A stretch of DNA of 64,000 nucleotides from contig NZ_JAIQZE010000004.1 in the NCBI RefSeq assembly GCF_020164595.1, positions 62,001 to 126,000 of the forward strand. The letters run 5' to 3'. Below the pieces are notes generated by a model that did not search any database, had not been told where the DNA came from, and saw only the letters and a program-made list of their open reading frames with translations. Positions 1 to 64,000 of the stretch are shown in pieces (the stretch's first letter is position 1; each line of letters begins with the position of its first letter). This DNA is from Psychroflexus longus. GTDB lineage: Bacteria; Bacteroidota; Bacteroidia; Flavobacteriales; Flavobacteriaceae. Made by a program: the position numbers and the translations under genes.

Positions 1-1420
1 GGTTTTCACGACCAAATCCAGATTTTTTATAACCACCAAATGGAGCATGAGCTGGATAATCGTGGTAACAATTGACCCAAACTCTTCCAGCTTTGATTGC
101 TCTTGGGATTTGATAAAGTTGGTGAGCATCTCTTGTCCAAACTCCGGCTCCAAGACCATAAAGAGTGTCATTTGCAATTTCTAATGCTTCGGCTTCATTT
201 TTGAACTTACATACTGTTAACACAGGTCCAAAAATTTCTTCCTGAAACACTCTCATTTTATTATGACCTTCCAAAATGGTTGGCTGAATATAAAAGCCGT
301 CGGCATATTCTCCACCGGCTTTGAAGGCTTCTCCGCCACAAAGAACTTTTGCACCTTCTTCTTTACCTATGTCCATGTACGATAAAATCTTCTCGTATTG
401 ATCATGAGATGCTTGAGCACCAATCTGGGTGTTCATATCGAAAGGGTCGCCCTGGATGATGGCTTTAGTTCTTTCGACAACGCGTTTCATGAACTTATCG
501 TAAATATCTTCTTGAACCAAAAGGCGAGACGGACAGGTACAAACCTCGCCTTGGTTGAAAGCAAAAAGAACAGCTCCTTCAATGCATTTGTCTAGGAATT
601 CATCATCATGATCCATAACAGAATTGAAGAAAACATTGGGTGATTTACCACCTAGTTCCATTGTCACTGGATTCAGGTTTTTGGAAGCATATTGCATGAT
701 GAGTTGACCCGTAGTAGTTTCTCCTGTAAAAGCTACTTTGTTTACTTTAGAACTGGAAGCCAAAGGTTTTCCTGCTTCTGGTCCAAATCCATGGATGACA
801 TTTAAGACTCCGGGAGGAAGTAAATGACCTATTTTTTCCATGAGGAATGTTGCAGAACTTGGAGTTTGTTCTGCTGGTTTTAGAACCACACAATTACCAG
901 AGGCTAGGGCAGGCGCTACTTTCCAGGCTAGCATGAGCATTGGGAAGTTCCAGGGAATGATTTGAGCGACTACACCCAAAGGTTCTTTGATGATTAGAGA
1001 AAGGGTATTTTCATTGAGCTCTGTAGCACTGCCCTCCTCAGCTCTTATAGCTGAAGCAAAATATCTGAAGTGATCTACAGCTAGAGGAATATCTGCATTT
1101 ACTGTTTCTCTGATGGCTTTACCATTATCGTAAGTGTCAATCGCAGCGAAATCGTTTAAGTTTTCTTCTATAACATCAGCTATTTTTTGCAAAATAGAAG
1201 CTCTGTGAGCAGCTGATGTATTTCCCCAGGCTACTTTTGCTGCATTGGCAGCATCTACAGCCTTTTCTACATCTTCTTTTTGAGACCTTGGATATTTTGC
1301 GATTAGCTGATTATTGGTTGGAGATGTATTCTCAAAATATTGACCACCAATGGGGTCTACAAATTCTCCGTTGATATAATTACCATACTTTTCTTTGAAT
1401 TTTGGTTTTGTGTGATTCAT
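1..1420 (-). CDS. Aldehyde dehydrogenase (NAD+-dependent), 3' end outside window
   Basis: The minus-strand frame from the ATG at 1420 runs open to the window edge, giving about 473 codons. It reads as a classical aldehyde dehydrogenase oxidising an aldehyde to the acid with NAD(P)+. Visible landmarks are the PWNFP segment, the nucleotide-binding/active-site region FTGETTTG, the ELGGKSPN motif with the general-base Glu, and the catalytic Cys in [11 protein letters not shown] near residue 300. The CTC around the nucleophile is typical of the ExaC/AldB acetaldehyde dehydrogenase branch, usually about 505 residues, so roughly 30 residues are missing. It is divergent from an AraC-type regulator, a common pairing in flavobacteria, so regulation by that protein is likely. 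Family assignment is firm; the substrate is inferred. Confidence 0.93.
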
Positions 1421-1525
1421 AATATAATGTATTTAAAAATTAGAATTAGTTAAATTTAGAGTATTACAGTTGATTATAATATAATAATACTACTTTTAAA
1501 TATCATTATTCTCCTTTGTTTAAGA
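1421..1525. promoter_or_regulatory. Divergent promoter region, aldehyde dehydrogenase / AraC regulator
   Basis: This is a 105-base AT-rich spacer between two head-to-head genes. A near-consensus Bacteroidota -7 element, TACTTTTA, lies on the plus strand a few dozen bases before the regulator. No clear operator repeat is visible. Placement of regulatory function here rests on the gene arrangement. Confidence 0.4.
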
Positions 1526-2446
1526 ATGTCTATGAACTCCATTTTACATACTCATAAAAGTCTAAGGAAGATTGAAACTCTAGTAGAAAACAGAACAATT
1601 TATTCTGCTGAATTTGCTGAGATGAATATTTATGAAACACATCAAAAAGCAGAGCAAGTCTATTTAGAATTTGATTTTCCTATTATAGCAACAATGATTT
1701 CAGGTAGAAAAATCATGTATTTGAAAAATAAGGCGACTTTTGATTTTTTGCCTGGCGAGTCTGTTGTTTTACCAGCAAAAAATAAAATGATTATTGATTT
1801 TCCTGAAGCAACTATAGATTCTCCAACGCGATGCATGGCATTAGGAATCGATTCAGAGAAAATTCAAGAAACTATAGATATTTATCAAAATGCTACTGAG
1901 ATTGAAGAAAGTTTTGCAATGAGCTCTAATTTGAATCTTTCTCCATTACATCTGAATAACAATTATCAAGTTCAACACCTTGTTGATAGACTTTTGCAAA
2001 CTTTCACGAGTGGTCATAAATACAAAGACGCTCTTTTGGATGTGATGATCAAAGAATTAATTCTTCGTCTTCTTCAAACTAATGCGCGAGCAGCATTACT
2101 TGATGAAACTTCCTATTTGTTTGATAATAACAGAATGGCTTTTGTCTTGAAATACATTCGAGAACATTACAGGGAAGACATTAGTGTTGAAAATTTAGCT
2201 GATAAAGCTTGTATGAGTTCCTCACATTTTTATAAGACTTTCAAAAATACTCTTGGAGAAACTCCTATAGAATACTTGAATGGTGAACGCCTGAAACAAG
2301 CCAAAAAACTTATCAGGACTTCGTCTTCTAAATTATCTGAAATTGCCTTTTCATGTGGTTTTAATAGCTCTAGTTATTTTAATACGCAGTTCAAAAAACA
2401 AGAAGGGATGACTCCAAGTCAATTCAGGAAGACAATTTTACATTGA
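1526..2446 (+). CDS. AraC-family transcriptional regulator
   Basis: A 306-residue regulator. Residues of about 25-190 match the AraC_N type ligand domain (segments such as FDFLPGESVVLPA), and residues of about 205-303 form the paired helix-turn-helix DNA-binding domain (ISVENLADKACMSS and LSEIAFSCGFNSSS, followed by F-K-x-x-x-G-M-T-P-S-x-F). It is cytoplasmic with no signal peptide. It is divergent from an aldehyde dehydrogenase and probably controls it in response to an aldehyde or alcohol, although the effector cannot be read from the sequence. A second in-frame ATG lies two codons downstream, at 1532, so the exact start is uncertain. Confidence 0.9.
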   Translation: MSMNSILHTHKSLRKIETLVENRTIYSAEFAEMNIYETHQKAEQVYLEFDFPIIATMISGRKIMYLKNKATFDFLPGESVVLPAKNKMIIDFPEATIDSPTRCMALGIDSEKIQETIDIYQNATEIEESFAMSSNLNLSPLHLNNNYQVQHLVDRLLQTFTSGHKYKDALLDVMIKELILRLLQTNARAALLDETSYLFDNNRMAFVLKYIREHYREDISVENLADKACMSSSHFYKTFKNTLGETPIEYLNGERLKQAKKLIRTSSSKLSEIAFSCGFNSSSYFNTQFKKQEGMTPSQFRKTILH

Positions 2447-2565
2447 TAGTATTCAAAAACTGATATTTATCATATAATACTGATTTTGAGTCTGTTTTGT
2501 AACTTTAGTATCTTTCGTTATTCTGCTTTCATCTTAATTTAGCTTTATAATAAAAAAAAGAAATT

Positions 2566-3981
2566 ATGAAAGTTGAACAAATTTATACAGGATGTATTGC
2601 TCACGCAGCTTATTATGTTGAAAGTAAAGGCGAAGCTGCTATTTTTGATCCACTAAGAGAAGTCCAACCTTATATTGATAAAGCTAACGAGGATAATGCA
2701 AAAATCAAATATGTATTTGAAACTCATTTCCATGCAGATTTCGTAAGTGGTCATTTAGATTTAGCCAAAAAGACTGGCGCAGATATAGTTTTTGGCCCAA
2801 CTGCTAAGCCAAGTTTTGAAGCACTTATCGCAAAAGATAATCAAGAATTTAAAGTTGGAGATTATACTATTAAAGTGATCCACACTCCAGGACATACTTT
2901 GGAATCAACAACTTATTTGTTGATTGATGAAAATGGAAAAGAACACGGAATTATAACTGGTGATACTTTATTTATTGGAGATGTAGGTCGTCCAGACTTG
3001 GCACAGCATGTCATTGCAGACCTTACTGAAAGAAAACTTGCTGCTCATCTTTATGACTCTCTAAGAAATAAAATTATGCCGTTGTCTGATGATTTAATTG
3101 TATATCCTAACCATGGTGCAGGAAGTGCATGTGGTAAAATGATGAGCCAGGAAACTACAGATACTCTCGGAAATCAAAAGAAAACAAACTATGCTTTACG
3201 ACCAGATATGACTAAAGAAGAATTCATTAAAGAATTGTTGGAGGGATTGGCACCACCTCCCGGATATTTTCCTAAAAACGTTCTTATGAACATCCAAGGT
3301 TATGAAAGCATAGATGATATTATAGATAGAGGAGAACAACCTTTAGAACCAAATGCTTTTGAGGCCGCTGCAAATGAAACTATGGCTTTAATACTAGACA
3401 CTCGAGAAGCTCAAGATTTTCATAAGGGATTCATTCCTAATAGTGTAAATATTGGATTGGATAATAATTTTGCTCAGTGGGTTGGAGAACTTATACCAGA
3501 TATTAAGCAACAAATCCTTTTAGTTACAGATCCAGGGAAGGAAGAGGAGAGTATTATCCGTTTGGCTAGGGTAGGTTACGACCACGCTATAGGTTATTTG
3601 AAAGGTGGTATGGATGCTTGGAAAGAATCTGGAAGGGAAATAGATACAGTAAATAGAATTACTGTAGAAGAATTAGAAAAAAGACTTAAGGCTAATTCTG
3701 CAAAAGTTTTTGATGTACGTAAGAAAAGTGAATATCAATCTCAACATATAAAAGGAGCAGAAAACACACCTTTAAATGAATTAAATAAACATCTGGCAGA
3801 ATTTCCAGACAGTGAATTTATTATTCACTGCGAAGGGGGCTATAGAAGTATGATTGCTGCCTCTATATTAAAACAACGTGGGATCGATAATGTAGTCGAT
3901 GTCATAGGTGGTTTTGAAGAGGTTTTGGAAAATGATGAGATTCCAAAATCAGAGTATGTTTGTCCTTCGACACTTCTGTAA
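2566..3981 (+). CDS. MBL-fold / double rhodanese sulfur-metabolism protein
   Basis: This 471-residue cytoplasmic protein joins an N-terminal metallo-beta-lactamase domain (about 1-250) related to ETHE1-type persulfide dioxygenases to two rhodanese domains (about 260-360 and 370-471). Metal ligands are visible in THFHAD (residues 53-58), HTPGH (106-110) and TGDTLF (Asp133). Phe59 stands where many family members have the last His of HxHxDH. The first rhodanese lacks an active-site Cys; the second has it at Cys422 in the loop CEGGYRS. The expected role is oxidation or transfer of persulfide sulfur. An APS reductase lies convergent immediately downstream, supporting a sulfur role. Whether it truly uses glutathione- or bacillithiol-type persulfide is not visible. 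Confidence 0.85.
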   Translation: MKVEQIYTGCIAHAAYYVESKGEAAIFDPLREVQPYIDKANEDNAKIKYVFETHFHADFVSGHLDLAKKTGADIVFGPTAKPSFEALIAKDNQEFKVGDYTIKVIHTPGHTLESTTYLLIDENGKEHGIITGDTLFIGDVGRPDLAQHVIADLTERKLAAHLYDSLRNKIMPLSDDLIVYPNHGAGSACGKMMSQETTDTLGNQKKTNYALRPDMTKEEFIKELLEGLAPPPGYFPKNVLMNIQGYESIDDIIDRGEQPLEPNAFEAAANETMALILDTREAQDFHKGFIPNSVNIGLDNNFAQWVGELIPDIKQQILLVTDPGKEEESIIRLARVGYDHAIGYLKGGMDAWKESGREIDTVNRITVEELEKRLKANSAKVFDVRKKSEYQSQHIKGAENTPLNELNKHLAEFPDSEFIIHCEGGYRSMIAASILKQRGIDNVVDVIGGFEEVLENDEIPKSEYVCPSTLL

Positions 3982-4000
3982 AGTTTTGATTTTGTTCAAT

Positions 4001-4031
4001 AAAAAAGCTCCAATGAATTGGAGCTTTTTTT
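4001..4031. terminator. Bidirectional intrinsic terminator
   Basis: A near-perfect inverted repeat (GCTCCAA / TTGGAGC, flanked by A6 and T6-7 tracts) lies between two convergent genes. It can terminate the MBL/rhodanese gene on the plus strand and the APS reductase gene on the minus strand. Confidence 0.9.
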
Positions 4032-4032
4032 A

Positions 4033-4722
4033 TTATAAGTGTAATCCACACTCAGTTTTTGGATTGTTGTTCCAGCGTCCGCTTCTGTCTTTTCCTGGAA
4101 CTGTACAATGTTTACACCCTATGGAATGATAGCCTTTACTTACTAAAGGATGAAAAGGTAGATTGTGTTTTTTTATAAAATTGTCTCTTTCTTCTTTACT
4201 GACATCAAGCAGTGGATAAAATTTTAAAATTTCTCCTCTTTGCTCAAAGACATCTAAAGACTCTCTATGGTCGCTTTGCCATTCCATTAAACCAGAAACC
4301 CAAACGGTGTACTTTTCTTTTATCACCTCCAAAGGTTTAACTTTATTGATGGAGCAACAAAAATCTGGATTTTTAGTCCAGGTTTTATCCTTGGTGGTGA
4401 AGTCATGTTCATGCTTTAGAGCACTTAGAGATCTTACATTCAGATGATAAGTTTTTGTAAGTTGCTTTTTGTAGCTCAAGGTTTCATCAAAATGATAACC
4501 TGTATCTATAAAATAAATTATCTGGTCAGCATTCACTTCAGAAAAAAGCTTTAGCAAGAAAGCAGACGTAGCCGCAAAAGAACTAGTGACCATAACTTCA
4601 GCTTGATCAAAATCATCATATAAAGTTTTGATACGATCTACGATGCTTAAAGATTTATATTTTTTATTTAATTGTTCTATTTCTTGACTGGAAACGATTC
4701 TCTTTTCTGCAATTTCACACAT
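4033..4722 (-). CDS. cysH: Assimilatory adenylyl-sulfate (APS) reductase
   Basis: A 229-residue PAPS/APS reductase. It reduces adenylyl sulfate to sulfite in assimilatory sulfate reduction, with thioredoxin as donor. The C-terminal catalytic motif ECGLH (Cys225) is present. Cys122-Cys123 and Cys203-x2-Cys206 supply the four ligands of a [4Fe-4S] cluster, which marks the APS-using branch; the PAPS-using E. coli type lacks them. The usual Arg-Arg in the G-x-R-R-x-Q-S segment is Met-Glu here (GLMEWQS). It is convergent with the MBL/rhodanese gene and divergent from ytxJ. No cysDN genes are visible in the window. The start at 4722 is the first ATG and gives the usual length. Confidence 0.92.
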   Translation of the reverse strand: MCEIAEKRIVSSQEIEQLNKKYKSLSIVDRIKTLYDDFDQAEVMVTSSFAATSAFLLKLFSEVNADQIIYFIDTGYHFDETLSYKKQLTKTYHLNVRSLSALKHEHDFTTKDKTWTKNPDFCCSINKVKPLEVIKEKYTVWVSGLMEWQSDHRESLDVFEQRGEILKFYPLLDVSKEERDNFIKKHNLPFHPLVSKGYHSIGCKHCTVPGKDRSGRWNNNPKTECGLHL

Positions 4723-4791
4723 TCTATCTCTAGATATTTTAACTTCGCGAATATAAGTAACTGATTAGTTTTAGGCTTTACTTTGTATTGA

Positions 4792-4799
4792 TAACTTTG
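4792..4799 (+). promoter_or_regulatory. -7 promoter element TAACTTTG (ytxJ)
   Basis: The octamer matches the Bacteroidota TAnnTTTG element. It lies downstream of the earliest possible in-frame start codon of the next gene (4788), which supports choosing the ATG at 4854 and gives a leader of about 50 bases. No TTG is evident at the -33 position. Confidence 0.55.
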
Positions 4800-4853
4800 A
4801 TACAGAATTTCTTAAACTCATCATTCAACAATAAATTTAAATACATAAGATAT

Positions 4854-5258
4854 ATGGGGTTTTTTGACCAACTTTTTAATACAAAATCTACTAAAACTAC
4901 AGACGAGGCCAAAACTTCCAATTTTACCTGGAGAACATTGGAAGACATAACACAACTAGATGCAGTAGAAAAGCTTTCAGAAGAAAAATTGGTTGTTATT
5001 TTTAAGCATTCTGTAACCTGTGGTATCAGTAATATGGTTTGGCATCAATTTCAAAATGAAATTGATTTCAATAATGACGATATCGAGATGCTATATTTGG
5101 ATCTTTTAGCACACAGAGATGTTTCGAATGAAATTACGAGACGTTTTCAAGTCTTACATCAATCTCCACAAATTTTGGTTATAAGAGATGGAGAAGTCCT
5201 TCATCACGCCTCTCATTCTGCAATAAGATTATCAGATATTAAGCACTTTTTATCTTAA
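4854..5258 (+). CDS. ytxJ: Bacillithiol-system monothiol bacilliredoxin YtxJ
   Basis: A 134-residue thioredoxin-fold protein of the YtxJ family. These proteins are thought to remove bacillithiol from protein cysteines using a single redox Cys. The motif T-C-G-I-S holds that Cys at residue 56, after a beta-strand (LVVIFKHSV). The frame is open from a possible TTG-like start at 4788, but the ATG at 4854 gives the conserved N-terminus MGFFDQLF and lies after the predicted promoter. Its presence suggests this organism makes bacillithiol as its low-molecular-weight thiol, as many Bacteroidota do. It sits beside sulfur-metabolism genes, which fits. Confidence 0.85.
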   Translation: MGFFDQLFNTKSTKTTDEAKTSNFTWRTLEDITQLDAVEKLSEEKLVVIFKHSVTCGISNMVWHQFQNEIDFNNDDIEMLYLDLLAHRDVSNEITRRFQVLHQSPQILVIRDGEVLHHASHSAIRLSDIKHFLS

Positions 5259-5272
5259 GATGAAAAGTGCTT
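5241..5272. terminator. Hairpin between convergent genes
   Basis: A long inverted repeat, with arms AAGCACTTTTTATCTT and AAGATGAAAAGTGCTT (one G-T mismatch), overlaps the ytxJ stop codon and lies 8 bases before the end of the opposing gene. It is probably a bidirectional terminator or an end-stabilising hairpin. The downstream U tract is weak. Confidence 0.65.
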
Positions 5273-5279
5273 AATATGT

Positions 5280-7436
5280 TTAGTTGTTTATGACAAGTTT
5301 TTTTGTAGTTGTGTAAGACCCGTTTGATAGCTTCACTAGATATATTCCAGTAGAAAGAGAACTTGTATTCAATTTCACTTCTGAATTAGATACGCGATTA
5401 CTAGTGACCTTCATTCTTTTACCTATCATTGAATAGACTTCAGTCTCAATTTCATTACCTAGGATGGCATCATATTTAATATAAACAGCTCCAGTGCTAG
5501 ATGGATTTGGATATAATTTAAAATTGTTTTCAGCCTCAATGTTTTCTGTTCCTAATGTTACAGGCTCAAAAGTGATTTCAAACCTATCTGAAGAGCTGGA
5601 TTCTGAAATGGAGCTGTCCACATTAAAATCAAATTTATTATCTCCATCATCGAGCTTTAAAATATCGCCTGTATAATTGTCTTTTATATAAACCTCATAA
5701 CCTTCAATTTCAGTTAAGCTAACAAGCATTGTGTAATCCTGACTAGTATAATTTCCAATCCAAAATTTTAATTTTTCACCTATCTCTGGATATTGTCTTT
5801 TTTCAATAGCTAAATAATTGGCTTGATTCGACAAAATACTGAATGACTCTTCATTATTCCAAACCTTTGTAGCGTCATTTTGATTCACCTCATTATCATA
5901 ATTGTTATTGAATTTGAATCTAACTCCATCAACGATTTGACTACCTTTTTTTCTTATTAGAGTTAAATCAATTTTTCCAATTTGTTCAGGAATACTAAAG
6001 ACTTCATTTGAAATTGAATTATCAGTTTTATGTTTTTCTTTGAAAACCAAAGATGGTTGATTTTGTTCACTAGCAGAAGGTGCAGTTTCAATAAATACAG
6101 ATTGATTTGGTTGAATATATCTATAATTATCTTGTTTATTTGAATTTAAATTTTTTCCAGATGGTACATATTCAACAGGTTCAGAACTTAAATCAACAGT
6201 AACGTAACCACCTCTTGTTTGTAGGGCTGGCGTCCAGGCGTAATAAAAATTTCGTTTCAAGTTTGAGGAACTTTCTGTCATTGCTCTTTTAAAATCTACC
6301 TGAGCTTGATAAGGATTCCCAATAAGTGAAAATCCATTTGGTGTTTTGTTTAATTCATGAGAAAGATCTACATCACCAGTAACTATTTCTCCAGTACTTC
6401 GCAGTGTTGTAGAACCTGTATATGCAGAGTTGCTAGAATATATATTAGTACTTCTGTCGCCTCTTATAAGAATACTATAAGCTTTTCCTGCTTCTAATGT
6501 ATTTTGATCTGTATTAGAAATTGCCAGCCAATTTCCTGAATTTATATTCCAGGTAAATAAAGAGGGATTGCCTGTTAATGAAGCATCAAATCCTTTATTT
6601 CCTTGTTTACTTCCTGTTATATGAGTTCCGTAACCTGGATTTGGATTTTTATTTGAATTGTAATTATTATCTGTGTTGTTGACATTTTCTTGCCAGTTAT
6701 CTCTAATGGATCCAGTAGTATTTACAGATGAGCTTAAATACCTGTATGCTCTATTAGAAGATGGTAAATAACGCTCAATCCTTACAGCGCCAATAATTCT
6801 GCTAGATCCTACTACTTCTTTAAGTATAGCAGTACGTGTGGAATCAGATTTAAAAGTGATCAGATTTTCTTCTGGAGCAATTCCAGAATAATTGGTAATT
6901 AAATTTCCATTAAGCAATTCAATATTTTTATAAATGTCAATATTTCCGTTTACTAATTTGACATTACTTGGATTATCAATAATTAGTGATTTGATTTCAG
7001 TATTACCTATAAAAGCTATGTCTTGTTCTTGATTTCCTGAAAATATTATTTTACCATTTTTGGAATAAATTCGTGCACCTGATAAAGATTCGTCCAAAAT
7101 ATTTAATTCACCCCTATTGTATATTTTTTTAGATCCTTGAAAATCAATATTTTCAATTACAAACGTAATACCATAATCAATACAAAATGTAACATTATTT
7201 CCGAGCTTATAAAATCTTTTATTACCCTTTGGTTCAAGTTTATAAGTGTAATTATTTCCGTTATTTTTAATACAAATAGTTTGCTCTTCGGTATTATCGT
7301 AATTATTGCCGTTACCTGGAAGATTATCATTTGGCCCATTTATAACAACTGAACACTCACATTCATTCTCAAAAGACTGCGCAAAACCAGAAATACTAAA
7401 ACTTAAAATATATATGAAAAGTAGTTTTTTATTCAT
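5280..7436 (-). CDS. Secreted surface protein with type IX secretion sorting domain
   Basis: A 718-residue protein with a Sec signal peptide (MNKKLLFIYILSFSISGFAQ). Its C-terminal domain of about 80 residues is of type A for the type IX secretion system: FKLYPNPSS, then STGIYLVKLSNG, then T-x-K-L-V-I. It should cross the outer membrane and be attached to the cell surface or released. The middle is Asn/Ser-rich and beta-strand-rich, without a catalytic domain I recognise. The segment of about residues 150-330 resembles the 'inverse autotransporter-like' filler common in large flavobacterial surface proteins, but I assign no function. The ATG at 7478 would add 14 residues before the signal peptide and lies upstream of the predicted promoter, so 7436 is chosen. 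Confidence 0.85.
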   Translation of the reverse strand: MNKKLLFIYILSFSISGFAQSFENECECSVVINGPNDNLPGNGNNYDNTEEQTICIKNNGNNYTYKLEPKGNKRFYKLGNNVTFCIDYGITFVIENIDFQGSKKIYNRGELNILDESLSGARIYSKNGKIIFSGNQEQDIAFIGNTEIKSLIIDNPSNVKLVNGNIDIYKNIELLNGNLITNYSGIAPEENLITFKSDSTRTAILKEVVGSSRIIGAVRIERYLPSSNRAYRYLSSSVNTTGSIRDNWQENVNNTDNNYNSNKNPNPGYGTHITGSKQGNKGFDASLTGNPSLFTWNINSGNWLAISNTDQNTLEAGKAYSILIRGDRSTNIYSSNSAYTGSTTLRSTGEIVTGDVDLSHELNKTPNGFSLIGNPYQAQVDFKRAMTESSSNLKRNFYYAWTPALQTRGGYVTVDLSSEPVEYVPSGKNLNSNKQDNYRYIQPNQSVFIETAPSASEQNQPSLVFKEKHKTDNSISNEVFSIPEQIGKIDLTLIRKKGSQIVDGVRFKFNNNYDNEVNQNDATKVWNNEESFSILSNQANYLAIEKRQYPEIGEKLKFWIGNYTSQDYTMLVSLTEIEGYEVYIKDNYTGDILKLDDGDNKFDFNVDSSISESSSSDRFEITFEPVTLGTENIEAENNFKLYPNPSSTGAVYIKYDAILGNEIETEVYSMIGKRMKVTSNRVSNSEVKLNTSSLSTGIYLVKLSNGSYTTTKKLVINN

Positions 7437-7449
7437 TTGATTTTTTTTG

Positions 7450-7457
7450 CAAAAATA
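7450..7457 (-). promoter_or_regulatory. -7 promoter element TATTTTTG (T9SS cargo gene)
   Basis: On the minus strand the octamer fits TAnnTTTG exactly and lies 13 bases before the ATG at 7436, implying a leader of under 10 bases. Confidence 0.55.
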
Positions 7458-7654
7458 ACTAGCAACATTAAATATCAATTATTCATAATTGTCCCCTTGT
7501 ATTAATAATTGCTTTTATTGAGTTAATGTTTTACAAATGAATTCGCTGAAGCGTCAATGTTTGTAGTACATAAACTGCTATAACGATTCCGTAAGGAAAG
7601 CGAAAAATCGTGATTTAGAGAAAACTATTCAAAAAAGCAATTTGAAAAAACTAT

Positions 7655-7683
7655 TGACAAATAGAATGGTCTTATAGTTTTAA
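7655..7683 (+). promoter_or_regulatory. Promoter for ankyrin gene (TTG -33, TAGTTTTA -7)
   Basis: TTGACA at 7655-7660 is followed, 18 bases after its TTG, by TAGTTTTA at 7676-7683, one mismatch from TAnnTTTG. This is the best match in the window to the two-part Bacteroidota promoter. It predicts a leader of about 85 bases. Confidence 0.5.
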
Positions 7684-7773
7684 ATATGGAATACCAATAC
7701 AACTATAATTATTTGAAATCAAGTGCGTGGGATATGAAACAGCTTTAATTTAAATTAATCTAAAATTGTAATT

Positions 7774-8190
7774 ATGAACAAGATAGATTTATTGAATGCA
7801 GTCAAGAATCAAAAACTAATTGAAGTAAAAGATATTCTTAAGCAAGATCCATCTCAAATTAACATGAAAGACGAGAGGGGATTCACTCCATTACTTTATG
7901 CGACTTACATGGATAATGTCCAAATTGTTGAGAAATTACTTGAGTATAATCCAGATGTGAATGCTCAGGATGTAACAGGTAATACAGCTTTAATTGGGGT
8001 AAGATTCAAAGGAAACATTGATATGGTCAGCTTATTATTAATTAATGATGCTGATATTAATCTAGCCAATAATAAAGGGGCTACAGCGCTTACTTATGCA
8101 GTATGTTTCAATAGAATTGAAGTTGTGAAGGTACTGATTAAGAATGATGCAAATACACTATTAATGGATCAGGATGGACTCTCTGCTTAA
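7774..8190 (+). CDS. Ankyrin-repeat protein, probably truncated by a stop codon
   Basis: A 138-residue cytoplasmic protein of ankyrin repeats, which mediate protein-protein contacts. Repeats are visible at about residues 36-68 (RGFTPLLYATYMDN), 69-102 (TGNTALIGVRFKGN) and 103-135 (KGATALTYAVCFNR), after an N-terminal cap. The frame stops with TAA at 8188-8190 just after D-G-L-S-A, in the middle of the final repeat. It then stays open for 15 more codons (DQAEKIGFEEIKDLL) to a TAA at 8236-8238, which completes the repeat. The stop occupies the position normally held by Leu, so one base change (TTA to TAA) explains it. It could be a mildly truncated functional protein, a decaying gene or a sequence error. 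Confidence 0.8.
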   Translation: MNKIDLLNAVKNQKLIEVKDILKQDPSQINMKDERGFTPLLYATYMDNVQIVEKLLEYNPDVNAQDVTGNTALIGVRFKGNIDMVSLLLINDADINLANNKGATALTYAVCFNRIEVVKVLIKNDANTLLMDQDGLSA

Positions 8191-8257
8191 GATCAAGCAG
8201 AAAAAATAGGATTTGAAGAGATAAAGGACTTACTCTAATGAAATTTTGGCATAAAAA

Positions 8258-8283
8258 AAGCCGGATCATTAATGATCCGGCTT
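8258..8283. terminator. Bidirectional intrinsic terminator
   Basis: The perfect inverted repeat AAGCCGGATCATT / AATGATCCGGCTT has no loop bases of its own, so the central bases form the loop. An A7 run precedes it, which is a T7 run on the minus strand. It ends the proteorhodopsin transcript (minus) and can serve the ankyrin gene (plus). Confidence 0.88.
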
Positions 8284-8302
8284 AAATATTCAAAAGATAG
8301 TA

Positions 8303-9076
8303 TTAGTCTTTAGATGAACTAACTGCCAAAGAATATACTACTAAACCAAAACCAATCTTGTTTACTGCATCACCAATATTGTAAACAACATTCATTGACA
8401 TTTGTGCTGATTCAATATCAGATACTAATTGTAATCCAAAAAGACCACCTTCAGTACCTAAAATGTAACCTAGCGGATAGATTGCCCATCCTACTAATAC
8501 GAACCAACATAAAATCTTGTGTGCTTTCAATACTTGACCACCAGCGGATACAGCCAATTTCTTAGCTTCTCCAAACCAAACAATGTATACAATTACAAAG
8601 TAAGCGAGTCCTGAAATTAGACCCCAAACCCATTGCATAGTTGGATTTGTTGATGCTCCTGTGCTGTCTAAATAAAGAGCTTCTCCAAAGTATCCAGTTA
8701 CAAGCATCACTACTGACCAGAAAATTAATTTCCACATCAATGATTGCTTAGCACCAGCTACTCTTAAAATTAGGAAGAATTCAACACACATAAGTGGTAC
8801 TGTCAAGACCCAGTCTACATATCTAAAGAATGTAGGTGACTCTCCAATTTGATCCCAATAATCTCTCATGTAGAAGTAGTGAACTGCTGCAATGAAAGTA
8901 ATTAAACCGGATACTAATACTGAAGTTCTCCACTTTTTATCAAACTGACTTAGTGATAAAAAGAAAAAGGCAGAAGCAGCCATCATAGCCATACTACCTA
9001 CGAAAAAAGTAAAACCTACGTAATCGTCATTTGCGATTTTTGATACGTCGGCCAATAAGTACATAAAAGTTCTCAT
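8303..9076 (-). CDS. Proteorhodopsin, light-driven outward proton pump
   Basis: A 257-residue seven-helix microbial rhodopsin of the inner membrane that uses retinal to pump protons outward in light. Numbering by this protein: Lys240 (NKIGFG) is the Schiff-base lysine, Asp88 the proton acceptor, Thr92 and Glu99 complete the D-T-E motif of proton pumps, His66 is the counter-ion partner and Asp236 the second carboxylate. The D-T-E motif rules out the N-D-Q sodium pump. Met96 is at the spectral tuning position (105 in the classical numbering), where Met or Leu gives green absorption and Gln gives blue. It has its own promoter and terminator and is divergent from blh. Confidence 0.98.
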   Translation of the reverse strand: MRTFMYLLADVSKIANDDYVGFTFFVGSMAMMAASAFFFLSLSQFDKKWRTSVLVSGLITFIAAVHYFYMRDYWDQIGESPTFFRYVDWVLTVPLMCVEFFLILRVAGAKQSLMWKLIFWSVVMLVTGYFGEALYLDSTGASTNPTMQWVWGLISGLAYFVIVYIVWFGEAKKLAVSAGGQVLKAHKILCWFVLVGWAIYPLGYILGTEGGLFGLQLVSDIESAQMSMNVVYNIGDAVNKIGFGLVVYSLAVSSSKD

Positions 9077-9104
9077 AGCATTAAATAGTTTAAGTTTGTT
9101 TATC

Positions 9105-9112
9105 CAAATGTA
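9105..9112 (-). promoter_or_regulatory. -7 promoter element TACATTTG (proteorhodopsin)
   Basis: An exact TAnnTTTG match on the minus strand, 28 bases before the proteorhodopsin ATG. It predicts a leader of roughly 20-25 bases. A -33 TTG is not obvious. Confidence 0.6.
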
Positions 9113-9158
9113 GGAATAAATTAAACATGAAATTTTACTTTTAGAAAATTTTTTGAAT

Positions 9159-9166
9159 TATTTTTG
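9159..9166 (+). promoter_or_regulatory. -7 promoter element TATTTTTG (blh), leaderless spacing
   Basis: An exact TAnnTTTG match whose last base is 6 bases before the blh ATG at 9173. Transcription normally begins a few bases after this element, so the blh mRNA should start at or within about two bases of its start codon. Confidence 0.5.
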
Positions 9167-9172
9167 TAATAT

Positions 9173-10069
9173 ATGAATGATTACAAGCAGAAATTCTATA
9201 ATTACATAATTCTCTTAACCCTTTTCGCAGTTGGCGCAACCGAAATCTTTTCACAAGATCTTCAGTATGTTATAGCTTTATTGGGAATCTTTAGTTTTGG
9301 TATTTTACACGGTTCTAATGACCTTTTTGTGATAGAGAAATTAAACCATAACGATAAACAAAAACAATTTTTGAAATCACTCTTCACTTACTTAGGAGTA
9401 GTCTTTACCTTTGTAGTGGTCTTTTACGTTATTCCATTGTTTGCATTAATTGCTTTTGTACTTATTAGTGGTTATCATTTTGGAGAACAGCACTTTCACA
9501 GTAAAATTACCAATCAATCTTCAACTTTAGCGTCTTTCTTCTATTTGAGTTATGGGCTTTTAATTTTATTCCTCCTCTTGTACTTGAACCTGGAAGAGGT
9601 AATTGTTATTATAAAAGACATGACTAATTACACGGTCCCTGATTCTCTATTTCTCATTGTATTAATAGCATCATTTATTTCAAGCTTAATCCTATTTTAT
9701 TTTAACTCTATAAATAATTCTAAGTTAAAATCCTCAGCATTGGTCAATATCTTGTACTTGGTCATGTTTACAGTACTTTTTTATTTGAGTGACGTAGTGT
9801 GGGGTTTTGCTGCATATTTTGTCCTCTGGCATAGCATTCCATCACTAAAAGATCAAGTGAACTCGCTTTACGGTAAATTTCATTTTAAAAATTTCATGAA
9901 ATACTTTAAAAAAGCATTTCCTTACTGGCTAGCTTCAATTCTCGGTATGATAGTGGTTGTTTGGTTATTTAAAGACACCAAAAATTTTCTGTCCTTGCTT
10001 TTTGCATTCATTGCCGCAATTACTTTTCCTCATGTATTCATTATGAGAAAATTATTTGACCGTCGTTAA
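9173..10069 (+). CDS. blh: Beta-carotene 15,15'-dioxygenase, Brp/Blh family
   Basis: A 298-residue integral membrane enzyme that splits beta-carotene into two retinal molecules, the chromophore of the neighbouring proteorhodopsin. Conserved His and acidic residues of the Brp/Blh family are visible: LHGSND (His46, Asp50), YHFGEQHFH (His102, Glu105, His107) and LWHSIPS (His220). Several hydrophobic segments cover most of the length. The gene is divergent from proteorhodopsin and its stop codon overlaps that of btuD on the other strand by four bases. No carotenoid genes (crtEBIY) are in the window, so beta-carotene must come from elsewhere in the genome. Confidence 0.95.
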   Translation: MNDYKQKFYNYIILLTLFAVGATEIFSQDLQYVIALLGIFSFGILHGSNDLFVIEKLNHNDKQKQFLKSLFTYLGVVFTFVVVFYVIPLFALIAFVLISGYHFGEQHFHSKITNQSSTLASFFYLSYGLLILFLLLYLNLEEVIVIIKDMTNYTVPDSLFLIVLIASFISSLILFYFNSINNSKLKSSALVNILYLVMFTVLFYLSDVVWGFAAYFVLWHSIPSLKDQVNSLYGKFHFKNFMKYFKKAFPYWLASILGMIVVVWLFKDTKNFLSLLFAFIAAITFPHVFIMRKLFDRR

Positions 10070-10875
10070 TCGTTTTGAATTTTCATTCTAAAAGTTTTAC
10101 TGTTTTCATCAAACACAATGAAATCAGCTGGAAATAAAGTTTTAAAAGCTCCCTTTTGAATTAATTCTGAAGGAGTTCCAAAATCAACTTTTCCTTCATC
10201 GATTAGTATGATTTTATCACAAAGCTGAAGCGCTAAATTGATTTCGTGAGATGCAAAAAGAATGCTTTTTTGAGAGGTTTTTACTATGGTCTTAAGCAGT
10301 TGTAGAACATAGGCTTTATGAAACATATCGAGATGTGTGGTGGGTTCATCCATCAAAATTAATGGGGTATCTTGAGCCAAAGCCCTTGCGATCAATACTT
10401 TTTGAAATTGACCATCACTTAAGGAGTCGCACAATTTATCTTCCTTTTGAACTAAGTCCACCTGACTTAATGCTTTGTTAACTTTTTCAATATCTATTTT
10501 GCTCAACTGTCCCATCCAGTTGGTGTAAGGATGCCTACCCAAAGCAACCAATTCCATAACAGTCAGTTGTCTTGACACAGGCTCATTGGTTAAAACGAGG
10601 CTTAAATATGTACCTAAGTCTTTATCAAGGAGTCCTGACAATAACTGATGATCAATTTTTACTTCTCCAGACAAGGCAGGAATTTGGCCCGAAAGTGTTT
10701 TAAGCAAAGTCGACTTACCAGAACCGTTTACACCTATTAAAGCTACAAGCTCTCCTGTTTTGACTTCAAAATTAATCGCTTCAGCAACAGAAATTGTGCT
10801 TCTTTTTTCTCTGTAACCAACGTTTAAAGAAGAAGTTGAAAGCAAAATTTTATCGTGATTAAATTCAGAAGACAT
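10066..10875 (-). CDS. btuD: B12 ABC importer, ATP-binding protein
   Basis: A 269-residue ATPase of the FecE/BtuD group, energising import across the inner membrane. The Walker A motif is GVNGSGKST (residues 48-56), the signature is LSDGQ, Walker B with its catalytic Glu is ILMDEPTTHLD, and the switch His is in FASHE. It is the last gene of btuF-btuC-btuD, with one base between it and btuC. Sequence alone cannot separate cobalamin from iron-chelate substrates; the cobalamin riboswitch and BtuB-like receptor next door make B12 the better choice. Confidence 0.85.
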   Translation of the reverse strand: MSSEFNHDKILLSTSSLNVGYREKRSTISVAEAINFEVKTGELVALIGVNGSGKSTLLKTLSGQIPALSGEVKIDHQLLSGLLDKDLGTYLSLVLTNEPVSRQLTVMELVALGRHPYTNWMGQLSKIDIEKVNKALSQVDLVQKEDKLCDSLSDGQFQKVLIARALAQDTPLILMDEPTTHLDMFHKAYVLQLLKTIVKTSQKSILFASHEINLALQLCDKIILIDEGKVDFGTPSELIQKGAFKTLFPADFIVFDENSKTFRMKIQND

Positions 10876-10876
10876 A

Positions 10877-11899
10877 TTAAAAATTCAATTTTCGTTTTCT
10901 TAATAACAACCATATCACAACTGGAGCTCCAAATATGGAGGTGACAGCGTTTATTGGTAATGTACTTTCAGATCCTGGTAGTTGAGCAATAATATCACAA
11001 AAAAGCATCAATATTGCACCGCCTAAAATGATACTTGGTAAAAGAATTCTATGGTCATTGGTGGGGACGAGTTGTCTTACCAAATGCGGTACGGCCAAGC
11101 CTACAAAAGCTATTGGTCCAGCAAGTGCAGTAGCACTTCCAGCTAAAATAGAAGTTGAAACTATAATTAAAATCCGGTTTTTTTTCAATTGCACTCCCAT
11201 ACTTTTGGCGTAATTCTCGCCGAGCAATAAGGCATTGAGATTTTTGAGACAAAAGATAGCAAAGCTTAATCCGATAAACCAGCAAATGGATAAGATTCCA
11301 ACTTCCTGCCAGGATAAATTGCCTAAACTTCCAAAAGACCAAAAAATATAAAGCTGAAGTTCATTGGAACTGCTGAAATATGCCAAAACACTGACTATTG
11401 CCGAGGTAAGACTTGCTACCATTAACCCTATGATAAGTAAAGTCATCGTGTCTTTTACTCTTTGTGCAGTGGAGAGAACAGCCAACATTACAACTAAACT
11501 TCCACCGCTGGCCGATAGGATAATGGCCCATTTTGAAAACAAAAACTCCCCAAAAAAACCTGATAATAAACTTGCACCCATAATCAAAAAAGCAACACCT
11601 AAGCTTGCACCGCTACTTAATCCAAGTACATAAGGTCCAGCTAGTGGATTTCTAAATAATGTTTGCATCAAGAGACCGCTCACTGCAAGACCAGAACCTA
11701 TCAGAATGGCGGTTATTGTTTTAGGAAGTCGATAATTAACAATGATATAGTCCCAGGTTGAGTTCTCGATCGATAAACCAAACAAACTTTTTAAGATGTC
11801 TTGAAATGGAATGGAAACAGACCCTAAAGACAGACTCAGTATGATACCAACGAGCAATACGATAAACAAAAGAAAGTGGTTTATAAAGGCTTTACTCAA
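10877..11899 (-). CDS. btuC: B12 ABC importer, permease (FecCD family)
   Basis: A 340-residue polytopic inner-membrane permease of the FecCD/BtuC family with about ten transmembrane helices. The family landmarks RLPKTITAILIGSGLAVSGLLMQ (about residues 52-75), NPLAGPYVLGLSSGA and the C-terminal GPIAFVGLAVPHLVRQL coupling segment are clear. It overlaps the end of btuF by 8 bases and precedes btuD by one base, a tight operon. The B12 assignment rests on context. Confidence 0.86.
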   Translation of the reverse strand: MSKAFINHFLLFIVLLVGIILSLSLGSVSIPFQDILKSLFGLSIENSTWDYIIVNYRLPKTITAILIGSGLAVSGLLMQTLFRNPLAGPYVLGLSSGASLGVAFLIMGASLLSGFFGEFLFSKWAIILSASGGSLVVMLAVLSTAQRVKDTMTLLIIGLMVASLTSAIVSVLAYFSSSNELQLYIFWSFGSLGNLSWQEVGILSICWFIGLSFAIFCLKNLNALLLGENYAKSMGVQLKKNRILIIVSTSILAGSATALAGPIAFVGLAVPHLVRQLVPTNDHRILLPSIILGGAILMLFCDIIAQLPGSESTLPINAVTSIFGAPVVIWLLLRKRKLNF

Positions 11900-13028
11900 G
11901 ACTCAAGGGCTTAAAAAAAGTGAATTCTTCATTTTCTAAAAGTTCTGGGTGGAAAATTTTCACTAAATCTTTTAGGATCAAATCTGGTCGATTTGGGCCT
12001 AATTCGTAAAACAAAACACCACCAGTTTCTCCAGTCGTTCTGGCCATAGTAAATATATTTTTTTCCTGAAAAGCTTCAAACTCATTATAGTGTGTGTTGC
12101 TTTCCAACAGCTGATCATAGGATGTGAATTGACCAGGAGATATCCAGAATTTTGCGTTTTGAGCATCTTCCAAAACGGTTTCAAAAGAATAAGCAGCGCT
12201 GCCTTTTCCTTCGGTATGCTTGTAGATATAATCCGCATTTGCATCTTGGAAAAATTGAGCTTGCCAGCTTGTTCCATAAGGCAGGTACCAACGGTCTTGA
12301 TGCATGGCTCCAGAAATAACCGTAGGTTGGTCAGAGATTTCGGTAGCTAATTTTTTTATTGAATTGTAAGTTGACTCAACTTCATCAAAAGCCTGAACCG
12401 AAGCTTCCAGTTCACCAAGAAATACTCCGAAAAATTTAATCCACTCAGCTTTACCTAAAGCATCGTTTTCTAACCAATCTCCGTTGTATACTACAGGTAT
12501 TCCTGAATTTTGAATCTGATTCAAAGTTTTATTCTGTCCTTCAATAGCAAAACTGAATACCACATCGGGTTGGACCGAAAGTAGAACTTCCGTATTGAGG
12601 GATTCATTTTTCCCCAACTCTGTTATTTTTCCATCATTAATCATTACTCTGGCTTCTTCAGAAGAAATATAATTGAGTTTAGGAAAACCGACCAATCGAT
12701 CCAATTTGTTTAATGTGATGAGCGAAGGAATATGAGTTGTAGAGGTAGTAACCAAACTTTTTATGGGTAATTGAATCATGACATCGTAAGTAATGTTATC
12801 AGGAATTTTACCGTTTTCTTTAGTTAATAGGTATACAATATCCTTTTTGGCATTTTGCCAAGGAGAGTGAACCGTCACTTTAGTGAATTCAGGATACTCG
12901 TGGATTTCAAATCCATTAGCATATTCTATTTCAATTTCAGTGTAGTTTTGATTGTCATTAGATGATTCTTCTACTTTTTTACACGCAAAAAAACATGAAA
13001 AGATAATAAAAACTAATAGTGGTTTCAT
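11892..13028 (-). CDS. btuF: B12 ABC importer, substrate-binding lipoprotein
   Basis: A 378-residue periplasmic binding protein anchored as a lipoprotein: the signal MKPLLVFIIFSCFFAC has Cys16 as the lipidated residue. The body has the two-lobed helical-backbone fold typical of BtuF/FhuD proteins, with segments such as GKNESLNTEVLLSVQPDVV. It should receive cobalamin passed by the outer-membrane receptor and hand it to BtuCD. It is the first gene of the operon, with its own -7 element 17 bases upstream and no room for a leader riboswitch. Confidence 0.84.
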   Translation of the reverse strand: MKPLLVFIIFSCFFACKKVEESSNDNQNYTEIEIEYANGFEIHEYPEFTKVTVHSPWQNAKKDIVYLLTKENGKIPDNITYDVMIQLPIKSLVTTSTTHIPSLITLNKLDRLVGFPKLNYISSEEARVMINDGKITELGKNESLNTEVLLSVQPDVVFSFAIEGQNKTLNQIQNSGIPVVYNGDWLENDALGKAEWIKFFGVFLGELEASVQAFDEVESTYNSIKKLATEISDQPTVISGAMHQDRWYLPYGTSWQAQFFQDANADYIYKHTEGKGSAAYSFETVLEDAQNAKFWISPGQFTSYDQLLESNTHYNEFEAFQEKNIFTMARTTGETGGVLFYELGPNRPDLILKDLVKIFHPELLENEEFTFFKPLSLE

Positions 13029-13045
13029 TCAGTTTGAAGTTTTGA

Positions 13046-13053
13046 CAAAAGTA
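13046..13053 (-). promoter_or_regulatory. -7 promoter element TACTTTTG (btuFCD)
   Basis: An exact TAnnTTTG match on the minus strand, 17 bases before the btuF ATG at 13028. The predicted transcript has a leader of about 12 bases. Confidence 0.55.
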
Positions 13054-13140
13054 TGATTATTTATTTTGAATCTAATCCGCCTAAATTTTAAGCATTTTAA
13101 AATTCCAGCCACAAAATGAAGGCTTTCTTTAAGAAATGTA

Positions 13141-13148
13141 TACTTTTG
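13141..13148 (+). promoter_or_regulatory. -7 promoter element TACTTTTG (B12 riboswitch transcript)
   Basis: An exact TAnnTTTG match directly before the riboswitch. It places the transcription start near 13153, which coincides with the predicted first stem of the aptamer. Confidence 0.6.
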
Positions 13149-13149
13149 T

Positions 13150-13345
13150 AATGCATTTTGGTTCTCGAAAGTTTGTTTCAACTTTTGAAGATTAAAAGGG
13201 AATTCCGTTAAAATCGGAAGCTGTTCCCGCAACTGTAAGCTTAGTACGCCAATGGCGTATGCTTTATTCCTCAACTTCGTAACCACTGTTCCTCGGAATG
13301 GGAAGGTTGAATAAAGACGCAAGCCAGGAGACCTGCCTCAATGTG
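13150..13345 (+). promoter_or_regulatory. Cobalamin (adenosylcobalamin-class) riboswitch
   Basis: The conserved blocks of a cobalamin riboswitch occur in order: AAAAGGGAA (13194-13202), GGAAGCTGTTCCCGCAACTG (B12 box, 13216-13235), CCACTG (13283-13288), GGGAAGG (13300-13306) and AGCCAGGAGACCTGCC (13322-13337). Flanking GCATT (13153-13157) and AATGT (13340-13344) can close the first stem. It should bind cobalamin and shut down the downstream receptor genes. The 45 bases between it and the ATG can form a small hairpin (GACTTT / AAAGGTC) but have no U-tract, which suggests control of translation rather than termination. Confidence 0.95.
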
Positions 13346-13390
13346 TAATTTTTTAAAACGAAGACTTTCGGGATAAAGGTCGAGTGGTGT

Positions 13391-15226
13391 ATGAAGTACT
13401 CTATAATTTACAGTGCCTTGGCGTATTTTATTACGACGCTAAGTTACTCACAGTTGGATTCTATCCAGAAATTGGATGAAGTTTTTGTAGTTGACCGTCA
13501 AATTAATCGGTTTTCGACGGGTCAGATCCTACAATCTATTTCCAGCCAAACTTTGAAGGAGACACCAGGTCTGCTGACAGACGTTTTGAAGGAAAACACG
13601 CCTATTTTCTTCAAGCAAAACGGCTATGGTATGGTTTCGTCTCCTAGTTTTAGAGGGACAACAGCTCAACAAACTGCAGTGGTTTGGAATGGTTTTAATA
13701 TCAACTCACAATTTAATGGTCAAACTGATTTCAATACTCTGTTGGTCGATGGATTTGATGAGCTATCTGTGAGACCAGGTGGGGGAAGTGTGATTTATGG
13801 AACAGGAGCCATCGGCGGAAGTATCCACCTAAAAAATGAATTGAGATTTTCCGGTGAAACCAATTCAAGTTTAAGCGCTAGAGTAGGCAGTTTTTCAACT
13901 TATCAAAATTTACTCAAAGCTTCAACCTCTAATGATAAGTGGAGTTTATCCTTGGCTTTATCCCGACTTTCTTCTGAAAATGACTACGACTGGCCTGGAA
14001 CCAATAGGCAAAACCTTAACGGTGAGTTTGAACACTATAATGCCAACTTAAGTGTTTCCCGAAAAATAGATCAAAATAATCGAATTACTTACCATGGGAT
14101 GTATTTCAATGGGGATAGAAATTTTTCTTTGGTATTCCCATCGGATACTCCTTCTAACTATGCTAATGAGGATCATCGACACATGTTGGAATGGGAGAGT
14201 CGCTTTTCTGAAGTGAAATCAGTTTTCAAACTCGCTTATTTTGATGAGTTTTTCGAATATACTGCTAATGTGAATACTCCCAGACCAACTGGAGCGACCG
14301 CTCAAACTGCTCTAGCTCGATATAGCTTGTTTTATACGTACAGAGATTTTGATTTTAATGTGTTGAGTGAATATAATTATAGTACTGCAGATGGAGCTAA
14401 TGTGCTTTCAGAAAGCCGGACGATTGCCAGTTTTGCTCTTTTAAGCAAATACCATTGGAATGATCTTACTGCAGAAGTTAGCGTTCGACAAGAATATTCT
14501 GATGTTTATGACAGCCCGTTTTTATTCAGTTCTGGATTGAATTATGAATTTTCAAATTATGTGACAGCTAAAGCAAACGTATCCAAAAACTTTAGAATAC
14601 CCACTTTCAATGATTTGTACTGGGAGGGAAGTGGAAGAACGGATTTGTTGCCAGAAACTTCCAATCAAGCAGAGGCTTCGCTAATTTTTTCGGATACCAA
14701 AGACAAACATCAGTTGTCGCTTACTGGCTATTACAATGATATTACCAATTTGATTCGGTGGACACCAAATACAGAAAATATTTGGCAACCCGAAAATGTT
14801 GATAAAGTCGAAACTTATGGATTGGAAGCAAACTTCAGAAGTCAGCTACAATATGGTGAGCATAAGTTGAGAATTAATTCCTTATATGCGTATACCATTT
14901 CAGAAAACAAGCAAACTGGTTTTCAGCTCACGTATGTTCCCAAGCATCAGTTGACAAATAACCTGACTTACGAATTCGGACGATTTTCAACTAAAGTTCA
15001 AAGTTTATTTAATGGAGAAGTTTTTACCAGAGCAAATAATAGTGAAGGTGATATTTTGGAAGATTATATGCTTTGGAATGCTAGCGTTTCATACTTGCTC
15101 CCAGAATTTCAAGATTTAAAATTATCATTTCAAGTGAGAAATATAGCAGATACACCTTATCAAACTTTAGAAAACAGACCCTTGCCAGGAAGGCATTTTT
15201 TTATACAAACACAACTTAATTTTTAA
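13391..15226 (+). CDS. btuB: TonB-dependent vitamin B12 receptor (BtuB-like)
   Basis: A 611-residue outer-membrane TonB-dependent receptor. A signal peptide ends near residue 20. A TonB box-like stretch (LDEVFVV) is followed by the plug domain (about 40-140, with PSFRGTTAQQTAVVWNG) and a 22-strand barrel ending in an aromatic C-terminus (FIQTQLNF). It should import cobalamin using energy from TonB. The cobalamin riboswitch directly upstream supports B12 as ligand. The next gene follows after 12 bases and is probably cotranscribed. Confidence 0.92.
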   Translation: MKYSIIYSALAYFITTLSYSQLDSIQKLDEVFVVDRQINRFSTGQILQSISSQTLKETPGLLTDVLKENTPIFFKQNGYGMVSSPSFRGTTAQQTAVVWNGFNINSQFNGQTDFNTLLVDGFDELSVRPGGGSVIYGTGAIGGSIHLKNELRFSGETNSSLSARVGSFSTYQNLLKASTSNDKWSLSLALSRLSSENDYDWPGTNRQNLNGEFEHYNANLSVSRKIDQNNRITYHGMYFNGDRNFSLVFPSDTPSNYANEDHRHMLEWESRFSEVKSVFKLAYFDEFFEYTANVNTPRPTGATAQTALARYSLFYTYRDFDFNVLSEYNYSTADGANVLSESRTIASFALLSKYHWNDLTAEVSVRQEYSDVYDSPFLFSSGLNYEFSNYVTAKANVSKNFRIPTFNDLYWEGSGRTDLLPETSNQAEASLIFSDTKDKHQLSLTGYYNDITNLIRWTPNTENIWQPENVDKVETYGLEANFRSQLQYGEHKLRINSLYAYTISENKQTGFQLTYVPKHQLTNNLTYEFGRFSTKVQSLFNGEVFTRANNSEGDILEDYMLWNASVSYLLPEFQDLKLSFQVRNIADTPYQTLENRPLPGRHFFIQTQLNF

Positions 15227-15238
15227 AACCCAGATTAA

Positions 15239-16291
15239 ATGAAACAGTATTCAAACTTATTTTTATTGCTTTTATCCATCCTCATCGTATCCTGTAATAG
15301 TGATGATGACAATAATGAACCTTTTATTCCTGATGGTGATTATTTTGATGGAACGCTTATTCTAAATGAAGGAGGGTTCTCAGGGAGCTCTTCGGTTTCT
15401 TTTATTTCGAATGACCTCAGCGAAGTAGAAAATTCTATTTTTGAAAATACCAATGCCGATCAAAGCGTTGGATTATTTCCTCAATCTATATTTTTTGATG
15501 GTGATAGAGCTTTTATCATCTCCAATGGTTCAAATAAAATTAGTGTAGTCAATCGATTTACCTTCAAATTGATGGAAACTATAGAAGGCGATCTAAATGT
15601 CCCACGTTATGGAACTGTTCTTAATGGAAAAGCTTACGTCACAAATCAGGCTGCTTTTAATTCAGATCAAGATGATTTTGTAGCGGTTATCGACCTTGAA
15701 ACTCTACAAGTAGAAGAAACGGTCTTATTAGGTGCAGTAGCAGAGCATATTGTAAATGCAAATGAAACTATTTATATACAAAATCCTTCCCTCTTTGGTA
15801 GTGAAAATCCAGTTAATAGTGTTTCTGTTTTTAATCCTTCAAGCAATAGCATTGAAGACGTAATACAGGTAGGTGATAATTTAAATTCCTTAAAAGCTTT
15901 CAATAATAAAATTTATGCTCTAGATGATGATGGTGTGAAGATTATAAATACAGCAGATTTTAATATTGAAACTACAATAAATAAACCTGAAAACTCGGTC
16001 TCACTCAATAATTTAAGGATAGAAAGCGGACAGATGTATTACACTTCTGGAACAGCAGTTTATTCTTCTTCTCTATCTGCAACTGAATTATCATCAGAAA
16101 TCATTTTTGATTATGAAAGTGAACTTACTAATGGAACACTTTATGGATTTGATGTCAATGAAGGTCAATTTTATTTGGCTGATGCTGCAGACTTTGCCTC
16201 TAACGGGTCAGTATTTATTTATTCTTCTTCCGGAGATCTATTAGCCGACTTTACAGTTGGTCTAAATCCAAACGGCTTTTATTTTCAATAA
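15239..16291 (+). CDS. Surface lipoprotein, BtuG-like beta-propeller (DUF5074/YncE-like)
   Basis: A 350-residue lipoprotein: MKQYSNLFLLLLSILIVSC gives Cys19, followed by an acidic stretch S-D-D-D-N that resembles Bacteroidota surface-export signals. The rest repeats short blade-like units (GDRAFIISNGSNKISVVN, GKAYVTNQ, IYALDDDGVKIIN) typical of a YncE-like beta-propeller. In Bacteroides the BtuG lipoprotein has such a fold and caps the BtuB receptor to capture B12. The same order here behind a cobalamin riboswitch suggests the same role, but that is inference from fold and position. Confidence 0.78.
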   Translation: MKQYSNLFLLLLSILIVSCNSDDDNNEPFIPDGDYFDGTLILNEGGFSGSSSVSFISNDLSEVENSIFENTNADQSVGLFPQSIFFDGDRAFIISNGSNKISVVNRFTFKLMETIEGDLNVPRYGTVLNGKAYVTNQAAFNSDQDDFVAVIDLETLQVEETVLLGAVAEHIVNANETIYIQNPSLFGSENPVNSVSVFNPSSNSIEDVIQVGDNLNSLKAFNNKIYALDDDGVKIINTADFNIETTINKPENSVSLNNLRIESGQMYYTSGTAVYSSSLSATELSSEIIFDYESELTNGTLYGFDVNEGQFYLADAADFASNGSVFIYSSSGDLLADFTVGLNPNGFYFQ

Positions 16292-16313
16292 TTCTTTATC
16301 CTAATTTTTAATT

Positions 16314-16347
16314 ACAGCTTTATGCAGAAATGTGTAAAGCTGTTTTT
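16314..16347 (+). terminator. Intrinsic terminator of the B12 receptor operon
   Basis: The inverted repeat ACAGCTTTA / TAAAGCTGT around a 12-base loop is followed by TTTTG. It lies 22 bases after the stop of the BtuG-like gene. Confidence 0.75.
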
Positions 16348-16412
16348 GTTTATCATGTATTCTATTAACATAAAATTTGTAATTTCGAATTTATCATATC
16401 CAAGATTTAAAC

Positions 16413-17702
16413 TTGCTAAAACGACTAAAAACGCTCTTACAACATTCCACTTTTTTGAAAGTAAGTTCTTTCAACAGTTTTTCAGTGGTGGTAAAGATGA
16501 TTACTGGCTTAGGAGTTTCCAAATTGACAGCACTTTATCTTGGTCCACAAGGCATCGCTGTTCTTGGCAATTTGAGAAACGCTTTGGACATCTTCCATAA
16601 ATTCTCTAGCGGGGGTTTAACGAATGCAGTAGTAAAATATTCGGCAGAAAATAAAACAAAACCACAGGCTTTTTCACAATTTTTATCCACTTTGTTATAT
16701 TTTGGATTGGTGACTTGTGTCATCAGTATTAGTGCTATTTTCTTCTTTTCAGACTGGATCAGCACATTGATTTTCGGAAACAGAAACTTTGTAAATGTCA
16801 TCCAAATCTCAGCCTTTGTTTTACCGCTGCATGTGATGAATATCTACTTGATGTCAGTACTCAAAGGGTTTAGCGAATTTGGTAACGTTATTAAAATTAA
16901 TATTTCTGCCCATATTTTAAATCTTTCAGTATTTGCTATTTTGCTTTCCATCATGGATCTTGAAGGTGCCTTATTGGCTGTAGTCTTGGTCCCCTCAATG
17001 ATGCTTTTTTTTACTTTATATTATGTGCGAAACCACTTTGGAATATTAAAGTCTTTTTCGCTGAGTGAGTTTTCATCTCCAATGCTGAAGAATTTAGGAC
17101 AATTTGCTTTTATGACTTTGATTTCCAGTGTGAGTTTCCCTCTGGTTTTTTTAGGAATTCGAAGTTTTTTGATAAATACTATCGGTGAAGTTGGTGCAGG
17201 CTACTGGGAATCTACTTTAAGGATATCCAATTATTATTTGATGTTTGTTCTGTCATTATTGAATCTTTATGTTTTACCGAAATTGGCCAGTGCAACGACT
17301 CAATCAGAATTCAGAAGCATTGTATTTACATTTTACAAGCAAGTATTACCGTTTTTTATATTAGGATTAGTTATAGTTTATTTGTTAAGAGAATGGATTG
17401 TTAGATTGGTGTTTTCTGAAGAATTCCTACCTGCAGTAGATTTATTTTTGTGGCAAATTGTTGGTGACTTTTTTAGAGTTTTAGCTTTGGTGATGGTATA
17501 TCAGTTTCATGCCAAGAAAATGATGTGGCATTATATAATCACAGATTTGTTTTTAGCTTTAGGACTGTATTTGTCAGCTTTATATTTTATACCTATTGTT
17601 GGACTTGAAGGTGTTGTTTTAGGACATGCCCTTACTTATTTTTTATACTTTATTTTAATTTTAACCGTTTTCAGAAAGGCTTTGATATTGGAAAAGCAAT
17701 GA
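16413..17702 (+). CDS. O-antigen / lipid-linked oligosaccharide flippase (Wzx-type)
   Basis: A 429-residue polytopic membrane protein of the polysaccharide flippase (MATE/MVF) superfamily with about 12 helices. It should move lipid-linked sugar units across the inner membrane. The start is the TTG at 16413; the next in-frame Met (residue 29) falls inside the first helix. Its stop overlaps the next gene's ATG as ATGA, so the following glycosyltransferase is likely translationally coupled. It opens a surface-glycan gene group. Confidence 0.82.
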   Translation: MLKRLKTLLQHSTFLKVSSFNSFSVVVKMITGLGVSKLTALYLGPQGIAVLGNLRNALDIFHKFSSGGLTNAVVKYSAENKTKPQAFSQFLSTLLYFGLVTCVISISAIFFFSDWISTLIFGNRNFVNVIQISAFVLPLHVMNIYLMSVLKGFSEFGNVIKINISAHILNLSVFAILLSIMDLEGALLAVVLVPSMMLFFTLYYVRNHFGILKSFSLSEFSSPMLKNLGQFAFMTLISSVSFPLVFLGIRSFLINTIGEVGAGYWESTLRISNYYLMFVLSLLNLYVLPKLASATTQSEFRSIVFTFYKQVLPFFILGLVIVYLLREWIVRLVFSEEFLPAVDLFLWQIVGDFFRVLALVMVYQFHAKKMMWHYIITDLFLALGLYLSALYFIPIVGLEGVVLGHALTYFLYFILILTVFRKALILEKQ

Positions 17703-18508
17703 ACTCAGAACCAACTTTAGAAATACTTATCTCTACGATGAACAGGAAAGATATTTCATTCCTGAAAGCCATGTTCCCACATCATGAACTGGTAGATCTT
17801 CAAATTTTGATAGTGAATCAAACTCAATTGAATGAAGACTTAGTTTCTGACGTTGAAAGTATTCGTGTTATCAATTCCAGAGAGTCTGGTCTGAGTAAAA
17901 GTCGAAATTTGGCTATTGAAAACGCAATCGGAGATATTTTGGTTATCGCTGATGATGATATTCAATATTTACCAAATTTTGAAAAGACCATTCTGGAAGC
18001 CTATGAAAAGTATGATCAAGCGAGCTTGATTTCTTTTCAGTATTTGGATGAAAATCATAAATTGAGCAAAATATACCCTAGAAAAGAAGGATATATCAAA
18101 CGTACTAAGCAATATTTGTCATCTGTAGAAATGACCTTTAAAGCCAGCCACATTCAACACCATAAGCTGAGATTTAATGTTGATTTTGGACTTGGTGCTA
18201 AATTTGTTTGTGCAGAAGAACAGGTTTTAAGGCATGTGTTTATTTCCCGAGGTCTAAAAGTGGTTTTTGTAAGAACACCGATATTGATTCACAAGGGAAA
18301 AACCTCTACTTCAGATATGGGGAGGCCAGATTTAGTAAGAGCTATCACAGCCTATAAGTACTTAGTGTATAAAAAATGGGCCTATCTTTGGCTGCTTAAG
18401 TACATTTTTTTTCTTTACAGGTACGATTATATACCTTTTGTAGATATGCTAAAGACTTATCGATACGGTTATGAAGGAATTTTAGAGATCATAAAAACCA
18501 ATAGATGA
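17699..18508 (+). CDS. Glycosyltransferase, GT2-like (GT-A fold)
   Basis: A 269-residue glycosyltransferase with a GT-A nucleotide-sugar domain: EILISTMNRKD at the N-terminus, SGLSKSRNLAIENA, and the acidic metal-binding stretch IADDDIQ near residue 85. It probably adds a sugar to a surface polysaccharide or lipopolysaccharide at the cytoplasmic face. A C-terminal hydrophobic/aromatic region may contact the membrane. It overlaps both neighbours by ATGA and is part of a three-gene coupled unit. Donor and acceptor sugars are unknown. Confidence 0.8.
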   Translation: MNSEPTLEILISTMNRKDISFLKAMFPHHELVDLQILIVNQTQLNEDLVSDVESIRVINSRESGLSKSRNLAIENAIGDILVIADDDIQYLPNFEKTILEAYEKYDQASLISFQYLDENHKLSKIYPRKEGYIKRTKQYLSSVEMTFKASHIQHHKLRFNVDFGLGAKFVCAEEQVLRHVFISRGLKVVFVRTPILIHKGKTSTSDMGRPDLVRAITAYKYLVYKKWAYLWLLKYIFFLYRYDYIPFVDMLKTYRYGYEGILEIIKTNR

Positions 18509-20103
18509 ATCAAAAGTATAAATTTATAATCTTATGGATGTTTCCACTATTTACCTCGCTAGTCCTTCAAGGATTAAGTTTTGGTTGGAATAGAGTAGTT
18601 TTAGGTAATGCGCTTGAAAACTTTTTCACGCTTCTTATTCTACTATCTATACTACTACTTTTAACTGCTAAAATCAGGAGGATTATTCAATACCTTTTCT
18701 ATGTGTTATGGACTCTCAGCTGTCTCATAGAGACTATTTATTACTACATTTTCAAAGCTAACCTAAGTGCTTCATCCATATATATATTGCTAGAAACTAA
18801 TCTTGCAGAGTCCAAAGAATTTTTTGAATTCTATTTTAATCCTTCCATACTGATTATGGTAATTGGATATCTAATATTTATCATCTTATTCTTTGCTAAT
18901 GGTATTGCCTTAAATATTGATGTATCGAATTTCAAAAGAAAGTTATTGCCATTTTTCACTCTTATTTTATCTGTAGTTTTTCTTTTAAAAACCGGATACA
19001 TTCAGTACAACTTTGCATTCTTGACTTTGAGATCTATCAAAGAATATATAATTGAATACAAAGAAATTGACTCATTCAATATTGATAAATCTATAGTAGA
19101 TATAAAAGGTTTCTCTTTCAACGATAACTTAGAAAAAGCAACTTTTGTACTTATACTCGGAGAATCTACTACAAGAAGCCGGTTGAGTCTCTATGGATAC
19201 TCTAGAAATACAACGCCTTATCTTAAGAGCATTCAGAGTAATTTGAAGGTTTACGATGACGTTATTAGCCCAAATGCATTTACAATTGGTTCTCTCAGAA
19301 AAGTATTGACTTTGAACGGATTAAGTGATATGAATGATTTTTCAATTATTCAGCTAATGAACCAAGCAGGTTTTAAAACCTTTTGGATTTCCAATCAAAG
19401 ACCAATTGGAGAGTACGAAAGTTTGGTTACAAAAATTGCATCTGCAAGCGATGTATACCAAATTAAAAATACGGCTCTTGATGGAAGTATTACACCACAT
19501 GATGAGGTGTTAATTCCTTTATTTGAAAAGGCGCTTGATGATGATGCTCCTCTGAAATTTGTTGTTTTACATCCCCTCGGAACACATATGAAGTACTCGG
19601 ATAGGTATCCGGAGTCTTTTCAAAAATTTAAAGGTGAGAGTCCGTCAAATTTTAAAAATGTTCGAGCTCAACAATTGTCAAATGATTACGATAATGCAAT
19701 ACTGTATTATGATCACTTTATAGAACAGATTCATAAAAAACTACAAGTCTTAGAAGAACCCTCTTACATGATTTATTTTTCAGATCATGGCGAAGAGGTT
19801 TTTACTGATATAGATTTTGCAGGGCACATGGATGACAATCCGACAAAATCCATGTATGAAATTCCTTTCTTTCTTTGGACAAATTCTAAATTTAAAAATA
19901 GTAAGCCTTTGACTAGCAACCTTAAATCACCATATTCAGTTCAATATTTTATGCATAGTTTCTCAGATCTAAATAAAATCAAATTTGAGGGATTTGATTC
20001 TACCAAAAGCATTTTTTCTGAAGATTTTAGGCCTCATAAACGAATCATAGCCAACGATATCGACTACGACTTATATTTTGAAAATACATCACAAAATAAT
20101 TGA
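18505..20103 (+). CDS. Phosphoethanolamine transferase-like protein (EptA/CptA family)
   Basis: A 532-residue inner-membrane enzyme: about five N-terminal helices (to about residue 170) and a periplasmic alkaline-phosphatase/sulfatase domain. Metal-site residues are recognisable: Glu220 in GESTTRSRLSLYGY (closest to CptA), probable nucleophile Thr260 in NAFTIGSL, and Asp427-His428 in YFSDHGEE, with His441 nearby. Members transfer phosphoethanolamine to lipopolysaccharide core or lipid A. Its coupling by ATGA to a glycosyltransferase suggests it decorates the glycan made here. Substrate is inferred. Confidence 0.82.
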   Translation: MNQKYKFIILWMFPLFTSLVLQGLSFGWNRVVLGNALENFFTLLILLSILLLLTAKIRRIIQYLFYVLWTLSCLIETIYYYIFKANLSASSIYILLETNLAESKEFFEFYFNPSILIMVIGYLIFIILFFANGIALNIDVSNFKRKLLPFFTLILSVVFLLKTGYIQYNFAFLTLRSIKEYIIEYKEIDSFNIDKSIVDIKGFSFNDNLEKATFVLILGESTTRSRLSLYGYSRNTTPYLKSIQSNLKVYDDVISPNAFTIGSLRKVLTLNGLSDMNDFSIIQLMNQAGFKTFWISNQRPIGEYESLVTKIASASDVYQIKNTALDGSITPHDEVLIPLFEKALDDDAPLKFVVLHPLGTHMKYSDRYPESFQKFKGESPSNFKNVRAQQLSNDYDNAILYYDHFIEQIHKKLQVLEEPSYMIYFSDHGEEVFTDIDFAGHMDDNPTKSMYEIPFFLWTNSKFKNSKPLTSNLKSPYSVQYFMHSFSDLNKIKFEGFDSTKSIFSEDFRPHKRIIANDIDYDLYFENTSQNN

Positions 20104-20109
20104 ACAGAT

Positions 20110-21045
20110 TTATCTAAAAGCTGTTAGATACGTACCTCTTCTCATTAATAAAATTTGAATGGTTTTTAAGAATCTCAACAATAAGGGAGGTAACTTCAAC
20201 AGAAATTTTTGTTTATTATTGAGATTTTGAGGGTCTATTTCTGAAATCACTTTTTTCCATAATATATCACCCTCTAGTTTGCATCGAATCACCAAAGCAT
20301 ATCTATTGACGTCAAGGTAATTTTTTAAAGACGGATGTTGCCTTTCTTCTAGTTTATATTTAGAAACAAAATAAAACCGATCTGAATTGAATTTTGATTT
20401 TGCTAAATTGTTTTCACTGTCTTTTATGTATTTTAAACCTACTTTTGGATGAAAAGCAACAGGAAACTTTAAAGCTCCTCGTACGAAGAAATCTAAATCT
20501 TGAGCGGTTCTTAGCTTAGGATCGAATTTACCAATCTCAAAAAACACATCTTTTCTAAAGGCACATGTACATGAACATAGTATGGGATCGGCTAAACTTT
20601 CTTTAAAATAATCTCTAATAATCACAGGTTTGTTTTCAATGTAGTTAGGCAAAACAGCCAGACGAGTAGCGTTATCTTTGCTATTTATTTCATACCTATC
20701 TCCATAAAAGCCAGCATTTGGGAATAACTTTATGAGCTGCTTAAGAGAATTGAGGTGATGGGGATACCAATAGTCATCAGCATCTAGCAAGGCGATGTAT
20801 TGACCTTTCGCCTCAAAGATGCCTTTGTTTCTGGCTACCGAAACACCTTGGTTTTTTTGAGAGATTACTTTTAATCTTGAATCTTTTACAGACTTTACTT
20901 TTTCTAGGCTACTGTCCGAGGAACCATCATTTATTACTATGATTTCAAAATCATTATACTCTTGTTTTAATACACTATCTAAAGTTTTTAGTATATAATT
21001 TTCTTTATTAAAAAGAGGGATAACAACAGAGAAGAAGTGACTCAT
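20110..21045 (-). CDS. Glycosyltransferase family 2
   Basis: A 311-residue GT2 enzyme. The N-terminal GT-A domain shows FFSVVIPLFNKENYI, VINDGSSDSS and the DxD region LLDADDYW (about residues 92-99). The C-terminal 100 residues are basic and helical. It is coupled by a four-base overlap to the upstream glycosyltransferase gene on the same strand, and ends 6 bases from the opposing phosphoethanolamine-transferase-like gene. The sugar substrate is unknown. Confidence 0.88.
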   Translation of the reverse strand: MSHFFSVVIPLFNKENYILKTLDSVLKQEYNDFEIIVINDGSSDSSLEKVKSVKDSRLKVISQKNQGVSVARNKGIFEAKGQYIALLDADDYWYPHHLNSLKQLIKLFPNAGFYGDRYEINSKDNATRLAVLPNYIENKPVIIRDYFKESLADPILCSCTCAFRKDVFFEIGKFDPKLRTAQDLDFFVRGALKFPVAFHPKVGLKYIKDSENNLAKSKFNSDRFYFVSKYKLEERQHPSLKNYLDVNRYALVIRCKLEGDILWKKVISEIDPQNLNNKQKFLLKLPPLLLRFLKTIQILLMRRGTYLTAFR

Positions 21046-21926
21046 TGCCTGTTGATTTTACAGAAATAGCCTAATTTATAGATATTGAATAAGGTCACAG
21101 TGTTTCTATCTGATGTCAATCTATTTCTGATATGATTTTCAAAACAAATGAATGTACGAGCGAAAATTCCTTCAAGTTTAAGAGATTTTATTTTTTCAAA
21201 AACATTCAAAATTTGAATTTCATCAGAGGGAATCAATTTTGAATCGTAGATAGTTTTCAAATTTCTTAAAGAAAATTCATTTTTATCAATAAACACAGAA
21301 TCCTCATCTATGTCTTTGTGAATAACCGGATTGTTTATATGTTCTATATGACTTCGCTTTTTTTTCAATTCATATGCAAATAAAGTGTCTTCATGTCCGT
21401 ATTTGGTGAGAATTTCATTAAATTTTATTTGCTCAAATAGCTCTTTCTTAATAAGTAGATTGTTTGTTAATGTTGATAAATAAGGCTTTTTTAAGCGTTC
21501 TACTACCGTTTTGTCTTCTTTGTAGTAGCCATATTTCCACCTCAATTTATTCTTATGTTCTATAGAATACTCATGCTTTCTTCCGCCATAAATGGCCTCA
21601 GTTTTTTTAGTGATTTTTGATAAATAGTTGGTCAAAAACGAATTGGAATTTGGCATTACATCGCAATCTAAAATAAGTAAATATTCAAAATTAGCATGTT
21701 CTGCTAATAAATTAATAATTCTGCCTCGACCTAAATTTTGGTCTAAATACCTATAATTTAGATTAAATTCTTGAGCTACTTTTCTATTTTCTTCAACAAA
21801 GAAACTTGAATGGTCATCAAAAACTATGATTTCTATAGTTTCATTCAAGACCAAAGATTGATGATATAATTCTTTTATCAGTGGAGAAATATCAAAATTG
21901 TATGCAGGAATTAATATAGAAAGCAT
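21042..21926 (-). CDS. Glycosyltransferase family 2
   Basis: A 294-residue GT2-type enzyme: MLSILIPAYNFD, VFDDHSS, LGRGRIINLLAEHA and the acidic metal-binding site LILDCDVMP (about residues 89-97). A Tyr/Gly segment IYGGRKHEYS follows in the acceptor region. It is the promoter-proximal gene of a two-gene minus-strand unit and overlaps the next gene by four bases. Like its neighbour it probably builds a surface polysaccharide; donor and acceptor are unknown. Confidence 0.85.
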   Translation of the reverse strand: MLSILIPAYNFDISPLIKELYHQSLVLNETIEIIVFDDHSSFFVEENRKVAQEFNLNYRYLDQNLGRGRIINLLAEHANFEYLLILDCDVMPNSNSFLTNYLSKITKKTEAIYGGRKHEYSIEHKNKLRWKYGYYKEDKTVVERLKKPYLSTLTNNLLIKKELFEQIKFNEILTKYGHEDTLFAYELKKKRSHIEHINNPVIHKDIDEDSVFIDKNEFSLRNLKTIYDSKLIPSDEIQILNVFEKIKSLKLEGIFARTFICFENHIRNRLTSDRNTVTLFNIYKLGYFCKINRQ

Positions 21927-22082
21927 ATCAAATTAGGTGTTTTTTTGGAGTACATGAGTGGTTGCATATTTCAGCCAGGTATTTAAAGGAGTATCTATGC
22001 AACATTTGAATTCATATTTGGTATATCTGTACAATTTTAGATTTTAACTAACTTTACAAAGTTAACCAAATTCATATGTGTT

Positions 22083-22907
22083 ATTAAAAATCGACAACAA
22101 ATAGCAAAGCATATTTACAATCATCTTGATAGCAATCGAGAAGAGATTGTACGTCAATTCCAAAATAATACAAATACGATCCCTTATTTCTATTTGGACG
22201 AGTTACTTCCTGTTGAATTTGCCAAACAACTTTTTGATGTGTTTCCAAAGAGTTCTGAGATGATGCATAAAAAAAGCATTAGAGAAGATAAGTATGTAGG
22301 TTTTAAAATGGATAAGTACAATGCAATGCTCGAGGAGTGCATCTATGCCTTTCAGGATTTAAGAGTTGTAGAATTGATTTCTGAAATATGCGGAATTGAA
22401 TCAGCACTTCCAGATGAACATCTCTATGCAGGAGGACTCTCTAGCATGGGCAAAAATCAATTTTTGAATCCTCATTTAGACAATTCACATGATAAAGATA
22501 GAAAGCTTTGGCGAGTTTTAAATCTCTTATATTACATCACACCATCTTGGGAAAAAGCTTATGGTGGAAACTTAGAGTTATGGCCAAATGGATTAAACAA
22601 GGAAGCCATTACTATACATTCTAAATTTAATCGATTGGTAGTCATGGCAACACATCAAGAATCTCTTCATTCGGTTTCACCTGTTACACACGAAGGTTTT
22701 CGATGTTGCATATCCAACTATTACTTTTCAGAAAAACCATTTCGCGAGGACGATGAATTTCACGTCACATCATTTCGAGGGCGACCAGAAGAAGCTTTAA
22801 AAGATAAAATCTTGAAGCTAGATAGTAGCATTCGAATGGGAATTCGAAAAGTGTTCAAAAAAGGGATCATCAAGAATCCTCATGTTTACAAAAAAGATGA
22901 AGATTAA
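22083..22907 (+). CDS. 2-oxoglutarate/Fe(II) oxygenase, N-terminus uncertain or frameshifted
   Basis: An Fe(II)/2-oxoglutarate dioxygenase of the prolyl-hydroxylase-like group. The metal motif is H-x-D in FLNPHLDNSHD, with the distal His in ESLHSVSPV and the 2-oxoglutarate Arg in EGFRCC. From the TTG at 22194 it is 237 residues, but coding-like sequence continues upstream in the same frame (IAKHIYNHLDSNREEI...) to a TAG at 22038 without an ATG. A second frame starting GTG at 22078 gives VLLKIDNK and meets the main frame near 22101, as if one A had been lost. It lies beside glycan genes; the substrate is unknown. Confidence 0.75.
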   Translation: MKNRQQIAKHIYNHLDSNREEIVRQFQNNTNTIPYFYLDELLPVEFAKQLFDVFPKSSEMMHKKSIREDKYVGFKMDKYNAMLEECIYAFQDLRVVELISEICGIESALPDEHLYAGGLSSMGKNQFLNPHLDNSHDKDRKLWRVLNLLYYITPSWEKAYGGNLELWPNGLNKEAITIHSKFNRLVVMATHQESLHSVSPVTHEGFRCCISNYYFSEKPFREDDEFHVTSFRGRPEEALKDKILKLDSSIRMGIRKVFKKGIIKNPHVYKKDED

Positions 22908-22982
22908 TCTTTTGCTTTGATTTAACTCCCAAGGGCTTACCTCAAAAATTCAAATGAATAGGACTGCATACTTTCAAATGCT

Positions 22983-25121
22983 TTAGTTTTCTTTTGGAAC
23001 AGGAAAACCTCTATCTCTCATCAACGCATCAATTTCTGCATCTTTTCCCCTAAATAATCTGTAAGCCTCAGCAGGATCAATTGCATTTCTTGGAGCAAAA
23101 AGGAATTCAACCAGTTTGTTGGATAAGGTTTCATCATAAAATCCGCCTTCAGCTTCCGCGAAGGCTTCAGCTGCATCAGAAGTTAGTACATCTGCCCATA
23201 GGTAACCATAATAACCTGTGGCATAACCTTCACCTGAAAAAACATGTCCAAAGTGTGGAGAGCGATGACGCATCACCAATTCTTTTGGCATTCCTAAGTC
23301 GTCCAAAGTTTCCTTTTCAAAAGTTTTAGGATCTATTTCACTCGGATCTGTTGTATGATACTTCATGTCCATAATAGCTGAAGCTAAAAACTCAGTAGTG
23401 GCAAACCCCTGATTGAATTTTGAAGCTTTCTTTATTTTTGCTATAAGCTCTTTCGGCATCGGTTCGCCTGTTTCATGATGCTTTAGGTAATTGTTGATCA
23501 CTTCATCTGTATAAATCCATCTTTCTAGCAACTGAGATTGAAATTCAGTATAATCTCTTACACCACCGTTCAATGTTGGATACTTTACATCTGCACTCAA
23601 GAAGTGTAAGGCATGACCGAACTCATGAAAGAAGGTTTCAGCATCATCCCAAGAAACCAATACGGGTTCACCTTCTCCAGCTTTTACAAAATTTGAATTA
23701 TTTGACGCCAGAACATTGGTTTCACCATCGAAACTAGTGTAAGAACGGTAAGTAGTTGCCCAAGCACCGGATCGTTTTCCCTTTCTTGCATATGGATCTA
23801 GATAAAACAAGCCTACGTGACTACCGTCTGTAGATTTGGTAACTTCAAATACTTTCACGTCCTCATGAAATACAGGAACACTTCCATCTGTAATTTCAGA
23901 AAATTCAAAATCAAAAAGTCTTCCGGCCACATAGAAAATGGCATCTGTAAGATTGTCTAAAACCAGGTAATTTTTGACTTCTTCCGAGTCAAGGTCATAT
24001 TTTTCTTGTCTTACTTTTTCTGCGTAATAGCGGTAATCCCAGGCTTCTATTTCAATTTCAGCATTTTCGTCGTTGGCTACTTCTTGCATATCCTCAACTT
24101 CCTCCTTAACTCTTGCTATTGCAGGAGGCCACACAGCCATCAATAAATTCATGGCATTCTCAGGATTTTTTGCCATTCTATCCTGAAGTCTCCATTGTGC
24201 ATAATTATCATATCCTAATAACTCTACGCGCTCATCTCTAAGCTTCAATATTTTCTTTATCAACTCATTATTATCGTACTCATCTTCGTTATCACCTCTG
24301 GAGTAATAGTTTCTCCAAACTTTCTCACGCAACTCTCTTTCATCGGAATAAGTAAGAAAAGGATCCATAGAAGATCTCGTATTTACAATAGCATATTGGC
24401 CTGGTTTTTCTTGCCTTTCGGCTTCTTTTTTTGCAGATTTAATAAAAGAATCAGACAAGCCACTTAGTTGGTCTTCATTTAGAAAAGTGACATAGTTTTC
24501 CTCGTCGTGAAGTATATTGTTTGAGAAATCTGTATAATATTTAGATAATTCTTTATTGATTTCAGCATAACGGGCTTTGTCTTCATCATTTAAATTTGCC
24601 CCATTCATTTCAAAAGACTTATAAACTAACTCAACAACCCGTTGCTCTTGAGGTTTTAAGTTTTCTTCTAAACTATTATCGTGAACTGTTTTTATTCTTT
24701 TGAATAACTTCTCGTTTTGGCGAATTTTAGACTGGTAATCTGATAATTTTGGAGATAATTTTTGTTGAATTTCTCTGAATTTATCAGAAGATAAGTTACT
24801 ACTCCAGATTCCATAGTATGTATACACTCTGTCCACTAGTTTTCCAGCTCTTTCCATAGCTTCTATGGTATTTTCAAACGTAGCGGGTTCAGTAGAATTT
24901 GCAATATCCTGGATTTCTGAAAGATGTTTTTCGATAGCATAATCCATCGCTGGCTCCAGATCTTCAAGATTCATGGATTCAAAATTTGGAACTCCTTGAT
25001 AAGGACCATCCCATTCTTTAAGAAGTGAATTTTCTTTCATTGAGTTTTCTTTAGATTTTTGTTTGCATGCTATACTTAATGTAAGCAAGCTCAATACGAT
25101 TAGCTTCGAATAAATTTTCAT
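22983..25121 (-). CDS. M3-family zinc metallopeptidase (peptidyl-dipeptidase Dcp-like) lipoprotein
   Basis: A 712-residue M3 peptidase. The zinc site is His499-Glu500-Phe-Gly-His503 in the family signature FFHEFGHALH, with Glu526 in YTEFQSQ as the third ligand. The N-terminus MKIYSKLIVLSLLTLSIAC is a lipoprotein signal (Cys19), so unlike cytoplasmic E. coli Dcp this form is periplasmic and membrane-anchored. Its length matches Dcp. It should trim oligopeptides, for instance those produced by surface proteases. It ends 75 bases from the opposing oxygenase gene, and its start lies just downstream of ftsE on the same strand order (ftsE first), so the two may be cotranscribed. Confidence 0.93.
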   Translation of the reverse strand: MKIYSKLIVLSLLTLSIACKQKSKENSMKENSLLKEWDGPYQGVPNFESMNLEDLEPAMDYAIEKHLSEIQDIANSTEPATFENTIEAMERAGKLVDRVYTYYGIWSSNLSSDKFREIQQKLSPKLSDYQSKIRQNEKLFKRIKTVHDNSLEENLKPQEQRVVELVYKSFEMNGANLNDEDKARYAEINKELSKYYTDFSNNILHDEENYVTFLNEDQLSGLSDSFIKSAKKEAERQEKPGQYAIVNTRSSMDPFLTYSDERELREKVWRNYYSRGDNEDEYDNNELIKKILKLRDERVELLGYDNYAQWRLQDRMAKNPENAMNLLMAVWPPAIARVKEEVEDMQEVANDENAEIEIEAWDYRYYAEKVRQEKYDLDSEEVKNYLVLDNLTDAIFYVAGRLFDFEFSEITDGSVPVFHEDVKVFEVTKSTDGSHVGLFYLDPYARKGKRSGAWATTYRSYTSFDGETNVLASNNSNFVKAGEGEPVLVSWDDAETFFHEFGHALHFLSADVKYPTLNGGVRDYTEFQSQLLERWIYTDEVINNYLKHHETGEPMPKELIAKIKKASKFNQGFATTEFLASAIMDMKYHTTDPSEIDPKTFEKETLDDLGMPKELVMRHRSPHFGHVFSGEGYATGYYGYLWADVLTSDAAEAFAEAEGGFYDETLSNKLVEFLFAPRNAIDPAEAYRLFRGKDAEIDALMRDRGFPVPKEN

Positions 25122-25131
25122 AAATTATAGT

Positions 25132-25821
25132 TTATTGCTGTTGTTGTTTTTGGACGACTTCAAATAGACGTTGACCATCGCATTTTAAAGTTTTTGATGG
25201 AAATTTTAATAATAAGGCATAATCATGAGTTGCCATTAAAATAGTATTTCCGTTGGCATTAATTTCTTGAAGAACCTGCATGACTTCTACAGAAGTTTGA
25301 GGATCTAGGTTTCCAGTAGGTTCATCTGCAAGAATAAGTTCTGGATCGTTTAGCAAAGCTCTAGCGATAGCTACTCGCTGTTGTTCTCCGCCAGAAAGTT
25401 GATAAGGAAATTTAAAACTTTTAGTTTTCATACCTACTTTATCAAGAACTTCATCAATTTTTTTTTGCATCTTGGATTTGTCTTTCCAGCCAGTTGCTTT
25501 CAGAACAAAAAATAAGTTTTCATTTATATTTCTATCATTTAATAGTTTAAAATCTTGAAATACGACTCCTAGTTTTCGTCTCAGGAATGGGATCTCTTTA
25601 TCCTTAAGATCTTTCAACTCGAATCCAACAATTTGTCCAAATCCACTTTTTAGCGGTAAATCTGCGTAAAGTGTTTTCATGAAACTACTCTTTCCTGTTC
25701 CTGTTTTACCAATAAGGTAAACAAATTCCCCTTTTTTAATTTCGATATTCACATCAGATAAAATTAAAGTTTCTCTCTGGAATATACTGGCGTTGTTAAG
25801 TTCAAGAATGGTTTCGGTCAT
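25132..25821 (-). CDS. ftsE: Cell-division ABC ATPase FtsE
   Basis: A 229-residue ABC ATPase. FtsE pairs with the membrane protein FtsX to control septal peptidoglycan hydrolases. Walker A is GKTGTGKSS, the signature [16 protein letters not shown] and Walker [13 protein letters not shown], followed by the His switch in MATHDYALL. The start at 25821 ([12 protein letters not shown]) matches the typical N-terminus of flavobacterial FtsE; an ATG nine codons upstream (25848) is less likely. No ftsX is adjacent, which is usual in this group. Eleven bases separate its stop from the M3 peptidase start. Confidence 0.88.
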
Positions 25822-25940
25822 ATGGATTTCTAGAAATATTGTGAGCATAAATATAGGATTATTTCATTGAGCTGGAAAAAATCAATTTCATAATCATCAT
25901 AATTAAAATTAAGGCTCAGCGTTATATGCATATATAATTT

Positions 25941-25948
25941 TATCTTTG
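25941..25948 (+). promoter_or_regulatory. -7 promoter element TATCTTTG (TPR gene)
   Basis: An exact TAnnTTTG match, 26 bases before the ATG at 25975. Confidence 0.55.
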
Positions 25949-25974
25949 ATTGATACTAAATAAAACGTCTTAAA

Positions 25975-28900
25975 ATGCCTAAAATTTTCTTTTCAATAAT
26001 CTTTATTGCCTTTACATCAGTATACGCTCAGCAAAGTCAGCAGAAAGTAGATGTGATTGGTGAATACCAAGAAGCAATTAACTTCTTCAATCAGAATCAA
26101 TTTGAAATTGCGAGTAAAACGTTTCGAAGAATTTATCCGGATATTGAAAGTGATCAGTTAAAGTCAAATATTGATTACTTTCTTGCAAAATCAGCCATTG
26201 AACTTGGCCAACCGCAGGCTGATGAGATGATGGAAAAATTCATCAAAAATAATCCAACAAGTTTAAAAACCAACAAAGCTTATTTAGAGGTTGGTAATTA
26301 TTATTTTCAAAATAAAGATTTTAATAAGGCAAACAAGTGGTTAAGTCAGGTGAATACAAGTTCTTTATCAAGAGACGAACTTAAGACTTACCAATTCAAT
26401 TACGGGTACACAAATTTCAGAACAAAGAATTATAAAAAAGCTCAGCAATTATTCGAAAATATAAGAAATGACAAGGAGTATGGAGCACAGGCTAAATACT
26501 ATATTGGTTTTATTGCATATGAAGAAAATGAATATGAGTCTGCTTCAGAATTATTTGACGAGGCTAGGAGGGAAGGTGTAAGAGGGAATAACATTTCTTA
26601 TTTCCAAAGCGATATGAATTTCAAATTGGGAAATTTTGAAAAAGCTATCGAATTGGGTCTTGATCAACTGAAAATATCCAATGCCAGAGAACGTTCACAA
26701 CTCAATAAAATCATAGGAGAAAGCTATTTTAACCTCAAGCAATATCCTGAGGCGATTCAATACCTGAAGGAATATAGAGGAGATAGGGGAAAGTGGAATA
26801 ACACAGATTACTACCAGCTTGGTTATGCTTATTATGAAACTGGAGATTACGAATCTGCAATTGATGAATTTTCAAAAATTTTAGACGGTCAAGATGCTGT
26901 TGCACAGAATGCTTATTATCACTTAGCTAAATCTTATTTGAAAACTGATAAAAAAACTCAGGCGCTCAATGCTTTCAAGAATGTCACTGAAATGGATTTC
27001 AATGATGACCTAAAAAAAGACGCTTATTTGAATTACGCTAAGCTGAGTTACGAGATTGGAAATCCATACAATTCGGTTCCAGAAGTACTTCAGACTTACA
27101 TGGAAAGATATCCTGATTCTAAAGACATAAACAGTATAGGCGATCTTTTAATTGATTCTTATCTCACGTCCAAAAATTATGAGAAAGCAATTTCAATGCT
27201 AGAAGGTAGCAGAGATTACAACAATAAAGTTGCCTTCCAAAAAGTAGCATATTATTATGGAATCGAACTTTTTAAGGATAATCAACTTCGGGAAGCAAAA
27301 ACCTATTTTAATAAATCTCTATCACAGCGTTTAGATTCAGAATATACAGCTAAAGCAACTTATTGGAAGGCTGAAGTTGATTATGCTTTAGCCAATTATA
27401 ATGAAGCTCTTGTTGGTTATAAAGAATTTAAAGGAATGTCTACAGCAAATCAGCTTCCTGAATATTATTCAATAGATTATAATATAGCATATTCCTATTT
27501 TAAAACTAAAAGCTATAGATCATCCATTTCATTCTTTGAGAATTTTATTAAAGTCGAAAGACCATCACAAAGACTCCACGATGCACATGTAAGACTGGGA
27601 GATGCTCATTTTGCTCTTGGTGAGTATTGGCCTGCTATGGAATCTTACAATAATGCAATTGCAATGACGGCATACAAGAGCGGCTATGCCTTTTTTCAAA
27701 AAGCATATAGTTACGGATTTGTAGATAGAAATGAACAGAAAATTCAAAACCTAAATCTGTTTGTTGAAAAATACCCAAGTTCTATCTATGTAGATGATGC
27801 TTTATTCGAGCTAGGAAATACATACGTTGCCGAACAGGAAGATGAACTAGCGATCAAGGCTTACCAAAGAATTCTATCTAATTATTCAAAGAGCTTGTAT
27901 TATCCTCAAGCCCTTTCAAAACAGGCTTTGATTTATTATAATAAGGAAAGTTATAATGACGCATTGAAAAAATTCAAGCAACTAGTAAAAGAATTTCCAA
28001 ATTCACAAGAGGCTTTACAGGCTGTCCAAACTGTGCGTTTGATCTATATTGATTTGGGTGAAATTGATCAATATGCAAGTTGGGTTAATTCTTTAGATTT
28101 TGTGGAAGTTGCAGATTCAGATATTGAAGAAGCAACTTATGAATCTGCCGAAAATAAATTTTTAGATAATGATACTCAGAAGGCTATCGCAGGGTTTAAA
28201 AATTATTTGAAAGAGTTTCCTAATGGGAAAAATAGTTTAAGGGCAAATTTCTATTTGGCTCAGTTACTTTATAACCAGGAAAACTTCCAAGAATCTTTGC
28301 CGTATTATAAAGCTGTAGTGAATAGTCGCTCAAGTGAATTTACAGAAGAGTCTTTGAGAAGATTATCACAAGTTTATTTGTCCAATGAAAATTATGATGA
28401 GGCCATTGAAACCTTATCCAGATTGGAAAGTGAAGCTAGCTTTTCTCAAAATATCCTGTTCGCCCAATCCAATCTTATGAAAGCTTATTATGAAATTGAA
28501 AATTATGACAGAGCCCTTATTTATGCTGAATTAATTTTGTCTAAGGATGTGAAAGATGAAGAAATATTAAGCGACGCCAAGCTATTTATTGCAAGATCTT
28601 CGCAGAAGGTTGGTGATGAAAAGCGAGCGGAATCTGCATATCAAGAGGTTTCTGAAATAGCTACAGGAAAGCTTAAAGCTGAAGCATTGTACTACGATGC
28701 TTACTTCAAAAATAAATCAGGTAATTATAAAGCTTCTACTGAAGTAGTGCAGGACCTTACAAAAAATTATTCCAGATACAGAGAGTTTGGAGTAAAGGGA
28801 CTATTGTTGATGGCGAAAAACTTTAATGCTTTAGGTGATAATTACAATGCGACATACATCCTTGAAAACATCATCAAGAACTTCGAGTCATTTCCTGAGG

Positions 28901-28986
28901 CAATATCTGAAGCTCAGCAATTGTTGAAGAATATAAAAGCCGAAGCATCAGAAACTAATTCTTCAGTAGAAGTAGATCAAAATTAA
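25975..28986 (+). CDS. Large periplasmic tetratricopeptide-repeat protein
   Basis: A 1003-residue protein with a cleavable signal peptide (MPKIFFSIIFIAFTSVYAQ). The whole mature part is built from TPR-like helical hairpins; clear examples are GYAYYETGDYESAIDEFSKI (about 280-300), RLGDAHFALGEYWPAMESYN and ALIYYNKESYNDALKKFKQL. Several are of the outer-membrane-lipoprotein/BamD type. Such arrays act as protein-binding scaffolds; the partner is not visible. It stands alone between the ftsE promoter region and the sigma factor gene, with its own -7 element and a terminator. Flavobacteria commonly carry this gene, but I know no established function. Confidence 0.88.
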   Translation: MPKIFFSIIFIAFTSVYAQQSQQKVDVIGEYQEAINFFNQNQFEIASKTFRRIYPDIESDQLKSNIDYFLAKSAIELGQPQADEMMEKFIKNNPTSLKTNKAYLEVGNYYFQNKDFNKANKWLSQVNTSSLSRDELKTYQFNYGYTNFRTKNYKKAQQLFENIRNDKEYGAQAKYYIGFIAYEENEYESASELFDEARREGVRGNNISYFQSDMNFKLGNFEKAIELGLDQLKISNARERSQLNKIIGESYFNLKQYPEAIQYLKEYRGDRGKWNNTDYYQLGYAYYETGDYESAIDEFSKILDGQDAVAQNAYYHLAKSYLKTDKKTQALNAFKNVTEMDFNDDLKKDAYLNYAKLSYEIGNPYNSVPEVLQTYMERYPDSKDINSIGDLLIDSYLTSKNYEKAISMLEGSRDYNNKVAFQKVAYYYGIELFKDNQLREAKTYFNKSLSQRLDSEYTAKATYWKAEVDYALANYNEALVGYKEFKGMSTANQLPEYYSIDYNIAYSYFKTKSYRSSISFFENFIKVERPSQRLHDAHVRLGDAHFALGEYWPAMESYNNAIAMTAYKSGYAFFQKAYSYGFVDRNEQKIQNLNLFVEKYPSSIYVDDALFELGNTYVAEQEDELAIKAYQRILSNYSKSLYYPQALSKQALIYYNKESYNDALKKFKQLVKEFPNSQEALQAVQTVRLIYIDLGEIDQYASWVNSLDFVEVADSDIEEATYESAENKFLDNDTQKAIAGFKNYLKEFPNGKNSLRANFYLAQLLYNQENFQESLPYYKAVVNSRSSEFTEESLRRLSQVYLSNENYDEAIETLSRLESEASFSQNILFAQSNLMKAYYEIENYDRALIYAELILSKDVKDEEILSDAKLFIARSSQKVGDEKRAESAYQEVSEIATGKLKAEALYYDAYFKNKSGNYKASTEVVQDLTKNYSRYREFGVKGLLLMAKNFNALGDNYNATYILENIIKNFESFPEAISEAQQLLKNIKAEASETNSSVEVDQN

Positions 28987-29006
28987 TTGTCTTTTAATTC
29001 ATATCA

Positions 29007-29038
29007 TACAAAAAGCCCTCATATGAGGGCTTTTTGTA
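29007..29038. terminator. Bidirectional intrinsic terminator
   Basis: The perfect inverted repeat GCCCTCAT / ATGAGGGC is flanked by A5 and T5, with additional pairing TAC / GTA outside. It ends the TPR gene (plus) and the sigma factor gene (minus). Confidence 0.9.
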
Positions 29039-29066
29039 TTGATTACATATCCTTAAATCAAAAGGT

Positions 29067-29930
29067 TTATCCTAAGTAAGTTTTAAGGATTGTACTTCTT
29101 GATGTGTGTTTCAATCGTCTTACGCCTTTTTCTTTGATTTGACGAACACGTTCTCTAGTTAGACCAAAGGTTTCACCAATTTCTTCGAGCGTCATAGGCT
29201 GCTGGTTCCCAAGACCAAAGTATAATCTGATTACATCAGCTTCTCTAGTAGTCAACGTTTCCAGAGCTCTTTCAATTTCTGTCTGAAGCGATTCGTGCAG
29301 CAGACTATTTTCAGGATTTGGAGATTCTCCAAATTTTAAAACATCATATAAATTGGAATCTTCCCCTTCAATAAGTGGAGCGTCCATCGATAAGTGACGG
29401 CCAGAATTTTTTAGTGATTCTTTTACATCATTTACAGTCATTTCCAACTCTTTAGCAATTTCATCCGGACTTGGTGGTCTTTGATGACGTTGTTCTAAAA
29501 TTGCAAAGGTCTTGTTAATCTTATTTATGGAACCAATTTTGTTCAGCGGAAGTCTAACTACTCGCGATTGTTCTGCTAATGCTGAAAGTATGGATTGTCT
29601 TATCCACCAAACCGCATAAGAAATGAATTTGAAACCTCTGGTTTCATCAAAGCGTTTAGCAGCTTTTATCAATCCAAGATTTCCCTCATTTATAAGATCG
29701 GGTAGGGTAAGACCCTGGTTTTGGTATTGCTTAGATACCGATACCACAAACCTTAAGTTTGCTTTTGTTAATTTCTCTAGGGCAAGATCGTCTCCAGCTT
29801 TGATTTTTTGAGCTAATTCAACCTCTTCTTCAGCTGTGATTAAATCTACTTTTCCAATTTCTTGGAGATACTTGTCTAGGGATGCAGTTTCTCTATTGGT
29901 AACCTGCTTGGTAATTTTAAGTTGTCTCAT
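29067..29930 (-). CDS. rpoD: Primary RNA polymerase sigma factor (RpoD/SigA)
   Basis: A 287-residue group 1 sigma factor of the Bacteroidota kind, lacking region 1.1. Region 1.2 starts at about residue 16 ([10 protein letters not shown]), region 2 carries [33 protein letters not shown] and [15 protein letters not shown], and region 4 ends with [21 protein letters not shown]. It should direct transcription from the TAnnTTTG (-7) and TTG (-33) promoters of this phylum, many of which can be seen in the window. It is transcribed alone. Confidence 0.97.
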
Positions 29931-30040
29931 TTAGATATGTCCTCGATTATCAATTTATCTACATATCATTTTACGACGTTAAGACAAGAAATGTTACAGA
30001 CGTCTTTAAAAAATCTTTATGTTAATCTCTATTATACAAA

Positions 30041-30073
30041 AAAAGCCTGCTTATGTTTGATAAGCAGGCTTTT
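30041..30073 (-). terminator. Intrinsic terminator of the proCBA operon
   Basis: The arms AAAAGCCTGCTTAT and ATAAGCAGGCTTTT (loop GTTTG) form a strong hairpin 27 bases past the proA stop. On the minus strand it is followed by a T run. Confidence 0.85.
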
Positions 30074-30099
30074 AAAACTTGAATAATTTTTTATAAAAA

Positions 30100-31299
30100 T
30101 TATTCTCTTATATGACCATTACCCCAAACGTAATATTTGTTGGTGACCAATTGTTTAAGTCCTAAAGGACCTCTGTGGTGGAGTTTATCTGTAGAGATGG
30201 CAAGTTCTGCACCAACTCCCATTTGTCCACCATCGGTGAATCGTGTGGAGGCATTTTGATAAACAGCTGCACAATCAATCTGTTGCATGAAGTTTAAAGC
30301 TAGCTCATTATCTTCCGTGATAATAACTGATGAATGACCTCCTGAGTATTTATTGATCTTTTCTACTGCTTCATCAAATGAATCTACTGAACTTAAAACA
30401 ATTTTCATTGCTAAAAATTCCTCACTCCAAGTGTCTTCTGTTGGAAGCGTTGGATAATCTACGACTTCTTTTACCTTGCTATCGGCAAGAATCTCAACAT
30501 TATATTCATTGTCTAACGTGTCTGCGAGATCTTTAACTTTAGCTTCAAAATCTGGTAGATTTGAATCTAAAAGTACTTTATCTAAAGCATTACATCCAGA
30601 AATTTTATCAGTTTTGGCGTTTATGATCACCTTTTTGGCAATATCCCAATCTGCATCTGGTGCAACATATAGGAAATTATTTCCTCGACCGCTTATTAAT
30701 ACAGCACATGTGGCCGTTTTCTTGACAAAATCAATAAGTTTTTCTCCACCTCTTGGAACAATAAGGTCCATTTTTTCTGGTGGATTACTTAAAAATTCTC
30801 TGGTTTCTTCACGGTTAAGGTGAAGCAGTTTAATCCAATCTTTAGACAATCCATTTTCTTCTAAAGCCTGATGCCAGCATTCTTCAAGAATGATATTACT
30901 GTGATTGGCTTCCTTTCCACCTTTAAGGAAAATTTTATTATTAGCTTTAAAAGCCAAAACAGCAGCTTCAATAGTGACATCAGGTCTAGATTCGTAAATA
31001 ATCATAATAGTTCCGAAAGGATCAGTTTTATTTACGATTTTTAAACCTGTGTCCAAAGTTCTTTCAGAAATAGTATTTCCTACTGGATCTTCCTGCTCTT
31101 TTACCTCTTTGATAGCTTGTATCATACCATCAACCTTTTTTTGGTCAACAATCAATCTATCGTAAAGGGCTTGATCATCTCTGTTGAATGATTCTAAGTC
31201 TTTTTTATTTTCTTCGATTATTTCATTTCTTCTTTTATCTATAATTGTCATCATAGATTGAAGAACATCATTTTTAATTTTAGTATCTATTAATTTCAT
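30100..31299 (-). CDS. proA: Gamma-glutamyl phosphate reductase
   Basis: A 399-residue NADPH-dependent reductase that makes glutamate 5-semialdehyde, the second step of proline synthesis. Landmarks are IYESRPDVTIEAAVLAFKANN, ILKGGKEA-like LKGGKEANHSN, the catalytic Cys in SGCNALDK and FTDGGQMGVGAELAIST. It is the last gene of a proC-proB-proA operon, 13 bases after proB, with a strong terminator downstream. All three proline genes in a row is unusual but fully consistent. Confidence 0.96.
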   Translation of the reverse strand: MKLIDTKIKNDVLQSMMTIIDKRRNEIIEENKKDLESFNRDDQALYDRLIVDQKKVDGMIQAIKEVKEQEDPVGNTISERTLDTGLKIVNKTDPFGTIMIIYESRPDVTIEAAVLAFKANNKIFLKGGKEANHSNIILEECWHQALEENGLSKDWIKLLHLNREETREFLSNPPEKMDLIVPRGGEKLIDFVKKTATCAVLISGRGNNFLYVAPDADWDIAKKVIINAKTDKISGCNALDKVLLDSNLPDFEAKVKDLADTLDNEYNVEILADSKVKEVVDYPTLPTEDTWSEEFLAMKIVLSSVDSFDEAVEKINKYSGGHSSVIITEDNELALNFMQQIDCAAVYQNASTRFTDGGQMGVGAELAISTDKLHHRGPLGLKQLVTNKYYVWGNGHIRE

Positions 31300-31312
31300 T
31301 TTAATTTGATTT

Positions 31313-32083
31313 TTAGACAGTAAACTTAGTCCCGACTTCTTTGCCTTCGAGAATGTCTATAATGACATTTTCCTTTTTACCATTGGCTATATAAGTAGGT
31401 ATATTTTTACTTGCCGTCATTTTTGCAATTTTGAGTTTAGACTCCATGCCTCCTCGGCCTTCGCCTTCTCCTTTTTCGTTTTCTTGAACGTATTTCTCAA
31501 CATCGTCATGCACACGTACATGTCTTAGTAGTTCTGTATCATCGTGATCTGGATGACCCGTGTATAAACCATCAATATCTGTAAGCATTATGAGCATATC
31601 TGCTCCAACCAATTCTGAAACTAAACTTGCTAGTTCATCATTGTCAGAAAACATTGACATTGATAAAGAGACTGCATCATCCTCATTTGCTATAGGTATT
31701 ATACCTTCAGTCAGCAAACCTTCGTAGCAATTGATCATGTTTTCCCGATATTTCCCAGGAGCAAAGTCCCTCTTAGTCGCTAAAATTTGTCCACATCTCA
31801 TGCCAAAATCATGAAACATAGTATAATAATGTCTCATCATTCGCGGCTGACCAACAGATGAATATACCTGACGTCTGGTTGTTTTATCTTCTGACGAACA
31901 TGAACCTAACACCTCCTTTCCAGCGATAGCAGAACCTGAAGAGACTAGAATGGTTATAATATCTCTTTCATAAAGATAAGCGATTTGTCTCACTAGATTT
32001 TTTAGTATTGGACCAACAATCCTGTTGTTGGTGTTGGTCATTACATTTGTTCCGACCTTAACTACTATACGTTTTGAATGCAT
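31313..32083 (-). CDS. proB: Glutamate 5-kinase, short form without PUA domain
   Basis: A 256-residue amino-acid kinase that phosphorylates glutamate in the first step of proline synthesis. It shows KRIVVKVGTNVMT at the start, the LVSSGSAIAGKEVLG glycine loop, IPIANEDDAVS and MLTDIDGLYT. It lacks the C-terminal PUA domain of the E. coli enzyme, as in many Bacteroidota. The ATG at 32083, 16 bases after the proC stop, gives the usual N-terminus; another ATG at 32107 overlaps the proC stop (TGATGAATAA) and would add eight residues with translational coupling, so it remains possible. Confidence 0.92.
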   Translation of the reverse strand: MHSKRIVVKVGTNVMTNTNNRIVGPILKNLVRQIAYLYERDIITILVSSGSAIAGKEVLGSCSSEDKTTRRQVYSSVGQPRMMRHYYTMFHDFGMRCGQILATKRDFAPGKYRENMINCYEGLLTEGIIPIANEDDAVSLSMSMFSDNDELASLVSELVGADMLIMLTDIDGLYTGHPDHDDTELLRHVRVHDDVEKYVQENEKGEGEGRGGMESKLKIAKMTASKNIPTYIANGKKENVIIDILEGKEVGTKFTV

Positions 32084-32099
32084 TTTTTCTGAGTTTAAA

Positions 32100-32903
32100 T
32101 TATTCATCACCAAGTTCAACTGCTCTGTTGAATGCTGCGTATGCAGCATCTTGTATAAGCTGTTTAACGTTATTGTCATCCATAGAATCTAGAGCAGCTC
32201 TTGTTGTACCACCTTTGGAAGCTACTCGATCCATCCATTTTTCAGGCGTAAGATCTGATTCATTAAATAAATGAACAGCACCTTCGAAGGTGTTGCTTAC
32301 TAATATTTTTGAATCATTATCAGAGAATCCCATCTTTTTTGCTGCTTCCAGCATAGAAGCCATAAAATAGAATATATAAGCTGGACCGCTACCTGAAATC
32401 CCAGTAGATTTGTTGATGAAATCTTCATCTTTCACTCTTATTGATTGTCCTGTGGTATCCAAAAGATTTCTGATCATCAAAAGTTCAACTCTTGACACTT
32501 CATTGGACTCTGTGTAAGAAGTAACACCTTTACCTACTTTTGCAGGAAGGTTTGGCATTGTTCTTACTACTTTTTTTGCATTCAAACCATTTTGAATATT
32601 CTCAATGGTAACCCCTGCCATCAATGAAACAAATATTTGTTGATCATTGATCATGGGTTTCATATTTTCAAACAAATCTTCGCTATGATAAGGTTTTACT
32701 GCTATGAAGACAACATCTGCACTTGGTAAACAATCTTGCAGATTGTCGAAAGTGTCATAATAGGTAACTTCACTAAGTTTATCTAATAATTCTTTTGATA
32801 TGTCATATATCATTAAATTTTTTCTATTCAATAAGGGGGATTTTGCCATTCCTTCAGAGTAGGTTAACCCCATATTACCTGCTCCAATAACTAATACTTT
32901 CAT
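32100..32903 (-). CDS. proC: Pyrroline-5-carboxylate reductase
   Basis: A 267-residue NAD(P)H-dependent enzyme for the last step of proline synthesis. A Rossmann motif opens the protein (VLVIGAGNMG), VFIAVKPYH lies near residue 70, and the C-terminal family signature region includes ISGSGPAYIFYFM and the VASKGGTTRAAL segment. It heads the proC-proB-proA operon. The upstream 250 bases hold no other gene. Proline also acts as an osmolyte in marine bacteria, but no osmotic control signal is visible. Confidence 0.96.
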   Translation of the reverse strand: MKVLVIGAGNMGLTYSEGMAKSPLLNRKNLMIYDISKELLDKLSEVTYYDTFDNLQDCLPSADVVFIAVKPYHSEDLFENMKPMINDQQIFVSLMAGVTIENIQNGLNAKKVVRTMPNLPAKVGKGVTSYTESNEVSRVELLMIRNLLDTTGQSIRVKDEDFINKSTGISGSGPAYIFYFMASMLEAAKKMGFSDNDSKILVSNTFEGAVHLFNESDLTPEKWMDRVASKGGTTRAALDSMDDNNVKQLIQDAAYAAFNRAVELGDE

Positions 32904-33107
32904 TTTATTTTTTTAAAGATTTATAAAAATGACTTTATGATTTAGTGCAATGATTGTGCATAATATCTAATTTACGAGAATTATCTTTTTATTTTGTATT
33001 ATTAAACATGTTTTAAGAGAAATCATGTTTTAACACCAAAAAAGATAAACAAAATCGAGAATTATTCTATGAAATTTTGTCAGTTGCGCTAGTTTGTCAG
33101 TAAAAAA

Positions 33108-33136
33108 AAGCGGTTTAGAATTTTCTAAACCGCTTT
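33108..33136 (-). terminator. Intrinsic terminator of pnp
   Basis: The arms AAAGCGGTTTAGAA and CTAAACCGCTTT around TTTT lie 19 bases past the pnp stop. On the minus strand a T8 run follows. Confidence 0.87.
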
Positions 33137-33154
33137 GGAATTATCTAAATTAGA

Positions 33155-35311
33155 TTAAGACTTGGTATCCTCACCTTCTTTTTTTGGACTTCTTTCAGGC
33201 TTTGATAGAAGTGCTTTTCTGGATACCTTAGGTTTTTTAGTTCTAGGGTCAACTCCAAAATATTTCACATCCATTACGTCTCCCAGTTTTACAACGTCAG
33301 CGACATTTTCTGTGCGTTCCCACGCAAGTTCTGAGATGTGAAGTAAAACTTCATTACCTGGAGCATCATTATATTCAACTACAGCTCCAAAGTCTAGGAC
33401 TTTTACGACTGTAACCTCATAAACGCTACCTTTTTCTGGTTTGAAGGTGACAGAATCAATCTTTGCAAGAACTTTGTCAATTCCTTCTTGTTTTGTACCA
33501 AGAATTTCAACAATACCTTCTTCAGTTACCGGATCTTCGTTGATAACGATTTCAGTACCAGTAGTTTTTTGTAATTCTTGGATGACTTTACCTCCTGGTC
33601 CTATCAAAGCACCGATAAATTCATTTGGAATTCTTCTTGTGATAATTTTAGGAGCGTGGGCTTTTACCTGTTCGTTAGGAGCTGGGATAGTATCAGTTAA
33701 TTTCTCAAGAATATGTAACCTGCCAGCTCTTGCTTGTTGTAAAGCTTCTACCAAAACTTCATAAGGCAATCCTTTTACTTTGATGTCCATCTGGCAAGCA
33801 GTAATGCCATCTGCAGTTCCAGTCACCTTAAAGTCCATATCTCCTAGATGATCTTCATCACCTAAAATATCTGAAAGTACGGCATGACGACTTCCATCAG
33901 AAATCAATCCCATGGCGATACCAGAAACTGGTTTGGTCATTTTGATACCAGCATCCATCATAGCCATGGTTCCGGCACAAACTGTTGCCATAGAAGAAGA
34001 ACCATTGGATTCTAAAACTTCTGATACTATTCTTACTGTATAAGGATTGTTTTCAGGAATCATTCCTTTAAGTGCACGTTGCGCCAGGTTTCCATGACCG
34101 ATCTCTCTTCTTGAAGTTCCTCTTATAGGATAAGCTTCACCAGTACAAAAAGGAGGAAAGTTGTAATGTAGATAGAAAGTTTCTTCACCTTGGTGAGTTG
34201 GCATGTCTATCGTATTAGCTTCTCTGGATGTACCAAGTGTTACAGTTGCTAAAGCCTGTGTTTCTCCACGTGTAAAAATAGCTGAACCGTGCACAGAAGG
34301 TAAATAATCGGTTTCACACCATATCGGTCTGATCTCATCTGTTTTTCTTCCGTCCAAACGCAAACCTTCAGCAAGAGTAAGTTCTCTTACAGCTGCTTTT
34401 TCAGTTTTATTGAAATAGCCTTTGATCTGCTTTTCATTGTCTTCCAATTCCTCTTCAGAAAACAAAGCTAAAACTTCTTCTTTTACTTTTGAAAATGCTT
34501 CTCCGCGATCTCTTTTGCTGTGCCCACCTTTAGCAATTTCGTATATCTTATCATAGGCTGCATCGTGAACTCTTTTTTCAAATTCTTCATTTTCTTCTTT
34601 TACAGCATACTCTCTCACAGGCTTTTTACCAAAAGCTTCAGCCAAACGGATTTGAGCTTCCACTTGTTTTTTGATATGTTCGTGAGCAAATTTAATGGCT
34701 TCTGCCATTTCTTCTTCTGAAATTTCTTTCATTTCACCTTCTACCATCATCACAGAGTCTGCGGAGGCACCAATGATCATGTCGATATCCGATTCTTTCA
34801 ATTGGCTACGGCTTGGATTGATGATGAATTCACCATTAATTCTACCAACTCTAGCTTCAGATATAGCAGTTTCAAATGGAATATCAGATAATTGAATCGC
34901 AGCTGATGCAGCAAGACCAGCAAGTGCATCTGGCATAACCTCCTCATCGTGAGACATCAATTGTATCATGACTTGAGTTTCTGTTCTGTAATCTGAAGGA
35001 AAGAGCGGACGCAAGACGCGGTCTACAATTCTCATGGTAAGGACTTCACCATCACTGGGTCTGGCCTCTCTTTTGAAGAAACCTCCTGGATAACGACCTG
35101 CAGCTGCAAATTTTTCTCTGTAATCTACAGTTAATGGAAAAAAGTCCATTGTGCTTTCCTTATAAGAGGATACAACTGTACAAAGCAACATGGCATCTCC
35201 CATTTGTACGACTACTGAGCCGTGCGCTTGCTTGGCTAATTTACCAGTCTCGAGTTTGATTTCTCTACCATCTCCGAGGTCGATAATTTCACTAAATGTT
35301 TTTGGAATCAT
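33155..35311 (-). CDS. pnp: Polyribonucleotide nucleotidyltransferase (PNPase)
   Basis: A 718-residue 3'-5' phosphorolytic RNA exonuclease. Two RNase PH domains (about 10-215 and 315-540) surround a helical linker. A KH domain follows (about 555-615, [13 protein letters not shown]), then an S1 domain (about 620-695, [20 protein letters not shown]). It acts in mRNA turnover as a trimer. It is next to rpsO, the ancient rpsO-pnp pairing, with rpsO upstream. A terminator hairpin lies between the two, so pnp probably also has its own promoter or an RNA-processing site. Confidence 0.98.
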
Positions 35312-35423
35312 AGTAATGATTTTAAGGTTATACGTTTTTTCTTAAGTAAATGTTGTTGTGTTGTTGTTTAGAAAAAAATGTAAAACCAGTGGAAGTCATT
35401 CCAAGGAACGCTTTTAAATTAAA

Positions 35424-35445
35424 AAAGGGGCAATTTTGCCCCTTT
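35424..35445 (-). terminator. Hairpin after rpsO
   Basis: AAAGGGGCAA / TTGCCCCTTT with a small loop, immediately after the rpsO stop and followed by T6 on the minus strand. It is a terminator, or an attenuator permitting part of the transcripts to enter pnp. Confidence 0.82.
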
Positions 35446-35450
35446 AAATC

Positions 35451-35720
35451 TTATTTTCTTAATCCTAATTCTTTTACAATTGCTCTGTACCTCAAAATAT
35501 CTTTCTTCATGAGGTAGTCAAGAAGATTTCTTCTTTTACCAACCAATTTTACCAGAGATCTTTCAGAATTATAATCTTTTCTATTTGTTTTAAGGTGTTG
35601 AGAAATGTGCTCAATTCTTTGAGTCATTAATGCAATCTGACCTTCGGCAGAACCAGAATCTTTCTCGTTCTTACCATGTTTAGCAAATAATTTGCCTTTT
35701 TCTTCTTGTGTTAAGTACAT
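35451..35720 (-). CDS. rpsO: 30S ribosomal protein S15
   Basis: An 89-residue ribosomal protein of standard length that binds the central domain of 16S rRNA during small-subunit assembly. The signature GSAEGQIALMTQRIEHISQHL and LVGKRRNLLDYL are intact. It is directly upstream of pnp on the same strand, the order found across bacteria. Confidence 0.98.
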   Translation of the reverse strand: MYLTQEEKGKLFAKHGKNEKDSGSAEGQIALMTQRIEHISQHLKTNRKDYNSERSLVKLVGKRRNLLDYLMKKDILRYRAIVKELGLRK

Positions 35721-35820
35721 GCCAATATTATTTCAATAATTTTTATGCTAGAATAGATTTTCTATTCGATTGCGCAAAAATAGCTTTTTAAAATTAAATA
35801 GAATATCAATTCTTAAAAAA

Positions 35821-36681
35821 TTACGCTCTTACAGGCTCATTCATAATAAGATCAATATAAAGATTGATTTTATGTTTGAGTTCTTTTCTGTGAGAGATAA
35901 AATCTAAGAATCCATGTTCTTTCAGAAATTCTGAAGATTGAAATCCATCAGGCAAATCTTTACCAGTTGTATCTTTCACAACTCTTGGACCAGCGAAGCC
36001 TATCAAAGCACCAGGTTCTGATATATTGATATCACCCAACATGGCAAAAGAAGCTGTTGTGCCTCCTGTTGTAGGATCTGTACATAATGATATGTAAGGC
36101 AACTTAGCTTTAGCTAGCTGAGTAAGTTTTATAGAAGTTTTAGCTAATTGCATTAAGGACAATGCCGCTTCCATCATTCTTGCTCCACCAGATTTTGAAA
36201 TAATGATTAAAGGGCATTTGTTAGCGATTGCATGATCTACAGCTCTTGCAATTTTTTCACCTACAACAGATCCCATGGATCCGCCGATGAATTTGAAATC
36301 CATAGCTGCAATAACCACTTTTTTACCTTTAGATTTACCAATACCTGTTCTTATAGCGTCATTAAGGCCAGTCTTTTCTTCGACCTCTTTCAATCTATCC
36401 TTATACTTTTTAGTGTCTTCAAACTTTAAAGGATCTTTAGATTTTAACTTACTATCCAGTTCTTCAAATTTTCCGTTATCAAATAGGATGTCAAAATATT
36501 CCGTACTCCCTATCCTAACGTGGTAATCATCTTCAGGACTCACAAAAAAGTTTTTCGCAAGTTGTTCTGCATCAATTATTTTACCTGTTGGAGATTTATA
36601 CCATAAACCCTTAGGGACATCTTTTTTGTCCTCAGTTGCTGTTTGGATTCCTTTTTTCTTTCTCTTAAACCAAGCTGCCAT
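35821..36681 (-). CDS. accD: Acetyl-CoA carboxylase carboxyltransferase subunit beta, without zinc finger
   Basis: A 286-residue carboxyltransferase beta subunit, which with AccA moves the carboxyl group to acetyl-CoA in fatty-acid synthesis. The crotonase-fold core is intact: [48 protein letters not shown] and IGFAGPRV. The N-terminal Cys4 zinc ribbon of the E. coli protein is absent: the equivalent stretch (about 25-55, [17 protein letters not shown]) has no cysteine. I believe this is general for flavobacterial AccD. It lies downstream of fba with 16 bases between them, so the two probably form an operon. Confidence 0.95.
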
Positions 36682-36697
36682 ATAGTAAGGTGCTAAA

Positions 36698-37765
36698 TTA
36701 TAATTTGTTTATATTATTTAGATCTTTAAAGGCTTTCTCTAATCTTGTGATAAAAGTGATTTCGCCTTCTCTCAACCATTTTCTTGGGTCGTAATATTTT
36801 TTATTTGGCACACCCTCACCTTCAGGATTACCAATTTGAGTAGATATATAATCAACTTTTGATTTCATGTAATCTCTTATTCCCTCGGTAAAAGCATATT
36901 GCAAATCAGTATCAATATTCATTTTAATGACTCCGTAACCTATTGCTTCTTGAATTTCTTCAACAGTAGAACCACTTCCTCCGTGAAATACAAAATCGAT
37001 ATGGTTATTTTCTACTTTATACTTTTTAGTTACAAATTCCTGAGAATTTTTAAGAATTTTTGGCGTAAGTTTTACATTTCCTGGTTTGTAAACTCCATGT
37101 ACATTTCCGAAGGCTGCAGCAATTGTGAACTGATCAGATACTTTGCTCAATTCTTCATAAGCGTATGCAACTTCTTCTGGTTGAGTATATAGTTTTGAAG
37201 AATCTATATCTGTGTTATCAACACCATCTTCTTCACCACCTGTAACACCAAGTTCAATTTCTAGTGTCATTCCCATCTTTTTCATTCTTTCAAGATAGGT
37301 TTTACAAATTTCAATGTTTTCTTCAATAGGCTCTTCGGAAAGGTCGATCATGTGCGAGCTGTATAGAGGCTTACCATGAACCTCAAAGAATTTTTCACCT
37401 TCATCCAACAATCCGTCTATCCAAGGCAATAATTTTTTCGCACAATGGTCTGTATGAAGAATTACAGTAGCTCCGTAAGCTTCTGCCAAATCGTGAACAT
37501 GTTTTGCTCCAGTAGCGGCCCCTTTGATTGCGGCAAGTTGGTTTTCATTAGATAATCCTTTACCAGCATTGAACTGAGCACCACCGTTTGAGAATTGAAT
37601 AATGACTGGTGAATTTAATTTGGCTGCTGTTTCAAGAACAGCATTTATAGTATTCGACCCCACAACATTGACTGCTGGGAGAGCGTAATTATTTTCTTTA
37701 GCATGCTGAAAAATAGCCTGTACTTCCTTTCCTGTTGCTACACCTGGTTTGATATTGTGACTCAT
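36698..37765 (-). CDS. fba: Class II fructose-bisphosphate aldolase
   Basis: A 355-residue zinc aldolase of the FbaA type, cleaving fructose 1,6-bisphosphate in glycolysis and the reverse in gluconeogenesis. Asp106-His107 in LHTDHCAKK include the catalytic Asp and a zinc His; [14 protein letters not shown] and FVFHGGSGS carry the other ligands and phosphate site. Length and motifs equal the E. coli enzyme. It is the first gene of a probable fba-accD unit. Confidence 0.97.
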
Positions 37766-37819
37766 AATCTTGTATTTAATTAGTAATTTAAGAATGTAAA
37801 ATTAAGAAATATTAATCTA

Positions 37820-40375
37820 CTAAAACGGATAATTGATTCCGAAGTTAAAAACTACATTGTTGAAATTGTAGTCTTTAAACCATTTTGAACCCTCACTCCC
37901 AGGATTATATGTTTTAAAACCTAAGTCCATTCTGATGACAAAGAATTCTATATCATAGCGTAAACCAAAACCAGATGCAATAGACAATTCGCTTAAATCT
38001 TGTAAGCCATCAAAGGTAGCAGCGGGGTCCACCACATTGTCGAAGACATTCCAAATATTACCTGCATCTATAAATAATGCGCTATTCATATTTCCAAACA
38101 AATTGAATCTATATTCAGCATTAAAAGACAATTTAAAATTGGCTTCATTGAAATCGTTAACTGCATTGGTACTTCCCGGACCAAGATCGTATGGTCTCCA
38201 GCCTCTGTTATCATTTGGACCACCACCAAAAAAACTTCGCGGGAAAGGTATAGAATTAGCATTGCCATACGGTATAGCTATTCCTCCATAAGCACGAGTT
38301 GCAATCACTTGCTGGTTGCCTAGATCCCAATGTTTAATAAAGTTGAGCTCTGTTTTAACATATTGCGAGTATTGAACTCCAAAAAGCCTGTAATTTCCAG
38401 CTTGTGTTTTGTCAAGTTGTAATTGATCTGCGAATAAAGAAAGTAAATTTCCCGCCCATTCTATTTTTCCTCGAAACTGAGAAAAATCTTCATCATAGAT
38501 ATCTCGCCTTGAACTGTAATCGTATGTAAAATTTGAAGCAACAATAAGATTGTTTTCAGTTAATCTTTCTCTTCTTTCAATTAGTGAATTGGCGATTTGT
38601 TGATCTTCACTGTTTAAGTTTATGACCTGATTTCTAATGTCCCTTATAAAACCCTGAGTTCCCTCTGGAATTATTAAATCTAATTGACCCTCGGGATTTT
38701 CAAAAAGAAAATCTGGATTTACGTCGCTAATATTATTTCTTGAAATCTGATTTAATTCTGTGTATGAATTTCTAAACACATTGAAGAAATTCTCAGCATT
38801 CAAATTGTTTACAAATTGAATGTTCATCAAATCAAATTGATAAGAGGTTCTGTCCTTTGGTTTCCAGCGGTAGCCAAAAGTCGCATTGAGGTTTCTCCGA
38901 TCCAATCCAATATTCTGCTGAGTGCTAAAACCAACACTTGCAGTGGTGAAAGGAGACATGGTGTTTTTAATGATAGGTTTAGTAGGGAATGGAAAAATGA
39001 TTCTTGGAAAATTTAACCTTAAATCTGCACCATATTCTAAAATATCCAGAAATTGATCTTCTGAATTCCCCAGATCTCTTGAAGACCCAAAATTTCCTCT
39101 TCCCGAGAGTTCAAGAGTTTCTGCTCCTCTAAAAATATTTCTTGATAATACCGAAGTGTTGAATCCCACACCGAATTGCTGAATGTTACTTTGACTTAAA
39201 TCAACACTGAAATTTGTAGAAAATCTTTCTTTCGGAGTGAGTAAAATATTTGCTATCAACCCAACACCAGTAGAGTCTCTAGGATCTTCCTTATAAAGTA
39301 TATTGGGATATTTAAAAATACGTGTTTCAGAAATCCTATTGTTGGTTCTTGTTCTGTCAATGTCTCTGTAAATACTGTCTTTTTTGATAAAAATAAAATC
39401 TGATAACACTTTTGGATTTAATTTTAAATTTCCAAAAGAATAAATATTTGCATTTTTATATCTCACCGAATCTTCAACCTGAGTGGAAACTCCATCATAA
39501 TCTGCAAAAACATTGACTTCACTTATTCTATGCACTTTAAATGGAGTAGAGGCTACAGTATCAGCGACGTCTACAAGTCTGTTTTGTATGTTGAGTTCAA
39601 GATTTATTTTATGATTATTATCGAGCGTATCTGCATAAAAAGAAATGAATTCCTTTTCAAAATGATAGAGCCCATGATTTCTAAAGTAGGTACTTATATA
39701 ATCCCTATCGTTATTAAATTTTTCAGTATTGTATGCTTGACCAACTTTTATCTTATTGTTTTTCTTGATAAGTTGATATAGTGAATCTGCTTTAGGCGAT
39801 TCTATATTCTCTGATATATTATCGATAATATATAAGCTCCCAGGTTTAATTTTATATTCAACTTCTACAGTATTTGTCAATGAGTCTCTATCGATTTTAT
39901 AATCAGCTTTTGCATTGAACCATCCGTGATTCCAATACCATGATTCTAGCCTACGCAAAGATGTTTTTGTCTTTTTTTCGTCAAAAAGAGCAGGTGGTTC
40001 ACCAGTTTTTTTGATGGATTCATTGACATTTACCCATGTTTTTTTTAGCTGGATAACCTGTCTTTTGGATAAAAGTGATACAAGTCGATTCTCTCTTTTC
40101 TCCTTTTTTGCAACCCAATTGACAAATCGTTTCTCTGGATTGGATTGAGCCAGATTATAGATTTGTAATTTAAGAGGAAAACCAAGGAGTTTTGAATTTA
40201 CTTGCTGGGAAAGTTGTCTGGAGATCTCATTATTATTTACTAGAGTATCACCACTTGTTATACTTTGTTTACTGATCAAAAACTCATCACTCTTTAGTTT
40301 TCTTGTGACGTCACAAGAGGAAAAGAAGAATAGTATTAAAAGAATTAATGGTAGTTTTGTGAGTCGGTAGTTCAA
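37820..40375 (-). CDS. tamL: Translocation and assembly module lipoprotein TamL (Omp85 family)
   Basis: An 851-residue outer-membrane protein of the Omp85/TamA family in the form found only in Bacteroidota, where a lipoprotein signal (ILLILFFFSSC, Cys21) precedes the POTRA domains (about 110-330). The C-terminal half is a 16-strand barrel ending in VFNFGINYPF, with FFGGGPNDNRGWRPYDLGPG as the L6-loop region. It helps to insert outer-membrane proteins, normally with TamB; no tamB is in the window. The start is TTG at 40375, which is close to a good promoter; no ATG fits better before the signal peptide. Confidence 0.9.
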   Translation of the reverse strand: MNYRLTKLPLILLILFFFSSCDVTRKLKSDEFLISKQSITSGDTLVNNNEISRQLSQQVNSKLLGFPLKLQIYNLAQSNPEKRFVNWVAKKEKRENRLVSLLSKRQVIQLKKTWVNVNESIKKTGEPPALFDEKKTKTSLRRLESWYWNHGWFNAKADYKIDRDSLTNTVEVEYKIKPGSLYIIDNISENIESPKADSLYQLIKKNNKIKVGQAYNTEKFNNDRDYISTYFRNHGLYHFEKEFISFYADTLDNNHKINLELNIQNRLVDVADTVASTPFKVHRISEVNVFADYDGVSTQVEDSVRYKNANIYSFGNLKLNPKVLSDFIFIKKDSIYRDIDRTRTNNRISETRIFKYPNILYKEDPRDSTGVGLIANILLTPKERFSTNFSVDLSQSNIQQFGVGFNTSVLSRNIFRGAETLELSGRGNFGSSRDLGNSEDQFLDILEYGADLRLNFPRIIFPFPTKPIIKNTMSPFTTASVGFSTQQNIGLDRRNLNATFGYRWKPKDRTSYQFDLMNIQFVNNLNAENFFNVFRNSYTELNQISRNNISDVNPDFLFENPEGQLDLIIPEGTQGFIRDIRNQVINLNSEDQQIANSLIERRERLTENNLIVASNFTYDYSSRRDIYDEDFSQFRGKIEWAGNLLSLFADQLQLDKTQAGNYRLFGVQYSQYVKTELNFIKHWDLGNQQVIATRAYGGIAIPYGNANSIPFPRSFFGGGPNDNRGWRPYDLGPGSTNAVNDFNEANFKLSFNAEYRFNLFGNMNSALFIDAGNIWNVFDNVVDPAATFDGLQDLSELSIASGFGLRYDIEFFVIRMDLGFKTYNPGSEGSKWFKDYNFNNVVFNFGINYPF

Positions 40376-40389
40376 ATGTGTGATGTTTT

Positions 40390-40397
40390 CAAAAATA
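40390..40397 (-). promoter_or_regulatory. -7 promoter element TATTTTTG (tamL)
   Basis: An exact TAnnTTTG match on the minus strand, 14 bases before the TTG start of tamL. It lies in a spacer of only 31 bases shared with the divergent methyltransferase gene. Confidence 0.5.
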
Positions 40398-40406
40398 TAA
40401 TTTCAA

Positions 40407-41135
40407 ATGCTCAGCAAAAATCAAATTAAACTTATAAAAAGTTTGAACAAAAAAAAGCATCGTTTAGAGCACGGTCTCTTTGTTACTGAAGGTGTAAAAG
40501 TAATCAAAGAATTTTTAAAAAGTTCATTCAAGCTTAGAGCATTATATTCAATTGCCGATATCTTTCATATCGAAGAAGGAGAAAGTCATATTATTTCCCA
40601 AAAGGAGTTGGATAAAATCACAAATCTTAAAACCTCGCAAACTGCTTTAGCGGTATTTGAAATTCCAAAACCTGCTGTACCTTCAAAAAAACCTCAACTT
40701 ACACTTGCTCTTGACGGGATAAGAGACCCGGGTAATCTAGGAACTATTATAAGAATGTGTGACTGGTTTGGAATTGAGCAATTGATCTGCTCACCGGATA
40801 CTGTAGATTGTTTCAACCCAAAAGTTGTACAAGCCACTATGGGTTCTTTGACTAGAGTAAATATCATTTATACTGAATTGAATACTTACTTATCTGATAC
40901 TTCAGCTCATACCTACGGAGCTTACATGGAAGGAGTAAATGTTTACGAATCCAAGTTAGTTACCGAAAACACAATAATAGTTTTAGGAAACGAAGCCAAC
41001 GGAATTAGTTCTGAAATTCAATCTCATATAGATGAACGAATATCTATTCCAAGTTATGGGCAATCCAAAGGAGCAGAGAGTTTAAACGTAGCTATGGCAG
41101 GATCTATATTGCTAAGCGAATTTAAAAGAAGATAA
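40407..41135 (+). CDS. SpoU/TrmH-family RNA 2'-O-ribose methyltransferase
   Basis: A 242-residue SPOUT enzyme. The N-terminal 70 residues form a small RNA substrate-binding domain (KKHRLEHGLFVTEGVKVI). The knotted catalytic domain carries the three TrmH motifs: DGIRDPGNLGTIIRMCDWFG, VLGNEANGIS, and IPSYGQSKGAESLNVAMAGS. It methylates a ribose in rRNA or tRNA using S-adenosylmethionine; the target is not predictable. It is divergent from tamL, an arrangement common in flavobacteria, and its end is 5 bases from the opposing porT gene. Confidence 0.92.
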   Translation: MLSKNQIKLIKSLNKKKHRLEHGLFVTEGVKVIKEFLKSSFKLRALYSIADIFHIEEGESHIISQKELDKITNLKTSQTALAVFEIPKPAVPSKKPQLTLALDGIRDPGNLGTIIRMCDWFGIEQLICSPDTVDCFNPKVVQATMGSLTRVNIIYTELNTYLSDTSAHTYGAYMEGVNVYESKLVTENTIIVLGNEANGISSEIQSHIDERISIPSYGQSKGAESLNVAMAGSILLSEFKRR

Positions 41136-41140
41136 TAAAT

Positions 41141-41866
41141 TTATTGGAAAAGAAAGTTGATAAAAATTCCTCTTGTTTTTACAGATTCGATATTGGAGGT
41201 ATAGGGGCTATTTGTTAATGGGTCATTATCAGTATCAGCATCGTCTCTAATCAATTCATTACCCATTCCAAAAACACCTCTTATTGAAGGTGTAAATTTA
41301 AAATACTCAAAATAAAAATCTACTCCGAAGCCAATCTCGTAATAGTAATTATTGGTTTTCATTCTGAATTGGCCAGCCTCATTATCCTGAGGATTATCTT
41401 CATTACTGGATAAATTTGTAGATACTGAAGCCCCACCGATGATAAACGGCTTAAAATTATTAATCCGTTTCGCTGAAAACTTTAAAAGTAAAGGAATGTG
41501 TATATAGGATGAATTAACCTCTCTTATTTCACCATTCAGCAATGGATTTAAAGGATCATTATCAGGAAAAGTAAGACTTCTGTTGGCGAAAACAACACCT
41601 GGTTCCAATCTCAGATCTAAATAGTCATTGATTCTTAAATTTCCTATTAATCCTACGTTGAAACTTGGATTTTTGCCTACTTCTATATCTTCTCCCTGTT
41701 CTTTGTATTTGATTTGAAAATCATAGGCATTGAATCCCAGGAAATAGCCCCAGGACCAGCGTTTTTTGTCAATATTCTCCTTGTTAAGTACTTTTTCTTT
41801 ATCAAAGAGTTGAGCGTTTGAAAAATTCAAGCTCAACAGGAAAACTAATAAAAAAAGAAGCCTCAT
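41141..41866 (-). CDS. porT: PorT-family outer-membrane protein of type IX secretion/gliding
   Basis: A 241-residue outer-membrane beta-barrel protein with a signal peptide of about 18 residues (MRLLFLLVFLLSLNFSNA). Strand-rich repeats with alternating aromatic residues end in GIFINFLFQ. The gene is directly downstream of menG, the ubiE-porT (sprT) pair conserved in Bacteroidota, which with the sequence identifies it as PorT, needed for type IX secretion. The type IX cargo protein at 5280-7436 would use this pathway. Only 2 bases separate it from the menG stop. Confidence 0.88.
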   Translation of the reverse strand: MRLLFLLVFLLSLNFSNAQLFDKEKVLNKENIDKKRWSWGYFLGFNAYDFQIKYKEQGEDIEVGKNPSFNVGLIGNLRINDYLDLRLEPGVVFANRSLTFPDNDPLNPLLNGEIREVNSSYIHIPLLLKFSAKRINNFKPFIIGGASVSTNLSSNEDNPQDNEAGQFRMKTNNYYYEIGFGVDFYFEYFKFTPSIRGVFGMGNELIRDDADTDNDPLTNSPYTSNIESVKTRGIFINFLFQ

Positions 41867-41868
41867 AA

Positions 41869-42600
41869 TTATTTTTTAGATGCAGAATATATTGTTGAAA
41901 CACCAAAAGTTTGTGGGTGGTTTTCTACATCTGTAAACCCGATTTTCTTTAAAATATTGTTGAATTTTTCTCCGTAAGGGAAAACAGAAGCACTTTCGCT
42001 CAAATATTGATACGCACTTTTGTCTTTTGAAAACAACTTTCCTATGGAAGGGAGAATATAATTAGAATAAATCTTATAGCCCTGTTTGAAAGGAAACTTG
42101 GTAGGAACAGAAGTTTCTAATATGACAAAAATACCATTTGGTGAAAGTACCCTATAAATTTCTGAAAGTCCTTTTTCTAAATCTTCAAAATTCCTTACTC
42201 CAAAAGCCACAGTGATGGCGTCGAAGGTATTATCAGAATAAGGCAAGTTTTCTGAGTCTGCCTGGACCATTTCTATACGATGGTCTAAGTCTTTTTTATG
42301 GATTTTATTCTTCCCAACTTGCAACATACCAGCTGAGATATCAAGACCAATTATTTTTTCAGCATTAGAATCAGCCATAGCGATTGCAAGGTCTCCGGTA
42401 CCGGTAGCTATATCAAGAATGTATTTTGGATCTGTCTTTTTGACCATGTTAATGAGTTTTCTTCTCCATTTCTGGTCAATACCGAAAGAAATCACCCGAT
42501 TAAGGCCATCATAATTTTCTGAAATATTATCGAACATCTGTTCAACTTGTTTCTTTTTCTCTAGTTCAGAATCTTTGTATGGCTTGACATTCTTGCTCAT
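41869..42600 (-). CDS. menG: Demethylmenaquinone methyltransferase
   Basis: A 243-residue S-adenosylmethionine-dependent methyltransferase (UbiE/MenG family). It performs the last step of menaquinone synthesis; Bacteroidota use menaquinone, hence menG rather than ubiE. Motif I is [15 protein letters not shown], motif [10 protein letters not shown], with the family segments [17 protein letters not shown] and [15 protein letters not shown]. It is the upstream gene of the menG-porT unit and divergent from trkA. Confidence 0.95.
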
Positions 42601-42688
42601 GTAATTTTTTTTTGCGAAGATACATCTTCTTTGGAATACACTTTATCAATATAACTTCTCTTAATACTTCTTTTTTAATTTTTTACAT

Positions 42689-42696
42689 TAATTTTG
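42689..42696 (+). promoter_or_regulatory. -7 promoter element TAATTTTG (trkA), leaderless spacing
   Basis: An exact TAnnTTTG match that ends 5 bases before the trkA ATG at 42702. The mRNA should begin at or next to the start codon. It also supports the internal ATG over the earlier in-frame start at 42612. Confidence 0.55.
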
Positions 42697-42701
42697 TCAC
42701 C

Positions 42702-44051
42702 ATGAAAATAATAATAGCTGGTTCTGGAGAAGTAGGATTTCACTTAGCAAAACTTTTTTCTTATGAATCTCACGCCATTACCCTTGTTGATTTAGATGAA
42801 GAAAGGCTGGAATATGCCAACAAGCATCTGGACATTAAAACTTTGTTAGGGGATGCCACTTTACCAAGCACTTTAAAAGAGGCAGATATTGTAAACGCAG
42901 ACATGTTAATCGCTGTTACCTCCAGTCAGTCCATCAATATTTCAGTTTGTGTTTTTGCAAAACAAATGGGAGCAGGAAGAACTGTAGCTAGGGTTTCCAA
43001 CCAGGAGTTGCTGGGTGTGGATGATATTATTGACCTGAAAGCTTTAGGAATAGATGAAATGATTTCACCAGAGGCATTAGCTGCAAATGAGGTAAAAATG
43101 CTTCTCAACCAATCAGCATTTACAGATACTTTCAAATTTGACGATGGAGCCCTTACTATGATGGGACTTACATTGAGGTCTAAAGCTCCTTTTATTGGTA
43201 ACACGGTTCAAGAAGCTGCCGATATTTTTCCTGGTTTGCACTTTGTTCCTATAGCTTTACAGCGTTATGGAACTCAGTTTACCATCATTCCTAGAGGTGA
43301 TACGGAATTTATGCGAGGTGATAGGGTTTATTTTATTACAGATACTGAAGGGGTCGAAGAACTTTATAAACTTACTGGAGCAGAAAAGCGATCTATCAAA
43401 AAAGTTATGATTTTAGGGGGGAGTAACATAGGCAGAACCCTTGCAAAAGACCTTTGCAAAGAAAACTTTTCAGTAAAAGTGATAGAAAAAGATCATAAAA
43501 AAGCCATTGATCTTGCAAATATCTTACCCAATGCATTGGTGATAAATGCCGATGGTAGGAACGTTGAGATTTTGAAAGAAGAAAACATAAGCAAAATGGA
43601 TGCCTTTGTGGCTGTTACCGAAGATTCTGAAACCAATATAATTACCTGTTTGGTAGCTAATTCTAAAGGTGTAAGAAAAACGATAGCTTTGGTTGAGAAT
43701 ATGGATTATTTTCAATTGAGCCATTCCATAGGGATTCACTCTTTAGTCAATAAAAAATTATTGGCAGCAAATAGTATTTTTAGATATTTGAGAAAAGGCG
43801 AAGTTGTTGCGATGACCAAACTGAATAACATGAATGCAGAATTATTAGAATTTGTTGTAAAAGCAGATTCAAAAGTAACCAACAGCAAAATAGTTGATAT
43901 TAATTTTCCAAGAACCGCTGTAGTTGGAGGTGTGATTAGAGATGGCAAGGGAATTATAGCTTTAGGTGATTTTAAAATACGCGAGGGTGATAGAATTGTA
44001 GTATGTACGCTACCAAAATCTATCAAGAGTGTAGAAAATTTATTTTGTTAA
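42702..44051 (+). CDS. trkA: Trk potassium uptake regulatory subunit TrkA
   Basis: A 449-residue cytoplasmic protein with two RCK units. Rossmann nucleotide-binding motifs are at residues 3-13 (IIIAGSGEVG) and about 227-238 (VMILGGSNIGRTLA), and each is followed by a TrkA-C domain. It binds NAD(H)/ATP and gates the TrkH channel. The frame is open 30 codons further upstream (42612), but those residues are unlike TrkA and precede the predicted promoter. It is followed directly by trkH, two bases later. Confidence 0.94.
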   Translation: MKIIIAGSGEVGFHLAKLFSYESHAITLVDLDEERLEYANKHLDIKTLLGDATLPSTLKEADIVNADMLIAVTSSQSINISVCVFAKQMGAGRTVARVSNQELLGVDDIIDLKALGIDEMISPEALAANEVKMLLNQSAFTDTFKFDDGALTMMGLTLRSKAPFIGNTVQEAADIFPGLHFVPIALQRYGTQFTIIPRGDTEFMRGDRVYFITDTEGVEELYKLTGAEKRSIKKVMILGGSNIGRTLAKDLCKENFSVKVIEKDHKKAIDLANILPNALVINADGRNVEILKEENISKMDAFVAVTEDSETNIITCLVANSKGVRKTIALVENMDYFQLSHSIGIHSLVNKKLLAANSIFRYLRKGEVVAMTKLNNMNAELLEFVVKADSKVTNSKIVDINFPRTAVVGGVIRDGKGIIALGDFKIREGDRIVVCTLPKSIKSVENLFC

Positions 44052-44052
44052 G

Positions 44053-45573
44053 GTGTCGGATCTGAATTTTAAAATCGTAGCTCACATCATGGGAGTTCTC
44101 CTCGTATTCAATGGAGGATTCATGATCATTCCTTCTGTATATAGTTGGTTAGTTGGAGAGGCAGTTGCACTGGATATTGGCGTTTCTGCTTTGATTTCAA
44201 TCTTTATTGGGCTTACAACAATGTTTTTTACGAAAAATCACGACAAGGATATCACTCAAAAAGAGGGGTATCTCATCGTAAGTCTTGGATGGCTCTTTAT
44301 GGTGCTGAGCGGAATGCTCCCTTACGTCATTTCTGGAAAAATAATAGGTATTGAAAATAGTTTTTTTGAAACAATGTCCGGCTACACAACTACAGGAGCT
44401 ACTATTTTAAACGATATAGAAGTTTTGCCAGAGGGTATTTTATTATGGAGAAGCTTTACCCACTGGATTGGTGGTATGGGTATTATTGTTTTGGCAGTTG
44501 CCATTTTACCTTTATTTGGAATCGGTGGAATGCAGCTTTTTTCTGCAGAATCTCCTGGCCCAAGTGCAGATAAAGTAAAACCTAAAATTGCTGATACAGC
44601 CAAAAGGCTCTGGCTCATTTATTTTGGTTACACAGTTTCAGAAGCAATTTTGCTTAAAGTTGCAGGTATGGGTTGGTTTGATGCGGTCAATCACTCTCTT
44701 AGTACTATTGCTACGGGTGGTTTTTCTACCAAGAATGCGAGTTTAGCTCATTGGAATGCGATGCCATTGATCCAGTATATTGTCATAATATTTATGTTTT
44801 TATCTGGAGCAAATTTTGTAGTAAGTTATTATGCCTTCAAAGGTAAAATCAAAAATGTGCTCCTCAATGAAGAATTCAAGTGGTATATCTTTTTTATAAT
44901 TGGATTTACTGCAATTACTTCTTTTTCAATATATTTTTTAGCCGATACTAGCATAGCAAGCATCAATTACCCAATGGTACTAGGTGAAGCAGAGAGTGCA
45001 ATAAGGCATGGAGCTTTCCAAGTATTGGCCATTATCACTACTACTGGATTTGTTACAGCAGACTATACGTTGTGGACACCTTTACTTACCATTTTATTTT
45101 TTGGTTTATTTTTTCTAGGTGGTTCTGCGGGGTCTACATCAGGTGGAGTGAAGGTGATTCGGCATTTGATTATGATAAAAAATGGATTCCAAGAATTTAG
45201 AAGGATATTGCATCCCAATGCTGTACTGCCAGTTCGTTACAAAGGTTCATCTGTAGATCAAAAAATCGTTTATAATATATTGGGATTTTTTATTTTGTAT
45301 TCGTTGTCCTTTATCCTTGGAGCTGTAGTATTTGCTGGAACAGGATTGGATTTTGAATCAGCAATTGGAGCTTCTGCATCTTCCATTGGTAACGTTGGTC
45401 CATCTTTTGGAGATTTTGGCCCAGTAGATAATTATAATTCACTTACTGCTTTCGGTAAATATTGGAGTTCATTTTTGATGCTAATTGGTCGACTTGAACT
45501 TTTTACAGTTTTAATTCTTTTCACTCCTTATTTCTGGAAAAATACCTTAAAAAAAAAATCTGCTAAACTTTAG
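44053..45573 (+). CDS. trkH: Trk potassium transporter membrane subunit TrkH
   Basis: A 506-residue inner-membrane potassium transporter with about ten helices and four pore loops. The selectivity glycines are in SGYTTTGATIL, STIATGGFST, AIITTTGFVT and SSIGNVGPSFG. It forms the pore gated by TrkA. The start is GTG at 44053, one base after the trkA stop, so it is probably translated by coupling. A hairpin that begins before its stop codon ends the operon. Confidence 0.95.
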   Translation: MSDLNFKIVAHIMGVLLVFNGGFMIIPSVYSWLVGEAVALDIGVSALISIFIGLTTMFFTKNHDKDITQKEGYLIVSLGWLFMVLSGMLPYVISGKIIGIENSFFETMSGYTTTGATILNDIEVLPEGILLWRSFTHWIGGMGIIVLAVAILPLFGIGGMQLFSAESPGPSADKVKPKIADTAKRLWLIYFGYTVSEAILLKVAGMGWFDAVNHSLSTIATGGFSTKNASLAHWNAMPLIQYIVIIFMFLSGANFVVSYYAFKGKIKNVLLNEEFKWYIFFIIGFTAITSFSIYFLADTSIASINYPMVLGEAESAIRHGAFQVLAIITTTGFVTADYTLWTPLLTILFFGLFFLGGSAGSTSGGVKVIRHLIMIKNGFQEFRRILHPNAVLPVRYKGSSVDQKIVYNILGFFILYSLSFILGAVVFAGTGLDFESAIGASASSIGNVGPSFGDFGPVDNYNSLTAFGKYWSSFLMLIGRLELFTVLILFTPYFWKNTLKKKSAKL

Positions 45574-45581
45574 CAGATTTT
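45555..45581. terminator. Intrinsic terminator overlapping the trkH stop
   Basis: AAAATCTGCTAAA / TTTAGCAGATTTT form a hairpin around C; its second arm includes the stop codon. It lies between two convergent genes and can act in both directions. Confidence 0.8.
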
Positions 45582-45607
45582 CAGTTGTATATTGCTATAA
45601 TTGATAA

Positions 45608-47068
45608 TTAGTACCAAGCTTTTTCTGTAGATTTTTTATACTCTCTTTGGAAAAGTTCTTGTTCCTCAATCATTTTTGCAGTTTTTTCTGGAACTGCTTT
45701 TTGCCAGCCTTCCTCTCCATTGGATATTTTTTGTAAAATATCTCTAGAAAAATAGCCTAGTATTTCTTCATCATAATTTTCTATATCAACAACTCGTCCG
45801 TTGTATTTGAAGAATTTATACAATTCTTTCATTCTAGGATGGACTTTTAAATTATCGCTGTTAGTAACTTTTCCAGTCTTAGGATCTTTGTATGGATATA
45901 AATAAACTCTTAAATCTTTGAAGAAAAGCTTACCAAATGCTTCAAGGATACCACCACTAAGATGTCTGTAATACTTCTCGTCAAATACATCAATAAGGTT
46001 ATTGACACCCATAGCTAGTGCCATTCTTTCTTTGGTATAATTAGAAAAATACTCAACCAATTTATAATATTCTTGAAAGTTTGATATCATTACAGTATGA
46101 CCTAATGCACAAAGCAACTTAGCCCTATCCATAAAGTCCTCTTCATTAATTTCTCCCTCAGATCTTAAATTGGAAAGTGTAATTTCAAAGACTGGTTGTA
46201 TATTTTCATCTTTAACTTTTTTCTCTTTTTTAAATAATTCAAGAGATGTATCAAAGATATCCATATTTACTTTTGTCACAGGTCTAAAACTTCCTCTTAA
46301 TGCGAGAATATTTTTTTTGTAAAGAGCTTTTGCTGGTAAAATATTATTGCCATCTGGAGCAAACATGACAGCCTCTGTCATTCCATTTTTGACCAACTGT
46401 AAACTCATAAGTCTATTGTCAACATCTTTGAAAACTGGTCCAGAAAAGTTGATGGTATCTATCTCTATTTGGTCTTTATGTAAATGGTCGTAAAGTTCAT
46501 TTAGAATTTGCTTAGGATTATTATGTGCGTAGTAAGCCGCATAAATTAGGTTAGTTCCTAAAACTCCTAAGGTATTTTGTTGAAGTCTTGCATCATTCTC
46601 TTTGAAGCGAATGTGTAAAACAATTTTATTATACTCAGATTTTGGTGTAAGCTGGTATTTAATGCCAACCCATCCGTGACCTTTATAGCGCTTAGCAAAA
46701 TCAATGGTTGCTACTGTATTAGCATAAGTAAAGAAAAGTTTGTTAGGATGCTTATTTCTTTGTATTCTTTCCTCAATAAGCTTAGTCTCATGATTGATCA
46801 TTTTTTGAAGCCTACTTTCAGTAACATAACGTCTGTCTTCTTCTATACCGTAAATAGCATCACTAAAATCTTTATCGTAAGCACTCATGGTCTTAGCGAT
46901 GGTGCCAGATGAACCTCCAGCTCTGAAGAAATTTCTTACGGTTTCTTGTCCTGCACCTATTTCTGCAAATGTGCCATAGATGTTTTCATTTAAGTTGATT
47001 CTGAGGGCTTTGTCTTTTATCGAAAGTGCGCTTTCAAAATCTTTGTCACCCATTATAGTTATTGACAT
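45608..47068 (-). CDS. Conserved cytoplasmic protein of unknown function
   Basis: A 486-residue soluble protein with no signal peptide or membrane segment. I recognise it as a strongly conserved Bacteroidota protein, but know of no demonstrated function; automatic names given to this family are inconsistent. Visible landmarks are the N-terminal GTFAEIGAGQETVRNFFRAGG, FKGHG-like KGHGWVGIKYQL, HIRFKENDARLQQNTLGVLG, INFSGPVFKDVDNRLMS and LRGSFRPVTKVNMD. Asp/Asn/His-rich conserved loops suggest an enzyme. It is transcribed alone and divergent from the PhnP-like hydrolase gene. The ATG at 47068 gives the expected N-terminus MSITIMGDKDFE. Confidence 0.8.
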   Translation of the reverse strand: MSITIMGDKDFESALSIKDKALRINLNENIYGTFAEIGAGQETVRNFFRAGGSSGTIAKTMSAYDKDFSDAIYGIEEDRRYVTESRLQKMINHETKLIEERIQRNKHPNKLFFTYANTVATIDFAKRYKGHGWVGIKYQLTPKSEYNKIVLHIRFKENDARLQQNTLGVLGTNLIYAAYYAHNNPKQILNELYDHLHKDQIEIDTINFSGPVFKDVDNRLMSLQLVKNGMTEAVMFAPDGNNILPAKALYKKNILALRGSFRPVTKVNMDIFDTSLELFKKEKKVKDENIQPVFEITLSNLRSEGEINEEDFMDRAKLLCALGHTVMISNFQEYYKLVEYFSNYTKERMALAMGVNNLIDVFDEKYYRHLSGGILEAFGKLFFKDLRVYLYPYKDPKTGKVTNSDNLKVHPRMKELYKFFKYNGRVVDIENYDEEILGYFSRDILQKISNGEEGWQKAVPEKTAKMIEEQELFQREYKKSTEKAWY

Positions 47069-47152
47069 AAGTAGAAATTTTATGAAGTCTTAAACAGTTT
47101 TCAAATTTTAAACAAATGTAATTAATACTCCAAGCTTAAGAAAAAAAAACTA

Positions 47153-47160
47153 TAGTTTTG
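47153..47160 (+). promoter_or_regulatory. -7 promoter element TAGTTTTG (PhnP-like gene)
   Basis: An exact TAnnTTTG match, 16 bases before the TTG start at 47177. Confidence 0.5.
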
Positions 47161-47176
47161 TATCAAAAATAACGTT

Positions 47177-47938
47177 TTGAAGATAACTTTCTTAGGTACA
47201 GGCACATCTCAAGGTGTCCCAATTATAGGTAGTGAACATCCGGTATGTTTAAGCAAAGATCCAAAAGATAAAAGATTGAGAGTATCGGCTCTTCTGGAAT
47301 GGGATAATTATACTTATGTAATAGATTGTGGCCCGGATTTTAGACAGCAAATGATAACAAATGAGGTTAAAAAAATAGATGGTATTTTATATACGCATGA
47401 ACACAATGACCATATGATCGGTCTCGATGACGTGCGACCTTTCTATTTTAGACAAGGCAATATTTCCATCTACTGTCATGAAAGAGTTCTAAAAAACCTT
47501 ATGCAAAGATTTGCATATGTGTTTGAAACTGAAAACAAATATCCTGGAGCTCCTACTATGGATGTAAATATTATAGATGATTCTCCTTTTACAATTGGAA
47601 ATAAAGAAGTTATTCCAATGAACGTATATCATCCAGAACTTCAGGTATATGGGTTTAGAATCGGAGACTTTGCCTACGTCACCGATGCTAAAGTTATTCC
47701 AGATAAAGAATTAGATAAACTAAAAGGTGTAAAAACTTTAGTCCTTAATGCCTTAAGGAAGGAGGAGCATAGATCTCACCTTAATTTAGAACAAGCTATA
47801 GATTTGGTTAATTACCTTAAACCAGAAAGAGCTTATTTTACTCACATTAGTCATCACATGGGGTTTCATGAAGAGGTTCAGAAAGAACTTCCGGAAGGAA
47901 TATTTTTAGCATATGATAATCTACAAATTGAAGTATAA
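47177..47938 (+). CDS. MBL-fold metal-dependent phosphohydrolase (PhnP-like)
   Basis: A 253-residue metallo-beta-lactamase-fold hydrolase. The N-terminal ITFLGTGTSQGVP segment is typical of the PhnP/RNase Z-like branch; metal ligands lie in THEHNDHMIGLDD (His74, His76, Asp78, His79), YVTDAK and the C-terminal HISHHMG. PhnP acts on cyclic phosphodiesters, but no phosphonate genes are nearby, so the substrate may differ. The start is TTG at 47177. Its stop overlaps the ATG of a 49-residue peptide gene by one base (TAATG). Confidence 0.87.
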   Translation: MKITFLGTGTSQGVPIIGSEHPVCLSKDPKDKRLRVSALLEWDNYTYVIDCGPDFRQQMITNEVKKIDGILYTHEHNDHMIGLDDVRPFYFRQGNISIYCHERVLKNLMQRFAYVFETENKYPGAPTMDVNIIDDSPFTIGNKEVIPMNVYHPELQVYGFRIGDFAYVTDAKVIPDKELDKLKGVKTLVLNALRKEEHRSHLNLEQAIDLVNYLKPERAYFTHISHHMGFHEEVQKELPEGIFLAYDNLQIEV

Positions 47939-48087
47939 TGGCAAAGAATTTATATCTATACCTGTTCGTCTTAAGTGCGCTTATTGCAGTTTTTTTATAC
48001 TTCAATAGTAAAAGAATTATCGACGATCAGGAAAATACCATACGTGAACTCAAATCTAAGATTGAGAAATTAGAAGATAAAAAATAA
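47938..48087 (+). CDS. Small single-span membrane protein with coiled-coil tail (49 aa)
   Basis: The gene starts ATG at 47938 inside the stop of the hydrolase gene (TAATG) and ends with TAA at 48085-48087. The 49 residues are MAKN, a hydrophobic span of about 18 residues (LYLYLFVLSALIAVFLYF), and a charged tail with heptad-like spacing (TIRELKSKIEKLEDKK). The tail should lie in the cytoplasm or periplasm as a short coiled coil. Tight coupling suggests that it is translated with the hydrolase. I do not recognise the family. Confidence 0.65.
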   Translation: MAKNLYLYLFVLSALIAVFLYFNSKRIIDDQENTIRELKSKIEKLEDKK

Positions 48088-48149
48088 ATTTTTCATAATT
48101 AAGCCAATGTTCTAGATTGATTTTAGAAATTAGTAAAAATTCTAAAATC

Positions 48150-49262
48150 ATGAATGTCAAAACATTTTCTTTATTACTTTTTTGTGTTGGTTTTTTAGCC
48201 TGTGCGCAGGAAGACACTACAATAGAAACTTTGGAAAACGATTACTCACATGAGGTAATTATCGATAACATCGATATAGCTTGGGGTATGGATTTCTTTA
48301 AAGACGGCAGCTTTTTAGTAACTTCTAAAGAGGGCCAGTTATTTTACCACAAAGACGGAAACACTTCAAAAGTTGCAGATATTCCCAATGTTTATAATCG
48401 AGGACAGGGAGGACTTTTGGATGTGAAAATTCACCCTGAATATCCAGAAAAACCTTGGATTTATTTAACTCATGCTTCCACTCAGGGAGATGAAGAAGGT
48501 GGCCATACGGCACTAGTAAGGGCAGAATTTAAAGATGGACAGGTTTCCAATATGCAGACATTATATAAAGCAGGACCAAATACTACAAAAGGTCAGCATT
48601 TTGGAAGTCGACTTGAGTTTGATAGAGATGGATATTTATTTATGTCTATCGGAGAACGTGGAGCTAGAGAAATGAACCCACAAGATATAACGAGAGATGG
48701 AGGTAAAATTTATAGATTTAATGAAGATGGATCTATTCCTGAAGACAATCCATTTTACATGTTAGAAAACTCGAAAAAAGCTATTTATTCTTACGGACAT
48801 AGGAATCCTCAAGGAATGGAAATTCATCCAGAAACAGGAGAAATTTGGGTTCATGAACATGGCCCAAGAGGTGGAGATGAAATTAACATCATCAAAAAAG
48901 CTGCAAATTATGGATGGCCGATTATAAGTTATGGTATCAATTATGACGGAACAGAATTCACAGACAATACGACTATGGCAGGAATGGAGCAACCATTTTA
49001 TTACTGGGTTCCTTCCATTGCGCCAAGTGGAATGACGTTCGTTACTTCAGATAAGTATCCAGAATTGAAAGGTAATTTATTAGCAGGTTCTCTTAAGTTC
49101 CAATATTTAGAGCATGTTGCTTTTGACGAAAACGGTGTTCAAAAAAGAGAAAAATTATTGGATAAGATCGGTAGAATCAGAAGTGTTGAGCAAAGCCCAG
49201 ATGGTTTTATATACGTTGGAGTTGAAGGAATTGGTGTTGTGAAAATGCTGCCAAAATCTTAA
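48150..49262 (+). CDS. PQQ-dependent sugar dehydrogenase-like lipoprotein
   Basis: A 370-residue protein of the soluble glucose/aldose dehydrogenase (YliI/Asd) beta-propeller family. The signal MNVKTFSLLLFCVGFLAC makes Cys18 the lipid attachment site, so it faces the periplasm or the outside. Family motifs are GQHFGSRLEFDRDGYLF, SYGHRNPQGMEIHPETG and HEHGPRGGDEINII, with PQQ/calcium-site residues conserved. It should oxidise a sugar or sugar-like compound and pass electrons on, probably to the cytochrome c encoded 2 bases downstream. An ATG 11 codons upstream (48117) is less likely. No pqq synthesis genes are visible. Confidence 0.85.
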   Translation: MNVKTFSLLLFCVGFLACAQEDTTIETLENDYSHEVIIDNIDIAWGMDFFKDGSFLVTSKEGQLFYHKDGNTSKVADIPNVYNRGQGGLLDVKIHPEYPEKPWIYLTHASTQGDEEGGHTALVRAEFKDGQVSNMQTLYKAGPNTTKGQHFGSRLEFDRDGYLFMSIGERGAREMNPQDITRDGGKIYRFNEDGSIPEDNPFYMLENSKKAIYSYGHRNPQGMEIHPETGEIWVHEHGPRGGDEINIIKKAANYGWPIISYGINYDGTEFTDNTTMAGMEQPFYYWVPSIAPSGMTFVTSDKYPELKGNLLAGSLKFQYLEHVAFDENGVQKREKLLDKIGRIRSVEQSPDGFIYVGVEGIGVVKMLPKS

Positions 49263-49264
49263 TT

Positions 49265-49708
49265 ATGAAGTTATACATTATTTCCTTTTTATTCATTTTT
49301 GGTTTTTATATAAATACTGAGAAAGATGATTCTTCAATTATTTATACGCCAATCATTCAGGAAAAAGACCTTCAGCAAAGTATTAAGGATGGAAGTGCAA
49401 TATATTCTGACTTTTGCATCAGGTGTCACTTAGCTAAAGGAGAAGGCGTTGATGATTTGTATCCACCATTAGCCGATTCTAATTGGCTTTCAGAAAAAAG
49501 AAAAGAAAGTATCAAATCTGTAAAATATGGTTTGAATGGTGAAATCGAAGTTAATGGAAAAACCTATAATAATAATATGTCTTCTATGGGTCTTACCGAT
49601 AGAGAGGTTGCAGATGTGATGAATTATATCATAAACAATTTTGGAAATGAAAAGAGAGAACTAAAACAAGTTACTGTAAACGAAGTTTCAAATGTCACTG
49701 AAGACTAA
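49265..49708 (+). CDS. Small periplasmic c-type cytochrome
   Basis: A 147-residue protein with a hydrophobic N-terminus (MKLYIISFLFIFGFYI) and one heme-attachment motif, C-I-R-C-H, at about residues 51-55. The distal Met is probably in NNMSSMGLTDREVADVMNYI. It should carry electrons from the upstream PQQ-type dehydrogenase to the respiratory chain. The gene is two bases downstream of that dehydrogenase. Confidence 0.87.
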   Translation: MKLYIISFLFIFGFYINTEKDDSSIIYTPIIQEKDLQQSIKDGSAIYSDFCIRCHLAKGEGVDDLYPPLADSNWLSEKRKESIKSVKYGLNGEIEVNGKTYNNNMSSMGLTDREVADVMNYIINNFGNEKRELKQVTVNEVSNVTED

Positions 49709-49740
49709 AGAAATATTACAAATACTATAAAATTAAAACT

Positions 49741-50745
49741 ATGAAAGCAGCACAGATCAAAGAAGCAGGAGGAGAGTTTCATATAGTAGACCTAGAGAAG
49801 CCAAAGCCAAAAGCCAATGAAGTGCTTATCAAAGTTGAAGCATGTGGAATATGCCACTCTGATGCTTTTGTAAAGGACGGAACTTTTCTAGGTCTTGAAT
49901 ATCCTAGAGTTCCAGGACACGAAGTTATTGGTAAAGTAGAAGCCGTTGGCGATGAAGTAAATATTTGGAAAAATAACCAAAGAGTAGGAGTAGGATGGCA
50001 TGGAGGTCATTGTTTTGAGTGTGAGCAATGTCGAAGAGGAGATTTTATTGCATGTCAGAATGCCAAGGTCAGCGGGATTTCTTACGATGGAGGCTACGCA
50101 GAATACATGTGTGCTCCGCAAGAAGCTCTAGTAGCAGTTCCTGACGAATTGAGTTCAGAAGAAGCAGCTCCGTTACTTTGTGCTGGAATTACGGTGTATA
50201 ATGCTTTACGAAATTCTGGTATAAAAGCAGGAGACCTTGTGGCTATACAGGGAATTGGTGGATTAGGACATTTAGCTATACAATACGCAAATAAAATGGG
50301 AATGCGAACTGTAGCCTTATCGACCAGTAATGATAAAAAAGAATTGTCAGAACAATTGGGAGCACATCATTTTATTAATGCTAAATCTGAAAATGCAGCC
50401 GAAAAACTGCAAGATCTGGGAGGTGCAAGACTTATTTTAGGAACTGCTCCAAGCGGAAAGGCAATGACATCAGTTATTGGTGGCTTGGGTGTTGACGGAG
50501 AATTATTAATGGTTGGAGCAACACCAGAAGCGGTTGAAGTTAACCCCATGGAAATGTTAATGGGAAGAAAATCTGTCAAGGGATGGCCAAGCGGTATTCC
50601 GACAGACTCTGAAGATACACTCAATTTTAGTGTGCTTTCCAATACAAAACCAATGATAGAAGAATACAAACTGGAAGATGTTAAGGAAGCATACAACAGA
50701 ATGATAAATAATGAATCAAAATTTAGAGTGGTTTTAAAACCCTAA
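49741..50745 (+). CDS. Zinc-dependent alcohol dehydrogenase
   Basis: A 334-residue medium-chain dehydrogenase. Catalytic zinc residues are Cys and His in CGICHSD and GHEVIGKVEAVG; four cysteines in HCFECEQCRRGDFIAC bind structural zinc. The Rossmann motif is GIGGLGHLAIQYANKMG. It interconverts alcohols and aldehydes with NAD(P)H and is cytoplasmic. It follows the cytochrome gene by 32 bases and may belong to the same transcript, ended by the terminator downstream. The substrate is unknown. Confidence 0.92.
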   Translation: MKAAQIKEAGGEFHIVDLEKPKPKANEVLIKVEACGICHSDAFVKDGTFLGLEYPRVPGHEVIGKVEAVGDEVNIWKNNQRVGVGWHGGHCFECEQCRRGDFIACQNAKVSGISYDGGYAEYMCAPQEALVAVPDELSSEEAAPLLCAGITVYNALRNSGIKAGDLVAIQGIGGLGHLAIQYANKMGMRTVALSTSNDKKELSEQLGAHHFINAKSENAAEKLQDLGGARLILGTAPSGKAMTSVIGGLGVDGELLMVGATPEAVEVNPMEMLMGRKSVKGWPSGIPTDSEDTLNFSVLSNTKPMIEEYKLEDVKEAYNRMINNESKFRVVLKP

Positions 50746-51051
50746 TCTGATTTTAAATAGTTTCTTAAACTCCTCATTGAAAAATTAATGAGGAGTTTTT
50801 TTGTTTTGTAGAATACAGAATATAGAATCTTCTTTCTAATAATCTAATTAGTTATTGTTTTGAATAATTTTTAGTAAAACTGGCATTCTATGATTTATTT
50901 TAAGGCGAACAGTCTTTATTTTAATAATTCTTCAAATTGAAGAAAAACGACTGAATATTTTTTTCAATCAAAATAAATTAACCGTCATTTGTAAGATGTT
51001 TTAACTGTTTTTAACTAAAAATTCTTAGTCCGAAACCAAAAAAAATAAGCT
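50746..51051. other. Intergenic region upstream of thrA
   Basis: This spacer of 306 bases holds the terminator of the preceding gene, a 17-base perfect palindrome (TTCTTCAA-A-TTGAAGAA, 50928-50944), and a direct repeat TTTTAACT spaced 10 bases apart near 50999-51016. An ORF of 16 codons (50890-50940) has no Thr or Ile codon run, so I see no classical leader-peptide attenuator. No riboswitch is recognisable. Confidence 0.5.
50767..50803 (+). terminator. Intrinsic terminator
   Basis: AAACTCCTCATT / AATGAGGAGTTT with an 8-base loop, followed by T5-7, 21 bases after the alcohol dehydrogenase stop. Confidence 0.9.
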
Positions 51052-53502
51052 ATGGACGTATTAAAATTTGGAGGATCTTCAATGGGCAATACCAAAAACA
51101 TAACTAAAGTTATTAATATTCTAGAGAGTTATTCCCAAAAAGAAAAAGTTGTTTGTATCGTATCAGCAGTAGGTGGAATTACGGATAAGTTACTTACAGC
51201 TGGAGAATTAGCTCTTAATAAAAATGAAGATTATATTCTTGAATTTGAAAACATTAAAGAAATTCATTATACTGTTTTATCTGAATTGATTCCTTCAGAA
51301 AATGAAGCTGCAAAACGCTATTTGGATAACGAATTAAATTATCTGAAGAATCTTTTGGATGGGATTTATCTTATCAATGAGTTGACGCCCAAAACTTCAG
51401 ATAAGTTAGTAAGTTTTGGAGAATTAATGTCTTCTTTTATCATTACAGAAGCCATTAAATTAAGAGGAATCGATGCCCATAGAAAAAATGCTCAGGAGCT
51501 GATTGTAACTAACTCTATATTCACTAAGGCAGATGTCAATTATTTGGCAACCAATAAAAATATTCAAGATTTTTTCAAAAGTAATTCACATGCACTTACG
51601 ATTTTACCGGGATTTGTATCAAAATCTAATATTGGAGAAATAACAACTCTTGGCCGTGGAGGTTCCGATTTTACAGCTTCCATAATTGCAGCAGCTCTCA
51701 AAGTGAAGCAATTGGAAATCTGGACGGATGTGAGTGGAATGTATACAGCCAACCCTAAACTGGTAAAACAAGCCTCACCCATAGAAGAACTGTCTTATCA
51801 AGAGGCTATGGAATTGTCACATTTTGGAGCAAAAGTTCTGTTCCCACCGACTATTCAACCTGCTTTAGATTCAGAAATCCCTATTCTGATTAAAAATACG
51901 TTGAAACCTAATGAAAAGGGAACTCTAATAAAAACTGAATCAGGAACTGATTCTAAGAAAAAGAGTGTCAGCGGAATTTCGAGTGTAGATAACATTGCTT
52001 TATTGACCTTGCAGGGAAATGGAATGATTGGTATTCCTGGCTTTTCCAAACGCTTGTTTGAAGTTTTGGCTTTAGAAAAAATCAACATTATTTTTATCAC
52101 TCAGGCTTCATCAGAACATTCCATTTGCTTTGGAATTTCAGAAAATGATGCAGAACTCGCAGCAACCGCAGTAGATGAAGAGTTTGAATATGAAATTTCC
52201 ACCAGAAAAATAAGACCTGTTACTGTAGAAAAAGACATGTCTATTGTCGCATTAGTGGGAGACAATATGAAAAATCACCAAGGCATTAGCGGTAAAATGT
52301 TTAGCGCTTTAGGCAAAAACAATATCAATGTAAGAGCTATTGCTCAGGGAGCTTCAGAGAAAAACATCTCTGCGGTTATCTTCAAAAAAGATGTCAAAAA
52401 AGCATTGAATTCCCTTCACGAAAGCTTCTTTGAAGTCAAAACCAAACAGCTGAATGTTTTTATCACAGGTGTTGGAAATGTAGGTGAACGCCTCCTGGCT
52501 CAAATTCATCAGCAAAACAAATTTTTAAAGAAAGAATTACACATCAATCTGAGAGTGATCGGTATTTCCAATTCTAAGAAAATGTATTTTGATGAAGATG
52601 GCATCCATCTGGAAAACTGGAAGGAATTGCTTTCCAGCGGTGAATCAGCTTCACTTGATGGATTTTTAGAAAAAACCAATGTGTTGAACAAGCGCAATAG
52701 TATTTTTATCGACATCACAGCCAGCGAAGCCGTTTCAGACATGTACGCAGATTATTTAAAGCGCAGTATTTCGGTGATTGCTTGCAATAAAATTGCGTGT
52801 TCAAGCGATTTTAAAAATTATAAAAACCTTAAAGATTTATCTAAAAAGTACAATGCGTCTTTCTTATTTGAAACCAACGTTGGCGCAGGATTACCGATTA
52901 TAGATACCTTAAATAATCTGGTTGCGTCTGGAGATAAAATTACCTCAATACAAGCGGTATTATCAGGAAGCTTGAATTTTGTATTTAACAATTTTAGCAG
53001 TGAAACGAAGTTTTATGATGTGGTAAAAGAAGCTCAGGCTGAAGGCTTTACAGAACCAGATCCAAGAATCGATTTGAGTGGAGTAGATGTTGCAAGGAAA
53101 ATCCTTATCCTAGCCAGAGAAAGCGGTTATGAAATGAATCTGGAAGACATTACCAACAAATCTTTCTTAACTAAAGCCAATCTTAAAAGCGATACTGTAG
53201 ATGACTTTTTTGAAACGCTTGTACATGACGAAAAGCATTTTCAGGATTTATTCGCCTCAGCCCAGAAGAACAATTCTCAACTGAAATACGTAGCTCAATT
53301 TAATCTAAGAAAAACCAGTGTTGGATTGGAAGAAATTCCACAAGGACATCCGTTCTATAACCTGGAAGGAAAGGATAACATCGTAATGTTTTATTCTCAG
53401 CGTTACCCAGAACAGCCAATTATAGTGAAAGGCGCCGGAGCAGGAGCAGATGTGACAGCTTCAGGACTTTTTGCCGATATCATTCGAGTAAGCAATAGAT
53501 AG
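51052..53502 (+). CDS. thrA: Bifunctional aspartokinase / homoserine dehydrogenase
   Basis: An 816-residue fusion enzyme for the first and third steps of threonine synthesis. Residues 1 to about 290 form the aspartate kinase (VLKFGGSSM, TLGRGGSDFTASI), about 310-455 two ACT domains for feedback by threonine, and about 460-816 the homoserine dehydrogenase (VFITGVGNVGERLLAQI, FETNVGAGLPIIDTL). Length matches E. coli ThrA. It opens a thrA-thrB-thrC unit, with thrB 31 bases downstream. Confidence 0.97.
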   Translation: MDVLKFGGSSMGNTKNITKVINILESYSQKEKVVCIVSAVGGITDKLLTAGELALNKNEDYILEFENIKEIHYTVLSELIPSENEAAKRYLDNELNYLKNLLDGIYLINELTPKTSDKLVSFGELMSSFIITEAIKLRGIDAHRKNAQELIVTNSIFTKADVNYLATNKNIQDFFKSNSHALTILPGFVSKSNIGEITTLGRGGSDFTASIIAAALKVKQLEIWTDVSGMYTANPKLVKQASPIEELSYQEAMELSHFGAKVLFPPTIQPALDSEIPILIKNTLKPNEKGTLIKTESGTDSKKKSVSGISSVDNIALLTLQGNGMIGIPGFSKRLFEVLALEKINIIFITQASSEHSICFGISENDAELAATAVDEEFEYEISTRKIRPVTVEKDMSIVALVGDNMKNHQGISGKMFSALGKNNINVRAIAQGASEKNISAVIFKKDVKKALNSLHESFFEVKTKQLNVFITGVGNVGERLLAQIHQQNKFLKKELHINLRVIGISNSKKMYFDEDGIHLENWKELLSSGESASLDGFLEKTNVLNKRNSIFIDITASEAVSDMYADYLKRSISVIACNKIACSSDFKNYKNLKDLSKKYNASFLFETNVGAGLPIIDTLNNLVASGDKITSIQAVLSGSLNFVFNNFSSETKFYDVVKEAQAEGFTEPDPRIDLSGVDVARKILILARESGYEMNLEDITNKSFLTKANLKSDTVDDFFETLVHDEKHFQDLFASAQKNNSQLKYVAQFNLRKTSVGLEEIPQGHPFYNLEGKDNIVMFYSQRYPEQPIIVKGAGAGADVTASGLFADIIRVSNR

Positions 53503-53533
53503 AATATTTTCATAATTATAGTCATGAGTCAAA

Positions 53534-54469
53534 ATGAATTCAACTAAAGAAGTATATATATTTTCACCCGGAACTGTCTCCAACGTGTCATGTGGATTTG
53601 ATGTTTTAGGGTTTTGCCTGGAAACCGTTGGCGATAAGATGGTTGTGAGAACCTCGCCTCAAAAAGGCATCCGAATAACAAAAATTGAAGGCTTTGACTT
53701 GCCTTTTGAAACCGACAAAAACGTAGCTGGCGTTTCAGCGCAAGCACTCATTGATGATTTAAAACCAGATGTTGGTTTTGAAATTGAAATCTACAAGCAC
53801 ATCAAACCCGGAAGTGGAATTGGAAGTAGTGCCGCGAGTGCTGCAGGTAGTGTTTTTGCTATCAACGAGCTGATGGGCAAACCGTATGATAAAACTCAAC
53901 TCACTCAATTTGCGATGAAAGGCGAAGCAGTAGCCAGCCAAAGCGAACATGCCGATAATCTCGCCCCTGCTATTTTTGGAGGATTTACCTTAGTCAAAAG
54001 TCTAAGTCCCTTAGAGATTTTAAAACTTCCGGTCCCAGATGAGCTGTACGCGACCATTATTCATCCACAGATCGAAATCAAAACCGCTGAAGCTCGCGCT
54101 ATTTTACCAAAAATGGTGTCTATGCAACAGGGCATTTTACAATGGTCTAACGTCGGAAGTTTAGTCCATGCTTTGCACACAGAAGACTACGAACTTCTCA
54201 AGCGATCTCTTCACGATGCGATTGTTGAGCCTCATCGAAGTCAGCTTATTCCTCATTTTAATGAGATCAAAAAGGCGACTCTGGAATGTGGAGCACTCGG
54301 CACGGGAATTTCCGGTTCAGGTCCTTCTATTTTCACCTTATCCAAAGGGGAATCTACAGCAAAAGCAGTAGAGCAAGCCATGAGAAAAGTCTATGAAAAC
54401 AAATCAATTGATTTTGAGACTTATGTTTCAAAAGTTAATCCAGAAGGTATTAAAGTCATAAATTCTTAG
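53534..54469 (+). CDS. thrB: Homoserine kinase
   Basis: A 311-residue GHMP kinase that phosphorylates homoserine. The ATP-binding glycine-serine loop PGSGIGSSAASAAGS is at about residues 91-105. An N-terminal GTVSNVSCGFDVLGFCLE and C-terminal GTGISGSGPSIFTL complete the family motifs. It lies between thrA and thrC in the expected order. The gene and thrC appear richer in G+C than most of the window, perhaps from expression-linked codon use. Confidence 0.96.
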   Translation: MNSTKEVYIFSPGTVSNVSCGFDVLGFCLETVGDKMVVRTSPQKGIRITKIEGFDLPFETDKNVAGVSAQALIDDLKPDVGFEIEIYKHIKPGSGIGSSAASAAGSVFAINELMGKPYDKTQLTQFAMKGEAVASQSEHADNLAPAIFGGFTLVKSLSPLEILKLPVPDELYATIIHPQIEIKTAEARAILPKMVSMQQGILQWSNVGSLVHALHTEDYELLKRSLHDAIVEPHRSQLIPHFNEIKKATLECGALGTGISGSGPSIFTLSKGESTAKAVEQAMRKVYENKSIDFETYVSKVNPEGIKVINS

Positions 54470-54472
54470 CCA

Positions 54473-55768
54473 ATGAACTTTTATTCACTCAACAAGAAAG
54501 CTCCCCAGGCTACATTCGAAGAAGCTGTCGTCAAAGGACTGGCGCCAGATAAGGGACTTTATTTTCCAATTTCAATCGAACCGCTTCCCAGCTCATTTTT
54601 TGAGAATATCAAGGATTTGTCTTACAACGACATCGCTTTTGAAGCCATTTGTCAATTTGTAAGTCCGGAAATTCCAGATAATGAGCTTAAACACATCATT
54701 TCTGAAACGCTCAACTTCGATTTTCCTGTTGTTAAACTGGATGAGAAACTATCATCACTTGAACTTTTTCATGGCCCAACCATGGCCTTCAAGGATGTGG
54801 GAGCCCGATTCATGTCCAGATGTCTTCGGTTTTTCAATTCCAAAGAACAAAAAGACATGACGGTACTGGTAGCGACTTCTGGAGACACAGGTGGCGCTGT
54901 AGCCAATGGTTTTCTTGGTGTCAAAGGCGTCAAAGTGGTTATTTTGTACCCAAAAGGCAAGGTGAGTAAAGTTCAGGAAAAACAGCTCACTACTTTAGGA
55001 CAAAACATCACAGCTCTGGAAGTTGATGGCGTTTTCGACGACTGTCAGGACATGGTGAAAACCGCTTTTCTGGATCAAAGCATAACCGATCACGTTCAGA
55101 TCACCTCTGCCAATTCTATTAATGTGGCGCGTTGGTTACCGCAAATGTTTTATTTCTTCTTTGCTTATAAGCAGCTGCATCAGCAGCACAAAAACATTGT
55201 GTTTTCTGTGCCAAGCGGCAATTTTGGAAACATTTGCGCGGGGTTCATGGCTCAACAATTAGGCCTGCCGATTTATCATTTCATCGCTGCTAATAATGAA
55301 AATCAGGTGGTGACTGAGTATCTCAAAACCGAAAATTATTCGCCAAAACCAACGGTTCAGACCATCAGTAATGCGATGGATGTTGGGAATCCGAGTAATT
55401 TTATCAGGATCCAGGAAATTTTCAAAAACGAATTCAAGGATTTGAAAAGCAATTTATCTTCGAGCAGTTATACCGACGAGGAAACTCGAGTAGGACTCAA
55501 GGAACTTTATAAAAAATACAATTATATCGCAGATCCGCATGGCGCGATCGGTTATTTGGCGGCCAAAGACTATCAGAAAACCCATCCGGACACACATTGT
55601 GTTTTTCTGGAAACCGCACACCCCACCAAGTTTTTGGATACGGTAGAAGCGGCTATTCAGACCAAAGTTGATCTACCACCTCAAATTAAAGCCGTTATTG
55701 ATCAGGAGAAAAAATCCATTGAGATTTCTACGTATGAGGAGTTGAAATCTATATTATTGAAAAATTAA
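54473..55768 (+). CDS. thrC: Threonine synthase
   Basis: A 431-residue pyridoxal-phosphate enzyme converting O-phosphohomoserine to threonine. The PLP lysine is in GPTMAFKDVGARF, the phosphate loop in ATSGDTGGAVANGF, and NSINVARWLPQ and SGNFGNICAGF are also present. It ends the thr unit and starts 3 bases after thrB. A spacer of 328 bases separates it from ilvD. Confidence 0.97.
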   Translation: MNFYSLNKKAPQATFEEAVVKGLAPDKGLYFPISIEPLPSSFFENIKDLSYNDIAFEAICQFVSPEIPDNELKHIISETLNFDFPVVKLDEKLSSLELFHGPTMAFKDVGARFMSRCLRFFNSKEQKDMTVLVATSGDTGGAVANGFLGVKGVKVVILYPKGKVSKVQEKQLTTLGQNITALEVDGVFDDCQDMVKTAFLDQSITDHVQITSANSINVARWLPQMFYFFFAYKQLHQQHKNIVFSVPSGNFGNICAGFMAQQLGLPIYHFIAANNENQVVTEYLKTENYSPKPTVQTISNAMDVGNPSNFIRIQEIFKNEFKDLKSNLSSSSYTDEETRVGLKELYKKYNYIADPHGAIGYLAAKDYQKTHPDTHCVFLETAHPTKFLDTVEAAIQTKVDLPPQIKAVIDQEKKSIEISTYEELKSILLKN

Positions 55769-56096
55769 TTCTTTATTTTCTGCTGATTTTGCTTCTGTAA
55801 ATTTTAATGTTTCAAGACATCAAACTTAATATTTAAAGTTCATTTGATCTTACGTTTTGAGTTTTAGATTCAACTGAAGCTTATAAGAGAGCTTCGCAAG
55901 TTGGGATAATCACTAAACATTATATAAAATCCGAATTTTTTTCAGAACTGACTATCCCAAGATATATAGTTTAAATAGCTGATTTAAAAACACTTATCTA
56001 TTTATTGCTGACATTGGATTTAACAGGTGATTTTTCAAAGTGGGATCTAAGCTACAGTCAATTTTTAGTTTTGGTACTTTATAATGTAAGCATTTT
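55769..56096. other. Structured intergenic leader region upstream of ilvD
   Basis: This 328-base spacer contains a hairpin GAAGCT / AGCTTC (55876-55895). A longer-range perfect 8-base inverted repeat, TTGGGATA (55901-55908) and TATCCCAA (55953-55960), follows it. The ilvD promoter element is at 56066-56073, downstream of both. The structures are thus either the end of the thr transcript or part of a longer read-through RNA. No gene is evident. Confidence 0.45.
56066..56073 (+). promoter_or_regulatory. -7 promoter element TAGTTTTG (ilv operon)
   Basis: An exact TAnnTTTG match, 23 bases before the ilvD ATG at 56097. Confidence 0.5.
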
Positions 56097-57773
56097 ATGG
56101 AATTGAATAAATATAGCAAAACGGTAACCCAGGACCCAACTCAACCTGCGGCTCAAGCTATGCTACATGCTATAGGTTTAACCAAGGAAGACTTTTTTAA
56201 ACCAATCATAGGGATTGCCAGTACTGGATACGAAGGAAATCCTTGTAATATGCACCTCAATGATTTAGCAAAATTGGCTAAACAAGGCACAGCAAACGAA
56301 GATATCGTAGGATTAATTTTTAACACTATCGGGGTAAGTGATGGCATTTCTATGGGGACGCCTGGGATGCGCTATTCCTTACCCTCACGAGATATTATTG
56401 CCGATTCTATGGAAACGGTTGTTCAAGCCATGAGTTATGACGGTTTAATAACTGTTGTGGGTTGTGATAAAAATATGCCTGGTGCACTTATAGCAATGAT
56501 TCGATTGAACAGACCTTGTATCATGATTTATGGTGGAACAATAGATTCTGGATGTCATAATGGTAAGAAATTAGACGTTGTTTCAGCTTTTGAGGCCTGG
56601 GGAAGCAAGGTTGCGGGAACTATGCCAGAAGAAGAGTACGAGAGTATTGTAGAAAAAGCTTGCCCTGGCGCTGGAGCTTGCGGTGGAATGTACACAGCCA
56701 ATACCATGGCTTCCTCTATTGAAGCATTGGGAATGACATTGCCGTACAATTCGTCTAACCCAGCTTTGAGCCCACAGAAAAAAGATGAATCCGTAAAAGC
56801 TGGAGAGGCTTTAAGGGTTTTATTAGAAAAGGACATCAAGCCTTCAGACATCATCACCAGAAAATCTTTAGAAAACGCCATTCGGTTGGTCACCATTTTG
56901 GGAGGATCAACCAATGCAGTTTTGCATTTTTTGGCGATTGCCAGAGCGGCACAAATTGATTTCACCTTATCTGATTTTCAGAAAATTAGTGACAATACGC
57001 CATTTTTAGCGGATTTGAAACCCAGCGGAAAATACCTCATGGAAGATCTGCACAAAGTTGGTGGAATTCCAGCTGTTCTAAAATATTTACTCAAAAAAGG
57101 ATTGCTTCACGGAGATTGCATGACCGTAACGGGCAAGACTTTGGCCGAAAACCTCTTGGAGGTGAAAGATCTAAAAGAAGGTCAGGAAGTGATAAAGTCA
57201 ATCGAAGATCCTATTAAAATCTCCGGACATCTAAGGATGCTATTCGGAAACTTGGCTGAGGAAGGAAGCGTTGCTAAAATCACTGGAAAGGAAGGATTGA
57301 AATTTAGAGGAAAAGCCAAGGTTTTTGAAAGTGAATATGAAGCCAACGATGGCATCAGAGATGGAAAAGTTCAGAAAGGAGACGTCGTTGTGATTCGCTA
57401 TGAAGGACCGAAAGGAGGACCTGGGATGCCGGAAATGCTAAAGCCTACGGCTGCCATTATGGGAGCAGGACTCGGTAAAGATGTCGCTTTGATTACTGAT
57501 GGACGCTTTTCTGGAGGAACTCATGGATTTGTAGTTGGTCATATCACCCCCGAGGCTCAGGAAGGCGGGACTTTATCGCTTGTAGAGGAAGGCGATATGA
57601 TCACTATAAATGCAGAAACCAATACTATTACTCTGGAGGTTTCTGATGAGGAATTGAAAAAAAGAAAACAAGATTGGAAAGCGCCAGAATTAAAATTTAA
57701 AAGAGGAGTGCTTTTTAAATATGCAAGAATGGTCAATTCAGCTTCAAAAGGTTGTGTGACTGACGAATTTTAA
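56097..57773 (+). CDS. ilvD: Dihydroxy-acid dehydratase
   Basis: A 558-residue iron-sulfur dehydratase, third enzyme of isoleucine and valine synthesis. Cluster cysteines are visible in [10 protein letters not shown] and [16 protein letters not shown], with another upstream in GNPCNMH; the C-terminal [15 protein letters not shown] and NSASKGC are conserved. It is the first gene of the ilvDBNCA operon. Confidence 0.98.
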
Positions 57774-57823
57774 AAATGAAAAATAAATAATTGTAGTGTT
57801 GAATTAATTGAAAACCATGCCGT

Positions 57824-59557
57824 ATGAAAGAAATTGTGACCTTAGAAAAAGAAACTGCAACCAGCGTTAAAGAAAAAATATCAGGAAGTGAGGCTGTAAT
57901 TAAATGTTTACTGGCAGAAGGGGTGGAAACTTTGTACGGATACCCTGGTGGCGCTATTATGCCAGTTTATGATCAATTGCATCACTATCAGGATCAACTT
58001 CATCATGTGTTGGCTCGCCACGAACAAGGCGCCATTCATGCTGCTCAGGGCTATGCAAGAATTTCAGGTAAAGTTGGTGTAGTAATAGCAACCTCAGGAC
58101 CCGGAGCTACCAATCTTGTTACAGGAATTGCTGATGCACAGATTGACTCTACGCCATTAGTCTGCATAACAGGACAAGTCAATTCTAAGCTATTGGGAAG
58201 TGATGCTTTCCAGGAAACAGATATTGTAGGCATTTCTACACCAGTGACCAAATGGAATCATCAAATCACCAAAGCTTCAGATATACCTGAAGTCTTGGCC
58301 AAAGCTTTTTATATCGCCAAAAGTGGACGACCTGGACCGGTTTTAATTGATATTACAAAAGATGTTCAATTTGAAGAGTTTGATTTTTCATATCAAAAAT
58401 GTTTACAAATACGAAGCTATCAGCCTGTACCTGTTGCTGATGAGGTAAAAATACAAGAGGCTGCAGCATTAATTAATTCAGCTAAAAAACCTCTGATTGT
58501 TTGGGGTCAAGGCGTGATTTTAAGCGAAGCTGAAGCCATCTTCAAAACTATGGTTGAAAAATCGGGAATTCCAGCGGCATGGACAATTCTGGGAGCTTCC
58601 GCTTTACCGACTTCTCATCCTCTCAATGTGGGCATGGTTGGGATGCATGGGAATTACGGCCCTAATGTATTGACCAATGAATGCGATGTGCTCATCGCTA
58701 TTGGGATGCGTTTCGATGATCGAGTGACGGGAAACCTGAATTTTTACGCTAAACAGGCTAAAGTCATTCATTTTGAAATTGATCCCGCTGAGGTGGATAA
58801 AAATGTTAAAGCCGATATTCCAGTTATTGGAGATGCAAAAGCTAGTTTGACACAGCTTTTACCTTATTTAAAAGAAAAAAAACATGCAGATTGGTATCAG
58901 CGTTTTAAAGACTTATATGCTATTGAATACGATAAAGTAATCAAAAAGGATCTTCATCCTACCAAAGAAGGATTAACGATGGGTGAAGTGATCAAGGAAA
59001 TTAATTTGCAAAGCAAAGGAAACGCTGCTATCGTAAGTGATGTTGGTCAGCACCAGATGATTGCCTGTCGCTATTCCGATTTTAATATGACCAAAAGTAA
59101 TATCACTTCGGGTGGTTTAGGAACAATGGGATTTGCACTGCCAGCTGCTATTGGTGCTAAAATGGCAGCCCCGGAGCGTGACGTTGTCGCTGTGATTGGT
59201 GACGGAGGCTACCAAATGACCATTCAGGAATTAGGAACTGTTTTTCAGCAAAGAATTCCGCTTAAAATTGTGGTACTCAATAACGAGTTTTTAGGAATGG
59301 TAAGGCAGTGGCAACAGTTGTTTTTTGACAAGCGTTATGCTTCAACCGAAATGACAAATCCAGATTTTGTTGCTATTGCAAAGGGCTATTACATAGATGC
59401 CAAAAAAGTTACTAAGCGATCTGAATTGAATTCATCCGTCAAAGAAATGATGGAAACCGATGGCCCCTACTTTTTAGAAGTTTGTGTAGAAAAAGAAGGG
59501 AATGTGTTTCCTATGGTTCCGGCGGGAGCAAGTGTTTCAGATATAAGATTAGAATGA
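57824..59557 (+). CDS. ilvB: Acetolactate synthase large (catalytic) subunit
   Basis: A 577-residue thiamine-diphosphate enzyme making acetolactate or acetohydroxybutyrate. The catalytic Glu is in RHEQGAIHAAQGYAR, and the thiamine-diphosphate site runs from VIGDGGYQM to VVLNNEFLGMVRQWQQ. It follows ilvD by 50 bases and precedes its regulatory subunit by one base. Confidence 0.98.
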   Translation: MKEIVTLEKETATSVKEKISGSEAVIKCLLAEGVETLYGYPGGAIMPVYDQLHHYQDQLHHVLARHEQGAIHAAQGYARISGKVGVVIATSGPGATNLVTGIADAQIDSTPLVCITGQVNSKLLGSDAFQETDIVGISTPVTKWNHQITKASDIPEVLAKAFYIAKSGRPGPVLIDITKDVQFEEFDFSYQKCLQIRSYQPVPVADEVKIQEAAALINSAKKPLIVWGQGVILSEAEAIFKTMVEKSGIPAAWTILGASALPTSHPLNVGMVGMHGNYGPNVLTNECDVLIAIGMRFDDRVTGNLNFYAKQAKVIHFEIDPAEVDKNVKADIPVIGDAKASLTQLLPYLKEKKHADWYQRFKDLYAIEYDKVIKKDLHPTKEGLTMGEVIKEINLQSKGNAAIVSDVGQHQMIACRYSDFNMTKSNITSGGLGTMGFALPAAIGAKMAAPERDVVAVIGDGGYQMTIQELGTVFQQRIPLKIVVLNNEFLGMVRQWQQLFFDKRYASTEMTNPDFVAIAKGYYIDAKKVTKRSELNSSVKEMMETDGPYFLEVCVEKEGNVFPMVPAGASVSDIRLE

Positions 59558-59558
59558 T

Positions 59559-60086
59559 ATGGAAGAAAATAAACCTTATACAATTTCAATTTACACTGAA
59601 AATAATATTGGATTACTGAATCGTATTTCGGCTATTTTTCAACGCCGACACATCAATATTGAAAGCATCAATTCTTCAGTTTCTGAAATCGAGAACATTT
59701 CAAAATGGACCATTGTTGTGGAGCTAACTGAAGACCGAATGAAGAAAATTATCGGTCAGATAGAAAAGCAAGTAGAAGTGATCAAGGCTTACTATCACAG
59801 AGATGATGAGATCATTTACCAGGAATCTTGCTTATTCAAAATAAAATCAGAATTGTTGTTTGAAGAGCGGCAAATTCAAAATATAATCAAAGAGAGCAAT
59901 GCGAATATTGTCACAGTGAATAAGGAGTTTTTTGTGCTTGAAAAATCGGGAAGGGCAGAAGAAATTACCCTTCTTTACAGAGAGTTAAAACTCTTTGGAA
60001 TCATGCAGTTTACCAGATCTGGACGTATTGCTGTCTCTAAAGAAGAAATGAAAATAAGTACAATGCTTGAAGCATTTTCAAATTAA
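59559..60086 (+). CDS. ilvN: Acetolactate synthase small (regulatory) subunit
   Basis: A 175-residue regulatory subunit. The N-terminal ACT domain (about residues 6-80; [20 protein letters not shown]) binds branched-chain amino acids for feedback control, and a second ferredoxin-like domain follows. It starts one base after the ilvB stop, so the two subunits are likely translated together. Confidence 0.95.
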
Positions 60087-60097
60087 ATTATTTACAC

Positions 60098-61594
60098 ATG
60101 TCAAATTATTTCAACTCATTATCCTTACGTCAGAAGTTAGAGCAACTCAGTAAATGTAGATTCATGCACTCCTCAGAATTTGAGGAAGGTTTGAAAGCTT
60201 TGAAAGATAAAAAAATTGTCATTATAGGATGTGGCGCACAAGGTCTGAATCAGGGTTTGAACATGAGAGATTCTGGCTTGGATATTTCCTATGCCTTGCG
60301 TCAGGCTGCAATTGATGAACAACGCGAGTCTTATAAAAGTGCTACCAAAAATAACTTCAAAGTAGGCACATATCAAGAACTAGTGCCGGAAGCAGACTTG
60401 GTGTTGAACCTTACTCCAGATAAGCAACATTCCAATGTCATTAAATCGGTGATGCCTTATATGAAAAAAGGATCGACTTTAAGTTATTCTCATGGTTTCA
60501 ATATCGTGGAAGAGGGCATGAAAATAAGAGAAGATATCAGTGTCATTATGGTAGCGCCGAAGTGCCCAGGAACTGAAGTTAGACAGGAGTATAAAAGAGG
60601 ATTTGGTGTACCCACACTTATTGCGGTGCATCCGGAAAATGACCCTGAAAACAAGGGTTTTGAGCAAGCCAAAGCCTATGCGGTAGCTACTGGTGGACAT
60701 AGAGCTGGAGTTTTGGAGTCTTCCTTTGTTGCTGAAGTGAAAAGTGATTTAATGGGGGAACAAACTATTCTTTGTGGGCTGTTACAAACCGGAGCTATTT
60801 TGTCTTTTGATAAAATGATAGAGGATGGCGTGGAGCCTGGTTACGCCGCCAAATTGATTCAATTTGGATGGGAAACCATTACCGAAGCATTGAAGCATGG
60901 AGGTATTACCAATATGATGGATAGGTTATCCAATCCTGCAAAAATCAAAGCTTTTGAGCTTTCTGAAGAATTAAAGTCCATCCTGAAGCCTTTGTTTGAA
61001 AAGCATATGGATGATATCATCTCAGGTCATTTTTCTAAAACGATGATGGAAGATTGGGCAAATGACGATGCCAACCTTTTGAAATGGAGAGCTGAAACTG
61101 GTGAAACTGCTTTTGAAAAAACAGAACTGACTTCAGATCACATCAAAGAGCAGGAGTATTTTGATCAAGGAGTTTTACTTGTGGCCTTTGTGAAATCTGG
61201 TGTTGAGCTGGCTTATGAAACCATGGTAAGTGCAGGTATTATTGAAGATTCAGCCTATTATGAATCACTTCACGAATTACCTTTAATCGCAAACACTATA
61301 GCTAGGAAGAAGTTATTTGAAATGAATCGGGTAATTTCGGATACTGCAGAATATGGATGTTATTTATTCGATCACGCAGCCAAACCCCTTTTGGAAGACT
61401 TTATGAAGTCAGTAGATACTTCGGTTATTGGAAAAGATTTTGCAGAAGGCAATGCTGTTGATAACCTTGAATTGATTGGCGTCAACGAGAAAATAAGAAA
61501 TCATCCTATAGAAAAAGTTGGAAGGCGATTAAGAACCGCAATGGTGGCCATGAAAGCGCTAAAGACAGAATCCAAAGAAAAAGTAACTTTATAA
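60098..61594 (+). CDS. ilvC: Ketol-acid reductoisomerase, class II (long form)
   Basis: A 498-residue enzyme that rearranges and reduces acetolactate. The NADPH site is [19 protein letters not shown] (about residues 41-59). Two C-terminal knotted domains make it the long class II type, as in E. coli (491 residues). It is positioned 11 bases after ilvN in the operon. Confidence 0.97.
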
Positions 61595-61595
61595 A

Positions 61596-62861
61596 ATGGA
61601 AGTAGAAACTGCATATTTACCAAAACTCGAAGACATAAGAAAAGCTGCAAAAAACCTTGAAGGAGTTGCTATTATATCTCCCTTGAGTAAAAATTTGCGC
61701 TATTCCAAACAATATGAGTCCAATGTATTTTTCAAAAGAGAAGACTTACAACAAGTTCGTTCTTATAAAATAAGAGGAGCTTATAACAAAATGTCTTCTC
61801 TTTCTAATGAAGAAATGAGAAATGGAATCGTTTGTGCAAGTGCAGGCAATCATGCGCAAGGCGTTGCTATTTCCTGTAAAATTCTAAAGGTTAAGGGTTT
61901 TATTTACATGCCTTCACCAACGCCAAAACAAAAAATTGAACAGGTGAAAATGTTTGGTGAAGAATTTATTGAAATTGTTTTAGTCGGAGATAGTTTTGAT
62001 GATGCGTATGCATCTGCAATGCAACAATGTGAGGATGAGGGGATGACGTTTATTCATCCTTTCAACGATCCAAAAGTGATTGAAGGACAAGCCACTGTAG
62101 GTTTGGAAATCTTAAATCAATCTGGTGATGATAAAATCGATTTTGTATTTCTGCCAGTAGGAGGAGGAGGTTTGGCTTCTGGCTTGTCCTCTGTTTTTAA
62201 AGAATTGTCGCCAAGTACCAAGATTATAGGCGTGGAGCCCAAAGGTGCCCCGTCGATGTCTAATTCGATGAAAAATGACAAAAACATAGCTTTAGGTACG
62301 ATTGAAAATTTTGTTGATGGTGCTGCAGTAAAGCGCGTTGGAGATTTAACTTTTTTGATAGCTAAAGAGAATCTTCATGACATGATTACTGTCGATGAAG
62401 GACATATTTGTCAAACGATTCTTGACCTTTATAATAAAGAAGCCATCGTGGCCGAGCCCGCTGCTGCATTGAGTATTGCAGCTTTGGAGCACTATGCTGA
62501 AGACATCAAAGGAAAAAATGTAGTCTGCATCATCAGTGGTAGCAATAACGATATTACAAGAACTGCTGAAATTAAAGAACGAGCGATGCTTTATGCCAAC
62601 CTGAAGCATTATTTTATTGTGAAGTTTCCACAAAGAGCCGGAGCTCTACGGCAATTTGTGGTTGAGATTTTAGGACCAACAGATGACATTACTTATTTCC
62701 AGTATACCAAGAAAACCAACAGAGAGAATGGGGCTGCTGTGGTAGGATTGGAGCTTAAATCTCAATCGGATTTTGACCCACTTGTCAAAAGAATGAAAGA
62801 CAACAAGTTTTATGGAGACTATTTGAATAACAAACCAGATTTGTTTCAATTCTTGGTTTAA
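61596..62861 (+). CDS. ilvA: Threonine dehydratase (deaminase)
   Basis: A 421-residue pyridoxal-phosphate enzyme that commits threonine to isoleucine. The PLP lysine is in VRSYKIRGAYNK, the phosphate loop is VGGGGLASGLSS, and a single ACT-like regulatory domain occupies about residues 335-421 (FPQRAGALRQFVVEILG). It is the short form with one regulatory unit, not the two-unit E. coli type. It ends the operon, one base after ilvC. Confidence 0.96.
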   Translation: MEVETAYLPKLEDIRKAAKNLEGVAIISPLSKNLRYSKQYESNVFFKREDLQQVRSYKIRGAYNKMSSLSNEEMRNGIVCASAGNHAQGVAISCKILKVKGFIYMPSPTPKQKIEQVKMFGEEFIEIVLVGDSFDDAYASAMQQCEDEGMTFIHPFNDPKVIEGQATVGLEILNQSGDDKIDFVFLPVGGGGLASGLSSVFKELSPSTKIIGVEPKGAPSMSNSMKNDKNIALGTIENFVDGAAVKRVGDLTFLIAKENLHDMITVDEGHICQTILDLYNKEAIVAEPAAALSIAALEHYAEDIKGKNVVCIISGSNNDITRTAEIKERAMLYANLKHYFIVKFPQRAGALRQFVVEILGPTDDITYFQYTKKTNRENGAAVVGLELKSQSDFDPLVKRMKDNKFYGDYLNNKPDLFQFLV

Positions 62862-63222
62862 CTTAAAATAATTCATCAATTAATTGAATTTAAGCTTGTT
62901 ATATGAATTATTAAATTATATTTGAATATGATTATAACTCAAAATATTGTTGTTTTAAGCATCCAGCCCACTAGGATGTATCGCCGCCTTTAGTTTTTAC
63001 TTCTAAAAACAAACTAGCGTCTCACAACAATTTTATTTATTTTGAAAATACCAAATTCATATTTCGACTTTTTAAATTATATCAATCATCTATCTGATAT
63101 AATCTTTTGCATTTCAATTCTTCGCCGCCCTTAGGGGCTATGTCACTCTATAGAACTTAGATGAGTTCGGTTCTCTTCTCAAAAATTTCACTTTTTTCTT
63201 TAAACTATTAAAATCCAGGGCA
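62862..63222. other. Intergenic region before the arginine operon, with a GC-rich repeat
   Basis: A 361-base AT-rich spacer. It holds a hairpin CATCC / GGATG (62960-62978), a 13-base sequence TCGCCGCCTTTAG at 62981-62993 repeated with one change (TCGCCGCCCTTAG) at 63122-63134, and a hairpin GAACT / AGTTC at 63153-63168. No gene, tRNA or known riboswitch is recognisable. It may carry operators or leader structures for the arginine genes. Confidence 0.45.
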
Positions 63223-63843
63223 ATGAAGATTGTTATTGCTGATGAAACTCATGCGATTTACGCCGAAACCATTTGTGCTACCATTGAGGAAGCTGCAAAA
63301 GTTAGGGGAACGGGTATTGCCCGGCGCCAGCCAGATTATATCATTTCTAAGATGGAAAAAGGCAATGCTGTTATTGCTTTGGAAGGCGAAAAATTTGCTG
63401 GATTTTGCTACATCGAAGCCTGGAGTCATAACAAATTTGTGGCGAATTCAGGGTTGATTGTTCATCCAGATTATCGGGATCAGGGTTTAGCCAAAAAGAT
63501 AAAAAAGAAAATTTTTGATCACTCCAGGCAAAAATTCCCAGATGCTAAAATCTTTAGTATTACGACTGGACTCGCTGTGATGAAAATGAATAGTGACTTG
63601 GGGTATCGACCTGTAACCTTTTCAGAATTAACAGATGATCAGTCGTTTTGGAATGGTTGCCAAACTTGCAAAAACTATGATGTTTTGCAACGAACCAATC
63701 AAAAAATGTGTTTCTGCACAGGGATGTTATACGATTCAAATCAAAAGAAAGAGTCTTCTGGCAAAAGAAAGCCATTTGATCAAAAAATCTGGAAACGTTT
63801 AAAAAACATAAAGTTGTCAATTTTAAAAAAGACCAAATCATGA
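63223..63843 (+). CDS. GNAT acetyltransferase, probable N-acetylglutamate synthase
   Basis: A 206-residue GNAT-fold acetyltransferase. The acetyl-CoA loop is in YRDQGLAKKI (about residues 84-93), after strand SGLIVHPDY. The ATGA overlap with argG, and its position ahead of arginine genes as in other flavobacteria, suggest that it makes N-acetylglutamate in place of classical ArgA. It carries a cysteine cluster, Cys146, Cys149, Cys163 and Cys165 (GCQTC and MCFC), absent from ordinary GNAT enzymes and possibly a metal site. The last 35 residues are Lys-rich. Confidence 0.78.
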   Translation: MKIVIADETHAIYAETICATIEEAAKVRGTGIARRQPDYIISKMEKGNAVIALEGEKFAGFCYIEAWSHNKFVANSGLIVHPDYRDQGLAKKIKKKIFDHSRQKFPDAKIFSITTGLAVMKMNSDLGYRPVTFSELTDDQSFWNGCQTCKNYDVLQRTNQKMCFCTGMLYDSNQKKESSGKRKPFDQKIWKRLKNIKLSILKKTKS

Positions 63844-64000
63844 AAAAATTAGTTTTAGCCTATAGTGGAGGTTTAGACACGTCATACTGCGCTTTGAGTT
63901 TATCTAAAGCTGGATACGATGTTCATGCTGTAAGTGTTAATACAGGAGGATTTTCTTCAGAAGACATCAAAGAAATTGAAGTAAAAGCACTTAAAATGGG
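63840..64000 (+). CDS. argG: Argininosuccinate synthase, 5' part only
   Basis: The first 53 codons of argininosuccinate synthase, cut by the window edge. The pyrophosphatase loop SGGLDTS (in LAYSGGLDTSYCA) is unmistakable. The enzyme joins citrulline and aspartate. Its ATG overlaps the stop of the acetyltransferase gene as ATGA, which points to translational coupling within an arginine operon. Confidence 0.95.
   Translation, partial: MKKLVLAYSGGLDTSYCALSLSKAGYDVHAVSVNTGGFSSEDIKEIEVKALKM

Follow-up and report, generated by a model that had tools for sequence, protein, structure and literature searches.

The control of B12 uptake genes has been described for Bacteroides thetaiotaomicron and a flavobacterium. 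In B. thetaiotaomicron, according to the part of PMC12751083 available to us, BtuB-BtuG is under a riboswitch and operon 4 (btuF2C2D2) is riboswitch-free, which is the same division as in the locus analysed here, whereas operon 2 differs from it by placing btuB and btuG under the same riboswitch as btuFCD. The same part of that study describes all tested btu promoters as near-completely repressed by B12 in reporters, and its discussion includes operon 4; in the proteome, however, BtuF2 and BtuD2 were unchanged by B12 (0.7 and 0.9, neither significant), and the reported response of operon 4 is therefore in conflict between reporter and proteome. As far as this portion of the paper goes, operon 4 serves as a warning that a missing aptamer need not mean a missing B12 response. 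Start-site mapping in Flavobacterium psychrophilum placed the motif TAnnTTTG at -12 to -5 and gave a median 5' UTR of 24 nt (PMC9723704, in the sections available). For cobalamin riboswitches in general, the accessible text of PMC10653944 gives UCCCG as the consensus of loop L5, which pairs with L13.

Riboswitch and genes of the locus

The window, which denotes the whole 64,000-nucleotide stretch of Psychroflexus longus DNA that was analysed, holds two gene sets separated by an intergenic region (13029-13390) between btuF on the minus strand and a TonB receptor gene on the plus strand. The aptamer and the P13/L13 hairpin that follows it lie within this region, as can be seen in Table 1. The original prediction had placed a cobalamin aptamer on the plus strand before the receptor genes, and the Rfam scan bears this out with a match to the whole RF00174 model at 95.7 bits, compared to a gathering score of 31.5. 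This is the only RF00174 match when the whole 2.95-Mb genome is scanned. A permissive Rfam scan of the minus strand from 9900 to 16500, with matches accepted up to E 5, returned no cobalamin riboswitch. We infer B12 to be the ligand of the element.

Table 1 Features of the divergent B12 uptake locus. Positions are those of the window.
Feature	Position	Strand	Basis or remark
btuD-like ABC ATPase	10066-10875	-	PF00005
btuC-like FecCD permease	10877-11899	-	PF01032; best NCBIfam match BtuC, 224 bits (cut-off 334)
btuF-like lipoprotein, periplasmic binding protein	11892-13028	-	PF01497 (Peripla_BP_2)
Predicted 13-nt btuF leader	13029-13041	-	Motif position and available part of PMC9723704
-7 element TACTTTTG, btuF	13046-13053	-	17 bases before btuF ATG at 13028; conserved in relatives
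-7 element TACTTTTG, riboswitch/btuB transcript	13141-13148	+	Predicted start ~13153
Cobalamin riboswitch aptamer (RF00174)	13142-13354	+	Rfam
L5 loop UCCCG, predicted L13 partner	13225-13229	+	Sequence; TCCCG conserved in family riboswitches
B12 box AGCCAGGAGACCTGCC	13322-13337	+	Sequence and Rfam alignment
P13/L13 hairpin, loop CGGGATA (13369-13375)	13363-13381	+	Nine bases 5' of btuB ATG
btuB-like TonB-dependent receptor	13391-15226	+	Domain match; PDB 8bmx, 8p97, 8p98 BtuB
btuG-like DUF5074 beta-propeller lipoprotein	15239-16291	+	Domain match; PDB 8p97/8p98 partner chain

The UCCCG of L5 is complementary to CGGGA at 13369-13373, and an L5-L13 kissing loop with a downstream P13 hairpin, the feature by which membership was judged, is the predicted pairing. 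TCCCG is present in 181 of 194 riboswitch cores of the family, where 194 is the number of distinct riboswitches among the fetched loci. In 177 of the 194 the P13/L13 motif follows 3' of the B12 box when one mismatch is allowed (140 have none), compared to 0.9 in shuffles, and in 163 of the 194 TTTCGGG sits in a hairpin whose stem pairs covary. The exact motif occurs in none of 230 sequences of 110 nt before btuF. Inspection by eye of the window sequence after P13 showed no terminator-like run, which suggests that control is translational. An alternative terminator pairing, CTTTT..CCGTTT, was present in just 11 of 194 leaders and was not used. Taking the loop of another stem as L5 gave a kissing loop in 29 of 148 cases, equal to the mismatched control (29.15), and was discarded for the L5 that PMC10653944 gives in its available part.

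The best matches of the receptor and of the DUF5074 propeller are solved BtuB-BtuG complexes in the PDB, and their genes are adjacent, as in a BtuB-BtuG pair; the receptor scores below the curated NCBIfam cut-off (110 versus 600 bits). The genes for the periplasmic binding protein, the permease and the ATPase are adjacent on one strand, as in a BtuFCD gene set. None of the three reaches a curated B12-specific cut-off: the permease falls short of the BtuC model, as given in Table 1, and no B12 model for binding proteins is reached. The names btuFCD rest on linkage, and the genes are therefore called btuF-, btuC- and btuD-like. The BtuF-type protein is the only one in the genome and, among named genomes, is nearest to Psychroflexus (68% to P. 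tropicus). Directly beyond btuD lie a bacteriorhodopsin-like gene (PF01036, 8303-9076, minus strand) and a beta-carotene dioxygenase-like gene (PF15461, 9173-10069, plus strand), and elsewhere in the window Rfam reports an S15-Flavobacteria ribosomal protein leader (35718-35782, minus strand). The B12 users found in the genome are methylmalonyl-CoA mutase-type proteins (contig C40, 88644-91701, and contig C6). MetH (PF02965) and MetE (PF08267) gave no match in this genome, which is rated 99.98% complete.

Promoters of the two transcripts

A TAnnTTTG element 17 bases before btuF had been proposed, and it is found at exactly this distance from the ATG. Over the window the 8-mer alone is not significant (88 seen, 90.4 expected from shuffles), and the significance of the btuF copy comes from its conservation in relatives. 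Of the 150 loci, 13 lacked a recognisable lipobox and were dropped; among the 118 divergent relatives then counted, 101 have the motif no farther than 80 nt from btuF, compared to 8.9 expected from dinucleotide shuffles, and the other 17 have no exact motif. The element of the window itself is conserved in two Psychroflexus-like genomes (G174 and P. tropicus). On the riboswitch side only 34 of 103 relatives carry an exact TAnnTTTG (5.4 expected), so the start of the riboswitch/btuB transcript is less firmly placed.

With the motif and the placement given in the available part of PMC9723704, starts are predicted at ~13153 (plus) and ~13041 (minus), corresponding to leaders of 238 nt for btuB and 13 nt for btuF. 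A btuF leader of this predicted length would have no room for an aptamer, as had been claimed. The spacer between the btuF element and the start codon is mostly 16-26 nt in the relatives, apart from 25 (for example L042, L062 and L074) in which the -7 element ends 3-5 nt before the start codon and a leaderless or nearly leaderless btuF mRNA is predicted. TTG was the chosen btuF start in 50 of 137 loci (for example L036, L079 and L128); with ATG-only starts, 43 of 150 loci had none because btuF often begins with TTG.

Layout in the family and the phylum

In the family, 225 of 249 genomes have the riboswitch and 210 have a BtuF match. We examined 150 loci, namely 149 relatives taken by score rank and the window, with 60 of the 210 genomes with a BtuF match lying outside this set. 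The riboswitch is divergent from btuF and adjacent to it in 131 loci, divergent at 2.6-5.4 kb in 2, co-directional in 1, and absent from the stretch in 16, several of these stretches being short; since these loci share ancestry, the counts do not represent independent events. The original prediction had confined the riboswitch to the receptor arm, and in cis this agrees both with these counts and with the minus-strand scan of the window. An overlapping set of 80 named loci gave 64 adjacent divergent, 5 divergent farther away, none co-directional and 11 without a riboswitch. Rfam scans of 18 loci with no riboswitch near btuF found one in none of them. L120, with a same-strand riboswitch 4.8 kb upstream of btuF, is the only family locus in which one reads towards this gene. 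Placement of the riboswitch in cis to the receptor arm only is thus well supported, and it is a conserved, family-wide rule. A literature search in open-licence papers found no description of this flavobacterial layout.

The phylum sample has the riboswitch in 288 of 296 genomes and a BtuF match in 76. From the 46 non-family genomes with BtuF, 41 were compared and their arrangement was classified by hand from coordinates; G338, G351, G454, G457 and G461 were dropped for weak BtuF matches. Among 17 non-family genomes of the same class, 5 are divergent and adjacent (all of one family), none is co-directional and 12 are unlinked, including G502, in which btuF lies near a contig end. In 24 genomes of other classes, the riboswitch lies upstream of btuF on the same strand in 16 (within 350 bp in 11, at 0.8-2.9 kb in 5) and is unlinked in 8. 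The sampled family thus places its B12 sensor before the outer-membrane genes, whereas other classes of the phylum place the same riboswitch class before the genes of the inner-membrane importer. Comparing the two groups offers a clean way to ask at which membrane a cell needs to control uptake.

Regulation of the two arms and comparison with known systems

The analysis demonstrates the aptamer, the hairpin, the promoter elements with their conservation, and the divergent layout. The regulation that we propose consists of two divergent transcripts with starts probably ~110 bp apart. The plus transcript would carry a class-I cobalamin riboswitch with all its parts (aptamer, L5 UCCCG and P13/L13 CGGGA) that ends nine bases before the btuB start codon. 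Binding of intracellular B12 should let the L5-L13 kissing loop stabilise P13, and expression of btuB-btuG would then be blocked, most likely when translation is initiated. The transcript on the minus strand would have its own sigma-A-type promoter, with a start ~13 nt before btuF, and no riboswitch; for this reason btuFCD would be out of reach of the switch and probably expressed more or less steadily. We consider this proposal as a whole, with riboswitch-controlled btuB-btuG and a separate, riboswitch-free btuFCD transcript, to be probable.

It is unlikely, in our judgement, that btuFCD is B12-controlled after all, whether by a transcription factor or by some undescribed element close to the btuFCD promoter. 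The B. thetaiotaomicron reporters, in which riboswitch-free operon 4 is described as B12-repressed, speak for such control and the unchanged BtuF2 and BtuD2 speak against it, both in the available part of PMC12751083. A conserved AAACATTTTGTTTAAT stretch between both promoters in a subset of relatives would be a candidate element, but it is absent in many relatives and is not intact in the window, and its partial overlap with the riboswitch-side promoter means that it may be promoter sequence. The original prediction had made an exception for antisense or transcriptional control and had suggested looking for a longer minus-strand leader. A minus-strand transcript starting inside or beyond the aptamer, which would give btuF a long antisense leader, seems very unlikely to us, although a flavobacterium shows frequent antisense transcription (281 CDSs, 12%, in the sections of PMC9723704 available). 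Beyond 13053 the next minus-strand TAnnTTTG of the window is at 14574, with none in between; in relatives, the motif is rarer than by chance within or past the aptamer on the strand of btuF (10 of 118 versus 19.5), and no conserved antisense promoter was seen on this strand among the 118 divergent relatives. The near btuF promoter is, on the other hand, conserved, and the argument covers promoters of the TAnnTTTG type. We regard it as very improbable that the ABC transporter imports another chelate and that its neighbourhood is incidental. No curated B12 model is reached by the binding protein, and its PDB matches, besides being weak, carry mixed annotations; yet the family loci link it to a B12 riboswitch (131 of 150), in 16 of 24 genomes from other classes its relatives are encoded downstream of a cobalamin riboswitch, and the genome has a single such protein.

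Another reading couples the two divergent promoters into a single unit, in which traffic one way affects the other. The distance between the -7 elements is 56 bp in 25 of 119 loci, 55-57 bp in 34 and 49-57 bp in 57, counted after removal of duplicates (195 to 186); for 67 of the 119 the plus-side motif was relaxed. Predicted starts at this spacing are 66 bp apart and, given the footprint size, polymerase footprints would overlap, which counts for coupling. Within 45-60 bp the spacing has an sd of 2.4, compared to 5.9 and 11.5 for flanking distances, which is suggestive only because selecting a narrow spacing class favours a small sd. Spacing of 55-57 bp is possibly a new observation. When mapped on a BtuF tree built with FastTree, the 55-57 state requires at least 26 changes, a number as low being reached in 8 of 200 shuffles (mean of the shuffles 29.6), and the 49-54 state requires 8, reached in 0 of 200 (mean 21.3). 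The 55-57 state is scattered over the tree as if it were ancestral and often lost, or repeatedly reached, and mis-assigned motifs would scatter it as well. Coupling is distinctly doubtful in our view: the relaxed motif underlies much of the count, the spacing in the window is 102 bp (101 in P. tropicus, 56 in one Psychroflexus MAG), and E. coli bidirectional promoters are described as having basal firing too low for competition (PMC12825309, available part). Since the riboswitch acts after initiation, coupling alone would not pass on the B12 signal. In an extended form, the btuF and riboswitch promoters of the family would be a unit conserved head to head, the 55-57 bp between their -7 elements leaving room for only one polymerase at a time. 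Promoter competition would then set how B12 uptake at the inner membrane is balanced against that at the outer membrane, the riboswitch would trim one side after initiation, and the species of the window would belong to a lineage loosened to 102 bp; we would give this little credence.

The marine Psychroflexus longus has the B12 riboswitch on the receptor mRNA only. A cobalamin riboswitch also precedes a TonB receptor gene of Flavobacterium psychrophilum (TBDT THC0290_1776), with expression confirmed in the part of PMC9723704 available to us. In Escherichia coli K-12 the Rfam scan likewise places a riboswitch before btuB only and none at btuCED or btuF. De Veaux and colleagues reportedly found E. 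coli btuCED unrepressed by B12. The arrangement is common to relatives and comparable in E. coli, hence conserved but ordinary; for the window taken alone it is ordinary. The receptor-only riboswitch split is not new, being present in E. coli K-12; there the btu genes are scattered over the chromosome, whereas here both arms are divergent neighbours and BtuG is present.
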